The translations under genes and the position numbers were made by a program. A stretch of 64,000 nucleotides of DNA, from NCBI GenBank assembly GCA_021789215.1, contig JAJYJS010000011.1, forward strand, positions 1 through 64,000. Direction: 5' to 3'. Numbering within the stretch: the first letter of the stretch is position 1; each line of letters opens with the position of its first letter. Origin of the DNA: Nitrospirota bacterium. GTDB lineage: Bacteria > Nitrospirota > Thermodesulfovibrionia > Thermodesulfovibrionales > JdFR-88. Below the pieces are notes generated by a model. That model was not told the DNA's origin and searched no databases. It saw only the letters and a program-made list of their open reading frames with translations. Below, piece by piece: positions 1-64,000 of this stretch.

Positions 1-60
1 ACGGGGATGTCTGAATAGAAAACTCCGGCGGGAACGGCTACTGCCACTACGCCATAGGAA

Positions 61-795
61 CTACAGAGATATCTCTGACAAGGACACCATTTTCAGAATC
101 GTCCCCATTACCATTATCGCTAACATCTGTGCATCTTTCTTAGGCCTCCCCGGCCTCATGACCGATAATTTCCTGTCAAGGCGTTTTTCCATTTTGCTCA
201 AGAATCCTTCCCGTCCATATGGTCGGCCGGTCCTCGTGTGGTATTTTAATTCATTGATCTCCCGTTCAGGGATTTTCTCCCGAACAAAAGCGATATAATC
301 TCTCCTCTGTTGATCTGAAAACAATTCATCGCCCAGCAGGTCATTCCGCACGCCCAAAATATGGGCTTCGGCGCTCGAATATGGGTAAAGCTCAGCCTTC
401 CTGACCATTTTGGCCCGCACCGGATTCTGCTCTATATACCTGGCGACCGACCACAAATAATCTTCCTTGTCTACTATACAGGAATGATATCTGCTCTCCC
501 AAAGCCTACCCGTCTGGTTATAGGTTCTATTTACATACTGTGTATAGCACAAGGTAATGCCTTGCATCATTTTAAAAAGTGATTCGTCTGCCTTCGGTGT
601 CACAAGCAAATGTACGTGATTGGTCATGAGGCAATAGGCAAGTATCGAGGAGCGCCATTTGTCGGAATATTTTTTTAATAGTGAAAAATAAACATCGCGG
701 TCCGCCTCTTCAAAAAAGACCGATTGCCTGTTGTTGCCACGCTGGACTATGTGATGAGGATATCCGATTGCGACGGCCCTGGCTATTCTTGGCAT
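61..795 (-). CDS. REP-associated Y1 tyrosine transposase (RAYT-like)
   Basis: A 244-residue single-strand transposase of the Y1 (IS200/REP-associated) family. The HUH metal-binding signature is visible as N-H-V-H-L-L around residues 59-64, and a helix with Tyr84 and Tyr87 supplies the candidate catalytic tyrosine. The G-R-L-W-E-S-R-Y stretch and N-P-V-R-A segment that follow are typical of REP-associated members. The C-terminal third is basic and ends in an R-P-G-R-P-K-K tract before a short hydrophobic tail. Such proteins act on REP palindromes and usually stand as single genes without flanking insertion-sequence ends, as here. Start is ATG at 795. No orf B or transposon ends were found. Family call is firm; activity is unknown. 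Confidence 0.9.
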   Translation of the reverse strand: MPRIARAVAIGYPHHIVQRGNNRQSVFFEEADRDVYFSLLKKYSDKWRSSILAYCLMTNHVHLLVTPKADESLFKMMQGITLCYTQYVNRTYNQTGRLWESRYHSCIVDKEDYLWSVARYIEQNPVRAKMVRKAELYPYSSAEAHILGVRNDLLGDELFSDQQRRDYIAFVREKIPEREINELKYHTRTGRPYGREGFLSKMEKRLDRKLSVMRPGRPKKDAQMLAIMVMGTILKMVSLSEISL

Positions 796-856
796 AAAGC
801 ATTCTATTTCGTTTATTCCGGAAAGTCAAGAAATCTGGGATGTGTCCCGGCCGGGT

Positions 857-952
857 TTAGTTCAATTCTAGTTCAATTCTGGCCTTGATGTCTGCCGGAA
901 TATCATTGAGCCATTTCTCCAATCTTTCGTCAAAAACGACTGACCAGCTCAT
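857..952 (-). pseudogene. Truncated HigB/Gp49-like toxin fragment (31 aa)
   Basis: A short frame from ATG 952 to TAA 857 encodes 31 residues beginning M-S-W-S-V-V-F-D-E-R and continuing L-E-K-W-L-N. This pattern (hydrophobic strand, then D-E-x-x-x-W helix) matches the N-terminus of RelE/HigB-type phage-derived toxins, which normally run about 100 residues. The reading frame stops inside a perfect 11-bp tandem duplication (858-879), and deleting one copy does not restore a toxin-like continuation. I read it as a decayed toxin remnant next to the transposase. No antitoxin gene is visible. It could instead be a chance small ORF. Confidence 0.4.
858..879. repeat. Perfect 11-bp tandem duplication
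   Basis: TAGTTCAATTC occurs twice in a row (858-868 and 869-879). It covers the 3' end of the toxin-like fragment, and its 11-bp length would shift the frame, so it may be the lesion or part of the lesion that ended that gene. Confidence 0.85.
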
Positions 953-957
953 TAATA

Positions 958-986
958 ATATTAACAATATTGTTAATTATTGTCAA
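958..986 (-). promoter_or_regulatory. Near-consensus sigma70 promoter with palindromic operator
   Basis: On the minus strand TTGACA (981-986) and TAATAT (958-963) are separated by exactly 17 bases. An 18-base perfect palindrome, ATTAACAATATTGTTAAT (960-977), occupies the spacer and -10, a layout typical of autoregulated toxin-antitoxin operators. The -10 box is only 5 bases from ATG 952, so a transcript would be leaderless. Confidence 0.6.
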
Positions 987-995
987 TTGTCTTTT

Positions 996-1215
996 TTTGA
1001 GGAAGACAAATTTCCGAGTCGTAACTTTCATACTGGTTGGGATGTGCGCCTATGCTGACTTCGGGGCGCATCCTGGTATCAGAACCATACCTCCGAAAAC
1101 AAGGAATGGAAGGGGCATCTCGCACCCGGCCCAAGTCCTTCGAAACTGCCCTTTTCAAAATATCAGACTCACAGTTTGCCTTCCGGATCAGGTCAGGGGG
1201 TTGCGGGTTCAGACC
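996..1215. other. Intergenic stretch without a recognised feature
   Basis: No gene, RNA or clear hairpin terminator was recognised between the promoter near 986 and the dehydrogenase stop at 1216. A patch near 1160-1235 faintly resembles tRNA arms but does not fold as a tRNA. The short open frames here lack ribosome-binding sites and protein-like composition. Confidence 0.5.
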
Positions 1216-2247
1216 TCACTCTATCTTCAGGACCTTTGCCCCGCGGATCCTGCGCTCCCTAAGCTCAAGAAGGGCTTTATTGGCGTCCTCAAGCCTGTAC
1301 TCCTCTATTTCAGGCCGTATGGGGATTTCAGCCGCCAGGGACAAAAACTCCACGACATCCCGCCTTGTGATATTGGCCACGCTCTTTATCTCTTTCTCCA
1401 TCCAGAGGTCCCTGGCATAGTCCAGCCCCGGAAAAGACTCCGCCTTGTCCCTGTCCTCTTTCCTGATCGCGTTTATTACAAGCCTCCCGCCTTTTTCAAG
1501 CGCCCTTAGCGCCAGGACAACCGGCTTCCATGCAGGCGTGGTGTCTATTATCGCATGGAGTTTTTCCGGCGGCTCCTCTTCTATCGCCCCCGCCCATTCA
1601 GCGCCAAGCTCTCTGGCGAAACGCCTCTCCTCTTCCGTTCTGGAGAAGACAAAAACCTTTGAGGCGGGATATCTGTATCCGGCCATCTTCAGGACCAGAT
1701 GCCCCGAGGCCCCGAACCCGGTAAGCCCAAGGCTGTCCCCGTCCTTCAGTCCTGCAAGCCACAGAGAGCGGTAGCCTATGGCCCCGGCGCAAAGGAGCGG
1801 CGCCGCCTCGGAATCCGAAAAAACCTCCGGTATGCCATAGGCGAATTTTTCCCTGACAACGGTGTATTCCGCATAGCCCCCATCGGCGTCCCTTCCGGTT
1901 GCGGAAAAATCATCGCAGAGGTTTTCCATCCCCTGAAGACAGAACTTGCACCGGCCACAGGCGGAATTTATCCAGGCTACCCCCACCCGTTCGCCAGGCC
2001 TGAAACGGCCGGCGTCTTCTCCGGCCTTCTCCACCCTGCCCACAATCTGGTGGCCCAAAACGATGGGAAGTTTTGACGGGGGCGTCCTGCCCTCTATCTC
2101 GTCAAGCTCCGTATGGCAAACGCCGCACCTTGAGACCCTTATCAATATCTCTCCCCTGCCGGGGGCCGGGACAGGCAAGCGGGCAGGCTCCAGAGGGGTC
2201 TTGTCCACTGAAAGGTCGCGTATGCCCTTCAATATCATCGCTTTCAT
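1216..2247 (-). CDS. Zinc-dependent alcohol dehydrogenase (MDR family)
   Basis: A 343-residue medium-chain dehydrogenase that would oxidise alcohols or reduce aldehydes with NAD(P). Catalytic zinc ligands are visible as Cys41 (C-G-V-C-H) and His66 (G-H-Q-I-V-G). The structural zinc loop has Cys97, Cys100, Cys103 and Cys111. The Rossmann glycine motif near residues 175-185 reads G-F-G-A-S-G. Length matches the AdhP/AdhA-like family. It ends well clear of the mobile remnants to its left and starts at ATG 2247. Aconitase lies upstream on the same strand, but a strong hairpin at 2316-2338 suggests separate transcription. Substrate cannot be told from sequence. Confidence 0.9.
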   Translation of the reverse strand: MKAMILKGIRDLSVDKTPLEPARLPVPAPGRGEILIRVSRCGVCHTELDEIEGRTPPSKLPIVLGHQIVGRVEKAGEDAGRFRPGERVGVAWINSACGRCKFCLQGMENLCDDFSATGRDADGGYAEYTVVREKFAYGIPEVFSDSEAAPLLCAGAIGYRSLWLAGLKDGDSLGLTGFGASGHLVLKMAGYRYPASKVFVFSRTEEERRFARELGAEWAGAIEEEPPEKLHAIIDTTPAWKPVVLALRALEKGGRLVINAIRKEDRDKAESFPGLDYARDLWMEKEIKSVANITRRDVVEFLSLAAEIPIRPEIEEYRLEDANKALLELRERRIRGAKVLKIE

Positions 2248-2315
2248 AAGGCGTTCACCTCTTTTTTTTAATTATATTGGAATGGGGATGGAATAAAAAC
2301 CGGCGGGACAGGAGG

Positions 2316-2338
2316 CGCGGGGGCCAAAAACCCCCGCG
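2316..2338. terminator. 8-bp GC-rich hairpin after the aconitase gene
   Basis: CGCGGGGG (2316-2323) pairs perfectly with CCCCCGCG (2331-2338) around a 7-base loop, 11 bases beyond the aconitase stop. The T-run follows on the plus strand (TTTT at 2339-2342); on the minus strand none follows, so termination of aconitase is probable but not classic. Confidence 0.6.
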
Positions 2339-2349
2339 TTTTACTCTCT

Positions 2350-4290
2350 TTATTTCCCGAACTTGGCCCTTGTATAAGGCAGCAGCCCGCCTTCGATTAT
2401 AAGTTCCGCCTCGCGCTCGGTGAGGTTCGACACGGCCTCAAACGAAAACCCCTTCGTCAAGTCCTCGACCATGTAGCTCTGGCTGCTTGCGACGGCCTCC
2501 TTTACGCCCTTTATCCTCAGCCTGTCGGACTGGCTCACCCTGCCGTAGTCAGCGGGGTCCTTGAAAAGGAGCGGCAGGATGCCGAAATTTATGAGGTTGG
2601 ACCTGTGTATCCTGGCAAAGGACTTTGCGATGACCGCCTTTATCCCAAGGAACATCGGAGCAAGGGCGGCGTGCTCCCTTGAAGAGCCCTGCCCGTAATT
2701 CTCCCCTCCGATGATTATCCCGCCCCCGTTTGCACGGGCCTCAAGCGCCCTCCTGCTGAAAGCCTGGTCCATACCGCTGTAAACATATTCGGAGATTGCC
2801 GGGATGTTGGAGCGAAGCGGCAATATCTGCGACCCTGCGGGCATGATGTCGTCCGTGGTTATGTTGTCCCCGGTAACAAGGAGCACCTCGGCATCGATGG
2901 CCCCGGAAAGCGGCTCCTTGAGGGGCACTTCCTTTATGTTGGGGCCTTTCTTTATCTCCGTCCTCCCGCCGGAAGGCGGTATAAGCATGTTATCGTTAAG
3001 AATATAACTTGCGGGCTCCTTGGCCTTTCTGACCTTTATGTCCGATTTGCGCGGGTCTACGATCTCCCCCTTAAGAGCAAAGAGCGCGCAAAGGAGCGGA
3101 TTTGCCAGATAGACCTGCGCGTCCTTTGTGCCGCTCCTGCCTTTGAAGTTCCTGTTATAGGTGCGTATTGAGACGTGTTCAGTCCCCGGAGAGCCTCCCA
3201 TGCCGATGCATGGCCCGCAGGAGGACTCCAGTACCCTTGCCCCGGCGGCGACAAAATCCCTCGTGATGCCGTCCCTGGCGAGCATCTCGGCCACCTGCTT
3301 GGAGCCGGGGTTCAACAACAGGCTCACGCCAGGGGCAACCGCACGCCCCTTCAGAATGGACGCCGTCTCTTTCAGCGCCATATAGGAGGAGTTTGTGCAG
3401 CTCCCTATGCAGGCCTGATTAATCTTCAGCCCCTCAAGCTCGCGCACGGGCTTTACGTTATCGGGGCTGTGGGGCATGGCGATAAGGGGTTCCAGCCTGG
3501 AGAGGTTTATCTCTATTGTGTCTGCGTACCGGGCGTCCTCATCCGCCTTGAGCTCCACCCAGTCCTTCTCCCTGTTTTGCGCCTTGAGGAAAAACAGCGT
3601 CCTCTCGTCGCTTGGAAAGATGGAGGTTGTGGCGCCAAGCTCCGCGCCCATGTTGGTTATCGTGGCCCTCTCAGGCACACTCAGTTCCTTTACGCCGTCG
3701 CCCGAATACTCGATTATCCTGCCCACCCCGCCCTTTACCGTGAGCCTCCTTAAAAGCTCAAGGATGACGTCCATGGCGGCAACCCACGGCCTTTTGAGCC
3801 TGCCCGTCAACCGCACGCGCACGACATCCGGCATCTTCAGCTCAAACGGGGCGCCCGCCATGACGGTCGCGGCGTCCAGCCCGCCAACGCCTATGGCTAT
3901 CATGCCGATGCCGCCGCCCGTGGGGGTATGGCTGTCCGTGCCGAGGGCGATACGGCCGGGGGCGGAAAATCTTTCCAGGTTCACCTGATGGGAGATGCCG
4001 TTTCCGGGCCTTGAGAACCACGCCCCGAACCGGGCTGCGGAGGTCCTCAGGAACTCGTGGTCGTCGGCGTTCATGAAGTTGGACTGGAGCATATTGTGGT
4101 CCACGTACGACACGGCAAGGGGCACCTTCACCCTGTCAACGCCAATGGCCTCGAACTGGAGCCATGCCATCGTGCCAGTGGCGTCCTGCGTATAGACCTG
4201 GTCCACGCGCAGCCCCACACGCGAGCCAGGGCTCGCCTCCCCGTACGCGAGGTGGGCCTCAAATACCTTTTCTACTATGTTCTTCCCCAT
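2350..4290 (-). CDS. Aconitate hydratase (646-residue type)
   Basis: Interconverts citrate and isocitrate using a [4Fe-4S] cluster. The cluster ligands are visible as Cys298 in G-S-C-T-N-S-S and Cys358/Cys361 in S-S-C-G-P-C-I-G. The T-D-S-H-T-P motif at 118-123 is also characteristic. The swivel domain follows with T-G-D-N-I-T-T-D-D and the substrate-arginine region G-Q-G-S-S-R-E-H near residues 535-545. The protein is shorter than AcnA (about 890) and AcnB (about 860) and belongs to the compact aconitases common in anaerobic Gram-negatives. ATG 4290 is preceded by GGGAGA. It faces rpsT head to head across 166 bases. Confidence 0.95.
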   Translation of the reverse strand: MGKNIVEKVFEAHLAYGEASPGSRVGLRVDQVYTQDATGTMAWLQFEAIGVDRVKVPLAVSYVDHNMLQSNFMNADDHEFLRTSAARFGAWFSRPGNGISHQVNLERFSAPGRIALGTDSHTPTGGGIGMIAIGVGGLDAATVMAGAPFELKMPDVVRVRLTGRLKRPWVAAMDVILELLRRLTVKGGVGRIIEYSGDGVKELSVPERATITNMGAELGATTSIFPSDERTLFFLKAQNREKDWVELKADEDARYADTIEINLSRLEPLIAMPHSPDNVKPVRELEGLKINQACIGSCTNSSYMALKETASILKGRAVAPGVSLLLNPGSKQVAEMLARDGITRDFVAAGARVLESSCGPCIGMGGSPGTEHVSIRTYNRNFKGRSGTKDAQVYLANPLLCALFALKGEIVDPRKSDIKVRKAKEPASYILNDNMLIPPSGGRTEIKKGPNIKEVPLKEPLSGAIDAEVLLVTGDNITTDDIMPAGSQILPLRSNIPAISEYVYSGMDQAFSRRALEARANGGGIIIGGENYGQGSSREHAALAPMFLGIKAVIAKSFARIHRSNLINFGILPLLFKDPADYGRVSQSDRLRIKGVKEAVASSQSYMVEDLTKGFSFEAVSNLTEREAELIIEGGLLPYTRAKFGK

Positions 4291-4381
4291 AATTTTCTCC
4301 CGGAAACAATGATTGTCGAAGACCGTCTAACAAGACATCCATTAATTTAACATATCCAAAAGGAAAAAAGACCTTCCGCTA

Positions 4382-4411
4382 TTGATTTGGGGTGCTGAAA
4401 TGTGCTATTTT
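4382..4411 (+). promoter_or_regulatory. Candidate promoter of rpsT
   Basis: TTGATT (4382-4387) and TATTTT (4406-4411) are separated by 18 bases, and the -10 is preceded by TGC, giving an extended -10 (TG-n-TATTTT). The predicted start is about 40 bases before the rpsT TTG codon. Confidence 0.5.
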
Positions 4412-4456
4412 ATAGGCTATCATTTAATAAATAACCACTCTTTAAAGGAGACGAAA

Positions 4457-4744
4457 TTGCCGGTAAAAAAGAAGAACATGTCAGCGATAAAGAAGACGAG
4501 GCAGTCCGAAAAGAGGCACGACAAGAATATAGCGGTGAAGAGCAACCTCAAGACGGCCGCCAAAAAGGTCGTGAAAGCCGCCGCGGAGAAGAATGCGGAG
4601 GGGAGCGCCTCCACCCTCAAGGACGCCGTAAAGGCATACGCCAAGGCCGCTTCTAAGGGCATAATCCACAGGAAGACCGCATCCAGGAAGATATCCAGGC
4701 TGGCAAAACTCACCAATAAGGCGCTTAAATCCGAATCAGCCTGA
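4457..4744 (+). CDS. rpsT: 30S ribosomal protein S20
   Basis: A 95-residue, very basic protein with the S20 pattern: M-P-V-K-K-K, then S-A-I-K-K-T-R-Q-S-E-K-R near the N-terminus, and an alanine/lysine-rich helical bundle. The chosen start is TTG 4457, seven bases after a strong AAAGGAG; the frame is open further upstream but that extension is not S20-like. A TTG start is common for rpsT, where poor initiation supports autoregulation. It is the only plus-strand gene in the first 44 kb and converges on holA, overlapping its 3' end by 20 bases. Stop is TGA, one of several showing UGA works as a stop in this genome. Confidence 0.95.
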   Translation: MPVKKKNMSAIKKTRQSEKRHDKNIAVKSNLKTAAKKVVKAAAEKNAEGSASTLKDAVKAYAKAASKGIIHRKTASRKISRLAKLTNKALKSESA

Positions 4745-5579
4745 CAAGCAGATCCTCGACCGGGTAGGCGCCCGAGAGCGCCCTTGCCCTGATATCGGCC
4801 TGCCGGAGAATATCCATGACCTTTTCCTCTTTATCAGGGGAAAGATTTCGCCTTGAGTACATCTTGTTCAGCGCGCCAAGGAGCATGGCCAGTTCCATCT
4901 GGCTTTTAAACTCCCTCGAAAGCCTGAAGGCCCGGTCGTAGTCCCTTTCGGTAAGCGCCCTTATAAGGTCGAAGGCGTTGTGTGCCGTCATGTTCTCCAT
5001 CAGGCCTTTCAAATCGCCGATTTCCACTACAGGCTTGCCCGCAAGCGCAAGCTTTTTTATCTCCGACGCTATAAGCCCCGGTTCCTGGGCATAGTTCTCC
5101 CTCAGAAAGGCCACGACCTCTTCCGAAAGTTCGAACCCCTCATCCTTCGCTTTTTTCCTTATCCAGAGCGGCAAATCCCTGTCTCCAAGCAGGAGGGGGA
5201 CAGTCTTCACGTTTTCAGAAAAACCCTCCGGGGGCTTTTTGGAGGCGGAAAGCATGAACAGAAGGCTGTGCCGCTCCGGCTTTTCGGCATATGCCTTTAT
5301 TTTCTTGAGCGGGGCCGCCTTCATCTGGTCGAGGTTGTCCAGCACCACAGTCTTCCTGCCGCCCATGAAGGGCACTGAACGGAGCGCGTCTATTACGGCC
5401 TCCGGGGAAAAGCCGTCGCCCCCGGCGTCAAAACCCTCGAACGCAAAGTCCATCACATCCGGCGGAACGGTCTTTTTTATCATGAGCTTTGCTTCATACA
5501 GAAGGTATGTGTCGGCGCAATACGCCAGATATGCAGAGTCTTTAAAGCCTTTTTTAAGTTCGTTTAGAAACAGCCTCAT
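4725..5579 (-). CDS. holA: DNA polymerase III delta subunit
   Basis: A 284-residue clamp-loader subunit that opens the beta sliding clamp. The sequence shows the HolA layout: an N-terminal region starting M-R-L-F-L-N-E-L-K-K with the early L-L-Y-E-A segment, a central L-D-N-L-D-Q-M strand, and the helical C-terminal collar with the typical N-A-F-D-L-I-R-A-L segment. Start ATG 5579 lies one base after the lptE stop codon, so the two are translationally coupled; the frame is open upstream inside lptE but that extension is not HolA-like. The 3' end overlaps rpsT tail to tail by 20 bases. Confidence 0.88.
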   Translation of the reverse strand: MRLFLNELKKGFKDSAYLAYCADTYLLYEAKLMIKKTVPPDVMDFAFEGFDAGGDGFSPEAVIDALRSVPFMGGRKTVVLDNLDQMKAAPLKKIKAYAEKPERHSLLFMLSASKKPPEGFSENVKTVPLLLGDRDLPLWIRKKAKDEGFELSEEVVAFLRENYAQEPGLIASEIKKLALAGKPVVEIGDLKGLMENMTAHNAFDLIRALTERDYDRAFRLSREFKSQMELAMLLGALNKMYSRRNLSPDKEEKVMDILRQADIRARALSGAYPVEDLLVRLIRI

Positions 5580-5580
5580 G

Positions 5581-6069
5581 TCAGCGGTAGATAAAGCTTG
5601 AGACGATTTCCGAGGAAAGGTCCTTGAGGGCGCCCTGCACGGCAATCTGCCTCAGGGCGTAAACGACGTTCATCTGGCCGGTCGACTGGAACGTGACAAT
5701 GAACGGGTTCTGCCCCCTCAGAGGGATTTCCCGCCCATCTGCCCCCTTGAAATAGAACTTGCCCTCTATCGAGACCTGATAAGCCGTAAAGACGTCGTTG
5801 ATGTCCGTGACGCCGGTGAGGACGAATGAGTTTATGGTGCCGTATATCTGGTTTTGCGAATGGCTGTCCAGATGTATGCCCTGCTTCATCAGCTCGCCGG
5901 ACAGCGCGCTCACAAGCTCGTCATCGAGTTCCGGCTCATTCGTGCCGTTTGTTATCTTCCCTATCTTTATGTCGCTTACCTGGATGGCCTTTTTCGTAAG
6001 CAGGGAATACCCGCACCCTGCGATTGCCAGGGGGACAAGCATTATCAGGACAAGCGCCGCCTTCCTCAT
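5581..6069 (-). CDS. lptE: LPS-assembly lipoprotein LptE
   Basis: A 162-residue outer-membrane lipoprotein that plugs LptD during lipopolysaccharide insertion. The signal peptide ends in a lipobox L-A-I-A-G-C with Cys19 as the lipidated residue, followed by the characteristic G-Y-S-L. The body is short alternating beta strand, as in LptE. It lies between leuS and holA, the usual neighbourhood for lptE, overlapping leuS by ATGA. It shows that the organism has an LPS outer membrane. Confidence 0.88.
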
Positions 6070-8567
6070 TTCACCACGATATTTACGAGCCTGCCCCGGA
6101 CGGCAAGTATTTTCGCGATTTCCTTCCCCGAAGTGAACTCCTTCACCTTCGGGTCCGCAAGCGCCTTTTCCTTCAGCATTTCATCCGGCAGCCCCTGCGG
6201 CACCATTATCTTCGCCCTGACCCTGCCGTTTACCTGCACCACCAGTTCTATTTCCTCTTCCCTTGCCGCGTCCTCGTCATACTCCGGCCAAGGCTGGCTC
6301 TGGATGCTCGGCGGCATGCCGATGGCCTCCCAAAGCTCCTCGGCCACGTGAGGGCAGAACGGGCTCAGGAGCAGGAGGAGTCTTTCGACGGCAAACCTCA
6401 CCTCGCCCGCGTTCTTGTCATCCGGCTCAACAGAGGCAAGCATGTTCATAAGCTCCATCATCCCGGCAATGGCGGTATTGAAATGGTAGTCCCTCTCTAT
6501 GTCCCTCGTGACGCGCATGATGGTCTGGTGCGTCTTCCTGACAAGCGGCGAAACACCCTGCGGGGTGCTCTTTGCGGCCTTCAGTTTTTCCAGGTTGCCG
6601 TATACGAGCGCCCAAATCCTTTGCAGGAACCTGTAAGCACCCTCCACGCCTTTTTCGGACCATTCCAAATCTTTTTCCGGAGGGGCGGCAAAAAGCGAGA
6701 ACAGCCTTGCCGTGTCCGCCCCGTAGGCCCCGATGAGTTGGTTGGGGTCCACTATGTTCTTTTTGGATTTGGACATCTTCTCCGTCCTGCCGCGCTCCAC
6801 AGGCCTGCCGCATTTTGCGCATTTCCCGTCCTTCGCCTCGGATGGATAAATCCAGCCGTGCTCAGGGCACTTGACGGTCTCCATGCAGACCATCCCCTGC
6901 GTAAGGAGCCTCTGGAAGGGCTCGGATACGCCGGAAATGCCCAGGTCCCTCACCACCCTCATGAAGAACCTCGAATAAAGGAGGTGCAGCACCGCGTGCT
7001 CCACGCCTCCGACGTACTGGTCCACAGGCATGAAGTATTTGATATTTTCCTTGTCCAGGGCGGGTTCGTCTTCCGTGGAGCAATAGCGGACGTAATACCA
7101 CGAGGAGTCCACGAACGTGTCCATCGTGTCTGTCTCCCTTCTTGCCCTCCCGCAGCATTTGGGGCAGACCGCGTTCACGAAGTCCTGCGATTCGGCCAGC
7201 GGAGAGCCGCCCTTGCCGGTAAACTTCACATTCTCGGGAAGGACCACCGGGAGGTCTTCCTCGGGCACCGGCACTATGCCGCACTGCTCGCAGTAAAGCA
7301 TCGGTATGGGAGTGCCCCAGTAGCGCTGGCGGGATATTCCCCAGTCCCTGAGCCTGTAGTTGACGACCCGCCTGCCAAGCCCCTTTTCCTCCAGCGCTTT
7401 TGCTATTTCCGCCCTGGCCGCCGCGCTTTCCAGCCCGGTAAAAGGCCCCGAATCCACAAGCACGCCTTCTTCCTCGAACGCCTTCCCTTCGGGCAGCGGG
7501 CCTCCGCCAGCCGGCTTGATGACCACCTTTACAGGCAGGCTGTATTTCTGAGCGAATTCATAGTCCCTCTGGTCGTGCGCCGGAACGGACATTATCGCCC
7601 CCGTGCCGTATTCCATCAGGACGAAATTGGCCGCATAGATTGGCAGCTTATCGCCGTTTACCGGGTTTATGGCGTAATGGCCCGTAAAGAGCCCGTGCTT
7701 TTCCTCCATCTTCCCGTAATGACGCTTCACCTCTTCCAGCGCCGCCTTGTCCGAAACGAGCTTCGCGGCCATAGGGTGGCCTGGCGCGATGCAGAGAAAC
7801 CTGGCCCCGAAGAGCGTGTCCGCCCGTGTTGTGAATATGAGCAGGGACCCTTCCTGGCCGTCTATTTTGAAGACGGCCTCCACGCCTTCGCTTCTGCCTA
7901 TCCAGTTTTTCTGCATGAGGATGACGTTTTCGGGCCATCCGGCAAGCGTGTCGCAGGCCTGTAAAAGCTCGTCCTCATACCTGGTTATCCTGAGGAACCA
8001 CTGCTCAAGCTCTTTCTGCACAACATCGCTGTCGCAGCGCCAGCATTTCCCGTCTATCACCTGCTCGTTTGCAAGCACCGTCAGGCAGGATGGGCACCAG
8101 TTGACAAACGAGGCCTTTTTGTAGGCAAGCCCCTTCTCGTACATCTTTATGAAAAACCACTGGTTCCATTTGTAATAGCCGGGCGAACAGGTGGTCACCT
8201 CCCTCGACCAGTCGTAGGAGAGCCCCAGTCTGATGAGCTGTTTTTTCATGTAGGCGATGTTCTCGTACGTCCACCTGGCGGGATGCACCCCTTCTTTTAT
8301 GGCCGCGTTTTCGGCGGGCAGGCCGAAGGAGTCCCATCCCATGGGGTGCAACACCTCAAAACCTCTCATCCTCTTGTAGCGGGCTATGACATCCCCTATG
8401 GCATAGTTGCGCACATGGCCCATATGTATCCTGCCAGAGGGATACGGGAACATCTCAAGACAGTAGAATTTCTCCCTGTCCGTCCGGCGGGCAGTGAAAA
8501 GCCCTTCCGCAATCCAGCGGTCCTGCCATTTGCGCTCTACTTCATCAGGCACATACTTCCTGTCCAC
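6066..8567 (-). CDS. leuS: Leucyl-tRNA synthetase
   Basis: An 833-residue class I synthetase charging tRNA-Leu. The HIGH motif is H-M-G-H at residues 48-51 and K-M-S-K-S lies near residue 597. The editing domain shows T-T-R-A-D-T-L-F-G and the H-D-Q-R-D element. Zinc-finger cysteines occur near 155-175 (C-P-S-C ... C-W-R-C) and again before KMSKS. The start is GTG 8567, giving V-D-R-K-Y-V-P-D; a GGAGG lies about 13 bases upstream. It is the first gene of leuS-lptE-holA and follows the T2SS block after a 109-base gap containing a TATTAT -10-like box but no good -35. Confidence 0.97.
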
Positions 8568-8676
8568 CTGGAAATGAAAACCTCCGTCTCAAAAAAATGT
8601 TCAATTCAATAATAGCGGATAACCGGCCGGAATGGGAAATCAGGCGGGCCAAACCGCAAAGGGGCAAGAAAACAAA

Positions 8677-10611
8677 TCACCTGGCGGAGGGGGCCTGCGG
8701 CTCCTTCTTCTTTTCGGCCGGGGCAGCGGCTTCATCATCCTTCCAGACTTCCCTGTGCGCACTCCTGAGCTTGCCTACCATTTTTATCCTGTCTTGGAAC
8801 TGCTGCGTTATCCTGTCGGCGTCGTCCTGGTTGCTCACGACATGAGGCGTCACCAGCACAATAAGCTCCGTCTTGTCGGTAGTCTGCTGCGTATTGGAGA
8901 ACAGGTATCCCAGGATCGGTATCTTGCTCAATATGGGTATGCCCACCCTCGAGTAATTCTTGCTCTCCCTTATCAGGCCGCCAATCAGCAGCGTATGGCC
9001 GTCTTTGACCGCCGCAGTGGTGATGGCCCTCCTGGTGTCGAAGCTCTGGAAGCCCTGCCCCGCGACCTGCACAACGGCCCCTGGCTGGCTGACCTCCTGC
9101 GTTATCTTCAACACCACCTTGTTCTGCTCGGTTATATGCGGCGTAACGGTAAGGATGGTGCCGATGGTCTTGTACTCTATCTGGCTGGAGGACTGGAACG
9201 GCGTAACGCCGTTGATGGTGCCAACGCCAGGCTGCTGCACGAGCTGGCCGGTGGCAATCGGGGTCTCGCTGCCTATCTCTATCTTGGCTTCCTTGTTGTC
9301 CATCGCCAGTATGTGAGGGCTCGCTATGACGTTCAGCTTGGACTGGCTTGCCAGGGCGTTCAGCGCGGAGGCCAGGTTTATCGAGCCTATCTTGTCCATC
9401 AGGGTCGCGGTAAAAAGCCCGACCTGCGGCGTGGCTGTCGGCGCGGCCCCCAGAGGATTCGTTTTATCCAGGTTTACGGACGCCCCCTGGGTGAAGCCTC
9501 CGCCATATGTAGGTCTCCCTGTAGTCCTGTTAAGCAGCCACTCTATGCCGAACTGACTGCTGTCGCTAAGCGTGACCTCCGCCACAAGGACCTCTATGAG
9601 CACCTGTTTGGCCGGGACATCAAGCCTCTTCAGGAGTTCCAGCACGGAAAGATATGCCCTTGGGGTCGTCTTTATGACCAGTGCGTTTATGTCGTCATAC
9701 GCTGTAACGGTCATTTCGCCGATTTCGCCGGGAAGCGCCTGGATGCCCTGACCGCCCACCCCCCTCTGGGGTATTATGGCTGTTCTGGGCGCGGGCAATC
9801 CGCCGGTTTCCTTCTTTTCAGGGTAAATGCTCTTGAGGATGTCCGCCAGCTTCTTGGCCTCGCCGTTTTCGACGTAATAGACGAAGGTCTTTACGGACTC
9901 GCGTTCGGTGTCCGAGACATCAAGGGCCTCGATTATCTTCATGAACCTGGCAAGCGTCTCCGGCAGCGCCGTGACTATCAGCAGATTGGCTGGTTCATAA
10001 ATGATCAAGTCGGTCCCGCGCGGCATCAGCGTGCGAAGGATGTTGGCGATGTCACCGGCCTTCACGTAATCAAGGGGTATTATCTGCGTGACGAACCCGG
10101 AATCGAGGACCACTTTCTGCCCTTTCCCCTTTTCCACGGGAATAGGCTGCTGCTTGGCCGTATCTATCGGCACTATCTTGTAAAGCGGTCCGTCCTTCAC
10201 GGCGGTAAGCCCGTTCAACTCAAGTATGTTCTGGAATATCCTGAACAGGTCCTTGACCGGGAATTTCTTGTAGGACTGAATCGTGACCTTGCCGGTAATG
10301 CCAGGGGCAAGGAGGTAATTCACCTTCAAAAGCTCGCCGAAAGTCGAAATAACGGTTTCAAGGTCGGCGTTGTCGAAGTTGAGGACTATGTAGTCCTCTT
10401 TCTCGCCCTTTTCTATCCTTACAGGCTCTTCTTCTTTCTTTTCCGTCTGTTGCTGCTGCCCCGGCGGTTCAGGAAGCTTAAGCTCTTCCTGGCCGGGGGC
10501 GGGGGCAGGAAGGACCGGTGCAGGTTTTTTTACCGCCTGCCGCGGCGCACACGAAAACAGGAGGAACGCAAATGCAAGAAAAAGGGCCGTTGCCCTGTAT
10601 GCAGTCTTCAC
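8677..10611 (-). CDS. gspD: Type II secretion secretin GspD
   Basis: A 644-residue outer-membrane secretin. The chosen start is GTG 10611, which forms a GTGA overlap with the gspC stop; it gives a signal peptide with lipobox L-L-F-S-C (Cys21), so it is probably a lipoprotein, as in pilotin-independent secretins. N0-N3 domains follow (roughly 85-360, with repeated L-N-L/N-G-L and D-V-P-x-x-Q-V elements), then the beta-barrel secretin domain near 440-610 with the conserved V-P-x-L-S-x-I-P-x-x-G-x-L-F pattern. The C-terminus is charged. A P/E/Q-rich linker separates the lipid anchor from N0. Confidence 0.93.
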   Translation of the reverse strand: MKTAYRATALFLAFAFLLFSCAPRQAVKKPAPVLPAPAPGQEELKLPEPPGQQQQTEKKEEEPVRIEKGEKEDYIVLNFDNADLETVISTFGELLKVNYLLAPGITGKVTIQSYKKFPVKDLFRIFQNILELNGLTAVKDGPLYKIVPIDTAKQQPIPVEKGKGQKVVLDSGFVTQIIPLDYVKAGDIANILRTLMPRGTDLIIYEPANLLIVTALPETLARFMKIIEALDVSDTERESVKTFVYYVENGEAKKLADILKSIYPEKKETGGLPAPRTAIIPQRGVGGQGIQALPGEIGEMTVTAYDDINALVIKTTPRAYLSVLELLKRLDVPAKQVLIEVLVAEVTLSDSSQFGIEWLLNRTTGRPTYGGGFTQGASVNLDKTNPLGAAPTATPQVGLFTATLMDKIGSINLASALNALASQSKLNVIASPHILAMDNKEAKIEIGSETPIATGQLVQQPGVGTINGVTPFQSSSQIEYKTIGTILTVTPHITEQNKVVLKITQEVSQPGAVVQVAGQGFQSFDTRRAITTAAVKDGHTLLIGGLIRESKNYSRVGIPILSKIPILGYLFSNTQQTTDKTELIVLVTPHVVSNQDDADRITQQFQDRIKMVGKLRSAHREVWKDDEAAAPAEKKKEPQAPSAR

Positions 10612-11102
10612 CTTGAAATTGCCTTTACCCTTTCCATTGAAAGGTCGATGTCCTCGCCCATCCACCTCAAAACAGCGCTCTTTTCCCCTACGCTGACGAG
10701 CCGCGCGTTTTCAACCACATCACCCGGTTTCACCACGAACCTGCCGCCCTTGCTGTCTTCGATTATGGCAAGCTGTTTCCCGTTTTCATCTATTACGCCC
10801 TTCAGGGAAAAATCGGGCCTGGGCGGAAGCGCCTGTTTCTGCATCGCCTGAATCTCCTTCGGAGTGGGAGGCGGGGGCGGCACATGCCCTCTTTCCTTGC
10901 TGAAGAGGTCCCTGCCCTCGATATCGGCATTCCAGCCCGGCTGGAAACCGGCTATGGCCTTTTCCTGTCTCACGCCCTCTTTCCGTTTCTCCCCGGCTGC
11001 ATCCCCAAGCGGGTCGTAAAAGACCGTTTCCTTTAATAAATTGGCTACTAAGATTACCATAAAGAGGGCCAAAATGCCCAATAAAAATCTCTTCCTTATC
11101 AT
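10608..11102 (-). CDS. gspC: Type II secretion protein C (HR-domain)
   Basis: A 164-residue inner-membrane protein with one N-terminal transmembrane helix (about residues 6-24), a proline-rich linker around residues 75-81 and a C-terminal homology-region domain of beta strands (D-F-S-L-K-G-V-I ... V-K-P-G-D-V-V). This is the GspC/PilP-like part that contacts the secretin N0 domain. There is no PDZ domain, so it is a short form. It sits directly before gspD and overlaps gspM by ATGA. PilP-like identity cannot be fully excluded. Confidence 0.78.
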   Translation of the reverse strand: MIRKRFLLGILALFMVILVANLLKETVFYDPLGDAAGEKRKEGVRQEKAIAGFQPGWNADIEGRDLFSKERGHVPPPPPTPKEIQAMQKQALPPRPDFSLKGVIDENGKQLAIIEDSKGGRFVVKPGDVVENARLVSVGEKSAVLRWMGEDIDLSMERVKAISR

Positions 11103-11644
11103 GACCTCATCAACCCCGACACCTGCATCTTTATCCGAAGGGTATTTTTCTCCTTGTCTTTGACGTCGCCGGTGTCCTTCCGGTTTATCAGCAGCCTGTC
11201 GACCTGCATATATGAATGCGGGGAATCCATTTTTTTAAGGAAGCCGCTAAGCTGTTTTATGCTGCCCTCCGCCTCCATGTATATGGGCAGTATCCTGTAG
11301 CCCTTGCCGTTTGAGGACTGGACAGGGCGTATGGTCAGCATGGAAAGCCCCGCGGATTTTGCCATATCCTGAAGCCTGAGCTGGAGCCGGGCGAAGGCCA
11401 GCGACTCGTCTTTTTCCCTTATGACCCCTTCCTCCAGCTTTTCGAGCCCCTTCTTTGCGGCTTCGAGTTCATTTCCGGAGCTCCTTGCGCCGTTCACAAA
11501 CGCCTGGTACTTCTCGATATTCGCGTAATTGGTCCCCGTCTCCTCCTGGAGCAATTGTCTCTTTCCGTCAAGCGGCTCAACCACCAGCACGTATATGGAG
11601 ACAAGCAGGACAGCCAACCCCACGACCAAAAAGGACTTTCTCAT
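11099..11644 (-). CDS. gspM: Type II secretion protein M (PilO-like)
   Basis: A 181-residue bitopic protein: one transmembrane helix near residues 6-23, a coiled-coil stretch to about residue 95, then a ferredoxin-like alpha/beta domain ending in a basic tail. This architecture is shared by GspM and PilO, which link the cytoplasmic ring to the periplasm. Sequence alone does not separate the two names, but its neighbours gspL and gspC support GspM. It overlaps both neighbours by ATGA. Confidence 0.75.
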   Translation of the reverse strand: MRKSFLVVGLAVLLVSIYVLVVEPLDGKRQLLQEETGTNYANIEKYQAFVNGARSSGNELEAAKKGLEKLEEGVIREKDESLAFARLQLRLQDMAKSAGLSMLTIRPVQSSNGKGYRILPIYMEAEGSIKQLSGFLKKMDSPHSYMQVDRLLINRKDTGDVKDKEKNTLRIKMQVSGLMRS

Positions 11645-12912
11645 TGTCCGATGTCCATCTTTATCGAGAACCTCTCAATCCCGTCCCTGGAAACCACAGG
11701 GGAGGAGAACTCCACTTTCCTGAACATCGGTGAGTTCTCAAGCGGCTCTATTATCATTGCGGCGTTGTTCGAGAACCCGGCAATCTCCACCTTGCCTTTT
11801 TCTTCAATCACGAAGCTTGAAAGCCACGCGTCCCCTGGGAGCACCCTGCTCAGCTCCGAAAGGACTTTTACCGGCTTGTTCATGCCGGACTGAAAACCGC
11901 GCAGGAATTCTTTCCTCTGCCTGATGTCGTCGAGGCTGCGCCTTGACTCAAGCAGGCCCGAAGCGCTCTTTTTAAGCCCGCTTATCTGCGCCTCCACCTT
12001 CCTGTAGGCGGAATAATCCTTGTAGTAAGCCAATACGGGCGTAAGCAGGTAAACCAGCACGCAGAACCCGGCCATCCCCCACAGCGCATAAGTATATGCC
12101 CTGGGACTGCCGGCGGAAGCAAGCCCTGATGTCCCGGCAGGTGCGAAATCCATTCTTACCGGCCTCTTTTTTGAAACGGAATGCGCGACGGCATACGCCG
12201 GGACAAGCGGCACGTTCTCATACGCCAGCGCCTGATTGAACACGCCCTCGCCGCAAAAATATACGTCGGCCGGGTCCGCGAGTTTCAGGCGTTCCACTTC
12301 CGCCTGCGCCTCGGCCGCGGCGAATGTCTTGATCAGCCCTGGTTTGCCATCGGAGAAAAATGCGGTGTAAGCGTCCTTTTTCCCCGCATATACAAAAATG
12401 CCCCTCTTCTTTTTCTTCTCCGTCAGAAACTCGTTCAGCATCTCGATAAAGGAATTCCTGAGGCCCGCTATTTTCACTCCGGCGGCCCTGGCGGCCTCCA
12501 GCGCCCATGAAATGGACTCCGTCCTTATCGCAAAAACCAGTATCTTTAGCGACCCGTTTTCCTGTTTCCGCTCTATGAAATCATATGCGTATTCCTCCGG
12601 CATCAGGGGGAGGTGTTTTTCAAGCTCGAAGGCAAGGGCGCCTTTAAGGTCTTCCCTCTTCATGGCCGGAAGCTCTATTACGTGATGCGAAAACCTCCAG
12701 TTTTCAAATCCGAGGACCACCGCCTTCACATTGAACCGTTCCTTGAGCCTGGCAAGCATCTCCCTGACGGCCGAGGATTTTCCCTGCGTGTCCGCCGGGA
12801 GCGGGGCTTCCTCAAAATGTATCCTTTTTACAGGGCCGGGAGGGAATATCCCCCTGCTTATCACAGCGGCCTGGAGCCTGTCGCCCTCCATGTTCAAACC
12901 GGCTATGTTCAA
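11641..12912 (-). CDS. gspL: Type II secretion protein L (PilM/PilN-like)
   Basis: A 423-residue protein combining a cytoplasmic actin-like domain (residues 1-250, similar in outline to PilM), a single transmembrane helix near 275-297 and a periplasmic ferredoxin-like domain similar to PilN. This full-length combination is the GspL architecture, which recruits the ATPase GspE to the membrane. Start ATG 12912 overlaps the gspK stop by ATGA. Its cytoplasmic half should bind the GspE N-domain encoded two genes upstream. Confidence 0.8.
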   Translation of the reverse strand: MNIAGLNMEGDRLQAAVISRGIFPPGPVKRIHFEEAPLPADTQGKSSAVREMLARLKERFNVKAVVLGFENWRFSHHVIELPAMKREDLKGALAFELEKHLPLMPEEYAYDFIERKQENGSLKILVFAIRTESISWALEAARAAGVKIAGLRNSFIEMLNEFLTEKKKKRGIFVYAGKKDAYTAFFSDGKPGLIKTFAAAEAQAEVERLKLADPADVYFCGEGVFNQALAYENVPLVPAYAVAHSVSKKRPVRMDFAPAGTSGLASAGSPRAYTYALWGMAGFCVLVYLLTPVLAYYKDYSAYRKVEAQISGLKKSASGLLESRRSLDDIRQRKEFLRGFQSGMNKPVKVLSELSRVLPGDAWLSSFVIEEKGKVEIAGFSNNAAMIIEPLENSPMFRKVEFSSPVVSRDGIERFSIKMDIGQ

Positions 12913-13835
12913 ACGCTCTCCTTCCAGTACAGGGTCTTTATCCTGAAACCCTTCCCCGCGTTGGGCAGCCTCTGCACTATCGAGGTCAGCTTCACGGCAT
13001 CTTCTTTCTGGCCCGCTGGCCTCGCGGATATCTCCACCCGGAAATGCAGCGACGATGTGAGGCTCGCGCCCGCCAGAGCCACTGCCGGCGGGATGGCCCT
13101 CAGCCCCCCGAAATCCCTTCTCTCTATCATCAGCCGCTCTATATCCAGCGGGTTCACCCCCAGCATCTCAAGCACTCCTTTGGAAACCGTATTCACGTTT
13201 ATTCCCGTCCCATATGTGGTCAGCAGCGAGATAAGGGGCACCCCGCTGTTTTTCCTGTAAAGGTAATCTCCCTTGATGCCCTTTACCAGCATCAATTCCT
13301 CAGGCACGCTGAACAGGTCGTCCTTGGCCTTGTAAGGCGGGTCAAGCGACATGTAGTAATCGGATTTTGCGCCATTAAGGCGGTGCAGTTCATTTGGGCT
13401 CTTCCAGTCGAGGATGGAATCCGAAATCGTGGTCAAATCCTCTTCGGGCGCCCCTGCCCACAGGAACACCTTTTTAATGGTGTCCGGCGGGAGGAAGTTT
13501 ATATTCAGCCTGGATTCCTCATCCGACAGCTTGACGTCGACATCTATCCCGTTTATGGTCTTCCTGCCCGATATGGACGGGCGCTCCTTGTCGGTAATCA
13601 GGTTGCCCTTGTCATCGAGCAGGTCAACCTGGAGGTCCTTATCGGTAACGAGATAGCGCATCACGTCCTCATACGCGGAAAGGGCCGCGTAGTAGGACGT
13701 GGTCTCGTCCCTGAAGTTCCTGGTGCTCATGTTCTCCTCGTGGGTGTAAAAGGCAAAGCTCATGGCCAGCACGGAAAGCAGGGCCATTACCCATAAGGTG
13801 AGGATAAGCGCTATGCCTTTTCTGTCAAAGCTCAA
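12909..13835 (-). CDS. gspK: Type II secretion minor pseudopilin GspK
   Basis: A 308-residue minor pseudopilin that caps the pseudopilus. The N-terminus has the short basic leader and hydrophobic helix R-K-G-I-A-L-I-L-T-L-W-V; cleavage would follow Gly7. GspK is recognised by its large size, the helical insert with L-N-I-N-F-L, and the I-N-V-N-T metal-site region near residues 215-220. The start is TTG 13835, 8 bases upstream of the gspE stop, with no clear Shine-Dalgarno, so expression probably depends on coupling to gspE. No gspG, H, I or J lies in the window. Confidence 0.88.
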   Translation of the reverse strand: MSFDRKGIALILTLWVMALLSVLAMSFAFYTHEENMSTRNFRDETTSYYAALSAYEDVMRYLVTDKDLQVDLLDDKGNLITDKERPSISGRKTINGIDVDVKLSDEESRLNINFLPPDTIKKVFLWAGAPEEDLTTISDSILDWKSPNELHRLNGAKSDYYMSLDPPYKAKDDLFSVPEELMLVKGIKGDYLYRKNSGVPLISLLTTYGTGINVNTVSKGVLEMLGVNPLDIERLMIERRDFGGLRAIPPAVALAGASLTSSLHFRVEISARPAGQKEDAVKLTSIVQRLPNAGKGFRIKTLYWKESV

Positions 13836-15492
13836 TCTGCGTGACCCTGTAGACTTCGTCGATTGTCGTTATGCCCTGCCTGACTTTCCCGAGGCCGTCC
13901 TTGCGGAGCGTCCTCATCCCCGAGGCGACGGCCTTGTCCTTCATCTCCCTCGACGTGGCGTTCCTTGTGATCAGCTCCCTGAATTCGTCGTCTATGTCCA
14001 GCAGTTCGAATATGGCAACCCTGCCCCTGTATCCGGTGCCGTTGCACCTCTCGCATCCCCTGCCTTCCCACACGGCCTCTATGCCCTCCGCCTTCACCGG
14101 CGGGTCGGCCTCTTTCTGCACCTTGCAATAAGGGCAGATGCGCCTTACAAGCCTCTGGGCCATGACGCCGGCGAGCGTCGAGGACACAAGATAGGGCTCC
14201 ACGCCCATATCGACAAGCCTCGTAATGGCGCTGGCGGAGTCGTTGGTGTGCAGGGTGCTGAAAAGCAGGTGCCCCGTGAGGGCGGCGTGTATCGAGATGC
14301 TTGCCGTCTCCAGGTCCCTTATCTCGCCCACCATTATGATGTCCGGGTCCTGCCTTACTATGTGCCTCAGCCCGTTGGCAAACGACAGGCCGATCCTGGG
14401 CCTTACCTGTATCTGGTTTATGCCCCTGAGCAGGTATTCGACCGGCTCCTCCACGGTGATTATCTTCTTTTCCGGCGAGTTCAGCTTTACCAGCGATGCG
14501 TAAAGCGTCGTCGTCTTTCCGCTTCCGGTAGGGCCCGTTATGAGCACCATTCCGTAAGGTTTTTTTATGAGCCTCCCGTACCTTTCAAGGAGCTGTCCGT
14601 CGAAACCTATTTCTTCGAGGGATATGAAGGAAGCCTCCCTGTCCAGCAGCCTCATCACTATGCTCTCGCCGTAAACCGTGGGCAGCGTCGAGACCCTTAT
14701 GTCTATGTCCCTGCCGGCGAAACTCCCCCTTATGCGCCCGTCCTGCGGCAGCCGCCTCTCGGCTATGTTCATGCGGCTCAGGAGCTTTATCCTGGACGAG
14801 AGCGCAGGCTGCATCTTTGCCGGCAGCATCTCCTTGTCGTAAAGGATGCCGTCAATCCTGTAGCGCACCCTTATCAGCGTTTCCTCCGGCTCCACGTGGA
14901 TGTCGCTGGCCCTGTCCTTTACGGCGTTCTCTATGATGAGGTTCACGAGCTGTATTATGCCCTTTTCCTGGGCCAGGTCCTTCAGGTGGCTCACATCCCC
15001 GTTTTCCTCGGGCACCGAGGCCTCCTCCTCTATCACGCCCTCTATGAGGCGCTGCATCATGGCGTTCCTCGATGCGTAAAGCGAGTCCAGGTGGCTGATG
15101 ATGGATTTGCCTTTGGCAAGATAGAGCTTGACGTCGCACCCGAACGAGGCCCTGATGCTCTCCACCGCGTCCCGCCTGCTGGTGTCCGCAATCGCAAGCG
15201 AGAGCGTGCCGTTATTGACGCTCAGGGGCAGGAACGCGTTTTCTTTGAGAAAAGCGAAAGAAAGTTTATCTATCGGCAGGGTTTCGGGGAATTCCTTTTC
15301 GGAGATTATGGGCAGGCCGGACTGTATGGACAGGGCTTCAAGAAGCTCCTCCTCCTTCAGGCGGAGTTCCATCAGAATATCTCCCAGCTTGCGCCTGCCG
15401 CTTTCTCCGGTTTGAACCCTGAGAGCCCGGCCAAGCTCGTCATCGCTGATGTAGCCTAGCCTGAGGAGTATCTGCCCTAACTTTTCAGCCAT
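13825..15492 (-). CDS. gspE: Type II secretion ATPase GspE
   Basis: A 555-residue hexameric ATPase driving pseudopilus assembly. N1E-like domain (1-130), then Walker A G-P-T-G-S-G-K-T-T near residue 321, the Asp box and Walker B (I-M-V-G-E-I-R-D) near 385, and a four-cysteine zinc finger near 455-490 (C-P-Y-C ... C-E-R-C). It is the first gene of the block; the 126-base gap upstream carries no convincing promoter. The ATG is at 15492. PilB-like type IV pilus ATPases are close relatives, but gspK/L/M/C/D next to it favour secretion. Confidence 0.93.
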   Translation of the reverse strand: MAEKLGQILLRLGYISDDELGRALRVQTGESGRRKLGDILMELRLKEEELLEALSIQSGLPIISEKEFPETLPIDKLSFAFLKENAFLPLSVNNGTLSLAIADTSRRDAVESIRASFGCDVKLYLAKGKSIISHLDSLYASRNAMMQRLIEGVIEEEASVPEENGDVSHLKDLAQEKGIIQLVNLIIENAVKDRASDIHVEPEETLIRVRYRIDGILYDKEMLPAKMQPALSSRIKLLSRMNIAERRLPQDGRIRGSFAGRDIDIRVSTLPTVYGESIVMRLLDREASFISLEEIGFDGQLLERYGRLIKKPYGMVLITGPTGSGKTTTLYASLVKLNSPEKKIITVEEPVEYLLRGINQIQVRPRIGLSFANGLRHIVRQDPDIIMVGEIRDLETASISIHAALTGHLLFSTLHTNDSASAITRLVDMGVEPYLVSSTLAGVMAQRLVRRICPYCKVQKEADPPVKAEGIEAVWEGRGCERCNGTGYRGRVAIFELLDIDDEFRELITRNATSREMKDKAVASGMRTLRKDGLGKVRQGITTIDEVYRVTQIEL

Positions 15493-15612
15493 AAAATTGC
15501 TCTATTATATCATAAGAACATTCTTCAAGGATAAGCGGGTTCTCAAGAAACAGGTTGAGCTTTAGGCCGTAAGGTCCGGATTTTTCAGGGGAAAACTCAT
15601 TAAGATTACGGA

Positions 15613-15630
15613 CCCAAGCTAGTACTTGGG
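15613..15630 (-). terminator. Stem-loop across the mlaD stop codon
   Basis: CCCAAG and CTTGGG form a perfect 6-bp stem with a 6-base loop, enclosing the TAG stop of mlaD. No T-run follows, so it could be a weak terminator or an mRNA-end structure. Confidence 0.35.
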
Positions 15631-17085
15631 AGACACGGTGCCAAGCAGGTATTTGAGGTCCCTGTCTTCGAACCTCAAACCGCCGCCGAAATAAGGCCCC
15701 CTCCAGCGGCTGTTGAGGATGTTGTCATAACCCGCGGAGAGATAGATATTCTTGAACAGGAAGTAATCCGCCCCGACGGTCACATGGGCATTTTTTGCGA
15801 ATGCCTCATCCGCGGCAAAGTCGTAGGCGTCAATAAAGACCTTCAATTTGTCGTTGTAGAAGAACTGGTCGGCCCCCAGTCCGAATGTATTATCCATGAC
15901 CCCGATGCGGAAAGCCGTATTCCTGAACCGGTGCGCTATCTGGGCTATGAACTCGATGTCCTTCTTTGGCGTTTCGCTTGTAACCACAACCTGCCCGTCC
16001 GATATGCCGTATTCCTTGTCGAGCCTCGCTATCGGGTTCTGGGTCACGCCGATAATGTAATATTTGTCCGGCCTGGGCTGAAGAGTGAGCAGGAACCTGC
16101 CCCTTGTATCGTGGGCCTTTGTAAGATACTGGCCCTGAAAATCGAGGAACACCCTGAACCTGTTAATCGCTCCAAGCGTCTCGTTGAGGTTTTCTATCCC
16201 CTTGTTCACGTTCTTGTAAAGGCTCTCGTCGGTGAGCAGTTTTCCAAGAGTGCCTTTGCCCTCTGAAAGGTTGGCCGTTATCTTGTCCGCCTTCTTTATG
16301 ATATTGTCGATGTTCTGCTTGTTCTCGGACACCATGTCCTTGATGTCGCTCGTGGTGTTTTTGATGTTTCCAAGCACAGCGGGAGTTTCCCTCTTCAGGG
16401 TCTCTGACACGTCCCTCAGGTTCTCAACAAGCTCGCTTATGTTGTACTGGTTCTGGCTTACGACCGAGTCCAGGTTCTCTATGAGCTTGTTGGCCCTGTC
16501 AAGGGCAAGCCTGAGCTTTTTGTCGTTGGCCCTGACGGCGGCATTCGTATTGGCGGATATCTCCTTCAGGTTGTCAATAGCCGCCCTGAGGTTTTCTATC
16601 TCCCTGTCGGTAAATACCCTGTTCACGTTATTGACCAGCTTGCTTATGTCCGAGGAAACACTGGAGAACTTGCGCACCATCGTTTCTATGTCGACGGGCT
16701 CCTGAACGTGCGTTATCGTATCGCCGTCCTTAAGCACCGGCGGCTCGGAGCCGGTGGTCAGATCGAGGTATTTTTCGCCCAGGAAGCCTACCGTCTTCAC
16801 GCTCGCCGTGGCATCGGAGTAAAGCACAACCCCTGGGTTCATCCTCAATGTAAGCCTTGCCTTGCCGTCAGCAAGGACAATATCTTCTATGTAACCCGCA
16901 TCGACTCCGGCCACCCTTATCCTGGTCTTTTTATCGAGCCCGGAGGCGTCGCCCAGGAAGACGTAAAGCTTGTAGCCCTGCGGCCTGAGCCAGGCAAAGC
17001 CGCCCACCCAGAACGTCATGACCGACAGGAGGCCTATGACTATAAGGGCGAATATGCCTACCTTTAGCTCCGCCGATGCCTTCAT
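15619..17085 (-). CDS. mlaD: MlaD-family MCE lipid-transport protein with C-terminal beta domain
   Basis: A 488-residue protein. One transmembrane anchor (8-28), an MCE domain (about 38-115, with D-A-S-G-L and V-R-V-A-G-V), a long helical/coiled-coil region with repeated N-x-x-x-L-V-E-N patterns (130-300), and a C-terminal 170-residue region of alternating strands rich in aromatic residues that ends in K-Y. E. coli MlaD is only 183 residues. The last region looks like outer-membrane beta strands, hinting that this protein may bridge both membranes. It overlaps mlaF by ATGA and completes the mlaE-F-D order; no mlaB or mlaC lies nearby. Confidence 0.88.
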   Translation of the reverse strand: MKASAELKVGIFALIVIGLLSVMTFWVGGFAWLRPQGYKLYVFLGDASGLDKKTRIRVAGVDAGYIEDIVLADGKARLTLRMNPGVVLYSDATASVKTVGFLGEKYLDLTTGSEPPVLKDGDTITHVQEPVDIETMVRKFSSVSSDISKLVNNVNRVFTDREIENLRAAIDNLKEISANTNAAVRANDKKLRLALDRANKLIENLDSVVSQNQYNISELVENLRDVSETLKRETPAVLGNIKNTTSDIKDMVSENKQNIDNIIKKADKITANLSEGKGTLGKLLTDESLYKNVNKGIENLNETLGAINRFRVFLDFQGQYLTKAHDTRGRFLLTLQPRPDKYYIIGVTQNPIARLDKEYGISDGQVVVTSETPKKDIEFIAQIAHRFRNTAFRIGVMDNTFGLGADQFFYNDKLKVFIDAYDFAADEAFAKNAHVTVGADYFLFKNIYLSAGYDNILNSRWRGPYFGGGLRFEDRDLKYLLGTVSPKY

Positions 17086-17852
17086 GAAACGCTTATCCCC
17101 TCCACCTTGATCGGCCCTTCGAAGCTGCCGGTTATGAACTGTTTGGTAAGCGGATTGGAGGTGTTCTGTATCTCATCGGGAGCACCCTCCTCCACTATCT
17201 GCCCCTCGTAAAGGAAGGCTATCCTGCCGGCTATCCTGTACGCGCTGTGCATGTCGTGCGTTATGGCCACAGAAGTGACGTTAAGCTCCTCGCGCATTTT
17301 TATTATCAGCTCGTTGATGGCATCGGCCATTATGGGGTCAATGCCGGTCGTGGGCTCGTCATAAAGGAGTATCTCGGGCTTGTGCGCAATGGCCCTCGCA
17401 AGGCCCACACGCTTCCTCATGCCGCCCGAAAGCTCCGAAGGCATCAGGTCCTCCACATTCCTGAGCCCCACGAGACGCAGCTTTTCTATCGCCACCATCC
17501 TGGCCTCCCTGTCCTTCATGCCGCTCCTTGTCAGGGCGAAACTAACGTTTTCCCAGACTGTCATCGAATCGAACAAAGCCGCGCCCTGAAAAAGCATACC
17601 AAATTTCTTCCTGATTTCGTATAAATGCTTTTTATCAAGCCGGGTTATGTCCACGCCGGAGATTAAGACCCTCCCGCTGTCCGGCCTGAGAAGCCCTATT
17701 ATATGCTTCATGAGCACACTTTTTCCAGAGCCGCTCCCTCCTATGACGACCATGCTCTGGCCCTTCTCCACCCTGAGGTTTACGCCCCTCAGGACGTGAT
17801 TGTCCCCGAAGGACTTATGGACATCCACAACTTCTATTACGCTATCAGCCAT
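17082..17852 (-). CDS. mlaF: ABC transporter ATP-binding protein MlaF
   Basis: A 256-residue ATPase powering phospholipid movement between membranes. Walker A is G-G-S-G-S-G-K-S at 38-45, the signature L-S-G-G-M-R-K-R-V lies near 140, and Walker B I-L-L-Y-D-E-P follows, with the MlaF-type P-T-T-G-I-D-P-I. It overlaps the mlaE 3' end by 16 bases and mlaD by 4. Confidence 0.95.
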   Translation of the reverse strand: MADSVIEVVDVHKSFGDNHVLRGVNLRVEKGQSMVVIGGSGSGKSVLMKHIIGLLRPDSGRVLISGVDITRLDKKHLYEIRKKFGMLFQGAALFDSMTVWENVSFALTRSGMKDREARMVAIEKLRLVGLRNVEDLMPSELSGGMRKRVGLARAIAHKPEILLYDEPTTGIDPIMADAINELIIKMREELNVTSVAITHDMHSAYRIAGRIAFLYEGQIVEEGAPDEIQNTSNPLTKQFITGSFEGPIKVEGISVS

Positions 17853-18610
17853 GCCGTAAGGAAATAATCCGATATCAGAATCGTCATAAAGGATATGACA
17901 ACCGCTCCGGTCGTGGCCTTCCCAACGCCTTCAGCTCCGCCTTCGGTGTAAAAACCCTCGTAGCAGCATATGAGCGCTATCATCCCTCCAAAAAAAGATG
18001 CCTTTATAAGGCCGCCATAGAGGTCGCTCAGCTCCAGGTAGTCCCAGGCCCTCTTCCAGTACAGGATGGAGCTTGTGTGATAGTACCATACCGCAATGGC
18101 GTAGCCGCCCAGTATGCCTATCATATCGGCCACAACGGTAAGCATCGGCATCACTACGAGCCCGGAGATGAACCTTGGCACTATAAGATACTTGACCGGG
18201 TCCGTGGCAAGGGTCTCAAGCGCGTCTATCTGCTCGGTGACCCTCATGGTCCCAAGCTCCGCCGCCATGGCGGCCCCTGCCCTCCCGGCCACTATAAGCC
18301 CCGTGAGCACCGGGCCCATTTCCCTTGTCATGGAAAGCGCGACCACGGAGCCCACAAGGGCCTCCGCTCCGAACCTCTTGAATCCCGTGTACGTCTGGAG
18401 GGCAAGCACCATGCCCGTAAAGACCGCGGTGACGAGCACGACGGGGACGCTCCTCACCCCTATCTCAAGCGCCTGCTTGAAGGTGTTCCTGATCTCAAGC
18501 GGCGGGATGAGCATCATCTTTATCACCTGCAACAAAAGAAGGAGCACCCTCCCGGTAGTTTCCGTAAACCTCAATATTATGCCGCCCAGAAGCGCCAGGA
18601 ACCTAAGCAC
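17837..18610 (-). CDS. mlaE: ABC transporter permease MlaE
   Basis: A 257-residue MlaE-family permease with several membrane helices and the conserved E-Q-I-D-A-L (V-T-E-Q-I-D-A-L-E-T-L) loop. I place the start at GTG 18610 because AAGGAGGT lies 9 bases upstream; an ATG 30 bases further up would overlap alr more and lacks such a site. The first gene of mlaE-F-D, it overlaps the end of alr by 8 bases. Confidence 0.92.
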   Translation of the reverse strand: MLRFLALLGGIILRFTETTGRVLLLLLQVIKMMLIPPLEIRNTFKQALEIGVRSVPVVLVTAVFTGMVLALQTYTGFKRFGAEALVGSVVALSMTREMGPVLTGLIVAGRAGAAMAAELGTMRVTEQIDALETLATDPVKYLIVPRFISGLVVMPMLTVVADMIGILGGYAIAVWYYHTSSILYWKRAWDYLELSDLYGGLIKASFFGGMIALICCYEGFYTEGGAEGVGKATTGAVVISFMTILISDYFLTAWLIA

Positions 18611-19703
18611 TGTAATAAGACCTCCTTGCACCCCTGCCAAGCGAGGTCATTATCTCGTAAGGGTTCGTGCCGGCCCGCGCGGCCAGCTCCAGATGGCTGA
18701 GCCCGTCCCCAAGCAGCACGACTTCATCTCCTTTCGAAACGTCCATCACGTCCGTAACGTCAAGGAGAGTCAAATCCATGCAGACCCTTCCGGCAACCGG
18801 GGCCCTCCTGCCGCGCACAAGCATCTCCGCCCTGTTGGAAAAGGCCCTCATGTATCCGTCGGCGTATCCCACAGGAACGGCGGCAATAACGGAGTCCCTT
18901 GGGGCGATAAATGTCCTGTCGTAGCTTACGGGTTCCCCTTTTCTGAGTTTTTTAAGCCCCATCACCCTGCTTTTCACCTTCATCACGGGCCTGAAGTCCC
19001 AGCCGGGGCCTGACGCGCCAAACGGAAGGCTGCCATATAGCAGGAGCCCTATCCTGAGGCAGTCCAGATGCGACTCCGGCATCAGGAGCGTGGAGGCGCT
19101 GCTCGACATATGGCACAATGGCCTTATCCCCTCCCGCGAAAGACTTTCCCTGAGCCCGCGGAACCTCGCAAGCTGGAGCCTCGCATAGCTCAGGTCATCG
19201 GGGTTGACCTCTGAAAAATGGCTCATCAGGCCGGTTATCCTGATTCCCGGCAGCCCCGCCATTTTCAGGATTTCCTGTTCCGCGCTCTCAAGCGGCATGC
19301 CCATTCTGCCCATGCCCGTATCCACCTTTACATGCACATTGACAGGCCTGCCGCGCTTCATCCCTTCAGCCGAAAATGCCAGCGCGGCCTCGGGTGAATG
19401 CAAGACGGGCGTCAGGGCAAGCTCCGCAAAAGCATGGACTTCGCCCTCGCCTTCGTCGAAAAGGACTATTATCTCCGTCTTTATGCCTGCCTGCCGGAGC
19501 GCCTTCGCCTCGGAAAGATAAGCCACCGCAAGGAAATCGGCGCCTTCCTCCTCCAGCGCCCTCGATACCTCAACGGCCCCGTGGCCGTAGGCGTCCGCCT
19601 TCACAACTGCTATCGCGGGAATCCCGCCTGCAAGTTTTTTCAGTTTTTTATAGTTGTATCTCAGGGCGGATAAATCAATCACCGCCTCTTGCCCTCTTAT
19701 CAT
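18603..19703 (-). CDS. alr: Alanine racemase
   Basis: A 366-residue PLP enzyme making D-alanine for peptidoglycan. The Schiff-base lysine is Lys35 in V-V-K-A-D-A-Y-G-H-G, and the second catalytic base lies in the C-terminal beta domain near V-S-Y-D-R-T-F. The R-I-G-L-L-L-Y-G motif is present near residue 222. Length fits the family. It lies between tatA and mlaE and is probably co-transcribed with both. Confidence 0.95.
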   Translation of the reverse strand: MIRGQEAVIDLSALRYNYKKLKKLAGGIPAIAVVKADAYGHGAVEVSRALEEEGADFLAVAYLSEAKALRQAGIKTEIIVLFDEGEGEVHAFAELALTPVLHSPEAALAFSAEGMKRGRPVNVHVKVDTGMGRMGMPLESAEQEILKMAGLPGIRITGLMSHFSEVNPDDLSYARLQLARFRGLRESLSREGIRPLCHMSSSASTLLMPESHLDCLRIGLLLYGSLPFGASGPGWDFRPVMKVKSRVMGLKKLRKGEPVSYDRTFIAPRDSVIAAVPVGYADGYMRAFSNRAEMLVRGRRAPVAGRVCMDLTLLDVTDVMDVSKGDEVVLLGDGLSHLELAARAGTNPYEIMTSLGRGARRSYYSA

Positions 19704-19735
19704 TTCTCTCTTTTTTTTCTCTTGCTCTTCTTATT

Positions 19736-19951
19736 TCAGCCCTGCTGTTTCTTTTCCTCTTCTTTTTTTTCCTTATCCACTTCCTCTTTCCTGGGAGTGA
19801 CGTTTATCTCGTCGGGCTCGTTGACGCCTTTCTTGAAATTCTTTATGGCCGAACCCAGTCCGCGCCCTATCTCTGGCAGCCTCGATGCCCCGAAAAGGAC
19901 GAGGACGATTATAAGGATTATAAGCAATTCCTGAAATCCTAGTCCGAACAT
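19736..19951 (-). CDS. tatA: Twin-arginine translocase protein TatA/E
   Basis: A 71-residue protein with the TatA form: a short N-terminal transmembrane helix (about 6-20), the F-G-x-x-x-L-P hinge (F-G-A-S-R-L-P), an amphipathic helix with [12 protein letters not shown], and a charged lysine/glutamate tail. TatA forms the pore for folded proteins, and this operon encodes a Tat substrate, the hydrogenase small subunit. It overlaps mobA by 13 bases. tatB and tatC are not in the window. Confidence 0.92.
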
Positions 19952-20577
19952 ATGCCTGCCTCCGTTGGTCCGGGCTTCCCCTGTTTCAGGAGAGCCACTG
20001 CGTTTCGAAAATCCCCTTCCGTGTTTATGTTGACGAAAGAGGCGCCTTCAGGGTCTATCCTGCGGACGTCCGCTTCTGCCAGGTAGCTCACCGGAACATC
20101 ATTCAGGAATTCCTGAAGCCCGGTCTTCCCCGCAAGTATCCTTTTTTCCATCTCGCCAAGGCACCTTGAGGAATAAAAAGACAGAAGCGGCTCGGGCCAG
20201 CCCCTCCAGAGCGGGGAAAGCACATCAAAAGAGCCTTTTTTATCGAGCATCGATGCCATTTTCAGGACAAGCCCCATGTTAATAAAGGGCATGTCGCAGG
20301 CGGCAACAAACACCCAGGAGGCCCCGGTCGCGCGCAGCACCGAAAAAATGCCGGTCATCGGCCCCCTTGCCGCGTAAACATCCCCTATGAGCGGGACCCG
20401 GAGATAAAAATACTTTTCAGGCTCGTTGGTGCTGACAACAACCCTGCCGGAAAAAAACGGCAAGCCCCCCAGGGCGCTTACGGCGGAATCTATCAGTCTT
20501 CTGCCCTCAATCTCGATAAAGCCTTTTGTAATGGGGTACCTGGTGTTTTCGCCCCCTGCAAGAACAGCGGCAAACAT
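19939..20577 (-). CDS. mobA: Molybdenum cofactor guanylyltransferase
   Basis: A 212-residue nucleotidyltransferase of the MobA family, joining GMP to molybdopterin. Conserved parts are the N-terminal [10 protein letters not shown] with a lysine six residues later, G-P-M-T-G-I, and the metal-binding A-A-C-D-M-P-F. I use ATG 20577, matching the family start; the frame is open to a TTG at 20613. The protein could serve a molybdo- or tungsto-enzyme elsewhere. Its place after hypC suggests a shared transcript with the hydrogenase rather than a direct hydrogenase role. A related sugar-type nucleotidyltransferase role is possible. Confidence 0.82.
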
Positions 20578-20638
20578 AAGAGATAGTTTATGGGAATTCA
20601 GGCTTAAATACAAGAAAAATGGAGGGGTAAATTTCTTT

Positions 20639-20875
20639 TCAGGCTTCCTCTTCGCCCAGGTCGCGGAGTATTTCCTCTATCAGTCCCATGGCGTCCCTGG
20701 CCGCTTCCTCATCCACCTTCTGAATGGCGAACCCGGCGTGGACAAGCACGTATTCACCCACCTGGGCCTCTTCGGGCAGGAGCATCAGGCTCACTTTCCG
20801 GCGTGCGCCGTAGGAATCCACAGTTGCCATATATCCGTTCTTATCGACTATCCTGGATGGAATTGCGAGGCACAT
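20639..20875 (-). CDS. hypC: Hydrogenase maturation chaperone HypC
   Basis: A 78-residue HypC/HupF protein that carries the Fe(CN)2CO unit to the large subunit. It begins with the invariant M-C-L-A-I-P, in which Cys2 is the functional residue, and has the typical G-E-Y-V-L-V-H-A-G-F-A-I beta core. ATG 20875 follows GGAGG. The open frame extends upstream into hyaD, but that extension would bury Cys2 and is rejected. hypA, B, D, E and F are not nearby. Confidence 0.95.
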   Translation of the reverse strand: MCLAIPSRIVDKNGYMATVDSYGARRKVSLMLLPEEAQVGEYVLVHAGFAIQKVDEEAARDAMGLIEEILRDLGEEEA

Positions 20876-21353
20876 CCTCTTTCCTCCTGACCTCCACATC
20901 CCATTTTTTAAGCCTTCCAACAACGGCCTCAAGCAAGCCGGGCATGGCGCCGCCAAGCTCGGGGGAGAGTTCAAGCCCCAACTCGACGGCCTTGGGCTCT
21001 ATACCCACAAGGCAGATCTCCTCCGGGGCGGTGTCCGTGATGTCCATCGCAAAGAGCATGTCCTGCACGCCTATCTGGTGGACTGAAAATTTCTGGGACA
21101 GCGCGGAGGGAATCTCCGCCCCCTCGAATATCCTGAGAGATGCCGGAGCGGAACCGGAATTGACCGCATCGACAATAAGCAGCCTTTCGGAACCCTCGAT
21201 GAAAGGGAGAAGGTCGAGCCCCATCGTGCCACCGTCCAGGAGGCGCACATGCCCCGGAAAACTGTAATTTTCCTCAAGGGCCCTTATCGCGTGGACCCCG
21301 ACCCCCTCGTCTCCCATCAGTACGTTGCCGATGCCAAGTACCGTTATTCCCAT
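20841..21353 (-). CDS. hyaD: Hydrogenase maturation protease
   Basis: A 170-residue HybD/HycI-type endopeptidase that trims the C-terminal tail of the large subunit after nickel insertion. Nickel-sensing ligands match the family: Glu16 (G-D-E-G-V-G), Asp62 (V-D-A-V-N-S-G) and His92 (S-V-H-Q-I-G). Its expected substrate, HyaB, ends with a cleavable tail after His554. ATG 21353 overlaps the hyaC end by 10 bases, and the 3' end overlaps hypC by 35 bases. Confidence 0.95.
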   Translation of the reverse strand: MGITVLGIGNVLMGDEGVGVHAIRALEENYSFPGHVRLLDGGTMGLDLLPFIEGSERLLIVDAVNSGSAPASLRIFEGAEIPSALSQKFSVHQIGVQDMLFAMDITDTAPEEICLVGIEPKAVELGLELSPELGGAMPGLLEAVVGRLKKWDVEVRRKEDVPRNSIQDSR

Positions 21354-22006
21354 TCCCTGCCGGTTATGAACTTGTAGCCCCCGAATATCGAGCCCAAAAG
21401 CCCGTTCTTCTCCGCCTGGTCCAAGTAAACGGCTATGTAGACATGAAGTATCGCGAAGGCCCAGATGAAGTAGAGCACCAGATGGTGCCAGAACCTTATG
21501 GTCTGCACGTTCATCAGACTGAGCAGCCAGCCTCCGAGTATCAAATGGAAAAAGGCGGGGTCGTTCACCTGGTACAGCGCGAAGCCGGAAAATATCTCCC
21601 ACAGGAACATGACGAAAAGGAACAGGTAGGCGATCCCCGCGCACGCCGTGTGTCCCGCGGCGTAAGGCGGCTTTTTGCTTGCAAAGAGATAGAACCGGGT
21701 GGCGTCCCCAAGGTCATGCCTTTGCTGCCTTGTGAACGGGAAAAACACCCTCCAGTTGGCGTACCTGTTGCCCGCGAAGGCCCAGTATACCCTGAGGGCT
21801 ATCATCATCAGGAAAACGTAGGCCGCGATATAGTGCAGAAACCTCATCCAGCCCATCGTGTAGGAGTAGTCCGCGCCGGAGCGGGGGTGCAGGAAGGGCG
21901 AGCCGATGTAAAGCCCGGTCACGGAAAGGAGGATAATGGCCAGAAAGTTTATCCAGTGGGTAAACCGTACAGGGAATTCCCATATGTAAGTCCTCTTCCT
22001 CTCCAT
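21344..22006 (-). CDS. hyaC: Hydrogenase cytochrome b subunit
   Basis: A 220-residue di-haem membrane protein that takes electrons from the hydrogenase small subunit to the quinone pool. It begins with R-F-T-H-W-I-N-F in the first helix and has further histidines in the later helices (L-H-Y-I, W-H-H-L, L-H-V-Y), as in HyaC/HupC. The four hydrophobic segments fit the family. It lies between hyaB and hyaD with a GGAGGGTAAA site upstream of ATG 22006, so expression follows the structural subunits. Confidence 0.93.
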   Translation of the reverse strand: MERKRTYIWEFPVRFTHWINFLAIILLSVTGLYIGSPFLHPRSGADYSYTMGWMRFLHYIAAYVFLMMIALRVYWAFAGNRYANWRVFFPFTRQQRHDLGDATRFYLFASKKPPYAAGHTACAGIAYLFLFVMFLWEIFSGFALYQVNDPAFFHLILGGWLLSLMNVQTIRFWHHLVLYFIWAFAILHVYIAVYLDQAEKNGLLGSIFGGYKFITGREWE

Positions 22007-22019
22007 TTTACCCTCCTTT

Positions 22020-23729
22020 CTAGACTATCTTTATCTTCAAAAGCTCCCTGCGGTTTGCGTCCGTAATGTGGACGGCGCAGGCCATGCAGGGGTCGAAGGA
22101 ATGCACGGTCCTCAGTATCTCCAGCGGCTGGTCGGGGATTGCGACCGGCGTGCCCAGGAGGGCCTGCTCATACGGCCCCCTCTGGTCTTTTGCGTCCCTT
22201 GGGGACGCATTCCATGTGCTTGGGACCACGCACTGGTAGTTTTCGACCTTGCCGTCCTTTATCCTTACCCAGTGGCAGAGCGCGCCCCTGGGGGCCTCGT
22301 GGAAGCCGTAGCCCTTGGCCTCCTTCGGCCAGGAAGAAGGTTCCCATTTACTGTTGTCATGTATCCTCAGGTCGCCTTTTTTCATGTTGCCGGCAAGCTG
22401 CCCTATCCACACGGGGAGCATCTCGGCAACCACAAGGGTCTCGATGCCCCTTGCCGCCGTCCTGCCCAGTGTGGAAAACAGGGCCTCCGGCCCGACCGCA
22501 AGTTTTTTCAACACCATGCCGACGACCTCTTTTACCCTCGGATGCCCGGAGGCGTAGGCGACCAGCATCCTCGCCAGCGGCCCGACTTCCATCGGGTGGT
22601 TGTCGTACCTTGGGGACTTGACCCAGCTGTATTTCTTTTCGGTGTCGAGGAACTCGAAAGGCGGCTTGGGACCCGTATACTTGTAATCCGTCACCCCTTC
22701 AAACGGGTTTTTCGAGGCGTTATTGCCTTCCTTGTACTCGTACCAGGAATGCGTGACGTACTCCGTTATCTTGGCTTGGTCAACGGGATAGACCTTGCCC
22801 AGGTTCTTGCCAAGTATGATGCCCCTTGGCAGGAAAAGGTTGTCAGTGTTGGAGATGTCGTCTTTGGGGAACTCTCCATAAGCCAGGAAGTTTCCCACGC
22901 CCGCGCCGTATCCGGCCCATTCCTTGTAGAAAGAGGCTATCGCAAGAAGGTCGGGCACATAAACTTTTTCCACGAATTCCTTCGCCGTATTGGCCATCTG
23001 CTGCATCTTGGCTATGCTGTGGGCGTTGATGGTCATCTCGTTGTTGGGGTTCAGGGCAGCGGCCATTCCTCCCACCAGATAGGTCTGGGCGTGAGGGTTC
23101 TTGCTGCCCAGGATGGCATGCATCCTTATGACGTCCTTCTGCCAGTCCAGGGCCTCAAGGTAATGGGCAACGGCCATGAGGTTGGCCTCGGGCGGCAGCT
23201 TGTATGCCGGGTGCCCCCAGTACCCATTGGCGTAAAGGCCGAGCTGGCCTCCCGCCACGAACGATTTGAGCTTGTCCTGCACGCCCTTGAAATATACGGT
23301 GCTCGAATTATGCCAGTCCGATATCGACTGGGCGAGCGCCGATGTCTTGGCCGGGTCGGCCTTCAGGGCGCTGACTATATCGACCCAGTCGAGCCCGTGC
23401 AGGTGGTAAAAATGGATTGTATGGTCCTGCACATACTGTATGCCGGTGATAAGGTTCCTTATCAGCCTTGCGTTGTCAGGAATCGTGATGCCAAGTGCGT
23501 TTTCGACAGCTCTCACGGAGCTGGTGGCGTGAACCGTCGTTCAAACCCCTCATATCCGCTGGGCGAATGCCCAGCAGTCCCTCGGGTCACGGTTCTTGAG
23601 TATCAGCTCGATGCCCCTGAACATCGTCCCGGATGCCCAAGCGTCCTTGACCTTCCCGCCTTCCACCTGGGCCTCGATCCTCAAATGCCCTTCAATCCTG
23701 GTAATTGGGTCAATCGCGATCTTAGGCAT
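22020..23729 (-). CDS. hyaB: [NiFe] uptake hydrogenase large subunit with two in-frame UGA (Sec) codons in L1
   Basis: Catalytic subunit oxidising H2. Read from ATG 23729 it has 569 codons, opening M-P-K-I-A-I-D-P-I-T-R-I-E-G-H as in group 1 enzymes. Two UGA codons lie in frame at 23552-23550 (codon 60) and 23543-23541 (codon 63). The region reads R-I-U-G-V-U-T-T-V-H, exactly the L1 nickel motif R-x-C-G-x-C-x-x-x-H with both cysteines replaced. The L2 motif D-P-C-M-A-C-A-V-H (546-554) keeps both cysteines and precedes a 15-residue cleavable tail. The start is 3 bases after the hyaA stop and preceded by AGGAG. A conventional caller would begin at GTG 23516 and lose 71 residues. Selenocysteine is inferred; both sites need experimental proof. 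The true stop is TAG at 22020. Confidence 0.9.
23507..23523 (-). promoter_or_regulatory. Candidate bacterial SECIS stem-loop in hyaB
   Basis: In the mRNA, CAGCUC pairs perfectly with GAGCUG around the loop CGUGA. The loop starts 23 bases after the second UGA and 32 after the first, within the distance range reported for bacterial SECIS elements, so one element could serve both codons. The loop contains GUG; SelB binding is inferred only. Confidence 0.5.
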
Positions 23730-23732
23730 TTC

Positions 23733-24818
23733 CTATTTCTCCTCCCTTTCCTCTTCGGTTTTATGTTTCACTGCCCTTATGATGCCGTGAGCGGCGACTG
23801 CGGCGGCGGTTGCCGCGGCAACCCCTATACCTACGTCGTCCGCCGTTGTTTCAACCCCAAAGCCCGGCACTTTGGGCAGTCTTCTGTAGAAGGGGCTCAT
23901 CGTGTCCCAGAAACGCGGGGCGGCACAGCCTATGCACCCATGGCCCGCCTCGACAGGCCAGCTTGTGCCCTGGTTCCACCTGACCGCAGGGCAGTTCTTG
24001 TACGTCTCGGGGCCCTTGCAGCCCATCTCGTAAAGACACCAGCCGTTCTGGTGTCCGTAATCCCCCCACTGACGCACAAACCTGCCAGCGTCATAGTGCG
24101 CCCTGCGCTCGCACCCGTCATGGATGCGCGTGCCGTATGCGAAAAGAGGCCTTCCCATTGAATCCGTAAGGGGGAGGCTCCCGAAAGTCAGGTAATGCAC
24201 AACCGTGGCCGTGAGGTTCACGACGTTTGCCGGGCAGCCCGGAAGGTTTATCAGGGTGATCCCCTTTACGGCGTCTTTCACGCCGACAGCCCCGGTCGGA
24301 TTCGGATTTGCCGCGGGTATGCCGCCGTCCCATGCGCATGCCCCGATTGCGATTGTGGCAAGCGCGCCGCCGCAGACTTCCTTTACGGTATCGATTGCCG
24401 CCTTGCCCCCCACCGTGCAGTAGACGCCGCCGTCCTTGAGCGGGATCGAGCCCTCCACCACCACAAGGTACTTGCCCTTCTGGTTCTTGACAACGTCGTC
24501 AAGCGACTTTTCAGCCTGCTTGCCGGCCGGCGCCATTATCGTCTCATGGTAATCGACCGAAAGGATATCCAGCACTATCTGAACAACTGTGGGGTCGCTG
24601 GCGCGAAGAAAAGATTCCGTGTTTCCGGCACAGTCCTGAAACTCAAGCCAGACAAGCGATGGCTTTTTGGCCTTCTCCAGGGCCTCCGCAATCCTGCCTG
24701 CACCCGAAGGAAGCGCGAGGGTAGCGGCCATCAGGGAACAGAACTTCATGAAATCCCTTCTCGATACCCCCCTTTTCCTGAGGGAATCATAGATGGTCCC
24801 CTCATTAGCTTTCCCCAT
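23733..24818 (-). CDS. hyaA: [NiFe] uptake hydrogenase small subunit, Tat-exported
   Basis: A 361-residue iron-sulfur subunit relaying electrons from HyaB to HyaC. A Tat signal (S-R-R-D-F-M-K, Arg20-Arg21) ends near residue 45. Cluster ligands later in the chain look standard: G-A-C-A-W, L-P-G-C-P-A-N, the H-D-x-C-E-R-R-A-H-Y-D-A-G motif, W-C-L-Y-E-M-G-C and G-H-G-C-I-G-C. The first motif is unusual: D-C-A-G-N-T-E-S gives Cys63 then Asn66 where C-x-x-C is expected. A C-terminal hydrophobic helix (about 325-345) anchors it. ATG 24818 has AAGGAGGTG upstream. It is the first gene of the operon. Confidence 0.95.
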   Translation of the reverse strand: MGKANEGTIYDSLRKRGVSRRDFMKFCSLMAATLALPSGAGRIAEALEKAKKPSLVWLEFQDCAGNTESFLRASDPTVVQIVLDILSVDYHETIMAPAGKQAEKSLDDVVKNQKGKYLVVVEGSIPLKDGGVYCTVGGKAAIDTVKEVCGGALATIAIGACAWDGGIPAANPNPTGAVGVKDAVKGITLINLPGCPANVVNLTATVVHYLTFGSLPLTDSMGRPLFAYGTRIHDGCERRAHYDAGRFVRQWGDYGHQNGWCLYEMGCKGPETYKNCPAVRWNQGTSWPVEAGHGCIGCAAPRFWDTMSPFYRRLPKVPGFGVETTADDVGIGVAAATAAAVAAHGIIRAVKHKTEEEREEK

Positions 24819-25007
24819 AACAAACACCTCCTTCCAAAGATTAACGGCTTTCAAAAGAACTGCGGCTGAAAAAAACACAAAAACCGCAGCCCCCGCTTTC
24901 TCTTGCGCCGCAGGCCGCGAACGGATTTTCCCCTTCCCGGCCTTCCCACAATCCTTTCACATTTTTAAAGCAAACTATTTAAAAAATTTATATATCTATA
25001 CAAGCTC

Positions 25008-25036
25008 ATTATATGGCAGAGCATCCCAAATATCAA
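25008..25036 (-). promoter_or_regulatory. Consensus sigma70 promoter of the hydrogenase operon
   Basis: TTGATA (25031-25036) and TATAAT (25008-25013) are separated by 17 bases on the minus strand, near-perfect consensus. Transcription would begin about 25001, leaving a leader of roughly 180 bases before hyaA. The leader is AT-rich at first, then GC-rich and ends in T-runs plus CTGCGG/CCGCAG complementary segments, which could act in attenuation. Confidence 0.65.
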
Positions 25037-25069
25037 TGATTTTTTATGCCGTGCCTTCAGGTCCGGCTG

Positions 25070-26401
25070 TCACAGGACAAGGAAGGTCTTTCCGGCCCTC
25101 GCCTCCTCGACCTCCCTTTTTTTATCCTCAAACCCTTTTTTCCCCATGAGTCCGAACGTAAGCCTTTTGCCCTCTTCCACAGAGGGCTGGTCGAATGGGT
25201 TGATTCCAAGCAGAAAGCCGGTGAGAGCGGTCGCTATCTCAAAGAAATGGAACATCTGCCCCAGGTGATAGGCGTCGATCCCGGGCACCGTAATGGTCAT
25301 GTTTGGCCTGCCCGCCTTGGCAAGAGCGAGTTCGGTCGCCTCCTCCTCGGCCTTTATCAGATCAGAGAGGCCATGCCCCCTCAGAAAAGCCATGTTGGCG
25401 TATTCCACGAACACATCGGGGATCCTGAAATCGGCGCCGTAATCCTCGACCCTCATGAAGACAATCACCTTGTCCGCGGGGCCTTCCATCCACAACTGCA
25501 CCTGCGAGTGCTGGTCTGTCGTTCCCACCGATGGATACGGAGTAAGCCCCAGTCCGTTTTTCCCGAGGCTCTCCGCCCACAACTGGCAGAACCACTCCGA
25601 AAACGCCCTGAGCCTGTCGGAATAGGGAAAGAGGACGTCCATGCCCCTGCCCTCAAGGGACTGCATGAGATAGACCAGGACGGCAAAAAGGAGCGCTGGG
25701 TTCTTCAGCACATCCTCGCTCATGCACTTTTCGTGAATGTCCCTTGCGCCCCGCAAAAGCTCTCCGCTGTCCATGCCGATAAGCTCCGCGAGGAGCAACC
25801 CCACGGGTGACAGGACTGAATACCTCCCTCCCACCCCCGGCGGCACCGGAAGCGAAGCCATACCCCCAGAGGCAAGCTTTCTCAGGTCTCCTTTTTCAGG
25901 GTCGGTGGTAAGAACGAAATTTTCCTTCCTGCCGGCAAGCTTTTCAAATATTATCATGAATGCCGATATGGTCTCAGCCGTCCCGCCGGACTTGCTTATG
26001 ACGTTTACGGCTGTCTTTTCGATATCTATTACCGACAGGATGGATTCCAGGGTTGAAGGATCTACATTGTCGTAGATGAAAACCCCGGGGGTTTTATGTT
26101 TGTCCCTTTTCAGGTTATGGAGGGGGCTCAGGGCCTCAAGGACGCACTTAGGGCCGAGTGCGGAGCCTCCTATGCCAAGCAGCAGGAAATTCTCGAAATC
26201 CCTGAGCCGCGCCGCCTGTTCCTTTACCGCGCTTGTGTCCTGCCAGGGCAGGTCCAGCCAGCCCATCTCCGCGCGTTTCTTCTGTTTCAGCTCCGAGATC
26301 GCCGCCAGCGCCTTGCTTCTGGCCCCCTCTATCCCGCGCTCCGTAATCCCTTTTGCCCCTATGACCTCCGCCATCATGAAAGAAAAATTGAAGCCTAGCA
26401 T
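25070..26401 (-). CDS. pgi: Glucose-6-phosphate isomerase
   Basis: A 443-residue PGI interconverting glucose-6-phosphate and fructose-6-phosphate. The G-I-G-G-S-A-L-G-P sugar-phosphate segment and S-K-S-G-G-T-A-E-T loop are visible, with the V-G-G-R-Y-S-V-L-S-P-V-G signature near residue 200 and the later Q-H-S/Q-L-W-M-E-G segment. The length suits the shorter bacterial form. Its stop is TGA. It overlaps ilvA by 7 bases, so the two are co-transcribed, and its tail lies just upstream of the hydrogenase promoter. Confidence 0.95.
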   Translation of the reverse strand: MLGFNFSFMMAEVIGAKGITERGIEGARSKALAAISELKQKKRAEMGWLDLPWQDTSAVKEQAARLRDFENFLLLGIGGSALGPKCVLEALSPLHNLKRDKHKTPGVFIYDNVDPSTLESILSVIDIEKTAVNVISKSGGTAETISAFMIIFEKLAGRKENFVLTTDPEKGDLRKLASGGMASLPVPPGVGGRYSVLSPVGLLLAELIGMDSGELLRGARDIHEKCMSEDVLKNPALLFAVLVYLMQSLEGRGMDVLFPYSDRLRAFSEWFCQLWAESLGKNGLGLTPYPSVGTTDQHSQVQLWMEGPADKVIVFMRVEDYGADFRIPDVFVEYANMAFLRGHGLSDLIKAEEEATELALAKAGRPNMTITVPGIDAYHLGQMFHFFEIATALTGFLLGINPFDQPSVEEGKRLTFGLMGKKGFEDKKREVEEARAGKTFLVL

Positions 26402-27576
26402 TGCAAAACACCCTCCTTTTTTATATCTGCCAGTATGATTTCAAAGTGTTTCCTGTTTTTTGTCTCTATGGTGAACTCGACCGCGGTCTTGTGGAGCGGG
26501 TATCCCTGGGGGTTCCTTTCATGGACCACATTGAGGATGTTGGCCCTGTTACGGGCGATTATCCCGGTAAGCCGGTTCAGGGAACCGGGCAAGTCGTCTA
26601 TGACGACACGGAATGAATTCACCCTGCCGCCCGATATGAGCGCCCTCCGCACCACCCTGTCGACCAGGCTGAAATCTATATTCCCCCCGCTTACAACAAG
26701 GACAATCCTCTTGCCCCTGAACCTTTTTGGCTCACGCATCAGGAAGGAAAGGGGAGCGGCCCCCGCGCCCTCAGCCACGAGTTTTTTCCTTTCCATTAAA
26801 AGAAAGACGGCATCGGCTATCGAATCATCCGGGACGGATGCCATAGCATCAACATGTTCGCGCATGATGCGGAAAGTTTTATTGCCCACGCAGCCCACCA
26901 GTATCCCGTCCGCAAGGGCGTATGAAGCGGAAGGCTTCCTTTTGACAATCCTCCCGGCCCGGAAGGACTCAAGCGCCGACAGCGCCGCATCGGACTGGAC
27001 GCCTATAATCTTTGTTTTCGGGGACAAGCCTTTTACCGCTACGGCAATTCCCGATATCAGCCCGCCCCCGCCGACAGGCACCAGCACGGCATCCGGTCTT
27101 TCCAGCTCGTGCGCTATCTCAAGCCCAGCTGTCCCCTGCCCGGCTATGACGTCCTCGTCATCGAATGGATGGATAAAGGCATACCCCCTCTGTCTCTTTG
27201 CGAAATCCACGGCCTCGGAGAGTGTCTTCCCGTGAAGCACCACCTCCGCCCCGTAATGCCTTGTGGCCTCCTCCTTTACGGCGGAGACCGTCTCGGGCAT
27301 TATTATCCGCGCTTTTACGCCCAGAGTTGCAGCGGCATAGGCCACCCCCTGGGCATGGTTGCCCATCGAGGCTGCCGTAACTTTGGCGGCACCCGAGCGC
27401 AGTATCTTGTTGAAAGAACCGCGCACCTTGAATGAGCCTGTTTTCTGGAGGTTTTCGCATTTGAGCCAAACCTCCGCGCCGAATGTCCTGCTCAGGAAAT
27501 TGGAGAATAAAAGAGGAGTCCCCGATATGTAAGGCCGTATGCTGCTCGACGCCTTTTCTATCTCGGGCAGGGTCAT
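26395..27576 (-). CDS. ilvA: Threonine dehydratase with ACT domain
   Basis: A 393-residue PLP enzyme converting threonine to 2-oxobutanoate for isoleucine synthesis. PLP lysine is Lys50 in T-G-S-F-K-V-R-G, and the glycine-rich phosphate loop V-G-G-G-G-L-I-S-G follows near residue 170. The last 75 residues form an ACT domain, where isoleucine or valine could bind. The short TdcB-like length means assignment to biosynthesis rests on context; ilvB, ilvH and ilvD lie about 28 kb away. It starts at ATG 27576, one base overlapping the end of atpI. Confidence 0.92.
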   Translation of the reverse strand: MTLPEIEKASSSIRPYISGTPLLFSNFLSRTFGAEVWLKCENLQKTGSFKVRGSFNKILRSGAAKVTAASMGNHAQGVAYAAATLGVKARIIMPETVSAVKEEATRHYGAEVVLHGKTLSEAVDFAKRQRGYAFIHPFDDEDVIAGQGTAGLEIAHELERPDAVLVPVGGGGLISGIAVAVKGLSPKTKIIGVQSDAALSALESFRAGRIVKRKPSASYALADGILVGCVGNKTFRIMREHVDAMASVPDDSIADAVFLLMERKKLVAEGAGAAPLSFLMREPKRFRGKRIVLVVSGGNIDFSLVDRVVRRALISGGRVNSFRVVIDDLPGSLNRLTGIIARNRANILNVVHERNPQGYPLHKTAVEFTIETKNRKHFEIILADIKKEGVLQC

Positions 27577-27953
27577 TATGAGGAGATTATATCATTGTCC
27601 TTTCCGGCTGTCCTTGCCTCCCTGACCCCTTCTATGAGGATCACGGTGAAGACAACCGTGAACCCGATAAGTATCCCTATCGGATTTATCAGCCCAAGCT
27701 TCATAAGGACAAGCAATATTGCGACCAAGGCCATAAATCGCATCATGCTGAAAAAGACAAGCCTCGTGGCGGCCTTTTCCGCGCCAAGGAGCCCCGTAAC
27801 GCCCCATACAAGCCCCTTCAGGTTTACAAGCCCAAGCAGTCCGCCAATCAGCACGCTTATGGGTATCTTCTTCCATTCGAGAAATGCCGAAAGCCCCGCA
27901 ACCGGGACAAGCGCCAGCACACTGTTTCTATAGACCCTTTTTATCATTGTCAT
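27576..27953 (-). CDS. atpI: ATP synthase subunit I (AtpI-like)
   Basis: A 125-residue membrane protein with four predicted helices and few charges, ending in a charged E-G-V-R-E-A-R-T tail. This resembles the AtpI family that helps assemble the rotor c-ring. It follows atpZ with a 26-base overlap. The rest of the ATP synthase operon (a, c, b and F1 subunits) is not in this window; ilvA follows instead. Confidence 0.65.
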   Translation of the reverse strand: MTMIKRVYRNSVLALVPVAGLSAFLEWKKIPISVLIGGLLGLVNLKGLVWGVTGLLGAEKAATRLVFFSMMRFMALVAILLVLMKLGLINPIGILIGFTVVFTVILIEGVREARTAGKDNDIISS

Positions 27954-28164
27954 TCCTGCCAGCCTCTTTTTTGTTGATGAATTTGAAAAGCTCTATAAAC
28001 CCAGCCACAATGCCCAAAAAAGTGAACGCTATGAGCAGCCAGGGGGAGGTGCCTAATAATTTGTCGAGAAAATACCCTATCGCAAGCCCCACGAACGTGG
28101 AGACAACGAGATTGATCCCCACCATGCTGGCATCCAGCAACTGCCTTAAATTGGTTTTGGCCAT
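27928..28164 (-). CDS. atpZ: AtpZ-like F0F1-ATPase assembly protein
   Basis: A 78-residue protein with two helices in the order V-G-x-N-L-V-V-S-T-F-V-G-L-A-I-G-Y-F-L-D and P-W-L-L-I-A-F-T-F-L-G-I-V-A-G-F, the AtpZ/AtpI-type hairpin that pairs with subunit I and has been linked to cation handling and c-ring assembly. A TATAAT box lies only 5 bases before its ATG (28164), so its mRNA may be leaderless. Identity rests on this fold and on atpI next to it. Confidence 0.72.
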   Translation of the reverse strand: MAKTNLRQLLDASMVGINLVVSTFVGLAIGYFLDKLLGTSPWLLIAFTFLGIVAGFIELFKFINKKEAGRNDNDKKGL

Positions 28165-28169
28165 ATTGA

Positions 28170-28175
28170 ATTATA
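28170..28175 (-). promoter_or_regulatory. -10 box immediately upstream of atpZ
   Basis: A perfect TATAAT lies 5 bases before ATG 28164. No good -35 is found at normal spacing. If used, transcription starts at or beside the start codon. Confidence 0.4.
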
Positions 28176-28215
28176 CAGTAAAAGAGGGCTTATCGCGGCA
28201 AAAGCAACAAAAGAA

Positions 28216-28311
28216 GTCATTCCGGCTTGTCCGGAATTCTTTAAAAAGGATTCCCGGCCTTGCCAAAAAACCTCTGGCTTTTCGAGGATCCCTGCTCGCT
28301 TCGGGAATGAC
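28216..28311. repeat. REP/MITE-like palindromic element
   Basis: About 96 bases bounded by GTCATTCC and GGAATGAC, inverted copies of each other. Inside, ATTCCGG and CCGGAAT (28219-28237) form a 7-bp hairpin with a 5-base loop, and further GC-rich palindromes follow. The form resembles REP/MITE elements in the gap between atpZ and nfnB. The REP-type transposase at 61-795 belongs to the family that moves such repeats. Confidence 0.5.
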
Positions 28312-28365
28312 AAAGGATTGGCTATATCTGAAGCGCAGCAATAAAGAAAAACAGACAGCGGAAAA

Positions 28366-29772
28366 TTATTTCTCCCCGCTTAAATACTTGTGAATGGCCC
28401 TGGCGGCGCGGCGGCCCGCGCCCATCGCGGATATGACGGTCGCGGAGCCGGTCACTATATCGCCCCCGGCGTAAATGCCCTCACGGCTGGTCTTTCCGGT
28501 CTCCTCATCCGCGGCTATATAACCCCGTTTTGTAAGCGCAAGCCCTTTCGTGTTCTGCGGCACAAGGGGGTTAGCGCCTGTGCCGATGGCCATTATGACG
28601 GTGTCCACAGGTATCTGGAACTCGGAACCTGTTATCGGTTTTGGAGACCTTCTTCCCGACTCGTCAGCCTCGCATAAATCCATCCGCACGCACTCGATGG
28701 CCTCCACCCATCCGTTCCCGCCGATTATCCTCGCCGGGTTTACGCAAAGCTCGAACCTTACACCCTCTTCCCTGGCGTGGTGGACCTCCTCTTTCCTTGC
28801 GGGAAGCTCGACCTCGGAGCGCCTGTAAACCAGCGTGACCTCCCTGGCCCCAAGCCGGAGGGCGTTCCTCGCGGCGTCCATCGCCACATTGCCTCCGCCC
28901 ACGACAGCCACGCGCTCCCCCACCCTTATCGGCGTGTCGTATTCCGGGAACTGGTAAGCCCTCATAAGGTTCACGCGTGTAAGGAACTCATTGGCGGAAT
29001 AAACCCCGTTCAGGTTCTCGCCTTCTATGTTCATGAACTTCGGCAGCCCGGCCCCGGTGCTTATGAATACCGCATCGTAATCGTCCAGGAGTTCATCAAC
29101 TGTTATGAGCTTGCCTATGACGGCATTGGTGACAATCTCCACGCCCATTTTCCTGAGCGACTCTATTTCCCTGCGCACGATGTCCTTGGGGAGGCGGAAC
29201 TCCGGTATCCCGTAGAACAGGACGCCTCCCGGAGCGTGAAGGGCCTCGAATATGAAAACCTTGTGCCCCTGTTTGGCCAAATCATATGCACAGGTAAGCC
29301 CTGCCGGGCCGCTGCCCACCACGGCGACTTTCTTTCCAGTCGGGGGTGGAAGCGGCGGCGTCCCGCCCTTGCCGTTTTCCCTTTCCCAGTCCGCGGCAAA
29401 CCTTTCGAGCCTGCCTATCGCCACGGCCTCGTGCTTTTTGGCAAGCGTGCAGAACTTCTCGCACTGGTTCTCCTGCGGGCAGACCCTCCCGCATACGGCA
29501 GGCAGGAGATTGGTTTCTTTTATCTTATTTATGGCCTTCTGGAATTCCCCCGCCTTCAAAAATGCTATGAATTCCGGTATGGGCACGCCGACCGGGCACC
29601 CGCCCACGCACGGCCTGTTCTTGCAGCCAAAGCAGCGCGAGGCCTCCTCAAGCGCAAGCTCCTTCGTATATCCAAGCGACACTTCCTTGAAATTGGAGCG
29701 CCTTGCCAAAGGGGCCTGCTCCGGCACCGGTGTCTTAGCCGGTATTATTTTTGGTTTCTTTTTCTCTTCCAC
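28366..29772 (-). CDS. nfnB: NfnB, NADPH-binding subunit of the bifurcating transhydrogenase
   Basis: A 468-residue member of the GltD/NfnB flavoproteins. The N-terminal part has cysteine clusters for two [4Fe-4S] centres (C-F-G-C-K-N-R-P-C-V-G-G-C-P and C-G-R-V-C-P-Q-E-N-Q-C-E-K-F-C), then an FAD fold with V-V-G-S-G-P-A-G and an NADPH fold with V-V-G-G-G-N-V-A-M-D. In known NfnAB complexes, NADPH oxidation is split between NAD and ferredoxin. Start GTG 29772 gives the family length; an upstream ATG would add an unrelated N-terminus reading through nfnA. It follows nfnA by 16 bases. Confidence 0.9.
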   Translation of the reverse strand: MEEKKKPKIIPAKTPVPEQAPLARRSNFKEVSLGYTKELALEEASRCFGCKNRPCVGGCPVGVPIPEFIAFLKAGEFQKAINKIKETNLLPAVCGRVCPQENQCEKFCTLAKKHEAVAIGRLERFAADWERENGKGGTPPLPPPTGKKVAVVGSGPAGLTCAYDLAKQGHKVFIFEALHAPGGVLFYGIPEFRLPKDIVRREIESLRKMGVEIVTNAVIGKLITVDELLDDYDAVFISTGAGLPKFMNIEGENLNGVYSANEFLTRVNLMRAYQFPEYDTPIRVGERVAVVGGGNVAMDAARNALRLGAREVTLVYRRSEVELPARKEEVHHAREEGVRFELCVNPARIIGGNGWVEAIECVRMDLCEADESGRRSPKPITGSEFQIPVDTVIMAIGTGANPLVPQNTKGLALTKRGYIAADEETGKTSREGIYAGGDIVTGSATVISAMGAGRRAARAIHKYLSGEK

Positions 29773-29788
29773 GATGTTTTTTTTCTCT

Positions 29789-30643
29789 TTACTCCCCTTC
29801 GGAAACCGCGTGGGCGTGGCGCTTCTTCCATGCCTCGAACGATTCCTTTTCCTGCGCAACGTACATCTTCTGGCGGCCGAGGAGCATGTCCCAGTCCACA
29901 AGGTGTCCGTCAAAGTCGGGGCCGTCGGCGCAGGCGAATTTCGTTTCGCCCCCAACCCGCACGCGGCAGCCGCCGCACATCCCCGTGCCGTCTATCATTA
30001 TGGTGTTAAGGCTGACTATCGTCTTCACCTTGAAGGGTTCCGTCGTCCTGCACACGAACTTCATCATTATCGCAGGCCCCACAGCCATTACAAGGTCCGC
30101 GCCGCCTTTTGAAAGCTCCTGCTCAAGCGCGGCCGTAACGGGGCCCTTAATACCCCTGCTTCCGTCATCGGTCGTCACGACAACCCTGTCGCAGACGGCG
30201 TTCATCTCCTTCTCATAGACCAGCAGGTCCCTGCTCCTTGCCCCCATCACGGTGACGACCTCGTTGCCCGCGGCCTTGAACGCCTTCGCTATGGGATAGA
30301 GCGGGGCCACGCCGAACCCGCCGCCCACAAGCACCACCTTGCCGGTTTTTTCGATGTGCGTGGGCTGTCCAAGCGGCCCGCAGAGGTCCAGTATCTCGTC
30401 CCCGGCCTTCATGGTGGCCATCTCCGAGGTGGTCTTCCCGATGGCCATCACGATGAGGCTTATGGTGCCTTCCTCCGGATTGATATCGGCAAGCGAGAGC
30501 GGTATCCTTTCGCCTTTTTCATTCAGGCGGATTATGACGAACTGTCCGGGTCTTGCCTTTTTTGAAATAAGCGGGGCGCTCACTTTGTAATAGAAGACGT
30601 CGGGCGGGCGTATCAGCTTCTTCTCGATTATCTTGGCACTCAT
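29789..30643 (-). CDS. nfnA: NfnA, NAD-binding subunit of the bifurcating transhydrogenase
   Basis: A 284-residue ferredoxin-NADP reductase-type protein. An FAD-binding beta barrel (P-G-Q-F-V-I-I-R-L; R-I-P-L-S-L) precedes an NAD-binding region (L-V-G-G-G-F-G-V-A-P-L), and a C-terminal [2Fe-2S] site shows D-G-T-G-M-C-G-G-C-R-V with a later cysteine. These are the NfnA hallmarks, and nfnB follows immediately. Together they exchange electrons among NADH, NADPH and ferredoxin beside the CODH/ACS genes. A hairpin at 30668-30706 separates it from cooS. Confidence 0.92.
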   Translation of the reverse strand: MSAKIIEKKLIRPPDVFYYKVSAPLISKKARPGQFVIIRLNEKGERIPLSLADINPEEGTISLIVMAIGKTTSEMATMKAGDEILDLCGPLGQPTHIEKTGKVVLVGGGFGVAPLYPIAKAFKAAGNEVVTVMGARSRDLLVYEKEMNAVCDRVVVTTDDGSRGIKGPVTAALEQELSKGGADLVMAVGPAIMMKFVCRTTEPFKVKTIVSLNTIMIDGTGMCGGCRVRVGGETKFACADGPDFDGHLVDWDMLLGRQKMYVAQEKESFEAWKKRHAHAVSEGE

Positions 30644-30667
30644 CCATCACCCCGGGTAAGAACAGGG

Positions 30668-30706
30668 AAACCGGACATCTCAAGTGGAGATGCCCGATTC
30701 CGGTTT
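30668..30706 (-). terminator. Nested hairpin between cooS and nfnA
   Basis: AAACCGGA (30668-30675) pairs with TCCGGTTT (30699-30706), and CATCTC/GAGATG form an inner 6-bp stem. No T-run follows on the minus strand, so it could be a terminator or an mRNA-processing signal that sets the ratio of cooS to nfnAB. Confidence 0.5.
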
Positions 30707-30742
30707 TATCAAGCCGTTCTCTTCAAATCCCGGCTGTAATTT

Positions 30743-32737
30743 TTACGCGCCGAGCCCCAAATGCGGCTTGGCGGCCTTCTCGATTTCACGTCTTGCGGCC
30801 ATGTCCATAAGCACCCTCTCGGTGCCGAACCTTCCGGGCTCGTACTTCTTGAGCTTCAGCTCCGCCCTTGCCTTGTCTATATACTCAAGCGTCATGGCCA
30901 GCATTTTTTCCGGGTCGGGCTCGAAGTGGAGCGCTCCCCTGAACCTCTCGAACCAGACCTCGGTCATTATCCTTGTGACTTCCTTGCTGGAGCCCACCGG
31001 GGACTCGCCGCCGAATATCACCGGCACCCCGGAGGCGGCAAAATAGCAGCCAATCGCCATAGCCTTCTCGCTCATCCATTCGGGCGCTATGCCCACAGCA
31101 GGCATCCCGCCTATCTCGTCGGAGAGGCCGCCCTCGGCCGCCATTGCGGAGGCTATCGTAAGTATCCTCGAGTTGTCAACGCAGGCCCCCAAGTGAAGTA
31201 CCGGCGGTATCCCTATCGCCTCGCAGACCTCCCTGAGACCCGGCCCGGCGTTCTCAAGCGCCATCTCGGGCGTGAGATATCCGGCGGTGCCGCAGGCGCC
31301 CGAGCCGCATCCGGTCGAGACTATCAGGACGTCGTTCTTTATCAGCTCGGTCGCGATGTAGCGGTGTATCCCGGTGGCAGTCACCCGCGGGTTGTCGCAG
31401 CCCGCAAGCCCGACCACACCCCTTATCCTTCCGGCGATTATCGCGTCATTAAGGGGCCTGAACGAGGCCCTCCACCTGCCGCCCTGCATGTATTCTATGT
31501 ACTCGTGCGAGAACCCGGCTATCATCGGGAACTTCTGGTTCTCGTGCTTTGCGGCGGGCTTCCTGTTCGGGTAATTGTCAATCGCGAGCCTTACTATCTT
31601 CCTTGCCACTTCCTTTGCGTTGTGCTCGTCGAACTGGATATGAACAGCCCCCGGTATCTGCGCCTTCGGGGACGTGGTGACTATCTTGGTGTGGAACCTC
31701 TTTGAAATCTCCGCGATAGAGGGCATTATGCACTGTACGTCAACCGTCATGACGTCTATGAGGCCCGTAAGGATGCCAACCTCCTGGTTCGTGAAGCCGC
31801 CCGCGGTAGGGATGCCGTGCCTCATCAGCACCTCATTGGCCGTGCAGCACATGCCGCCAAGGTTGATGCCCTTTGCGCCCTTGCTCTTTGCGTATTCAAC
31901 GAGTTCCGGCTCGCTTACTACATCGACGAGCGTTTCGGCGAACGTGGGCTCGTGCCCGTGCACGACCACGTTGACCTCGTCTTCCTTGAATATGCCGAAG
32001 CTGGCTTCAGCCTTTACAGGAGAGGGAGTGCCAAACAGCACGTCCGTTATATCGGTTGAGATCATGCAGCCGCCCCACCCGTCGGCAAGAGCCGTCCTGA
32101 GCCCCTGGAGGAGCAGGTGGTCCGGGTCCGCGTCGACGCCGACGGCCGTCCGGTGCATCGTCTCGACGACCTCCCTGTCTATGCACCTGGGCGTGATGCC
32201 CCATTTCTTCCAGCGCTCCTGGGTCTTTTTCGGGGCCCTCTTCACATAGCTGAGCTCGCCGGTCTGCCTCCTGAAATCTTCGAGAAGGGTAAGAGCCACT
32301 TCCTTGGCCACCGCGTTCACGCCCTTCCCGTCGCCGTACGCGATGCCCAGTATGTCGGCCATCTTGTAAAGCTTTTTAACGTCCTTTATCTGGAAGTCCT
32401 TCGCCTCGCCCTCGGCGACGGCAAGGAGGGTCAGCACCATGTCCCTCGCGTGGTCGGAGTGCGCGGACGTGCCGCCGGCTATCATCCTGAGGACGTTCCT
32501 TGCGGCAACCGTGCCCAGCGATGCGCCGCAGACGCCCCTGACTTCCTCTTCGGCGCCCTTGCCGACAAACCTGCACGGCCCCATATGGCAGTTCTTGCAG
32601 CACGCTCCGCTGTGGCCAATCGGGCAGGGTTTCAGTTTCCCGGCCCTGTCGAAGCAGGTGCCAGCGGCCTGCTCCTCGCTCCAGCTCAGTATCCGCTGGG
32701 CCGCCTCGTTTGCGCTCATCTTTATATTCTTGTCCAT
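30743..32737 (-). CDS. cooS: Anaerobic Ni carbon-monoxide dehydrogenase
   Basis: A 664-residue CooS/AcsA catalytic subunit interconverting CO2 and CO at the Ni-Fe-S C-cluster. The N-terminal cysteine run with C-C-K-N-C-H-M-G-P-C-R supplies the B- and D-clusters; later M-C-C-T-A-N-E, G-C-D-N-P-R, S-T-G-C-G-S-G-A-C-G and H-L-G-A-C-V-D-N-S carry C-cluster ligands. The length is normal. It follows acsB by 18 bases on the same strand, giving CO directly to acetyl-CoA synthase. A cooC-type nickel ATPase is not seen here. Confidence 0.97.
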   Translation of the reverse strand: MDKNIKMSANEAAQRILSWSEEQAAGTCFDRAGKLKPCPIGHSGACCKNCHMGPCRFVGKGAEEEVRGVCGASLGTVAARNVLRMIAGGTSAHSDHARDMVLTLLAVAEGEAKDFQIKDVKKLYKMADILGIAYGDGKGVNAVAKEVALTLLEDFRRQTGELSYVKRAPKKTQERWKKWGITPRCIDREVVETMHRTAVGVDADPDHLLLQGLRTALADGWGGCMISTDITDVLFGTPSPVKAEASFGIFKEDEVNVVVHGHEPTFAETLVDVVSEPELVEYAKSKGAKGINLGGMCCTANEVLMRHGIPTAGGFTNQEVGILTGLIDVMTVDVQCIMPSIAEISKRFHTKIVTTSPKAQIPGAVHIQFDEHNAKEVARKIVRLAIDNYPNRKPAAKHENQKFPMIAGFSHEYIEYMQGGRWRASFRPLNDAIIAGRIRGVVGLAGCDNPRVTATGIHRYIATELIKNDVLIVSTGCGSGACGTAGYLTPEMALENAGPGLREVCEAIGIPPVLHLGACVDNSRILTIASAMAAEGGLSDEIGGMPAVGIAPEWMSEKAMAIGCYFAASGVPVIFGGESPVGSSKEVTRIMTEVWFERFRGALHFEPDPEKMLAMTLEYIDKARAELKLKKYEPGRFGTERVLMDMAARREIEKAAKPHLGLGA

Positions 32738-32755
32738 TATCTCTTCCTCCGGTCC

Positions 32756-34960
32756 TTATTGAATAATGGGGTCCATCTCGAGTGCGGGATGGCCCGCCGC
32801 GGCGAGATGCTCAAGGAGTTTCTCGGAATCTTCGCAGACGTCCTCGTCGGCGATCTTGTCGAGGAGGCCGGCAACGCCCTCTTCAGCCGCCCTCTTCATC
32901 AGGGCCTCTTTGAGGCTTTCCTTGAGGTTCTTGGTCATCCATACAATCCTTTTCAGGCCGCCGTCACCGGCAAGGAACTTCTTGCTCGTGATGAAGTTCC
33001 TGCCCACGCCCATGAAGCCCGGTGTCTGCATGCCGCCGCCCACGGAGCCCGCAAGCGTGGAGAACTTCATCCCCACCGGCGTCATCCCCTGGTGGCCCCT
33101 CTGCACTATCATCACGCCGTTTGCCTCGGGGATGATGGCCACAATGCACTCGAAGCAGCCGCAGGAGGTCATCGGATTTTCCATTATCGTGTACAGGTTC
33201 AGCGTCTCGACAGCGCCGCCCGTGGATTTTTGCAGGTATTCGTCAACCCCGGAGAACCGCCCGTACCGGTTATCCAGCACCGAGCCTTTCGTTATGGGCT
33301 GGTTGCCTCCGGTCGGGTCTATCTCGTAGGCGGCCTTGCCGTCAAGCCAGTTGTAAGCGCCGCAAAGCCCGAGCCTCTCGGGGGTTATGACGCAGACATG
33401 GCTCGGCGCGAAGCTCTGGCAGAGCAGGCAGGAATAGAAGATGTCCACGGACTCGTCTGTAAGAGAGGTGAGCCTCTCGTCCCTTTCCTTGTAGGTCTTC
33501 CTTGCCTCTTCCAGGAGCCTCTTCACGTCCGGCTCGTCCACATATATGGTGACCTGCACCTTGTCCAGGATCGAACGGAACCTGTAGCGCATCATCGTGG
33601 TGAATATGACCCCAAGGTGCTCAAGCGTTATGCCAGCGCCCTTGGCGTTGTTGCTTATCCTCACCCAGTTGAGGTCCCTCTGGCCCATGTGCCAGATGCC
33701 CTGAGCCTCGTTCAGGTCGTGGTGTATCTTTCTTTCTATGACGGACTCGAAGTCTTTTTGCATCTTCCTGCCGGCCACGTCTATCACAAGGCCGAAGGGC
33801 ATCTTGCCGCCGGCCTCGTAGCGCTCCTTCCAGTTCTCGCCGACGATGGTTACCTTGCCGTCCTCTACCTCGTCCATCTCCTTCATCCGCACCCATTCGA
33901 ACGCGGGGGTCCGCTGGCCGCCGAACTCTATGAACATGTCTTCCTTGCGGATGCGCTCGCCCTCGAAGGCAGGGCCGTAGGCAACAGGTATCGGGGGCTT
34001 CTCGACGACGATCTTCAGTCCCCTCACCTCTATCGCCTTCTGAACTATCTTCGCGTGGTCGAATTCCTTGTCCACTTCCTCGTATGTGCAAACACCCGTC
34101 GGATGGACGACCGGGACATCGGTATCGGCAACGGCGGGGAAACCCATGTTGATGGCCCCGGCTCCGGTGGCCCATTTCATGTCGTCCAGTTCGCCGAGGA
34201 CGAGCGCGAACGCGAAGACCCTGTCTTTCTGATATCTGAGGTGCTCCTTGAAGTCTCCCGGCTTCTTGCCGCCAAAGATGAGAGAGGCCCTTATCGCCCA
34301 GTCGAGGGCATAAAGGGTGTGCTCGGTCTCGGGGCCCAGGGGGACAATCCTCGAATCCCACCCAAGCTCGACTCCCTTTCTCAGGAGCTGTTTGGTAACG
34401 CTGTTGCCGCCGTTCACGTGCCCGGAAAGGAACGTGAGGATGTTCTTTTCCTGAAGCTCCCTCACTATCTTCACAGCGGAATCGTCGTCTGGGGCAGCGC
34501 CGATTATGGCTGCAAAGCCCGGCATCGTCCCGTCAACCAGCTGTATGCCCAGGTTCCTCTGTATGGTATCGGTTATGAAGCCGTTGTAAACATATCCCGT
34601 TTCATGGTCGGTGCAGGGCTCAAGCCCAAGAGCCGTCCTTGCCGCAAGCCATACCTCCTCGGCAAAAAGCGTCGCCATGCCCGAATCCAGCGCCTCGCCA
34701 AGATATGGCAGCCAAACGTTCCCGCCCGGCTCGTCATGCAGCAGTTCCTTCGCGAATCCGAGGGCCGTCCTCATGTCCCCCAGTGTCTTTACAGGAAAGC
34801 CCGTCATTGCATATATCATCGGCAGATAAAAGGCGGTGTCAACAAACTCAAAATTATAGCCTTCGCCCTTCTCCGCTATTGCCTTTTCGAGCATTTCCCC
34901 GGCTTTTTTGAATATCTGATTCGAGCCTCTTATCGCCCCGGCGGCGATTATCTTAGACAT
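32756..34960 (-). CDS. acsB: CO-methylating acetyl-CoA synthase
   Basis: A 734-residue bacterial-type ACS joining CO, a methyl group and CoA. The A-cluster motif is S-C-G-C-F-E-C-I in the C-terminal domain, with the C-Q-S-F-A-P-S-H-V-C and L-G-L-C-G-A-Y-N-W segments upstream. The start is ATG 34960 with AAGGAGGT just before it; a GTG at 35011 lies within an inverted repeat and is rejected. It is the first gene after the promoter at 35014-35043 and precedes cooS. Confidence 0.97.
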   Translation of the reverse strand: MSKIIAAGAIRGSNQIFKKAGEMLEKAIAEKGEGYNFEFVDTAFYLPMIYAMTGFPVKTLGDMRTALGFAKELLHDEPGGNVWLPYLGEALDSGMATLFAEEVWLAARTALGLEPCTDHETGYVYNGFITDTIQRNLGIQLVDGTMPGFAAIIGAAPDDDSAVKIVRELQEKNILTFLSGHVNGGNSVTKQLLRKGVELGWDSRIVPLGPETEHTLYALDWAIRASLIFGGKKPGDFKEHLRYQKDRVFAFALVLGELDDMKWATGAGAINMGFPAVADTDVPVVHPTGVCTYEEVDKEFDHAKIVQKAIEVRGLKIVVEKPPIPVAYGPAFEGERIRKEDMFIEFGGQRTPAFEWVRMKEMDEVEDGKVTIVGENWKERYEAGGKMPFGLVIDVAGRKMQKDFESVIERKIHHDLNEAQGIWHMGQRDLNWVRISNNAKGAGITLEHLGVIFTTMMRYRFRSILDKVQVTIYVDEPDVKRLLEEARKTYKERDERLTSLTDESVDIFYSCLLCQSFAPSHVCVITPERLGLCGAYNWLDGKAAYEIDPTGGNQPITKGSVLDNRYGRFSGVDEYLQKSTGGAVETLNLYTIMENPMTSCGCFECIVAIIPEANGVMIVQRGHQGMTPVGMKFSTLAGSVGGGMQTPGFMGVGRNFITSKKFLAGDGGLKRIVWMTKNLKESLKEALMKRAAEEGVAGLLDKIADEDVCEDSEKLLEHLAAAGHPALEMDPIIQ

Positions 34961-34987
34961 CCCGACCTCCTTCTGTCCTTGGGAAAT

Positions 34988-35011
34988 GTGGATACTATTT
35001 CCAGTATCCAC
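34988..35011. promoter_or_regulatory. Perfect 9-bp inverted repeat over the acsB transcription start
   Basis: GTGGATACT (34988-34996) and AGTATCCAC (35003-35011) are perfect inverted copies around 6 bases. The repeat covers the predicted +1 of the acsB promoter and ends 27 bases before the ATG. It could be a repressor site or a leader hairpin. Confidence 0.6.
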
Positions 35012-35013
35012 TT

Positions 35014-35043
35014 ATTTTACAAAAGCTTTACTTTTTAAATCAA
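35014..35043 (-). promoter_or_regulatory. Candidate promoter of acsB-cooS
   Basis: TTGATT (35038-35043) and TAAAAT (35014-35019) with an 18-base spacer on the minus strand. The predicted start falls in the adjacent inverted repeat. Confidence 0.5.
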
Positions 35044-35124
35044 TTTTCAGTCAGTCCGGGTCCCGGGCAGCTTTCAAAAGGGCCAGAACCGGAAAACAAG
35101 CCAAAAATCCCCTCCTGACCGTTT

Positions 35125-37140
35125 TTATGCCTGGACTTTTGCCTCTTTGAGCCAAAGGAGCCTTGAGCCGTTAATCACCGAGGCATTCAGAGACTCTATC
35201 AGCTCTTCCGGCTTCACATCGAAACCGCCCGTGCGTTGGAACGGGCTCAGTTTCCGGGCCGACTTGACAGCGGCGGCCAGCTTCTTTGCATCACCCTCGG
35301 AGGCCTCCTTCAAATCGGCCCCCATTGCCTTGGCCACCTCGGCAAAAATCTTCCTGTGCGGCTTTGCTTCACCTGCGGGCCCGATGGCTTTGCATATCTT
35401 CCTGAGTCTGCCAAGATAGTCGATAATCGTCCCGTCGGCCTCAAGGTATGCCGCCGCGGGGAGCACCACGTCAGCCTGTTTCGCAATCTCCGTCATGTGC
35501 GAGCCCTGGACTACGAGGAACTCCGCATCAGGGCGCTCATTGACCGGCACCTCGCCAACGGTGTAAAGCACCTTCACGCCGCCCGCGGCCATTTCTTTGT
35601 AAGACTTCCCGGCCCCGCGCAGGCCCATTGCCGCAACACCCTTTGCGTTGCTTTCTACCGGCACGGAAACGACCTTGCCCTTGAGCAAGCCAATGTTCGC
35701 GGCGGCAAGGTACATCGAAGGCGAGGTCAGCACAACGGGATTTTTGGCCTCTGAAACAAGCGCCGCGGCCTTTTCGGCCTCCTCGCTTGAAGCCGCGCCG
35801 GAGACCGCTGAGGCAAGCTCCCTGTTCCCGTTAAGCCCCTTGTCAATCATCGCCTTTGCGAGGGATTTCAGGGAGTCCGCCTCGCTGCCGGTCATGTTCA
35901 CCGCGGCCACAGCGGAAAGCGCCGTCTCCGAGGAATTTATGACAATCAGTTTTGCACCTGCGCCGAGCCTCTTTCTAATCGCGGCACCAACAGCGGGCAG
36001 GACCCTTTTCCACTGGTCGGGGTTCAGATCGACGACCACAAAGAGGTCTGCGGAGTCAATGTCGGCAACGCTGTCCGATACAAGCGTATCGGGGCTTGAG
36101 TAAAGCCCGGCTGTCGTATCCACGTTCGGGGTCTTGACCGCCTCCGCCAGCTTCGCGAGCGTCAGGGCGTCCTCATTGAGCAGACCCGCGCTGGCGATAA
36201 AGCCGGCGTCCTTGCCAGCGCCCTTGAGCCTGGCCGCGACTGTCTCGATGGCATCCTGCCAGGTGGTCTCCTTAAGCTCGCCGTCAACGCGCTTCATGGG
36301 GGCGGTTACCCTGGAGTCTGCCTCTATGCAGTCAAAGCCGTATCTTCCATAGGCGCAGATGTACCTCTCGGCGGAGCCTTCGGCCGCTCCGGAGTTCACC
36401 TTCATGACCCTTCCGTCTTTCGTGCTGACGTTTATCTCGCATCCGTTCCCGCAGAGCAGGCATGTGGAGTTGACGTTCTCATAGTCCCATTCCCTGCCTT
36501 TGCGCGACCTGCCGCCCTCAAGGAAAGCGTTCACCGGGCAGACGTCGATGCAGCTCCCGCAGAACGTGCAGCCCGATTCCTGCAGCGGCTTGTCGTTTGC
36601 CGTAATGACCTTCGACCCCACGCCCCTGCCCATGAACTCCAGCACGTCCGTGCCCTGGTCCTTGCAGACCCTCACGCACCTGCCGCAAAGGACGCAGTAT
36701 TCGGGGTCGCGCTTTATGAACGGGTTGGCCTCGTCGGCCGGATAGCCGCTTTTCTTCCTCGTGAAGGAGGACTCTTTTATATTCATGTCATAAGCGTATT
36801 TCTGGAGCCTGCATACGCCCGCCTTCGTGCAGGTCATGCAGTCCAGGGGATGCATCGAGAGGACAAGGTCTATAACGAATTTCCTGACCTCATCGATCTT
36901 TTCGCTGTTCGTGGTGACCGCCATGCCGTCCTTGACCTTCGTGGTGCAGGCGGTGAGCGGGGCCTTCATGCCTTCCACTTCGACAAGGCAGAGCCTGCAC
37001 GCGCCGACACCCTTCAACCCCTTCAGATAGCAGAGGTTGGGTATATGAACTCCGGCAAGCTGGGCGGCATCGATCAGGTTCATGCCCTCGGGCACCTGCG
37101 TCTGCCTGCCGTCAATCTTTACCTTTATCTTTCCTGCCAT
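35125..37140 (-). CDS. NuoG-like iron-sulfur / molybdopterin-type subunit
   Basis: A 671-residue protein. N-terminal [2Fe-2S] ligands Cys37, Cys48, Cys51, Cys65; a His-Cys cluster with His97, Cys101, Cys104, Cys110; two ferredoxin clusters (C-V-L-C-G-R-C-V-R-V-C and C-T-F-C-G-S-C-I-D-V-C); then C-L-L-C-G-N-G-C and a molybdopterin-oxidoreductase-like fold. The C-terminal cofactor-closing domain of true formate dehydrogenases is missing and no Sec/Cys active site was found, so it is better read as an electron-relay subunit like NuoG. The start ATG 37140 has GGAGGAGGT upstream. It belongs with the next three genes. Partner and redox role are inferred. Confidence 0.75.
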   Translation of the reverse strand: MAGKIKVKIDGRQTQVPEGMNLIDAAQLAGVHIPNLCYLKGLKGVGACRLCLVEVEGMKAPLTACTTKVKDGMAVTTNSEKIDEVRKFVIDLVLSMHPLDCMTCTKAGVCRLQKYAYDMNIKESSFTRKKSGYPADEANPFIKRDPEYCVLCGRCVRVCKDQGTDVLEFMGRGVGSKVITANDKPLQESGCTFCGSCIDVCPVNAFLEGGRSRKGREWDYENVNSTCLLCGNGCEINVSTKDGRVMKVNSGAAEGSAERYICAYGRYGFDCIEADSRVTAPMKRVDGELKETTWQDAIETVAARLKGAGKDAGFIASAGLLNEDALTLAKLAEAVKTPNVDTTAGLYSSPDTLVSDSVADIDSADLFVVVDLNPDQWKRVLPAVGAAIRKRLGAGAKLIVINSSETALSAVAAVNMTGSEADSLKSLAKAMIDKGLNGNRELASAVSGAASSEEAEKAAALVSEAKNPVVLTSPSMYLAAANIGLLKGKVVSVPVESNAKGVAAMGLRGAGKSYKEMAAGGVKVLYTVGEVPVNERPDAEFLVVQGSHMTEIAKQADVVLPAAAYLEADGTIIDYLGRLRKICKAIGPAGEAKPHRKIFAEVAKAMGADLKEASEGDAKKLAAAVKSARKLSPFQRTGGFDVKPEELIESLNASVINGSRLLWLKEAKVQA

Positions 37141-37169
37141 TGATACCTCCTCCTGATTTCCATGTGAAC

Positions 37170-37763
37170 TTATTTCCCAACCTTTGCAGGCTCGGCGGCC
37201 GCCGCGTCCAGGACCTCGATTGCGCCTTCGGGGCAGACGCCCAGGCAGTCGCCGCACTTCACGCACCTCTTCTGCCTTATCTCGAAAGGCAGATAACCGC
37301 TGAGAAACGGTTTCCTCTTCTCGCCCAGTATGGCACTGTGCTTGCAGGCGTCCCTGCAAAGTCCGCACATGGTGCACTTGTCCGGGATGACCCTGTATTC
37401 AACAAGGGCCGCACACTCCCTTTCGGGGCACCTGCCCTCGATATGGGAGAGGAACACGTCCGTTCCAAGCCATTCGAGCATGAAACGCGCCGTGTCCTTG
37501 CCCTTCTTGCACATCGATGCCTCCAGCATGTCGCCGGCTATCCGCTTCAGCGCAAAGATGTCCGCGCCGGTCCCGCGCCCCTCAGCGATGTTTTCCAGCC
37601 TCCTTTTGGCCTCGAAGCTGCCAAGCGAACACGGGAAGCACCTGCCGCACATCGGCCCCTCCAGGAAGCCCGATATATAATGGAGCGCCCTGCGGACCTG
37701 GCACCTTTGGGCCTCGGCGGCGGCCTTTATCTCTTCAACCTTCAGTTCCTTCTTCTCATCCAT
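37170..37763 (-). CDS. Stand-alone iron-sulfur protein resembling the NuoF C-terminus plus two ferredoxin clusters
   Basis: A 197-residue protein. The first part holds the NADH_4Fe-4S pattern M-C-G-R-C-F-P-C-S-L-G, as found at the end of NuoF/HndC flavoproteins, and the second part holds two ferredoxin motifs (C-T-M-C-G-L-C-R-D-A-C and C-V-K-C-G-D-C-L-G-V-C-P). No flavin or NADH domain is present. It lies 12 bases after the NuoF-like gene and 29 before the NuoG-like gene. It probably relays electrons within that complex. No close name is recognised. Confidence 0.75.
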   Translation of the reverse strand: MDEKKELKVEEIKAAAEAQRCQVRRALHYISGFLEGPMCGRCFPCSLGSFEAKRRLENIAEGRGTGADIFALKRIAGDMLEASMCKKGKDTARFMLEWLGTDVFLSHIEGRCPERECAALVEYRVIPDKCTMCGLCRDACKHSAILGEKRKPFLSGYLPFEIRQKRCVKCGDCLGVCPEGAIEVLDAAAAEPAKVGK

Positions 37764-37774
37764 GAAAATTACCT

Positions 37775-40126
37775 CTAGTAGATGTCTTCAGCCATGAAGA
37801 TGACTTCAGGCAGCAGGTACGAGACAAGGTCCCTGTAGGAGACCATGCCGATTATCTTTTCGTCCTCCATTACCGGAAGGTGCCTTATCTTCTTCTCGGA
37901 CATGAGGCTTACGGCGACGCTTATGTCCGTGGCGGCATCGAGCGTCACGGGGCTGGGCGTCATCACGTCCTTCATCGTCTTCTGCTTGAACTGGACGTTT
38001 TTGGCGAAGCAGTGCATGATGTCCCTCTCCGTGAATATTCCAACCAGTTTCTTCTCATCATTAAAAATGAGTATCGAACCGACGTTCTGGCCGTCCATTA
38101 TAGTCACCGCATCGGCCAAAATGCAGTTTTCCGTGCAGGACACCATTTTCGTGGGCTTTGCCTGTATAAGGTCCTTAAGCGTCATGCTGGCCCTCCTTTC
38201 AAGGATCTCGATTTTATCCGAAGGAATCTTGAACTGTTCCTGAAGCCTGGCTATGCTGTGCTTCCTTATCTTCACGGCGCCTACCGGGCAGGCGTCGTAG
38301 CACGCCTTGCACTGTCGGCAGTATTCCCTGTCTATGAAGTACTTGTCCCTGCCCTCTTTTACGGCGTCATAGGCGCAGGCCTGCTTGCAGAGGCCGCACC
38401 GGAAGCACTCCGTGGGGTTGATGACGAAAACCCCTGTGCCCTTGCAGACCTTGGCGCGGCAGTATTTATCGTAGATGTGCTCCTCGTATTCCTCCCTGAA
38501 ATACTTTATCGTGCTCAGGACAGGGTTGGGCGCGCTCTGGCCCAGGCCGCACAGGGAGCCCTTCTGCACCATCTTGCCTATGCTTATGAGCCTTTCTATA
38601 TCGCCCGGCACCCCCTGCCCCTTCGTTATCCTCTCCAGTATCTGCAGCATCTGGTAGGTGCCTATCCTGCACGGGGGGCACTTGCCGCAGGACTCCGACT
38701 GCGTAAAGGACAGGAAGTATTTGGCCACATCGACCATGCAGGTGTCCTCGTCCATGACGACCATGCCGCCCGAGCCCATCATGGAGCCCGCCTTCGAGAG
38801 CGCGTCGAAGTCCACCTTCAGGTCCAGATAGCTCGCGGGCAGACAGCCGCCCGACGGGCCTCCCGTCTGGATGGCCTTAAGCTTCTTGTCGCCAATTATC
38901 CCGCCGCCTATATCGTATATTATCTCCCGCAGGGTCATGCCCATCGGCACTTCAACGAGCCCGGTGTTCTTGACCTTGCCCGTGAGCGCGAAAACCTTTG
39001 TGCCGGGTGAGGTCTCGGTGCCGATGCTCCTGAACCATCCGGCCCCTTTCTCTATTATCGGCGCCACGCATGCGTACGTCTCTATGTTGTTCAGGTTGCT
39101 GGGGTAGCCCCATACGCCGCCGCCGCGCTCGGAGAGCCTCGGAGGACGCGGCCTCGGGAACCCGCGCTCGCCCTCTATCGAGGCCACAAGCGCCGTGGAC
39201 TCGCCGCAGACGAAGGCCCCCGCGCCTTCCCTCACGTCCAGGTGGAAGCTGAAATCCGTGCCCAGGATGTCATTGCCGAGCAGGCCAAGCTGTCCGGCCT
39301 GGCTTATTGCATGTTTCAGGTGCTTGACCGCGAGCGGGTACTCGTGCCTCACGTACACGAAACCGTACTTTGCGCCGATCGCGTACGCGCAGAGGAGCAT
39401 CCCCTCGAAAAGGCTGTGCGGGTCGCCTTCCATAATGGAGCGGTCCATGAAGGCCCCGGGGTCTCCCTCATCGCCGTTTGCGATCACGAATTTCGTATGC
39501 TCCGGGCCGCTCTTTGCGTGCCTCCATTTCTTGCCCGCCGGAAAGCCCGCTCCGCCCCTCCCCCTCAGGTTCGCCTTGTCCACCTCGTTCAGGACATCAT
39601 CGGGAGTCATGGTGGAAAGCGCCTTTTCGAGCGCCTTGTATCCTCCCACGGCTATATAGTGAAGTATGTTCGTGGGGTCTATCTTGTCGTTGTTGCGGAG
39701 CGCTATCCTCGTCTGCTTCTTGTAAAATGGCAGGTCCAGCATCTCCGGTATCGGCTCGCTCAGGATGTCCTGCCTGTAAAGGGCCTGCCTGTATGGCATT
39801 TTCCCGATAACCGTATAGCCGATGAGGGAGGATACCTGCCCGGGCTTCACCCTCTGATAGAAGACGCCCTCCGGCTCTATCTTCATGACCGGCCCCTTCT
39901 GGCACATGCCCTGGCACCCGGTCCTGACTATCTCAACGTCAATGCCCCGCTTTCCGGCATCCTCATCGAGGGCATCGATGACCTTATGCGAGCCCGAGGC
40001 GGTGCATGCCGTGCCGCAACAGACCCTTGCCCTGGCCTTTCCGGGTTCGAACAGCCCCGTTTCGAGCTTCTGCCTCAGCGCTTTCAAATCGTCTATGTTC
40101 TTCAGTTTTCCCATCAGGTTTTCCAT
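37775..40126 (-). CDS. NuoF-like NADH flavoprotein with C-terminal CBS pair
   Basis: A 783-residue fusion. Domains: thioredoxin-like [2Fe-2S] (about 33-110, C-C-G-T-A-C and G-C-Q-G-M-C); NuoF FMN/NADH domain (about 135-560, with R-G-R-G-G-A-G-F-P-A-G-K and G-D-E-G-D-P-G-A-F); cluster site S-C-G-K-C-P-P-C; two ferredoxin clusters near 575-635; and two CBS repeats at 648-783 (each with the V-M-T-P / L-V-G-I-F-T-E-R-D type pattern). HndC/HydB-type subunits share all but the CBS pair. CBS pairs usually bind adenine nucleotides, so energy-state control is possible; that is inferred. It starts at ATG 40126 after nuoE. Confidence 0.88.
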   Translation of the reverse strand: MENLMGKLKNIDDLKALRQKLETGLFEPGKARARVCCGTACTASGSHKVIDALDEDAGKRGIDVEIVRTGCQGMCQKGPVMKIEPEGVFYQRVKPGQVSSLIGYTVIGKMPYRQALYRQDILSEPIPEMLDLPFYKKQTRIALRNNDKIDPTNILHYIAVGGYKALEKALSTMTPDDVLNEVDKANLRGRGGAGFPAGKKWRHAKSGPEHTKFVIANGDEGDPGAFMDRSIMEGDPHSLFEGMLLCAYAIGAKYGFVYVRHEYPLAVKHLKHAISQAGQLGLLGNDILGTDFSFHLDVREGAGAFVCGESTALVASIEGERGFPRPRPPRLSERGGGVWGYPSNLNNIETYACVAPIIEKGAGWFRSIGTETSPGTKVFALTGKVKNTGLVEVPMGMTLREIIYDIGGGIIGDKKLKAIQTGGPSGGCLPASYLDLKVDFDALSKAGSMMGSGGMVVMDEDTCMVDVAKYFLSFTQSESCGKCPPCRIGTYQMLQILERITKGQGVPGDIERLISIGKMVQKGSLCGLGQSAPNPVLSTIKYFREEYEEHIYDKYCRAKVCKGTGVFVINPTECFRCGLCKQACAYDAVKEGRDKYFIDREYCRQCKACYDACPVGAVKIRKHSIARLQEQFKIPSDKIEILERRASMTLKDLIQAKPTKMVSCTENCILADAVTIMDGQNVGSILIFNDEKKLVGIFTERDIMHCFAKNVQFKQKTMKDVMTPSPVTLDAATDISVAVSLMSEKKIRHLPVMEDEKIIGMVSYRDLVSYLLPEVIFMAEDIY

Positions 40127-40135
40127 GCGCCCTCC

Positions 40136-40624
40136 TCAGCCCTCGCTTCTGACTTTATCGATAATCTCGCCTATCTTCCTGGGGCTCACCTCGCCGACGA
40201 CCTCGTCATTTACTGTTACGACCGGGGCCAGACCACAGCACCCGACGCATCCGACGGTCTCCAGGGTGAGGGCCATATCAGCGGTGGTCTCCCCCTCTTT
40301 GACCCCGAACTCCTCCTCTATCTTGCTTAGCACCTTTGCAGCGCCCCTCACATGGCAGGCCGTCCCGGTGCAGACGCATACTATGTTCCTGCCCCTTGGC
40401 TTGAAATAGAAATGCTTGTAGAAAGAGGCGGTGCTGTAAATCTCGGCAAGAGGGATGCCGAGCTTTTTCGAAAGCCCCTTCAACTTGTCCTCGGGCAGAT
40501 AATTATGCTCCTTCTGTATCTGCTGGAGGGCATGGATGAGCACCCCCCTTTTCTTCTGCTCGTCCGAGAGGACTTCGCCTATTTCCCTGTAGTGGCCGTC
40601 GACATCGAGATTTTCTATCTTCAT
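40136..40624 (-). CDS. NuoE-like [2Fe-2S] subunit
   Basis: A 162-residue thioredoxin-like ferredoxin of the NuoE/HndA family. Helical N-terminal half (L-I-H-A-L-Q-Q-I-Q-K-E-H-N-Y-L-P), then the ligands in C-T-G-T-A-C-H and C-V-G-C-C-G-L-A-P. It passes electrons with the NuoF-like protein encoded next. ATG 40624 follows GGAGG. It is the first gene of the four-gene NADH module and lies after acsC behind a hairpin at 40763-40783. Confidence 0.93.
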   Translation of the reverse strand: MKIENLDVDGHYREIGEVLSDEQKKRGVLIHALQQIQKEHNYLPEDKLKGLSKKLGIPLAEIYSTASFYKHFYFKPRGRNIVCVCTGTACHVRGAAKVLSKIEEEFGVKEGETTADMALTLETVGCVGCCGLAPVVTVNDEVVGEVSPRKIGEIIDKVRSEG

Positions 40625-40762
40625 GATACCTCCGTCTGGCTGCTTGATTACTCCTACAACTAAGCCGGAGCACAGCTCGCAGTTTTTTTTTGTATTTCCC
40701 CTGCACCGCTGCTTCCGGCTTCGCTGTCAAATACTCTTTTAAAGACCCGCGGCTTACTTTCA

Positions 40763-40783
40763 CCGGCCCTTAACAAGGGCCGG
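40763..40783 (-). terminator. Perfect 9-bp hairpin after acsC
   Basis: CCGGCCCTT and AAGGGCCGG pair perfectly around a 3-base loop, just downstream of the acsC stop. T-poor beyond, so termination may be partial. Confidence 0.6.
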
Positions 40784-40801
40784 ATGGCCGTCAAACAAAA
40801 A

Positions 40802-42142
40802 TCAGGCCCTCGCCTTGAGGAACGCCGGCAGGCCGTTGGCCTCGCGCGGGCCGACCGTTATCTTCCAGCCTTCGAGCTTGTCTTCGATGGAGCCGCTCAA
40901 AATCGCGACGTATCCGGGGATTATCAGCTCCTTTGTCTCAAGCTCTGTCTCTATTCCGCTCTCCTTTATGAACTGCGCTATCTTGGAAGCGGTGAACTTG
41001 CCCGCCGCCCATGCCGTGAGGACCGAAAGCCCCTCGCTGTCGAGGACTGCAAGCCTGCACGGCACCTTGCTGTTTTCGACCTCGCCGGAGACTATGAAGT
41101 AAGTGAGCGAGAAGTTCGTGGTGATGAGGAACGGCGACTTGGGGCCGGGCTCCCCTATCTTGTATATGTTCTGCTGGACCTGCATCGGGACCTGCGGGTC
41201 CGTGTATATGTTCTGCCTCAGCGAAAACAGCGCCAGGTTCTTCCATCTCTCCGCGCTGTTGAGCACGACTATCGAGGCGTATTTCGCAATCCCCAGCACC
41301 GCTATCAGGGATTCGAGCATGCTGTCGTCCCTTCCGGCGAAGGTGATGACTGGATAGCCCAGCGGCTTGAAATTCTTCTTTACCGCGGACCGCCTGATAT
41401 AGGTATTGTCCCTCAATATCTCTCCGGCCCTGCGCGCGCCGGAGTCTATCACCATGTCCGCGACTCCGAAGCCCTTGGCCTTTTCGGTCAGGTCGCAAAG
41501 CTCGTCAAGGCCCGTCGCGGCAATCCCCAGGGTGGCCTTGTGCGCCTTGGCCTTTCCGGCCATGGCCTCAAGGTTGTCCTTGTTCGCGCCGTAAAGGACG
41601 GCGTTTTTGCCGCTGTAATGCTTCAGCGCGGCATCGGCGGCGTCGGGACTGGTGGTCGATATAATTGCGGCAACGGCCGGGGCCTTCGTGGACGCGAGCT
41701 TCGCAAGGGCCTCAAGCTTCGCCCCGTCGCCCGAATCGTTCGAAAGAAACAGGGCGTTAATCCTCAGCTTCTGGCCGACCCTGTCTATCTCGGACGAAAG
41801 GACGTCGTCTATGACCTTCGAGGCGTCGGCCTCCGAGGCCGTGTCGCTTATCTTCACCGCTATTGCGCACGGGTTCACAAATTTCTTTTCATGCCTGAAC
41901 AGCACGGTCTCTTCGCCCATCTTTACGGCAAGTTCGCCGCTGCCAAGCACAGTGGGCCTTATCGGCGGGGCCGAAGCCTCGCCCAGCTTCTGCTTGGCCT
42001 CTTCGGAGACGTCGGGGCACTGGTCCAGCGACACCTGCCTCTGGGCAAGCTTCATGGCAAACGCAAGACAGGTCGGCTGGCCGCACTTCTTGCAGTTTGT
42101 CTTGGGCAGCATCTTGAAAATTTCAACTCCGGTAAGGGCCAT
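40802..42142 (-). CDS. acsC: Corrinoid iron-sulfur protein, large subunit
   Basis: A 446-residue CFeSP gamma subunit that carries the methyl-cobamide to ACS. The N-terminal [4Fe-4S] motif reads C-K-K-C-G-Q-P-T-C with a later cysteine (D-Q-C-P), then a TIM-barrel and a C-terminal cobamide-binding region. It follows acsD by 3 bases, as the two form a heterodimer. The N-terminal cluster is used for reductive activation of the cobamide. Confidence 0.95.
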   Translation of the reverse strand: MALTGVEIFKMLPKTNCKKCGQPTCLAFAMKLAQRQVSLDQCPDVSEEAKQKLGEASAPPIRPTVLGSGELAVKMGEETVLFRHEKKFVNPCAIAVKISDTASEADASKVIDDVLSSEIDRVGQKLRINALFLSNDSGDGAKLEALAKLASTKAPAVAAIISTTSPDAADAALKHYSGKNAVLYGANKDNLEAMAGKAKAHKATLGIAATGLDELCDLTEKAKGFGVADMVIDSGARRAGEILRDNTYIRRSAVKKNFKPLGYPVITFAGRDDSMLESLIAVLGIAKYASIVVLNSAERWKNLALFSLRQNIYTDPQVPMQVQQNIYKIGEPGPKSPFLITTNFSLTYFIVSGEVENSKVPCRLAVLDSEGLSVLTAWAAGKFTASKIAQFIKESGIETELETKELIIPGYVAILSGSIEDKLEGWKITVGPREANGLPAFLKARA

Positions 42143-42145
42143 TTT

Positions 42146-43093
42146 TTATTTCACCTCCATATCGGCAATGAACTTTTTGACGGCGCCTATCGCTTCAGGG
42201 TGCCTCATTATGAGGATGTCCGCACCGGCTATGAGGAAGGATGTGGCTGTAACCGCCTCCCACTCTATGCCCCTTTCCCTGAGGCTGCCCCATGCGGGCA
42301 GGTCTGCTTCGGCTGCCTGCGTCTCCTTGACCTTCCAGACGAACATCCCTACATCCGCAAGCATGGGGGCCTGCAAAGTGGCGTCGTTCTGGGCCAGGGC
42401 CGCAAGCTTTATGCGCTCCATGACCGAATACGTGTATTCGAGCCCGTAGCTCAGGGCGGAGCTCATCGGGTCGGTCACAAGCTTCTCCTTGTCGAAGCCC
42501 ATCTGGCCGATAAGGATGTTGAGCTGCTTGGAGAGGTTTATGTCAAGCTCCGACATGGCTATGAGCTTCAAGTCGTTTGCCATCGCCGCAGCCACGATCG
42601 TCTTGTAGTTGGACTCCTGCGCCTTGCCAAGCAGGGAGTTTGTGCCCTTGAGCACCTCGGCCACCTTTACCAGCACGGCGGCGTCTTTTTCAGCGTGGTT
42701 TGAGCCAAGCACTATAAGCGGCACATTGATCGCCGCGAGCACTTTCCTGACCGTCTCGGCGGCCTGGTCGGCCGAGGCGTCGCCCCTGTCCGGGTGCGTG
42801 CTGACAAGCCTCAGGGCTATTATTCCGGCCCCCAGGCTGTCCTGGCAGTATTTCGCCCATGTCACCGGGCCGGACGATACGTTTTTAAAAACCTCCGCAA
42901 CCGTTTCCGGCCAGTCGTCCGGAGGCATGTCCTGCACCTCGAACGCCACGGCAGGCTCCCTCGGGACGCTGCCCTCGAAGGCGTGAAATGCAAGGACATT
43001 TTCTCCGCCTACCGTTACCGCTTTATCTCCCTGACCGATCGTCAGTTCGAAGGTTTTACCGTTATAGCTCTCTTTTGGCGGTGTAAATGGCAT
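42146..43093 (-). CDS. acsD: Corrinoid iron-sulfur protein, small subunit
   Basis: A 315-residue CFeSP delta subunit, a TIM-barrel partner of AcsC. Features include G-D-K-A-V-T-V-G-G near the N-terminus and N-Y-K-T-I-V-A-A-A and D-P-M-S-S-A-L-G/S-Y in the core, typical of the family. Between acsE and acsC in the usual methyl-branch order. Start ATG 43093. Confidence 0.95.
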   Translation of the reverse strand: MPFTPPKESYNGKTFELTIGQGDKAVTVGGENVLAFHAFEGSVPREPAVAFEVQDMPPDDWPETVAEVFKNVSSGPVTWAKYCQDSLGAGIIALRLVSTHPDRGDASADQAAETVRKVLAAINVPLIVLGSNHAEKDAAVLVKVAEVLKGTNSLLGKAQESNYKTIVAAAMANDLKLIAMSELDINLSKQLNILIGQMGFDKEKLVTDPMSSALSYGLEYTYSVMERIKLAALAQNDATLQAPMLADVGMFVWKVKETQAAEADLPAWGSLRERGIEWEAVTATSFLIAGADILIMRHPEAIGAVKKFIADMEVK

Positions 43094-43107
43094 TTTTTTC
43101 GAGCCTC

Positions 43108-43890
43108 CTACATTTCGAGATATGAGTGGGCGTAAAGGGTCTTGCCCGTTATTACGTCGATGGTCTTGGAGACCTCGCCTATTTCATGGGAATCGGCAAT
43201 TGCGGCCGTCAGCCCGTTGTACATCAGGAGCGCGGCATAGTACTTGTTCAGGATGGGCCTCACGTGCTTGGGACACCCGTTCGATATATTGCTCAGGCCT
43301 ACGACCGTCTTCATCGGCGGGTCGTTGAGCTCCTGGAACATCTTTATCGCCCTTATCACATGCATCGCGTGGTCCTGCGATGTGGCTATCTGGAGGACCA
43401 GCGGGTCCAGGTAGATGTCCTCAAGCGGCACGCCGTATTCCATCGCCCTTGCCATTATCTCGGCTGCAATCGCGCACCTTTCCTCGGCGTCGGCCGGGAG
43501 CCCTCCCTTGCCCACCGTAAGCCCTATTATCTGGCTATTGTACTTGGCGGCAAGCTCCAGCATCGGAAACCTCTCAGGATCGTTGGATGTGGAGTTGATA
43601 AGCGGCCTTCCCCATTCGTTGTTGTGGACCTTGAGGCCCGCCTCAATCGCCTTGTAATTGGTGGTGTCAAGGCACACAGGGGCGGACACAACCTCCTGGA
43701 TGGTAGTTACCATCCACTCCATCAGTTCCTCCCCGCCGTCCTCAGCGGGGCCGATATTGGCATCTATCATCCTGGAGCCTTCGTCCCATTGCCTTTTGGC
43801 AATCTCCTGTATGGGACCCTTATCTTTCTTGAGCATCGCCTCCCGGACCCTTTTGGCTATGATGCTCAGCTTTTCACCAATGATTAGCAT
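43108..43890 (-). CDS. acsE: Methyl-tetrahydrofolate: corrinoid protein methyltransferase
   Basis: A 260-residue pterin-binding TIM barrel that passes the methyl group from methyl-THF to the corrinoid protein. Residues typical of AcsE/MeTr include M-L-I-I-G-E-K-L at the start, the I-D-A-N-I-G strand, the C-L-D-T-T-N and N-S-T-S-N-D core and G-L-S-N-I-S-N-G. AAGGAG lies 8 bases before ATG 43890. It is the first gene of the carbon-fixation block and is divergent from the deacetylase. Confidence 0.95.
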   Translation of the reverse strand: MLIIGEKLSIIAKRVREAMLKKDKGPIQEIAKRQWDEGSRMIDANIGPAEDGGEELMEWMVTTIQEVVSAPVCLDTTNYKAIEAGLKVHNNEWGRPLINSTSNDPERFPMLELAAKYNSQIIGLTVGKGGLPADAEERCAIAAEIMARAMEYGVPLEDIYLDPLVLQIATSQDHAMHVIRAIKMFQELNDPPMKTVVGLSNISNGCPKHVRPILNKYYAALLMYNGLTAAIADSHEIGEVSKTIDVITGKTLYAHSYLEM

Positions 43891-44019
43891 GCTCGCCGCT
43901 CCTTATAGAGAAATTGAATAAAAGAACACTATTTTATCAAAAAGTAAATAAAAAAATAACATAGCAAATTTTATTTAGCCAATAATTTTTTTTTATTCGT
44001 CTATGAAAATGCCAACTAA

Positions 44020-44048
44020 TTGAATAAAAAAGAATTTCGTGATAGTTT
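44020..44048 (+). promoter_or_regulatory. Candidate promoter of the deacetylase gene
   Basis: TTGAAT (44020-44025) and TAGTTT (44043-44048) with a 17-base spacer and a TG-n extension before the -10. The predicted start falls on or beside ATG 44056, implying a leaderless mRNA. The wider region 43891-44049 is very AT-rich and must also hold the acsE promoter. Confidence 0.4.
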
Positions 44049-44055
44049 AATGAAA

Positions 44056-44979
44056 ATGAAGCGTGTCGGGTTTATTTACGATGACGTCTTTCTCAAGCAT
44101 GAAACCCCGCTATGGCACCCCGAATCCAAGGAACGTCTGGTGGTTGTAACGGAGGCCGTCCGCGGCTCCGGGCTGGCAGACAAGCTTGTCCGCGAAAAAC
44201 CCGACCTGGCGGGGCCTGATGACATAGCCATGGTGCATGACCGCGAGTATGTCGAGAAAATGGCCCATTTCGTGGGCTACTACGACCCCGACACTTACGT
44301 CTCAAGCGATTCCTACAGGGCGGCCCTTTACGCCGCGGGGGCTGTAATGAAGGCGGTGCGCATGATAAAGGAAGGCAGGATAGAAAGGGCCTTCTGCGCC
44401 GTGCGCCCGCCCGGGCACCATGCCGAGCGCGACAGGGCCATGGGTTTTTGCATATTCAACAACGTGGCGATAGGGGCCAGGACGGCGCAGAAACTAGGGT
44501 TCAAAAAGGTCTTCATCGCGGACTTCGACGTGCACCACGGCAACGGCACCCAGCAGGCGTTTTACGAAGACCCCGGCGTCTTCTATTTCAGCACCCACCA
44601 GTACCCCTTCTACCCCGGCACCGGCTCCGAAGCCGAAAGAGGGGCCGGAGACGGCGAGGGGGCCACCTATAATGTGCCGATGGCGTCCGGTTCCGGCGTG
44701 AAGCAATACCTGAGGATTTATCAGGACATACTCCCTCCGGTGATGCAGCGTTTCGGCCCTGACATTGTCCTCGTTTCAGCGGGCTACGATATATACACGG
44801 GAGACCCGCTTGCGGCAATAAATGTGTCGAAGGAAGGCATAAGGGCCATGGTTGACGGCATACTCTCCGGGGCAGGGGACGCGCCCTCGGTATTCGTGCT
44901 TGAAGGCGGTTACGACCTTGAAGCCCTGGGCGAGCTGGTAAAAATCACGGTTGAGGAACTGCTCAACTATTCCTTGTAA
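44056..44979 (+). CDS. AcuC/HDAC-family deacetylase
   Basis: A 307-residue zinc-dependent deacetylase of the histone-deacetylase superfamily. Motifs: R-P-P-G-H-H-A-E, D-F-D-V-H-H-G-N-G-T-Q (zinc Asp and His), S-A-G-Y-D-I-Y-T-G-D-P (third zinc ligand) and the C-terminal E-G-G-Y-D. Bacterial members remove acetyl groups from acetyl-CoA synthetase or act on small acetylated amines. Start could be ATG 44050 or 44056; 44056 fits homologues and the candidate promoter. It diverges from acsE and its 3' end overlaps the next gene tail to tail by 13 bases. Confidence 0.85.
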   Translation: MKRVGFIYDDVFLKHETPLWHPESKERLVVVTEAVRGSGLADKLVREKPDLAGPDDIAMVHDREYVEKMAHFVGYYDPDTYVSSDSYRAALYAAGAVMKAVRMIKEGRIERAFCAVRPPGHHAERDRAMGFCIFNNVAIGARTAQKLGFKKVFIADFDVHHGNGTQQAFYEDPGVFYFSTHQYPFYPGTGSEAERGAGDGEGATYNVPMASGSGVKQYLRIYQDILPPVMQRFGPDIVLVSAGYDIYTGDPLAAINVSKEGIRAMVDGILSGAGDAPSVFVLEGGYDLEALGELVKITVEELLNYSL

Positions 44980-46349
44980 AAAAAGGCGCTGTAGCCCAGC
45001 TTCCTGAGTTTTATTGCAAGCACCCTTGCTTCTTCAGGCTTGCTGAATTTCCCCGCTAAAACCCTGTATTCCGTCTTGCCGTTTTTCTTTGCCGCCTCCG
45101 TAAATGCCTTAACCCCCCTGGCTTTGAGCTTCTTTACCAGCTTTTCCGCATTGCCTTTGGCAGAGAAAATCCCGACCTGAACGGAACTGAACTTGCCGTG
45201 CCTGGAAGACGCCTTGGCCAAATGTCCCGCCTGCCCGTTCTTTTTGACCGGCCGGGCCTCTTCGCCCTTTGATGCAACGGTCTTTTGAGGTGGGGGCGCC
45301 TTTGGAGCGCTAAGAGCAGGGGCCGGTCCCGCCGGGGCGGCGGCAGCCTGCTTCATGGCAGACACCGGCTGTTCCGGAGCGGATACGGGCTGGCCCGCAG
45401 GCTGAACAGGCGCTGGCTGGGCCGGAGCCGTGCCCTGCGCCTGCACGTCTGCCGCAGGCTGGTTGCTTACCGGAGGCGGGGTATCCTGGACTATTACCGG
45501 AGCGTTCTCAACGTCTTTTGCCTGGATGGTCTCATTATTGGCCGTGTTCCCGCGTCCATGCGACATGAACATGAAAACCCCGAATGCGGCGGCAACACCC
45601 AGAAAAAGCAGGCCGGCTATGGCTGCTACTTTTTTGCCGCCCGATTTCTTCTTTTTCCCGTAAAAAAAACTCTGCCTCAGGCCGGACTGCTCTTCCCCAT
45701 CTCTTTCAGGCATCTCTTCACTCTCCTCTCCTGATAAAACAGCCGTCTCCCCTGCGGGAGGGAAAACCTCCGTGATGTTTTTACCGCCGCTTTCCTCTCC
45801 CCGCAAATTCCCGTCTTCATCCGGGGGTCCGTTTTCAGCCAGACCGGGATTTTTTGCCTCCCCGGCCGTTTCCGCCTCGGCTGCCGGGTTTTTTTCCAGG
45901 CCTCCCGTATTATCAGCCGCCTGCCCCGGCAATGAAACAGGCCTTGCGGGGGCAGGAGAAAAAACCTCTTCGTGCTCCGGTATGTCCTCGACGGAAGCCT
46001 TGCACTTGGAAACGAGTTCGAAGATATCCACCGGTTTCAGGATGAAATTCACGATCCCGTATTTTTCGCGGTATCTCGGGTCGTATTCTTTTTCCCCCTC
46101 CATAAGCATGAGGATTGGCATGTTCCTGGCCTGCTCCAGCGAGCGCAGCCGGTTTATGAACTCAAGCCCGCCGGCCCCTTTTACCATCAGGTTAAGGATG
46201 ATGAGCGCGGGCCTCACCCTTTTTGCCATGGTAAGCGCCACGTCGGCGCTGGAAGCGGCATATACAAAATATCCCTCGGTCTCAAGCGCCGTGGATATCG
46301 TCCTTGTCGCCTCGTAATCCCCGTCTATTACCAGTATGCTTTTAGCCAT
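44967..46349 (-). CDS. Degenerate receiver domain - membrane helix - SPOR protein
   Basis: A 460-residue protein. Residues 1-120 form a CheY-like receiver with the acidic pair Asp9/Asp11 and Lys105, but the phospho-acceptor position is Asn53 (A-L-I-I-L-N-L). An acidic, low-complexity linker with many E/P/G residues follows, then K-K-K-S-G-G-K-K, one membrane helix near 245-265, a Pro/Ala/Gln-rich periplasmic stretch, and a SPOR domain (about 385-460) that binds denuded peptidoglycan. It may position the receiver at the septum. Unusual fusion; no name recognised. Confidence 0.82.
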   Translation of the reverse strand: MAKSILVIDGDYEATRTISTALETEGYFVYAASSADVALTMAKRVRPALIILNLMVKGAGGLEFINRLRSLEQARNMPILMLMEGEKEYDPRYREKYGIVNFILKPVDIFELVSKCKASVEDIPEHEEVFSPAPARPVSLPGQAADNTGGLEKNPAAEAETAGEAKNPGLAENGPPDEDGNLRGEESGGKNITEVFPPAGETAVLSGEESEEMPERDGEEQSGLRQSFFYGKKKKSGGKKVAAIAGLLFLGVAAAFGVFMFMSHGRGNTANNETIQAKDVENAPVIVQDTPPPVSNQPAADVQAQGTAPAQPAPVQPAGQPVSAPEQPVSAMKQAAAAPAGPAPALSAPKAPPPQKTVASKGEEARPVKKNGQAGHLAKASSRHGKFSSVQVGIFSAKGNAEKLVKKLKARGVKAFTEAAKKNGKTEYRVLAGKFSKPEEARVLAIKLRKLGYSAFFYKE

Positions 46350-46444
46350 CTAAAAAATCCCGGAAAAATTTTTTCCCATTTTCATTCCCAATGCCCGCCT
46401 CCGGCAAAAGCACTAGAATTATATTCCAAACAGCTCCTCAAATA

Positions 46445-47404
46445 TCAAGGACCCTGCCCGGAAGAAAACGCCTCCGTCAGGGCCGCGGCCAGCAGCGGGA
46501 ACATTATCTCGTGATGCCCTGTAAGCGCATAGGATGCCCCGCCCTTCATCGTGGGCCTCCTGAGGACGTTTTCCCTGGGCCTGTAGTGCTGTATGAAATC
46601 CATGTTCACGGTGGTTATCTTCTCGACCTTATGGCCCAGGTTTCTGGCCACGGTCAGCGCCTTCAGAAAGACCTCCGGAAGGACGACAGAAGAGCCCAGG
46701 TTTATGTACACGCCGCCCTCCAGCCCGGCAAGCACCGTGGCAAACAGCCTGAAGTCCCTGTGGCTTGCCTCACCTATCGCGCCCCCGTCAGCGGAAGGGT
46801 GCATGTGTATGATGTCTGCGCCTATCGTCACGTGGACCGTCGCGGGAATGCCCAGCCTGTACGCCTCGCCGAAGATGCTGGAGGATTTGTATCTGAACCT
46901 GCTTCCGCTTATGAACCTGCCTATGGAGGCGCCAAGCCCAAGGCCGTCAGCCGCGCCCTTTTTTATGGCCCGGTTCAGGAACAGGCCCGTCTCCCTTGCC
47001 ATGCCGAAGGTGCCCTTGCAAAGCTCCTCCGCCACATCCTCGGAGGTCTGCCCTATGTAGGAAAGCTCGAAATCGTGGATTATGCTCGCCCCGTTTGAAG
47101 CAAAGGCAGTTATAACGCCCCGCCTCATGAGCCCGGCGATTACCGGGGAAAGCCCCACCTTTATGGGATGGGCGCCCATCCCGAGCACTACCGGCCTGCC
47201 GTTTTTTCTGGCCTCCACGATGGCGCTTACGACGCTTTTAAGGTCTTTTGCGGCGAGGATGCCTGGCAGGCCCGCCCAAAAATCGGAGAAAGACTTGCCT
47301 GCCTCAAACGGCCTTCCAAGCCACCCCGCCTCCACCTTCGATTTCCTGCCCCTGAGGGGGACTGTTTTTATCTTTTTCAGGTCAAGAGGTTTTTGGGGTT
47401 TCAT
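46445..47404 (-). CDS. Conserved protein of unknown function (alpha/beta, possible deoxyhypusine-synthase-like fold)
   Basis: A 319-residue soluble protein I do not recognise. Visible stretches are V-V-L-G-M-G-A-H-P-I-K-V-G-L-S-P-V, F-A-S-N-G-A-S-I-I-H-D-F-E, a G-A-D-I-I-H-M-H-P segment near residue 200, Y-I-N-L-G-S-S-V-V, and a G-G-A-S-Y-A-L-T-G-H-H-E near the end. The pattern of glycine-rich turns after strands suggests a Rossmann-like nucleotide-binding fold, as in deoxyhypusine synthase relatives; that is inference. It starts 7 bases after an extended -10 box, so its mRNA may be leaderless. It stands alone between the receiver-SPOR gene and rseC. Confidence 0.6.
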   Translation of the reverse strand: MKPQKPLDLKKIKTVPLRGRKSKVEAGWLGRPFEAGKSFSDFWAGLPGILAAKDLKSVVSAIVEARKNGRPVVLGMGAHPIKVGLSPVIAGLMRRGVITAFASNGASIIHDFELSYIGQTSEDVAEELCKGTFGMARETGLFLNRAIKKGAADGLGLGASIGRFISGSRFRYKSSSIFGEAYRLGIPATVHVTIGADIIHMHPSADGGAIGEASHRDFRLFATVLAGLEGGVYINLGSSVVLPEVFLKALTVARNLGHKVEKITTVNMDFIQHYRPRENVLRRPTMKGGASYALTGHHEIMFPLLAAALTEAFSSGQGP

Positions 47405-47411
47405 GAGGCTG

Positions 47412-47422
47412 ATTTTAACATA
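47412..47422 (-). promoter_or_regulatory. Extended -10 box before the unknown-function gene
   Basis: TATGTTAAAAT on the minus strand contains TG-n-TAAAAT (TAAAAT at 47412-47417). It ends 7 bases before ATG 47404. An identical box in the opposite direction lies at 47460-47470. Confidence 0.4.
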
Positions 47423-47459
47423 CAGGGCAGGGACTTATCCTTAATTATTTGAGCATTTA

Positions 47460-47470
47460 TATGTTAAAAT
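47460..47470 (+). promoter_or_regulatory. Extended -10 box before rseC
   Basis: TATGTTAAAAT on the plus strand, TAAAAT at 47465-47470. The first possible start codons are 4 and 10 bases beyond it (47474 and 47480), so the rseC transcript may be leaderless. Confidence 0.4.
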
Positions 47471-47473
47471 GCA

Positions 47474-47908
47474 ATGATAATGGAAGAAATAGGTGTTGTA
47501 ACCAGGACCGAAGGCAGGTTCGCCACAGTAACCGTCGAAAAAAGCAAGGGAATATGTGAAAACTGCACCATGGGGACATGCCACGTCGCCGGTCAGGGTA
47601 CGGAAATAGAGGCCCTGAATACCGTTGGCGCAAAAGAGGGCCAGAAGGTAAAGGTCATCCTCAAGCCCTACAGTTACATAAAAGGGTCTTTCATCGTCTA
47701 CGTGGTCCCGGTCCTGTTCCTCATCCTCGGGGCCGTGGCCGGGAAAGAATACTTCAGCAGGTATTTCCCGGCGGCCGACCCGGAAAACATCTCGGCCGCA
47801 TTCGCGTTCGGCGCGTTTTTCGCCTCATTTTTGCTGATAAAACTCTGGAGCAGAAAAGCTGAAAAAAAGCTCGAATACAAGCCATTCATAGAAGAGATTC
47901 TGGACTGA
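47474..47908 (+). CDS. rseC: RseC/MucC-family redox regulator
   Basis: A 144-residue protein with an N-terminal cytoplasmic domain carrying four-cysteine-like spacing (C-E-N-C ... C-H-V), two transmembrane helices (about 73-95 and 105-125) and a short charged tail. This is the RseC/RnfH-neighbour form associated with SoxR reduction or redox sensing. ATG 47474 and ATG 47480 are both possible starts, and no Shine-Dalgarno is present. It begins the plus-strand cluster with fusA2. Confidence 0.8.
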   Translation: MIMEEIGVVTRTEGRFATVTVEKSKGICENCTMGTCHVAGQGTEIEALNTVGAKEGQKVKVILKPYSYIKGSFIVYVVPVLFLILGAVAGKEYFSRYFPAADPENISAAFAFGAFFASFLLIKLWSRKAEKKLEYKPFIEEILD

Positions 47909-47933
47909 TTTCTATAACCGGAGGTTTTAACCT

Positions 47934-50027
47934 ATGGCAAACTTTGCGGTGCAGGCGATCAGGAATCTGGCTGTGATTGCGCATGGCGGGGCCGGCAAGA
48001 CCTCGCTCATCGAAGCAATGCTTTACGACGCGGGCTCCACGGACAGGATGGGAAGCATACAGGACGGGACAACAGTCATGGACTTCGAGCCGGAGGAGAT
48101 CGAAAGAAAGGCCACCCTCGGCACATCGGCAGCCTTCTGCCAGTGGAAGGGCAGCCGCCTGAACATTATCGACACCCCGGGGCTGATCAACTTCATGGAA
48201 GAGACGCACGAAAGCCTGCGGGCGGCTGACGGGGCGGTGCTGCTCATAAGCCCTCTTTCGGGCGTTAAGGCCGAGACTGAAAAAGTGCTTGGCTTTGCGA
48301 ATGAGTTCGGCATCCCCGTGCTTGCATTCATGAACAAGATGGACAAGGAATCCGCCGATTTCCCAAAGACGATAGAGGGTATGGAAAAGGCCTTCGGCAG
48401 GGAGATAATCCCCTTGCAGGTGCCCATAGGCGCCGGGGCAACATTCAGCGGGTTCGTGGACTTGATAGAGATGAAGGCATACATATACGGAAACGGCAAG
48501 CCCCGGGAGACGGAGATACCGTCCGAGGCCGCAGCCGATGTGGAGAAATACAGGAAAAAGCTCGTCGAGAAAATCGCCGAGGCGGACGACAACCTCCTGA
48601 GCATCTACCTGGAAGGCGGAGAGATAAAAAAAGAAGAGATAATAAACGGGGTCAAGACGGGCTCCATAACAAGGAGCTTCATCCCCGTGATAGTGGGTTC
48701 CGCCGTGAGGAATATCGGCGTTGACAGGCTCATGGATATGGTCATCCTCACCCTGCCCTCGCCCGATGAGATTGTGAAAGTGGCCCCCATAAAAGGCAAG
48801 GACCCGAAGACAGGACATGAGGCCGAAAGGCCGCCAGACGAAAAATCACCTTTTTCGGCCTATGTATTCAAGACGGTCGCCGACCCCTTCGCCGGAAGGC
48901 TCTCCTTTTTCCGGATATATTCGGGCGTGTTAAGCTCGGACTCCCAGGTTTACAACTCCTCCAGGGGGGTAAAAGAGCGGATAGGGCAGATATCCTATCT
49001 TATGGGGAAAAAGCATATACCTGCACAGAAACTTGGCCCCGGCGAGATAGGCATGGTGGCCAAACTTAAGGAGACCTTCACCGGCGACACCCTCTGCGAC
49101 GAGGCCCAGCCGATAGTCTTCGAGAAGGTAAAATTGATGGAACCTATCATCTCCTACGCCATAGCGTCGAAGGGCAAAGGGGACGAGGACAAGGTAAGCT
49201 CCGGACTGCACAGGATACTTGAGGAAGACGCCACGCTCAATTTCCACAGGGACGAGGAGACCAGGGAGATGATACTCTCCGGCATGGGTCAGCTCCATCT
49301 GGAGGTGGCGCTTGAGAGGCTGAAAAGGAAGTTCGGGGCCGATGTGGAAATGAAGACACCGAAGATACCCTACAGGGAGACCATCACCGGCTCCACCAAG
49401 GTCCAGGGCAGATACAAGAAGCAGTCGGGCGGAAGGGGCCAGTACGGCGACTGCTGGATAGAGGTAAGGCCCCTGAAGCGCGGCAGCGGGTTTGAGTTCA
49501 TCGATAAAATAGTGGGCGGCGCGATACCCAGGAACTATATCCCCGCCGTTGAAAAGGGCGTTGCCGACGCGCTGCATGAGGGGGTACTGGCCGGGTTCCC
49601 AGTGGTGGACGTAAGCGTTACGCTTTTTGACGGCTCCTTCCATCCGGTGGACTCCTCGGAAATGGCGTTCAAGATAGCGGGCTCGATGGCGATAAAGAAA
49701 GCGGCCCTCGAAGCCAGGCCCGTGCTCCTTGAGCCAATCATGAAGTGCACCATTGTCACCCCCGAAGAGGCGCTTGGGGCCGTCATAGGGGACTTGAACG
49801 CCAAGCGCGGCAAGGTGCAGGGAATGGAGCAGTCCGGGGCCAACCAGAAGATAACGGCCCTTGTGCCCATGTCCGAGATGCTGGCCTATGGCAACCAGCT
49901 CCAGAGCCTCACGGCGGGCAGGGGCATCTATACGATGGAATTTTCACATTACGAGCAGATGCCGCCGCATCTCGCCCAGAAGGTAATAGCCGAAAGGCAG
50001 GCCGAGAGGAAAGAAAAGGAAGAATGA
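47934..50027 (+). CDS. fusA: Elongation factor G paralogue (EF-G2 type)
   Basis: A 697-residue translational GTPase of the EF-G family. The P-loop reads A-H-G-G-A-G-K-T-S instead of the usual A-H-I-D-A-G-K-T-T, a feature of second-copy EF-G subfamilies. G3 is D-T-P-G, G4 is N-K-M-D. The five EF-G domains are all present by length. It lies outside a ribosomal operon, followed by STN and ileS genes, so it is probably a paralogue with a special role. A further fusA should exist elsewhere. Confidence 0.9.
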   Translation: MANFAVQAIRNLAVIAHGGAGKTSLIEAMLYDAGSTDRMGSIQDGTTVMDFEPEEIERKATLGTSAAFCQWKGSRLNIIDTPGLINFMEETHESLRAADGAVLLISPLSGVKAETEKVLGFANEFGIPVLAFMNKMDKESADFPKTIEGMEKAFGREIIPLQVPIGAGATFSGFVDLIEMKAYIYGNGKPRETEIPSEAAADVEKYRKKLVEKIAEADDNLLSIYLEGGEIKKEEIINGVKTGSITRSFIPVIVGSAVRNIGVDRLMDMVILTLPSPDEIVKVAPIKGKDPKTGHEAERPPDEKSPFSAYVFKTVADPFAGRLSFFRIYSGVLSSDSQVYNSSRGVKERIGQISYLMGKKHIPAQKLGPGEIGMVAKLKETFTGDTLCDEAQPIVFEKVKLMEPIISYAIASKGKGDEDKVSSGLHRILEEDATLNFHRDEETREMILSGMGQLHLEVALERLKRKFGADVEMKTPKIPYRETITGSTKVQGRYKKQSGGRGQYGDCWIEVRPLKRGSGFEFIDKIVGGAIPRNYIPAVEKGVADALHEGVLAGFPVVDVSVTLFDGSFHPVDSSEMAFKIAGSMAIKKAALEARPVLLEPIMKCTIVTPEEALGAVIGDLNAKRGKVQGMEQSGANQKITALVPMSEMLAYGNQLQSLTAGRGIYTMEFSHYEQMPPHLAQKVIAERQAERKEKEE

Positions 50028-50707
50028 CCCTGAAAAAAAAACTTACAGCATGCATTCCAGCCGTTTGCGCCATGTTTTTCGCGTCGGTTGCCCTGGCGGA
50101 AGACCCGGTTTATCTGCCGCCGGTAAAACCTATTCAGACCGAGCCTCTTCAGGCCGCACCCGCCCGGAAGGCCGCGCCTCAAAAACAGGCCGCGCCTGCT
50201 CCGGCCTCCGTGCAGCCTGTTTCAACCGATAAGACCCTGTCTTCAACCCCCGGCATCAGCAATCAATCCGGCGTCCTTGAGCCCGCAGTCCGGGTTGAGG
50301 AGGTGAACCCGCAAATGGATATAAGGGTCTCCGGCGGGCGGGTCAGCGCTGAGCTGAAGAACGCTCCGCTTGGCAAGGCCATCATGGAGCTTGGCAAAAA
50401 GGCAGGGTTCAAGGCGGACATAAGCAGCGCCGTCGCCGGCATCCAGGTGTCAACCAGGTTCAAGGGGCTTCCGGTTGAAGATGCCCTGAGGCGCATCCTT
50501 TCGCTTGCGGGCGATACGAACTACATTCTCTCCTATGGCGAAGACGATTCGATATCCGGAATAAACATCTATGAATCACATGGACGGCCTGCCGCCGCGC
50601 AGCCGCCCCAAAGCGTGCCGCCCATGCGTTTCTACAGGGCGCAGCAGCCCGCAAACAATACCGTTGGCGGACAGCCTGTCTATATACCACCAGTTCCCGG
50701 GAGATAA
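50024..50707 (+). CDS. Exported STN-domain protein
   Basis: A 227-residue protein starting ATG 50024, which overlaps the fusA stop by ATGA. A signal peptide of about 25 residues ends at A-L-A-E. After an Ala/Pro/Gln-rich spacer, residues about 95-190 form a secretin/TonB short N-terminal-like domain (A-P-L-G-K-A-I-M-E-L and G-L-P-V-E-D-A-L-R-R-I-L). The end is Pro-rich. Such a module alone may bind a secretin or peptidoglycan partner. Function unknown. Confidence 0.78.
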   Translation: MTLKKKLTACIPAVCAMFFASVALAEDPVYLPPVKPIQTEPLQAAPARKAAPQKQAAPAPASVQPVSTDKTLSSTPGISNQSGVLEPAVRVEEVNPQMDIRVSGGRVSAELKNAPLGKAIMELGKKAGFKADISSAVAGIQVSTRFKGLPVEDALRRILSLAGDTNYILSYGEDDSISGINIYESHGRPAAAQPPQSVPPMRFYRAQQPANNTVGGQPVYIPPVPGR

Positions 50708-50715
50708 CGAAGACA

Positions 50716-53514
50716 ATGAACGAGAAGAAGGATTACAAGGACACTCTAAATCTGCCTGAAACGGCCTTCCCGATGAAGGCCAACCTGCCCCATAAAGAGC
50801 CCGCCATGCTCAAGGGCTGGCAGAACGAAGACATCTATTCGAAGATACAGAAAAACAACAGCGGGAAAAAACCTGTTTACATACTCCATGACGGGCCGCC
50901 ATACGCGAACGGGCACATACATATGGGGCACGCGCTGAACAAGGTGTTAAAGGACATCATCGTGAAACACAGGAGCATGAAGGGGTTTTCAAGCCCGTAT
51001 GTGCCGGGCTGGGACTGCCACGGCCTCCCTATAGAGCTTCAGGTGGACAAATCCCTTGGCGAGAAGAAGGCCTCAACCGGGGTCGTGGAAAAAAGGAAGC
51101 TCTGCCGCGAATACGCCATGAAGTTCGTGGGCATACAGCGCGAGGAGTTCATGCGGCTTGGGGTCTTCGGACTCTGGGAGCGGCCGTACCTTACGATGAC
51201 AAACGATTACGAGGCCGCCATAGTGCGGGAGTTCAACAACTTCGTCAAGGGCGGCTATGTATACAAGGGGAAAAAGCCCGTGCACTGGTGCCCCTCCTGC
51301 GTCACCGCGCTTGCCGAGGCGGAGGTGGAGTACGCGGAAAAGGAATCTCCTTCGGTCTTCGTCCGGTTCAGGCTCATGCCGGAGGACTCTGAAAAGCTGG
51401 GGCTTGAGGGAGAAGCCTACTTCGTCATCTGGACGACTACCCCCTGGACCCTTCCGGCAAACCTCGCCCTGGCCGTGAACCCGGAGGTGGAATATATCGC
51501 CGTGAAAAAAAAACCCGTCGGCACATATATCGTCGCCGGGGCGCTGTATGACAGCCTCAAGGGCGACCTCCATATCGAAGGCGAAAAGGTTTTGACCATT
51601 AAAGGGGACAGGCTGACCGGGCTCAGGGCTAAACACCCTTTCATAGACAGGTTTTCGACAGTGATAACCGGGGACTTCGTAACTACCGGAGAGGGCACCG
51701 GCATCGTCCACATAGCGCCGGGGCACGGCGAGGACGACTATGAAGCGGGAATAAAAAACGGCCTCGACATCTATGCCCCGGTAGACGACAGGGGAAAGTT
51801 CACGGGGACGGGCATCGCGCGGATAGAGGGCGAGTTCGTCTTCAAGGCGAACACGCTGATAATAGAGATACTGAAAGAAAACGGCGCCCTGCTCCTGGAG
51901 CGGAAGATAACGCACTCCTACCCGCACTGCTGGCGTTGCAAAAAGCCCGTCATATTCAGAGCAACAGAGCAGTGGTTCATATCCATGGAGCACAACGGGC
52001 TCAGGGAAAAATGCCTCCGGGAGATAGACAAGGTGCGCTGGATACCCGTCTGGGGCAGGGAGAGGATCCGCGGCATGGTGGAGAGGAGGCCCGACTGGTG
52101 CGTCTCCAGACAGAGGGCTTGGGGGGTCCCCATATCTCTGCTCAAATGCAAGGCATGCGGAAAGACCGTGAGTGACCCGGCGGTCCTCGACAAGACTGAG
52201 GCGATGGTACGGGAACACGGCTCCGACGTATGGTTTGAAAGGCCCGCGGAGGATTTTCTCCCGCAGGGCTTTAAATGCCTCGGCTGTGGGGCGCGGGCGT
52301 TCGAGAAGGAAAAAGACATACTCGACGTCTGGTTCGACTCCGGCGTGAGCAACTCCACGGTCCTGGCCGAAGGAGCCGGCAAGGGGCTTTCATGGCCGGC
52401 AGACCTTTACCTGGAGGGCTCCGACCAGCACAGGGGATGGTTCCAGAGCTCGCTAATTGCCTCGACCGGCACCAGGGGCCGGGCCCCCTATAACGCGGTG
52501 CTTACGCACGGGTTCGTCGTCGACGGAAAGGGCAGAAAGATGTCCAAGTCCATAGGCAATGTCGTCTCGCCGGAAGACATAATAAAGAAAAGCGGGGCGG
52601 AGATATTAAGGCTCTGGGTCTCCGCCGAGGACTACAAGGACGATATCAGGCTCTCCCCGGAGATTATAGACCGTCTCACGGAGGCATACAGGAAGATCAG
52701 GAACACGGCCCGGTACCTGCTTGGCAACATAAGCGACTTCGACGGAGGCGATTACAGCGGCCGTATGCTTGAGCTTGACAGGTGGGCGCTCTCAAGGCTC
52801 CAGGGTCTGATAAAAACCGTTGACGCGGCGTATGAGAACTTCGAGTTCCACGATGTCTACCACAGGCTTTACAACTTCTGCGTGGTGGACATGAGCTCGT
52901 TCTACCTGGACATCCTCAAGGACAGGCTCTACACGTTCGGGAAGAATTCCCCTGAGCGCAGGGCCGCCCAGTGGGTGCTTAACGAGATACTCCACTCGAT
53001 GACGAAACTCATGGCGCCCGTGCTTTCATTCACTGCCGAGGAGATATGGGGCTATATCAGGGGACAAAAGGAGGAAAGCGTGTTTCTCTCCGCATTCCCC
53101 TCCGCGAGGGAGGAGTTTGTAGACCTGCCGCTGGAAGAGAAATGGAAGTCGATAATAGCCGTGCGCAACGAAGTGAACAAGGCCCTCGAGATAAAAAGAC
53201 AGCAGGAGCGCCTCATAGGCAATTCGCTTGAGGCGAAGGTCACGGTGTACGCCCCGGAGAAAGAGTTCAGCCTTCTCAGGGATTACGTTGACTTCATGCC
53301 CGCGCTCTTCATTGTATCCCAGGCGGAATTGCGGAAATCCGGTGAAGCGCCGGAGGGCATTTTTTTCGCCTCGCCCGAGATTGAGGGGCTCAAGGTGGAT
53401 GTAACGAAGGCCAGCGGAGAAAAATGCCAGAGGTGCTGGAACTGGAGCACCACTGTCGGCACCATCAAGGAGGCCCCTGAAATCTGCGGCCGCTGCTTCG
53501 GGCACCTGTCATGA
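50716..53514 (+). CDS. ileS: Isoleucyl-tRNA synthetase
   Basis: A 932-residue class I synthetase. HMGH at 69-72, K-M-S-K-S at 608-612, the editing-domain W-T-T-T-P-W-T-L near 240 and a C-terminal zinc finger (C-Q-R-C-W-N-W ... C-G-R-C). This is the bacterial type. It lies immediately before lspA, a widely conserved pairing. Confidence 0.97.
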   Translation: MNEKKDYKDTLNLPETAFPMKANLPHKEPAMLKGWQNEDIYSKIQKNNSGKKPVYILHDGPPYANGHIHMGHALNKVLKDIIVKHRSMKGFSSPYVPGWDCHGLPIELQVDKSLGEKKASTGVVEKRKLCREYAMKFVGIQREEFMRLGVFGLWERPYLTMTNDYEAAIVREFNNFVKGGYVYKGKKPVHWCPSCVTALAEAEVEYAEKESPSVFVRFRLMPEDSEKLGLEGEAYFVIWTTTPWTLPANLALAVNPEVEYIAVKKKPVGTYIVAGALYDSLKGDLHIEGEKVLTIKGDRLTGLRAKHPFIDRFSTVITGDFVTTGEGTGIVHIAPGHGEDDYEAGIKNGLDIYAPVDDRGKFTGTGIARIEGEFVFKANTLIIEILKENGALLLERKITHSYPHCWRCKKPVIFRATEQWFISMEHNGLREKCLREIDKVRWIPVWGRERIRGMVERRPDWCVSRQRAWGVPISLLKCKACGKTVSDPAVLDKTEAMVREHGSDVWFERPAEDFLPQGFKCLGCGARAFEKEKDILDVWFDSGVSNSTVLAEGAGKGLSWPADLYLEGSDQHRGWFQSSLIASTGTRGRAPYNAVLTHGFVVDGKGRKMSKSIGNVVSPEDIIKKSGAEILRLWVSAEDYKDDIRLSPEIIDRLTEAYRKIRNTARYLLGNISDFDGGDYSGRMLELDRWALSRLQGLIKTVDAAYENFEFHDVYHRLYNFCVVDMSSFYLDILKDRLYTFGKNSPERRAAQWVLNEILHSMTKLMAPVLSFTAEEIWGYIRGQKEESVFLSAFPSAREEFVDLPLEEKWKSIIAVRNEVNKALEIKRQQERLIGNSLEAKVTVYAPEKEFSLLRDYVDFMPALFIVSQAELRKSGEAPEGIFFASPEIEGLKVDVTKASGEKCQRCWNWSTTVGTIKEAPEICGRCFGHLS

Positions 53515-53945
53515 TTACATGGATAATTTCCGCGCTGCTCATAACGCTTGACCAGATTACAAAGTACCTGGCCCACAGGGACATTACCCCCGCAGCGCCG
53601 GACAGGATAACATCTTTCCTGAACCTGGTGAACGTAAAGAACACCGGCGCGGCCTTCGGGATAATGCAGACGATGGGCAACGCGTTTTTCATCGCAATTT
53701 CCGCCGCGGCGATAATCTTCATAATCGTCCTGCTGATAAGGGACAGGCGCAAGCCGGCGGGGCTTGTGCTTATTCTGTCGGGGGCCTTAGGGAACCTTAT
53801 AGACCGCCTCTCCTATGGTTACGTGCGGGACTTCATAGACTTTCACGCCGGAAGCCACCACTGGCCCGCGTTCAACTTTGCGGACGCATACCTGAGTGTG
53901 GGAATACTCCTTCTGTTCCTGGGGTCGTTTACAAGGAAGAAATAG
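53511..53945 (+). CDS. lspA: Lipoprotein signal peptidase
   Basis: A 144-residue membrane aspartyl protease (SPase II) with four helices. Catalytic aspartates are Asp98 (G-N-L-I-D-R) and Asp125 (N-F-A-D-A). N-T-G-A-A-F-G near residue 44 is another family mark. It overlaps ileS by ATGA. It matures LptE, GspD-type lipoproteins and others. Confidence 0.96.
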   Translation: MITWIISALLITLDQITKYLAHRDITPAAPDRITSFLNLVNVKNTGAAFGIMQTMGNAFFIAISAAAIIFIIVLLIRDRRKPAGLVLILSGALGNLIDRLSYGYVRDFIDFHAGSHHWPAFNFADAYLSVGILLLFLGSFTRKK

Positions 53946-54132
53946 TTTTCTTTTCCGGTCAAAAAAAATTGATTGTAAGTACAATACGTGGTATTTCTGA
54001 ATCAGAAGGGGCCTGAATCCCAAAAAAACCTTTTCAGCCCGTAAAAGCAATTACAAAAGCCTAATCCTGTTTTTCATAGAGAGCGCTGGGCACTGCGGTA
54101 ACTGAATCAGGCCTGAGCGGCCGTGGTGGTAT
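53946..54132. other. Intergenic gap with short inverted and direct repeats
   Basis: Contains ATTGTA-AG-TACAAT (6+2+6 inverted repeat) and repeated CTGAATCAG words. No gene or tRNA was recognised. It may hold the promoter of the methyltransferase gene, which has a GGTGGT site before ATG 54133. Confidence 0.4.
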
Positions 54133-54741
54133 ATGAATGAGGACAAGAGCGCTTACGATTCAAATGAGCGCTTCATGAGCTACTGGCACCAGATAAACGA
54201 GGTCTTTCTTCTCAACCCGCGGAAAGTCCTGGAGGTCGGGACCGGAAAAGGGTTCCTGGCGCAATATCTCAGGGCCAGGGGGCTTGACGTCACGACTCTT
54301 GACATAGACGGCAGGGCAAACCCGGACTACATTGGAAGCGTATTGAAAATCCCGTTCACCGATAAATTGTTCGAAGTCGTAGCCTGCTTCGAGGTGCTGG
54401 AACATTTGCCTTACGAATGCCTTGAGAAGGCCCTTCGAGAGATGCAGCGGGTGTCCAGCGCTTATCTTGTCCTTTCATTGCCGGATGTGGGCAGGGCGTA
54501 CCGCCTCAATGTGCAATTTCCCAGGCTTGGCGAAATCAAACGGCTGATCACTTTGCCCAGGCTGAAAAGAGCCCTCCACGTCTTTAAAGACGGCCATTAC
54601 TGGGAAATCGGAAAATACGGCTACCCCCTTAAAAGGGTCCTCGAAGACATCCGGAAAACCGGCCTTAAGGTCCTGAAGACTTACAAGGCATACGAGATAC
54701 CTTATCACAGGTTCTTTGTGTTGCGGCGCCAGGGCAGCTAG
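54133..54741 (+). CDS. Class I SAM-dependent methyltransferase
   Basis: A 202-residue methyltransferase. The SAM-binding loop reads L-E-V-G-T-G-K-G-F-L near residues 33-42, with acidic motif II T-L-D-I-D-G and a central F-E-V-L-E-H-L-P characteristic of the UbiE/BioC-like group. Substrate unknown. It is short, and is flanked on one side by a 187-base gap and on the other by the convergent ilvH. It may have arrived separately. Confidence 0.82.
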   Translation: MNEDKSAYDSNERFMSYWHQINEVFLLNPRKVLEVGTGKGFLAQYLRARGLDVTTLDIDGRANPDYIGSVLKIPFTDKLFEVVACFEVLEHLPYECLEKALREMQRVSSAYLVLSLPDVGRAYRLNVQFPRLGEIKRLITLPRLKRALHVFKDGHYWEIGKYGYPLKRVLEDIRKTGLKVLKTYKAYEIPYHRFFVLRRQGS

Positions 54742-54755
54742 AGAAGGCAGCCTGC

Positions 54756-55241
54756 TTACTTTTTTATCCCTTCTCTCAGTATCGCCACCTTTCCCGTGCG
54801 TACAAGCTCCTTGATGCCGATGGGCTTCATGAGCCCTATGAAGGCCTCTATCTTCTTCTCGTCGCCGGTTATCTCGATGGTGTAGGTGTTTTCGGAGGAA
54901 TCTATTATCCTGCCCCTGAATATGCCCGCGAGGTTCAGCACCTCCGCCTTCTTTTCCGGCTTCGGGGTGATCTTTATGAGTATCATCTCCCTTTCGACAT
55001 GCTCGAACTCGGTAACGTCCGTCACCTTGATAACGTCTATGAGCTTGTTGAGCTGCTTGTTTATCTGCTCGATGATGAGGTCGTCACCGCTGGTTACGAT
55101 GGTCATCTGGGCGTATTTAGGGTCTATGGTCTCGCCGACCGAAAGGCTTTCGATGTTGTATCCCCTGCCGCTGAAGAGCCCGGAAACCCTTGAAAGCACG
55201 CCGAACTTGTTCTCGACGAAAAGAGTGATGGTATGTCTCAT
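54756..55241 (-). CDS. ilvH: Acetolactate synthase small (regulatory) subunit
   Basis: A 161-residue subunit with an N-terminal ACT domain ([16 protein letters not shown]) and a C-terminal ALS-dimer domain. Valine binding to the ACT domain usually gives feedback control. It overlaps ilvB by 4 bases. Confidence 0.95.
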
Positions 55242-56974
55242 TTCACAACCTTCAGTTTCTTCTGTTTCTCTTCCCTGGGCTCGTCAAAGAGCATGTGGTC
55301 AATCGGAGCGCCTGCCGGGACCATCGGGAAAACCTTTTCCGTCCAGTCCACCTGGAAGTCCATGAATACGGGCTTCTTTATCTTGAAGAGCCCCTCTTTC
55401 AGGACGGGCTCCACCTCGGAAGGCTTTGTGGCCCGCAGGCCCGCCGCCTGATAAGACTCCGCCACCTTCACGAAATCGGGCACGATATCGAGCTGCGTGT
55501 GCGAATAGCGCTCCCCGAAGAACAGTTCCTGCCATTGCCGCACCATACCCAGGAAGCCGTTGTTGAGGATGGCCACCTTCACAGGCAGCTTGTTAAGCAC
55601 GGCGGTGGCAAGCTCCTGTATGTTCATCTGGATGCTGCCGTCGCCAGCTATGTCTATGACCAGCTTGTCGGGGAAAGCGAACTGCGCCCCGATGGCCGCC
55701 GGGAACCCGAAGCCCATCGTGCCAAGCCCGCCCGAGGAGATGAACGTGCGCGGCTTGTCGTATTTATAGAACTGGGCGGCCCACATCTGGTTCTGCCCCA
55801 CTTCGGTGGTGATTATGGCATCGCCCCTGGTAAGCTCGTAAATCTTCTCGACAACAAACTGGGGCTTTATTACCTGGTCGCTTTTTGTATAACTCAGGGG
55901 CCTTTCTTTCTTCCACTGCTCCACCTGGTTGAGCCATGCCTTCCTAACCTGAGTCCACTGCCCCTTCGATTCCGTCTTCAGCACCTTGTTCAGGACGGAC
56001 AAAACCTTCTTCACGTCCCCCACTATGGGGACATCCACCCTTACGTTCTTCCTTATGGAGGTGGGGTCTATGTCCACGTGTATTATGCTGGCGTTAGGCG
56101 CAAAGGCGTCCACCTTGCCTGTAACGCGGTCGTCGAACCTCATGCCCAGCGCTATCAGGAGGTCTGCCTCCTGTATCGCCTTATTGGCGTAATAGGTGCC
56201 GTGCATGCCAGGCATTCCCAGACTCAGCTTATGGGTCTCCGGGAAACAGCCTATGCCCATGAGCGTGGTCGTCACGGGTATCTGGGCCATCTCGGCCAGT
56301 TCCTTCAGTTCCTTGTGGGCCGCCGATATCACGACCCCGCCGCCAGCGACGATAACGGCCTTCTTTGACTTCTCTATCATGCCCGCGGCCTGGGATATCA
56401 TCCACTTGTTGCCTTCGTACTTGGGCTTGTAGCCTTCGATATCAAGCTTCTCCGGCCAGACGAACTCGGCCTTCCCGACTGTAACGTCTTTGGGAAGGTC
56501 TATAAGGACAGGCCCCGGCCGTCCGCTTGTGGCGATTATGAAGGCCTCCTTTATCGTCCTGGCAAGCTCGTTGACGTCCTTGACGAGATAATTGTGTTTT
56601 GTGCAGGGCCTTGTAATGCCCACTATGTCCGCTTCCTGGAAGGCGTCGTTGCCGATAAGCATGGTCGGCACCTGCCCGGTAATGACGACCAGCGGGATAG
56701 AGTCCATAGCGGCCGTCGCTATGCCGGTGACCGTATTGGTTGCGCCCGGCCCGGAGGTCACAAGGACAACGCCCGGCTTTCCCGACGCCCTGGCGTAACC
56801 GTCCGCCGCGTGCACCGCGCCCTGCTCGTGCCTTGTGAGGATCAAATTGATGTCCTTTTCCTCATAAAGCATGTCAAAGATGTTGAGGACAACGCCGCCG
56901 GGGTAGCCGAAAATATATTTGACCCCTTCCTTCTTCAGGGACTCTATCAAAATCTCCGCGCCTGTAATCTTCAT
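55238..56974 (-). CDS. ilvB: Acetolactate synthase large subunit
   Basis: A 578-residue TPP enzyme joining pyruvates (or pyruvate plus 2-oxobutanoate). The catalytic Glu lies in L-T-R-H-E-Q-G-A near residue 47, and the TPP-binding G-D-G-S-I-Q-M-N motif near 445. With ilvH, ilvD and ilvA it forms the branched-chain amino acid pathway. Confidence 0.96.
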
Positions 56975-57029
56975 CCTTCCTGGACCTTCTTAAGTCTTGG
57001 GTTTATTAAATGTTTAGTATTTTAGCATA

Positions 57030-58685
57030 TCATTTCATTACCGCGCCATCTCCGGCGGAGCTTACGAGCCTCGCGTAGCGGGCGAGCCAGCCCTTTGTAA
57101 CCTTGGGTTTGGGCCGCCTCCATTTTGAAAGCCTCTGCCTTATTTCGGCCTCGGGCACATCAAGGTTTATCTTCCTTGATGGTATGTCTATGGAGATTGT
57201 GTCGCCGTCCTTTATCAAGGCTATCGGTCCGCCCTCCATCGCCTCCGGGGATATGTGGCCTATACACGGCCCACGGGTGCCGCCCGAAAACCTCCCGTCG
57301 GTAAGCAGGGCAACGGAATCGGCCAGGCCCATGCCGGCCAGCGCGGCGGTGGGAGAGAGCATCTCTCGCATGCCGGGGCCGCCCTTCGGCCCCTCGTACC
57401 GGATTACAACCACGTCGCCCGGTTTTATCCTGCCCTCCATTATCGCCTTCATGCCCTTCTCTTCCGAGTCAAAGACCTTTGCCACGCCCCTGAAGCGCAT
57501 CATTTTTCCGCTCACGGCCGATTGCTTCACAACCGCCCCGTCCGGGGCAATGTTGCCCCTGAGGACGGCAATGCCGCCTTCCTTGTGATGGGCCCGGCTG
57601 ACAGGCCTGATGACCTCCTCGTCCATGATCCCGGCCCCGTCGATTATCTTGTAGAGCGGCTTGCCGCTTACCGTCTGATGGTCTTTGAGCAGCTTTTTAA
57701 GGCGTTTCATCACAGCGGGTATCCCGCCGGCCCAGTCGAGGTCTTCGAGGTAATGCTTTCCTCCGGGCAGCATGTCGGCTATGTGCGGCGTCTTCTTCGA
57801 AAGCCTGTCGAACGATTCAAGGTTTACATCCACCCCCACCTCATGCGCAATCGCGGGCAGATGGAGGCACGTGTTGGTCGAGCCCCCAAGCGCCAGGTCG
57901 ATTATGATGGCGTTTTCCAGGGACTGCTTCGTGACTATCTTGGAGGGCCTGATGTCCTTTTTTACAAGCTCGACGACCCGCCTGCCGCTCTCGAAGGCTA
58001 TGCGTTTCTTGTTGGCCAGCACGGCAGGGCTGGTGGCGCAGTAAGGCAGGCTCATGCCCATGGATTCGGTGAGGCAGGCCATCGTGTTCGCGGTGTACAT
58101 TCCCTGGCAGGAGCCTGCGCCGGGGCAGGCGCAAATCTCCACTTCCTCTATCTCCCTGTCGCTCATCAGGCCCTTCTTGTATTTCCCTACGGCCTCGAAC
58201 GTGTCGTTTACGAGCGAAAGCCTCCTGCCCCTCAGGTGTCCCGAAAGCATGGGGCCGGCGGTCACCACAATCGTCGGGACGTTTATCCGGAGCGCGCCCA
58301 TGAGCATGCCCGGGGTTATCTTGTCGCAGTTGGTCAGCAGGACAAGCCCGTCCAGCTTGTGCGCCTCCATGACGGTCTCTATCATGTCCGCTATAAGTTC
58401 CCTTGAGGGGAGCGAATATTGCATCCCGCTGTGCCCCATTGCGATGCCGTCGCATATGCCCGGAAGGCCGAAAAAGAACGGGTAGCCTCCTCCGGCGTGC
58501 ACGCCTTTTTCTATGAACCTTTCCAGGTCCCTCATCCCGATGTGGCCGGGTATGATGTCCGTAAAGCTGGTGGCAACGCCTATGAAGGGCTTGTCCATCT
58601 CGGTTTTGGGTATGCCGGTTGCATAAAGGAGCGCCCTGTGCGGCACCCTCTCAATCCCTTTTTTAATCGCATTGGAACGAATCAT
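57030..58685 (-). CDS. ilvD: Dihydroxy-acid dehydratase
   Basis: A 551-residue Fe-S dehydratase making 2-oxo acids for valine and isoleucine. Cluster cysteines appear in [20 protein letters not shown] use ATG 58685, preceded by GGGGAGGA; a further upstream start exists in the same frame but adds a basic tail unlike IlvD. It is placed head-on after ilvB on the same strand. Confidence 0.95.
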
Positions 58686-58749
58686 TGGAAAAAACAATCC
58701 TCCCCTTCGTTGTTTTTTTGGGCTGACACTCACGGCAAAAAAATTTTTA

Positions 58750-58980
58750 TTAATTGACGCTGTGGTCTTTCCTGTACTGCCTGATTATCTCCGCCATGCG
58801 GTCTTTTTTCATGAGCTTCATTTTTTGCAGGCGTTTCCTCTCCATTTCCTCTTCGGCAGACAGATAATGCTTGGCTGAAAAACCGGTAAGTTTTCCGTCC
58901 AGGTCCCTGTGCTCGTCAGACAGTTTTCTGAACTCGCCGTTTTCCTTCGTAAGGATCTCCGCAATCTGTTCGTCCCTCAT
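58750..58980 (-). CDS. DUF465/YdcH-family small protein
   Basis: A 76-residue helical protein with D-E-H-R-D-L-D near the middle and K-K-x-R-M near the C-terminus, matching the YdcH (DUF465) family. AAGGAGGTC precedes ATG 58980. Function unknown in the family. It stands alone between ilvD and the cyclophilin gene, with a GTTAA/TTAAC palindrome upstream. Confidence 0.75.
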
Positions 58981-59054
58981 ATTTCTGACCTCCTTGTTCT
59001 GTTAAAAATTAACATACAGGTCAAAAAAAAGACAATTTCGCCCGTTATTGCCCA

Positions 59055-59639
59055 CTATTGGAGTATTTTAACCTTCATCTCCACCCGCTCAAGAGGGTCG
59101 TCCCTGGAGTCGCGGGGGAGGGCCACAATCTTGTCAACCACGTCCATTCCGGACACTACTTCGCCAAAAACCGTATACTGCCCGTCCAGAAACGGGGCAT
59201 CGGCCACACAGATAAAAAACTGCGAGCCAGCGCTGTCGGGGTCGTATGCCCTGGCCATCGAAAGGGTCCCCCTCTTGTGGGGCATCTTGTTGAATTCCGC
59301 CTTTAGCGTGTAGCCGGGGCCGCCCATGCCGTAGGTGGAGCGGTCGGGGCCCTTCGTGTTGGGGTCTCCGCCCTGTATCATGAAGCCGGGGATCACCCTG
59401 TGGAATATCGTCCCGTCATAAAAGCCTTTTTTCGCAAGCTCTATGAAGTTGTTCACATGGTCCGGCGCAACCTCCGGGAAAAACCTGAGCACGATCTTCC
59501 CGAATTTGGTGTCTATCTCGGCCCTCGTCTGCTCCATCTTCTGAATCTCCTCGTGAGTGAATTTTCTGTATTTTACTTCACCTGACGCATACTGGGCCAC
59601 AAAAAGAAAACAGAAAAGCAGAAAAACGAATTTTTTCAT
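59055..59639 (-). CDS. Periplasmic peptidyl-prolyl isomerase (cyclophilin)
   Basis: A 194-residue cyclophilin with an N-terminal signal peptide (M-K-K-F-V-F-L-L, cleaved near A-S-G). Catalytic-region motifs are F-H-R-V-I-P-G-F-M-I-Q-G-G-D-P, the A-G-S-Q-F-F-I motif and F-G-E-V. ATG 59639 begins one base after the hemY stop. It folds exported proteins. Confidence 0.94.
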   Translation of the reverse strand: MKKFVFLLFCFLFVAQYASGEVKYRKFTHEEIQKMEQTRAEIDTKFGKIVLRFFPEVAPDHVNNFIELAKKGFYDGTIFHRVIPGFMIQGGDPNTKGPDRSTYGMGGPGYTLKAEFNKMPHKRGTLSMARAYDPDSAGSQFFICVADAPFLDGQYTVFGEVVSGMDVVDKIVALPRDSRDDPLERVEMKVKILQ

Positions 59640-59640
59640 C

Positions 59641-61008
59641 TTACCCGGTTGCCTCCCTGACAATTTTCTCAGCCAGTTTGAAAGAGTTCTCTATGCAGTC
59701 GTTGAGGGCAATCCCCCTGAACGCGTTTCCCGTTATGTAAAGCCCTTTGTGGTTTTCGGCCAGGCGGGACTCCATCTCCTCAACCATCCGCCCGTGGCCC
59801 AGCGGGTACTGCGGGATAGCCTTTTCGTGCCTGAATATCCTGTAAAAATCCGGCTCCGCCCGGAGCCCCAGGATGCCGCCAAGCTCATCCATGGCCGCGT
59901 TGAGGAGCTTTTCTTCATCCATCATGGCCGCGTCCTGCGCCCTCATGCCGCCAATCATTACCCTTAGCAGAAGAAAGCCCTCCGGCGCGCGCTCCGGGAA
60001 GATGCTCGAATCGAAAAGCGTCCCCAGTATCCTCCTTTTTTCCTTGAACGGCACAAGAAACCCGAACGAATCCACCGGAAAGTTGATCTTTTCCATCCTG
60101 AAGGCAACGCTCACGACCGAAAGCGCCGGGTACTCTATCCCGCCAATCATCCTTGAAAGCTCCGCGTCGAAATCCCTGAGGATGCCTGCGGACTCGTATG
60201 CGGGGCAGGCAAGCGCAACGGCATCCGCTTCCACCGAGCCCCCATCCGCAAGATGGATTTTATACCCCTTGCCCTTTTTTTCGAGCGAAACGGCCCTGCT
60301 CCTGAGCCTGAGCCCTCCATCAAGCTGGCCTTTAAGGGCGGTGATTATCTCCTCCATCCCTCCGGAGAAGGACGTAAGCGCGCCCCCCGGCCCCGCGCCT
60401 ACAGGCCCTTTGCCCGCCTTTTTGGCCTCCCTGCCGAGTTTTATCATCCCTTTAATAAGGCTCCCGTATTTCCGCTCGATTTTCTTTATCTTCGGGAAGC
60501 AGCTTGCCACGCTCATCTTCTCCGGGTCTCCGGCGAAAATGCCCGAGGCCATCGGGTCTATGAGGTTTTCATAGGCCTCCCGGCCAAGCCTTCTCCTGGC
60601 AAAAACAGCAAGGGTTTCGTCCCCGGGATTTGGTTTTATGAAGGGCTCCATGGCTATCCTCAGCTTCCCGCCGATGCTCAAAACATCCGATCTCAGAAAT
60701 TCCTTCGGGTTTTCGGGCATCCTGCGGAGCTTCCCATCAAGCCAGATAAACCTGTTCCTCGCGGCATCCGAACTCCTTACGGTCTTAAGCGAAAGCATCG
60801 AGGCAAGCTCAAGCGTCCGGGCGCGGTTGTCCAGAAAACCGTTCACGCCCCATTCGCAGAGAAAGCCGTCCGCCTTCTCGGTCCTGATCTTTCCGCCGGG
60901 GCGCTCAAGGGCCTCCAGGACGACAGGCTCCACAGGCCCCTTCCGCTTAAGCATGCAGGCAAGCGAAAGCCCCGATATTCCGCCGCCCGCTATCGCCGCC
61001 CTTACCAT
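59641..61008 (-). CDS. hemY: Protoporphyrinogen/coproporphyrinogen oxidase (HemY-type)
   Basis: A 455-residue FAD enzyme. The dinucleotide motif G-G-G-I-S-G-L-S near residues 8-15 and the amine-oxidase-like core match HemY/HemG-type oxidases. Which porphyrin it uses is unknown, and its oxygen-linked family is notable next to a strictly anaerobic carbon pathway. It overlaps hemH by 7 bases. Confidence 0.85.
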   Translation of the reverse strand: MVRAAIAGGGISGLSLACMLKRKGPVEPVVLEALERPGGKIRTEKADGFLCEWGVNGFLDNRARTLELASMLSLKTVRSSDAARNRFIWLDGKLRRMPENPKEFLRSDVLSIGGKLRIAMEPFIKPNPGDETLAVFARRRLGREAYENLIDPMASGIFAGDPEKMSVASCFPKIKKIERKYGSLIKGMIKLGREAKKAGKGPVGAGPGGALTSFSGGMEEIITALKGQLDGGLRLRSRAVSLEKKGKGYKIHLADGGSVEADAVALACPAYESAGILRDFDAELSRMIGGIEYPALSVVSVAFRMEKINFPVDSFGFLVPFKEKRRILGTLFDSSIFPERAPEGFLLLRVMIGGMRAQDAAMMDEEKLLNAAMDELGGILGLRAEPDFYRIFRHEKAIPQYPLGHGRMVEEMESRLAENHKGLYITGNAFRGIALNDCIENSFKLAEKIVREATG

Positions 61009-61967
61009 CCAAGCTCCTTTTTCCTGCCCAGCACCAAATCCGCAAAGGCCCCGATCAGTTTTGGGTGGGTGTTCAGGGCCCCGGTGCGCCTCAGATTAAT
61101 TCCCAGCCCGTCCGCAAGCCGCTTGTAGAGTATGTCTATCTCGTAAAGGGTCTCTATGTGGTCCGAAACGAAGCTTACCGGCACCATGAGGACGTTTTTC
61201 ACCCCGTTCCTGGCAAGCTCCTTCAGCATCTCGTCCGTATAGGGCCCTATCCATTTCACAGGCCCCGTCCGGGACTGGTAGCTGAGCGCATATTCCATTT
61301 CAACCTTCTCCCTTACCGCCTCGATGGTACCCTTGACATGCTCCACGTACGGGTCTCCCATCCCGGCAATCTTGACCGGAAGGCCGTGCGCGCTGAAGAG
61401 GACGAAAATTTCTTTGTTATCCCTTTCAAAAGAGGCCATCCCTTTCCTGATGTTTTCCGCAAGGGCTTCTATATAAAGGGGATGCCTGAACCAGGGCTCT
61501 ATTACGCCCGTTTGCATATCGAAGGACTTGAGGTCCTCAGTGAGCTTATGAAGGGAAGACCCGGTAGTGGCAAGGGAATAATGGGGATAAAGGCTCAGGA
61601 CGATGAGTTTATTGATGCCCGCCGACCGGGCCTGCTCAAGGGCCTCGCGTATGAACGGGTGCCAGTAGCGCATGCCGACAAACGTCCTGAAACCGCCCCC
61701 GAGGGCCGATTCCAGCGCACGGGCCTGCGCCAGCGAAAGCTCGTTCAGAGGAGAGCCCCCGCCGATAAGCCCGTAGGCATTAATGGCTTTGGACGCCCTT
61801 GCGGCCGATATCATCCGGGCTATGGGCTTTTGCAGGAAGGCCGGCCCAAGCCTGATTATCATCCTGTCCGAAAAAAGGTTGTAGAGGAACGGCCTTACCG
61901 CGGCGGGGCTGTCCGGCCCGCCGAGATTGAGAAGCAAGACGCCTATCGGACGGTTTTCATCCAACAA
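61002..61967 (-). CDS. hemH: Ferrochelatase
   Basis: A 321-residue enzyme inserting iron into porphyrin. The conserved active-site S-A-H-G-L-P (His near residue 192) and an L-N-L-G-G-P near the start are visible. It lies between hemE and hemY, with 8 bases to hemE. Confidence 0.95.
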   Translation of the reverse strand: MLDENRPIGVLLLNLGGPDSPAAVRPFLYNLFSDRMIIRLGPAFLQKPIARMISAARASKAINAYGLIGGGSPLNELSLAQARALESALGGGFRTFVGMRYWHPFIREALEQARSAGINKLIVLSLYPHYSLATTGSSLHKLTEDLKSFDMQTGVIEPWFRHPLYIEALAENIRKGMASFERDNKEIFVLFSAHGLPVKIAGMGDPYVEHVKGTIEAVREKVEMEYALSYQSRTGPVKWIGPYTDEMLKELARNGVKNVLMVPVSFVSDHIETLYEIDILYKRLADGLGINLRRTGALNTHPKLIGAFADLVLGRKKELGW

Positions 61968-61975
61968 TGGCCCTT

Positions 61976-62998
61976 TTATTTTCCGCTCAGCTCGTGGACG
62001 GCGTCCACAAGCATCTTCACGTTATCGACGGGTATCTCGGGCAGAACGCCATGCCCCAGGTTGAAGATATGCCCCCTTGCGGCCCTGCCCTTATCCAGTA
62101 TGTCCCTGACCCTTTCCTTCATCGCATCGGGCGGCATCAGGAGGGCGCAAGGGTCCAGGTTCCCCTGCACGGAAACCTTTTTGCCAAGTTTCCTTACGGC
62201 CTCGCCGATGTCGACGCGCCAGTCTATCCCGATGACCTGCGCGCCGGAATTCCTTATGTCCTTCAGGAGCCCTGCGCACCCGTTCACAAAGTAAATTATG
62301 GGAACGCCCTCTCCCTTAAGCTCCTTTATGACCGTCTTGACCCAGGGCAGCGCGTAAGCCCTGAAGTCTTCAGGCCCAAGCACGCCGGCCCATGTATCGA
62401 ACAGTTGCACGGCCTGCGCACCGGCCCTTATCTGCGCCCTTAGATACGCCACGACCGTATCGGTTATCTTCTCCATCAGACCGCCGAAGACGCCGTGGTT
62501 CTGGTACATCATCCTCTTTGTATTGAGGAAATTTTTGGAGCTTCCGCCCTCTATCATGTAGGTGGCGAGGGTGAACGGAGCCCCGGAAAACCCTATGAGG
62601 GGCACCTTCAGCCCGGCCCGGAGTATCTTTATTGTCTCAAGCACGAAGGAAAGCTCGTCTTCCGGCACCGGAACGGTCAGCTTTTCCATGAGCGCCCTGT
62701 TCCTTACCGGCTCCGGGAGGACGGGGCCGTGCTTCTCGGAAAACTCTATCTTCATCCCCATCCCCTCCACCGGGATAAGAATGTCAGAGAAGAGTATGGC
62801 CGCGTCAACGCCCAGGATGTCGACCGGCTGGAAACTGACCTTTGCTGCAAGCTCCGGGGTCTTGCACAGCGTGAGGAAGTCCACAGTGCCCCGCACTTCC
62901 CTGTATTCCGGCATGTACCTGCCCGCCTGGCGCATAAGCCACACAGGCGTATACGGCACATCTTCCCCCCTGCAAGCCTTCAAAAATGTATCGTTCAT
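61976..62998 (-). CDS. hemE: Uroporphyrinogen decarboxylase
   Basis: A 340-residue TIM-barrel enzyme. N-terminal P-V-W-L-M-R-Q-A-G-R-Y and G-F-S-G-A-P-F-T-L-A-T-Y are diagnostic. The ATG 62998 start has GGAGGG 8 bases upstream; a GTG six bases earlier is less likely. First of hemE-hemH-hemY. Confidence 0.96.
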   Translation of the reverse strand: MNDTFLKACRGEDVPYTPVWLMRQAGRYMPEYREVRGTVDFLTLCKTPELAAKVSFQPVDILGVDAAILFSDILIPVEGMGMKIEFSEKHGPVLPEPVRNRALMEKLTVPVPEDELSFVLETIKILRAGLKVPLIGFSGAPFTLATYMIEGGSSKNFLNTKRMMYQNHGVFGGLMEKITDTVVAYLRAQIRAGAQAVQLFDTWAGVLGPEDFRAYALPWVKTVIKELKGEGVPIIYFVNGCAGLLKDIRNSGAQVIGIDWRVDIGEAVRKLGKKVSVQGNLDPCALLMPPDAMKERVRDILDKGRAARGHIFNLGHGVLPEIPVDNVKMLVDAVHELSGK

Positions 62999-63062
62999 GA
63001 GCACGACCCTCCAACTTGAATATTTTTTATTTTTTCTGCTTCCGGATTTTCAAGTATTGTTC

Positions 63063-64000
63063 TTATTCCGGCTTCCGCTGTTTTTCAGCCGCAAAAGACC
63101 GCCTTGCCATTTTGGCCGGCACATAGCCGCAGAAAGGCTCTTCCTCCATGTAATCGCCGGTCATGGCATAGGCCCTGGCGCGGCACCCGCCGCAGACGTT
63201 TATGAACTCGCAGGAGCCGCATTTGCCCTTGTAGCTTTTGAAGTCCCTGAGGTCATGGAAAAGCTTCGAATTTTCCCATATGTCTTTAAAGGACTGCTCC
63301 TTCACGTTTCCGGCGGCCTTGGGGAAGTAGCTGCACGGCAGGACGTTCCCGTCCACATCGATAAGACATATGAGCTGGCCCGCTATGCAGCCCTTCGCCC
63401 CGCCTGTGGAGAACTTGAGCGTCCTGCGCTCGAATTTATTCTTCTCCTGCCTGGCCCTCTGGAGGACGACCCTGTAATAATGGGGAGCGCATGTGGGCCG
63501 GACGAGCATGTCCTTTTCCCCTGCTTCCATGTGATAGTGCCAGTCCAGAAGCTCTTCATAGTCCTCTTTCGATATCAGCTCGTTCATGATGTCCTCTCCC
63601 CTTCCGGTGGGCACTATCATGAACATGTACCATGCCGTCGCGCCAAGCTCTTTTGCGAGCCTGTAAACCCTGGGTATCTCCTCCTGGTTCCGCCTGGTGA
63701 ACGAGGAATTGATGATGAACTCTATCCCGTTGTCCCTGAAGAGCCTGGCGGCATTCATGACTCCCCTGAACGCACCCTGCTGGCTGCGGAAATTATCGTG
63801 AACGGCCTCCGTGGAGCCGTCCAGGCTCAAAGAGACTATCCTTATGCCGGACTCCTTTATTTTCCTGCATACGTCTCCGGTAACCAGAACGCCGTTGGTG
63901 GCGAGGCACATCCTAAGGCCAAGCCCCGAGCCGTATTTGGCCATCTCGAAGACGTCCGCCCTGAGCAGGGGCTCGCCGCCTGACAACACAATGACCGGCT
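63063..64000 (-). CDS. Radical SAM/SPASM protein of the haem cluster (N-terminus cut by the window)
   Basis: At least 312 residues; the frame is open to the right edge, and the first cluster motif (C-x-x-x-C-x-x-C) lies outside. The remaining part begins V-I-V-L-S-G-G-E-P, which is the radical SAM SGGEP motif. The C-terminal part carries SPASM-type cysteines (C-I-A-G-Q ... V-L-P-C-S-Y and [14 protein letters not shown]). AhbC/AhbD- or NirJ-like haem enzymes share this layout and context, but function stays open. Confidence 0.85.

Follow-up and report, generated by a model that had tools for sequence, protein, structure and literature searches.

A pseudo-receiver joined through a membrane helix to a SPOR domain in Nitrospirota, and its linkage to amidase and MamK-family actin genes in relatives

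Proteins of the FtsN/DedD/DamX type have a cytoplasmic N-terminus, a single membrane helix, a long periplasmic part, and a C-terminal SPOR domain. A SPOR domain does not always imply a role in division. For FtsN, the cytoplasmic part was described to bind FtsA, an actin relative, and the SPOR domain to bind denuded glycan (PMC9426451). The residues of RlpA that contact denuded glycan were given as Gln270, Phe274, and an arginine patch (PMC6895207). RgsS of Sinorhizobium meliloti is an FtsN-like SPOR protein, the position of which depends on an amidase in the RgsS/AmiC system, and the abstract of that report mentions neither a receiver domain nor MamK (PMC7822825).

On the cytoplasmic side, two other systems are relevant. 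MamK is the actin of magnetosomes, and the adaptors MamJ, McaA, and McaB are described to tie it to the membrane structure. FrzS of Myxococcus xanthus is a soluble polar protein and is not known to have a SPOR domain, unlike the protein analyzed here. According to a review, the pseudo-receiver of FrzS is a docking domain that works without phosphorylation (PMC12632262). The same review recognizes pseudo-receivers as receivers without key phosphotransfer residues, gives the share of aspartate-less receivers as about 4% of all receivers, and describes the functions of bacterial pseudo-receivers as little known (PMC12632262).

The DNA analyzed here (the window, 64,000 nt) is from a Nitrospirota genome and encodes a protein of 460 aa that combines a receiver-like domain with a SPOR domain. 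The features of the locus are as follows:

44967..46349, minus strand: gene for the pseudo-receiver/SPOR protein, 460 aa (ORF with ATG start; order of the parts the same in 43 homologues)
46005..46337, minus strand: pseudo-receiver domain, residues 5-115 (PF00072 Response_reg, AlphaFold2, Foldseek)
46191..46193, minus strand: codon of Asn53 at the phospho-acceptor position, CheY Asp57 (alignment with CheY and 43 homologues)
45630..46004, minus strand: cytoplasmic linker, residues 116-240, with a Lys-rich end next to the membrane helix (mostly low pLDDT; sequence)
45561..45629, minus strand: single transmembrane helix, residues 241-263 (AlphaFold2 helix; hydropathy 2.45 over 19 residues)
45186..45560, minus strand: Pro/Ala-rich periplasmic linker, residues 264-388 (low pLDDT; sequence)
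44976..45185, minus strand: SPOR domain, residues 389-458, with the ligand residues Gln391, Phe395, and Arg429 (PF05036)
44020..44979, plus strand: convergent histone-deacetylase-family gene (PF00850, 305.8 bits; synteny anchor shared with the outgroup genome G196)
46445..47404, minus strand: upstream GSU2086-family gene (NF052581, 437.7 bits; synteny)

The Pfam scan assigned residues 5-115 to Response_reg (51.1 bits, cut-off 30.2) and residues 389-458 to SPOR (56.5 bits, cut-off 21). In the AlphaFold2 model, which was calculated from an input of 30 sequences, the pLDDT was mostly above 90 for the blocks of the receiver, 91-98 for the blocks of the SPOR domain, and low for the linkers. The model thus bears out a membrane helix between the two domains and a C-terminal SPOR fold, both of which had been proposed in an earlier note on this DNA. 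The receiver part shows the (beta-alpha)5 fold, and the best match among solved structures in Foldseek was 1mvo with a TM-score of 0.91 by target length. It resembles ordinary receivers and also the FrzS pseudo-receiver (E 2.4e-8, TM-score 0.82 by target length). By sequence, the best match among the solved structures was the PF00072 receiver of PleD (E 4e-15), but PleD is a soluble diguanylate cyclase and this receiver is not part of a membrane-bound SPOR protein.

The Lys-rich stretch in front of the helix fits the positive-inside rule and suggests a cytoplasmic N-terminus, and we infer a bitopic topology. A bitopic layout with a C-terminal SPOR domain (Pfam, AlphaFold2) is also that of FtsN. 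Different from FtsN, DedD, and DamX, however, the part in front of the helix is not a short tail, which in FtsN binds FtsA, but a folded pseudo-receiver followed by a linker, each about 120 aa long. Just beyond the membrane helix (window 45495-45533, residues about 273-285), an ENxPVIV motif was seen that is common to most members from f1, the family of the window genome.

Alignment with CheY and the homologues assigned the five phosphotransfer positions of the window receiver to Asp9, Gly10, Asn53, Met83, and Lys105; three of the five are lost. The earlier note had read Asn at the acceptor position and a retained Lys, and both readings were confirmed. Its statement that the acidic pair is kept was wrong, since the pair reads Asp9-Gly10, and the conserved Thr position is likewise lost (Met83). 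Asp11 follows Gly10 but aligns with CheY Phe14. With a Pfam receiver match and key phosphotransfer residues missing, the domain fits the definition of a pseudo-receiver, and it does not have the residues of a functional phospho-receiver (two acidic residues, acceptor Asp, Thr/Ser, and Lys).

The acceptor position is occupied by Asn in 24 of the 43 homologues, by Lys in 8, by Asp in 5, by Ser in 4, and by Glu in 2. Absence of Asp from 38 of the 43 members, compared to about 4% aspartate-less receivers in the published survey (PMC12632262), argues against a loss by chance. The five homologues with Asp all miss one or more of the other catalytic residues, and none of the 43 has the complete set of five, with no data for the row of G043 at the acidic pair. 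The protein of G196 comes closest to a full set, with the second acidic residue alone replaced. On the family tree, Asp at the acceptor position requires at least five changes. Since Asp is present in only 5 of 43 and the full set in none, loss of phosphorylation is, as judged from the sequences, a family-wide trait. Homologues with Asp, which the earlier note would have counted against its reading, thus do exist in a weak sense, but the phosphorylation-independence suggested by the note is strongly supported, as these five also lack the full set.

In the SPOR domain the picture is the opposite. Gln391 (profile position 8) is kept in 42 of 43 members and Phe395 (profile position 12) in all 43, and the position of Arg429 is R or K in 41 of 43. 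The equivalence of these residues to the RlpA contacts, including R309, was read by eye and not from a computed alignment. Since the ligand residues are kept and the phosphotransfer set is lost, the outer half of the protein looks functional, and the inner half looks to be without catalysis. The SPOR domain would bind denuded glycan and would thereby be placed at the septum. The proposed link to septal, that is amidase-processed, peptidoglycan is supported by the SPOR domain, which is intact and keeps its ligand residues, and by an amidase gene that is linked in relatives (see below). In several f1 relatives (L006, L005, L007, L012, L010, and L009) the periplasmic linker contains a GYWALLxxEE-like motif (alignment columns near 685-705), which is absent from the window protein and presumably recalls the aromatic essential segment of FtsN.

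The search for this architecture resulted in 43 proteins from 42 Nitrospirota genomes, all with receiver and SPOR domain in the same order and all with a hydrophobic segment (mean hydropathy ≥2.1), which rules out an oddity of a single genome. The proteins were collected, not exhaustively, from 61 near genomes, 61 genomes of the order, and 198 genomes of the phylum, together with neighborhood DNA. The gene was present in 35 of the 61 order genomes and absent from 26, some of which may have assembly gaps. In the draw of 198 genomes, matches better than 1e-38 were seen in 29 of 60 genomes of the order and, among 8 further genomes of the class, only in G196; the remaining 130 genomes had none. 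Ten named records are MAGs labeled 'Nitrospirae bacterium'. Collection matches outside the Nitrospirota were not accepted as members: of the 23 loci in that collection search, 13 (Pseudomonas, Pantoea, Rhodospirillaceae, Bacteriovorax) have a receiver and no SPOR match in the DNA examined. Single-protein scans of the collection revealed no relative. Literature searches for SPOR with receiver or response regulator found nothing on the topic, and those for MamK with SPOR or with amidase found no paper, in a literature set with few subscription journals. The architecture of pseudo-receiver, membrane helix, and SPOR domain is real, conserved, and apparently undescribed. In genome G002, two such genes lie in tandem (L085:7760-10278, plus strand) and encode its sole SPOR proteins.

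A comparison of 36 loci revealed that in distant families two genes lie directly upstream on the same strand, which encode an amidase and a MamK-family actin. The amidase is of the Amidase_3 type with an N-terminal membrane helix (151-155 bits, Pfam). All three operon actins that were scanned exceeded the cut-off of 400 for MamK (NF040964; 415.6, 433.9, and 435.1 bits), and the nearest solved structures carry the name 'Actin-like ATPase'. The operon actin is thus in the same NCBI family as the MamK of magnetosomes, but unlike in the magnetosome system, its operon neighbors are predicted to act on peptidoglycan. None of the magnetosome models matched among the 10 neighbor proteins of the three loci scanned.

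A close MamK relative (E < 1e-150) was found in 16 of the 61 order genomes, all of them among the 35 with the pseudo-receiver/SPOR gene, and in 0 of the 26 without it. The operon amidase (E < 1e-90) is present in the same 16 genomes and abuts MamK in each. Eleven of the 16, as well as the outgroup G196, have the pseudo-receiver/SPOR gene directly downstream of this pair, so that the complete operon is found in 12 genomes from seven families (f1, f2, f4, f6, f8, f13, f16). In G015, G027, G034, and G052 the pair is located elsewhere. In G062 the operon may be split by the assembly, since both the piece with the pair and the piece with the pseudo-receiver/SPOR gene end near contig edges. Seven further order genomes, all with the pseudo-receiver/SPOR gene, have a more distant MamK (about 46% identity), but in the phylum draw this distant type is also present in G159 and G071, which both lack the pseudo-receiver/SPOR gene. 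The strict association is therefore limited to the close MamK type. Of the 35 order genomes with the pseudo-receiver/SPOR gene, 19 have no close MamK. In raw counts, the receiver Lys seemed to be kept in step with MamK (14/17 versus 8/26), but the six independent pairs on the tree gave p = 1. MamK thus cannot be the sole client. Gene linkage among related genomes may also be inherited rather than functional.

The operon amidase contains a block, AILRGVYEDN, in front of its membrane helix with a mean entropy of 0.85 bits, compared to 1.7-2.4 bits for neighboring blocks and about 2 bits for helix and linker (16 operon sequences, G027 left out). Since this conserved peptide lies before the helix of a periplasmic enzyme, it suggests a cytoplasmic partner, and MamK would be the obvious candidate.

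Some further neighbors were observed in individual genomes. In G015, a receiver-PilZ protein (L161:5033-5788, minus strand; Pfam Response_reg and PilZ) is encoded directly after the amidase-MamK pair; by eye its acceptor position is Glu, and it is possibly another pseudo-receiver partner of MamK. At the f13 loci L104, L106, and L108 (G034, G052, and G043) the next gene downstream is of the Mur-ligase family, a link to peptidoglycan (L104 by Pfam scan, L106 and L108 by likeness). At L105 (G063) the gene is a few genes away from an apparent mreBCD-PBP2 cluster, as seen by eye.

At the window locus, the amidase-MamK pair is missing between the GSU2086 gene and the pseudo-receiver/SPOR gene, as in other f1 genomes. 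G003 carries, in this order, the GSU2086 gene, amidase, MamK, pseudo-receiver/SPOR gene, and convergent histone-deacetylase gene, and in the outgroup G196 amidase, MamK, pseudo-receiver/SPOR gene, and deacetylase gene follow each other. On the tree, the 12 other f1 rows form the sister group of G003 (support 97/83). The simplest account is therefore that the pair was lost once, after G003 had branched off. Beyond the deacetylase gene, positions 40136-43890 appear by eye to hold a corrinoid/CO-dehydrogenase methyl-branch cluster and NADH-dehydrogenase-like genes.

We propose that the protein is a phosphorylation-independent transmembrane adaptor between amidase-trimmed (septal) peptidoglycan outside and a cytoskeletal client inside, ancestrally a MamK-like actin, and we give this reading a probability of about 45%. 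The SPOR domain would bind amidase-stripped glycan strands, the septal form of peptidoglycan, outside the inner membrane, and the receiver fold, unable to take phosphate, would offer a cytoskeletal protein a fixed place to dock inside. FtsN provides the precedent, since its cytoplasmic part contacts FtsA, an actin relative (PMC9426451); here a pseudo-receiver would stand in for the tail, and many relatives carry a MamK actin gene beside it. The ancestral gene set would have comprised amidase, MamK-family actin, and adaptor. The bitopic amidase would make the denuded glycan that the bitopic adaptor binds, with the actin-like filament located between the two at the cytoplasmic face. In the window lineage the amidase and actin genes would have been lost from the locus, and the adaptor would have stayed as the only SPOR protein found. 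There it would most likely do a job of the FtsN/DedD type, and its client would probably be FtsA or MreB, both of which are encoded. The main idea of the earlier note, a phosphorylation-independent link to division, stands with corrections; the operon of the relatives raises its interest and changes the likely role of the cytoplasmic domain. A more specific version, which we regard as possible but rather unlikely, has a MamK filament that holds both the amidase, by its conserved peptide, and the pseudo-receiver/SPOR protein. The position of the filament and the cutting of the wall would then reinforce each other, and the window protein would be a survivor that was re-used as the only SPOR protein of its lineage.

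The inventory of SPOR and cytoskeletal proteins bears on the role in the window genome. The pseudo-receiver/SPOR protein is the only SPOR match there and in two other f1 genomes, G005 and G008; the window genome is 89% complete, and absences from it lean on G005 (100%) and G008 (97%). The window genome encodes MreB, FtsA, a PilM-sized FtsA-like match, and two amidases (AmiC-like, 442 aa; 292 aa), and by eye neither amidase has a peptide of the AILRGVYEDN type. No MamK was found in the window genome. The search for a short bitopic SPOR protein gave none in six of the seven f1 genomes (G000, which is the window genome, G001, G002, G004, G005, and G008); in the seventh, G003, only part of the five SPOR matches was inspected. 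In 6 of 6 order genomes outside f1 (G012, G018, G019, G022, G024, and G034) an RlpA-type and a short bitopic SPOR protein were seen. Ten SPOR proteins of G001, G004, G012, G018, G019, and G022 were checked by Pfam, the others by eye. Because the short bitopic protein was not found in six f1 genomes, an FtsN/DedD-like duty is likely in the family of the window.

These data would also fit a plain analogue of FtsN, DedD, or DamX, a divisome activator in which the pseudo-receiver replaces the FtsA-binding tail and the MamK operon is incidental. This is supported by the sole SPOR proteins of the three genomes, by the two of G002, which are both of this type, by the missing short bitopic protein in f1, and by the presence of FtsA. 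We nevertheless consider this reading rather unlikely. In other families an RlpA-type protein and the ordinary bitopic SPOR protein occur alongside it, which is no simple replacement, and the linkage to amidase and MamK in seven families, a difference from FtsN, DedD, and DamX, is left unexplained.

A quite improbable explanation is a signaling decoy or sensor, in which the partner of the pseudo-receiver would be a histidine kinase or a true receiver, and the SPOR domain would couple this interaction to the state of the cell wall. An action of pseudo-receivers on partner two-component proteins has been proposed (PMC12632262), and the receiver-PilZ gene of G015 lies right after MamK, but no kinase or response regulator stood out by eye in the neighbor clusters of at least three genomes from 36 neighborhoods. 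Least probable is a polar landmark, with the SPOR domain as a mark of old septa, which are the cell poles, and the pseudo-receiver as a recruiter of pili or other polar machinery: the likeness to the docking domain of FrzS in sequence and fold, the PilM-sized match in the window genome, and the SPOR-amidase polarity known for RgsS (PMC7822825) agree with it, but FrzS is only one among many equally good receiver matches and no pilus gene was seen by eye among the conserved neighbors in 36 neighborhoods.

With the adaptor reading preferred, the family gives a pseudo-receiver a clear address, a transmembrane fusion to a peptidoglycan-binding domain, with actin and amidase co-encoded in many relatives. 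If these contacts exist, MamK-type actins would act in cell-wall remodeling or division outside magnetosomes, and the adaptor would represent, next to FtsN-FtsA, a second way to link an actin-family protein with denuded septal glycan.
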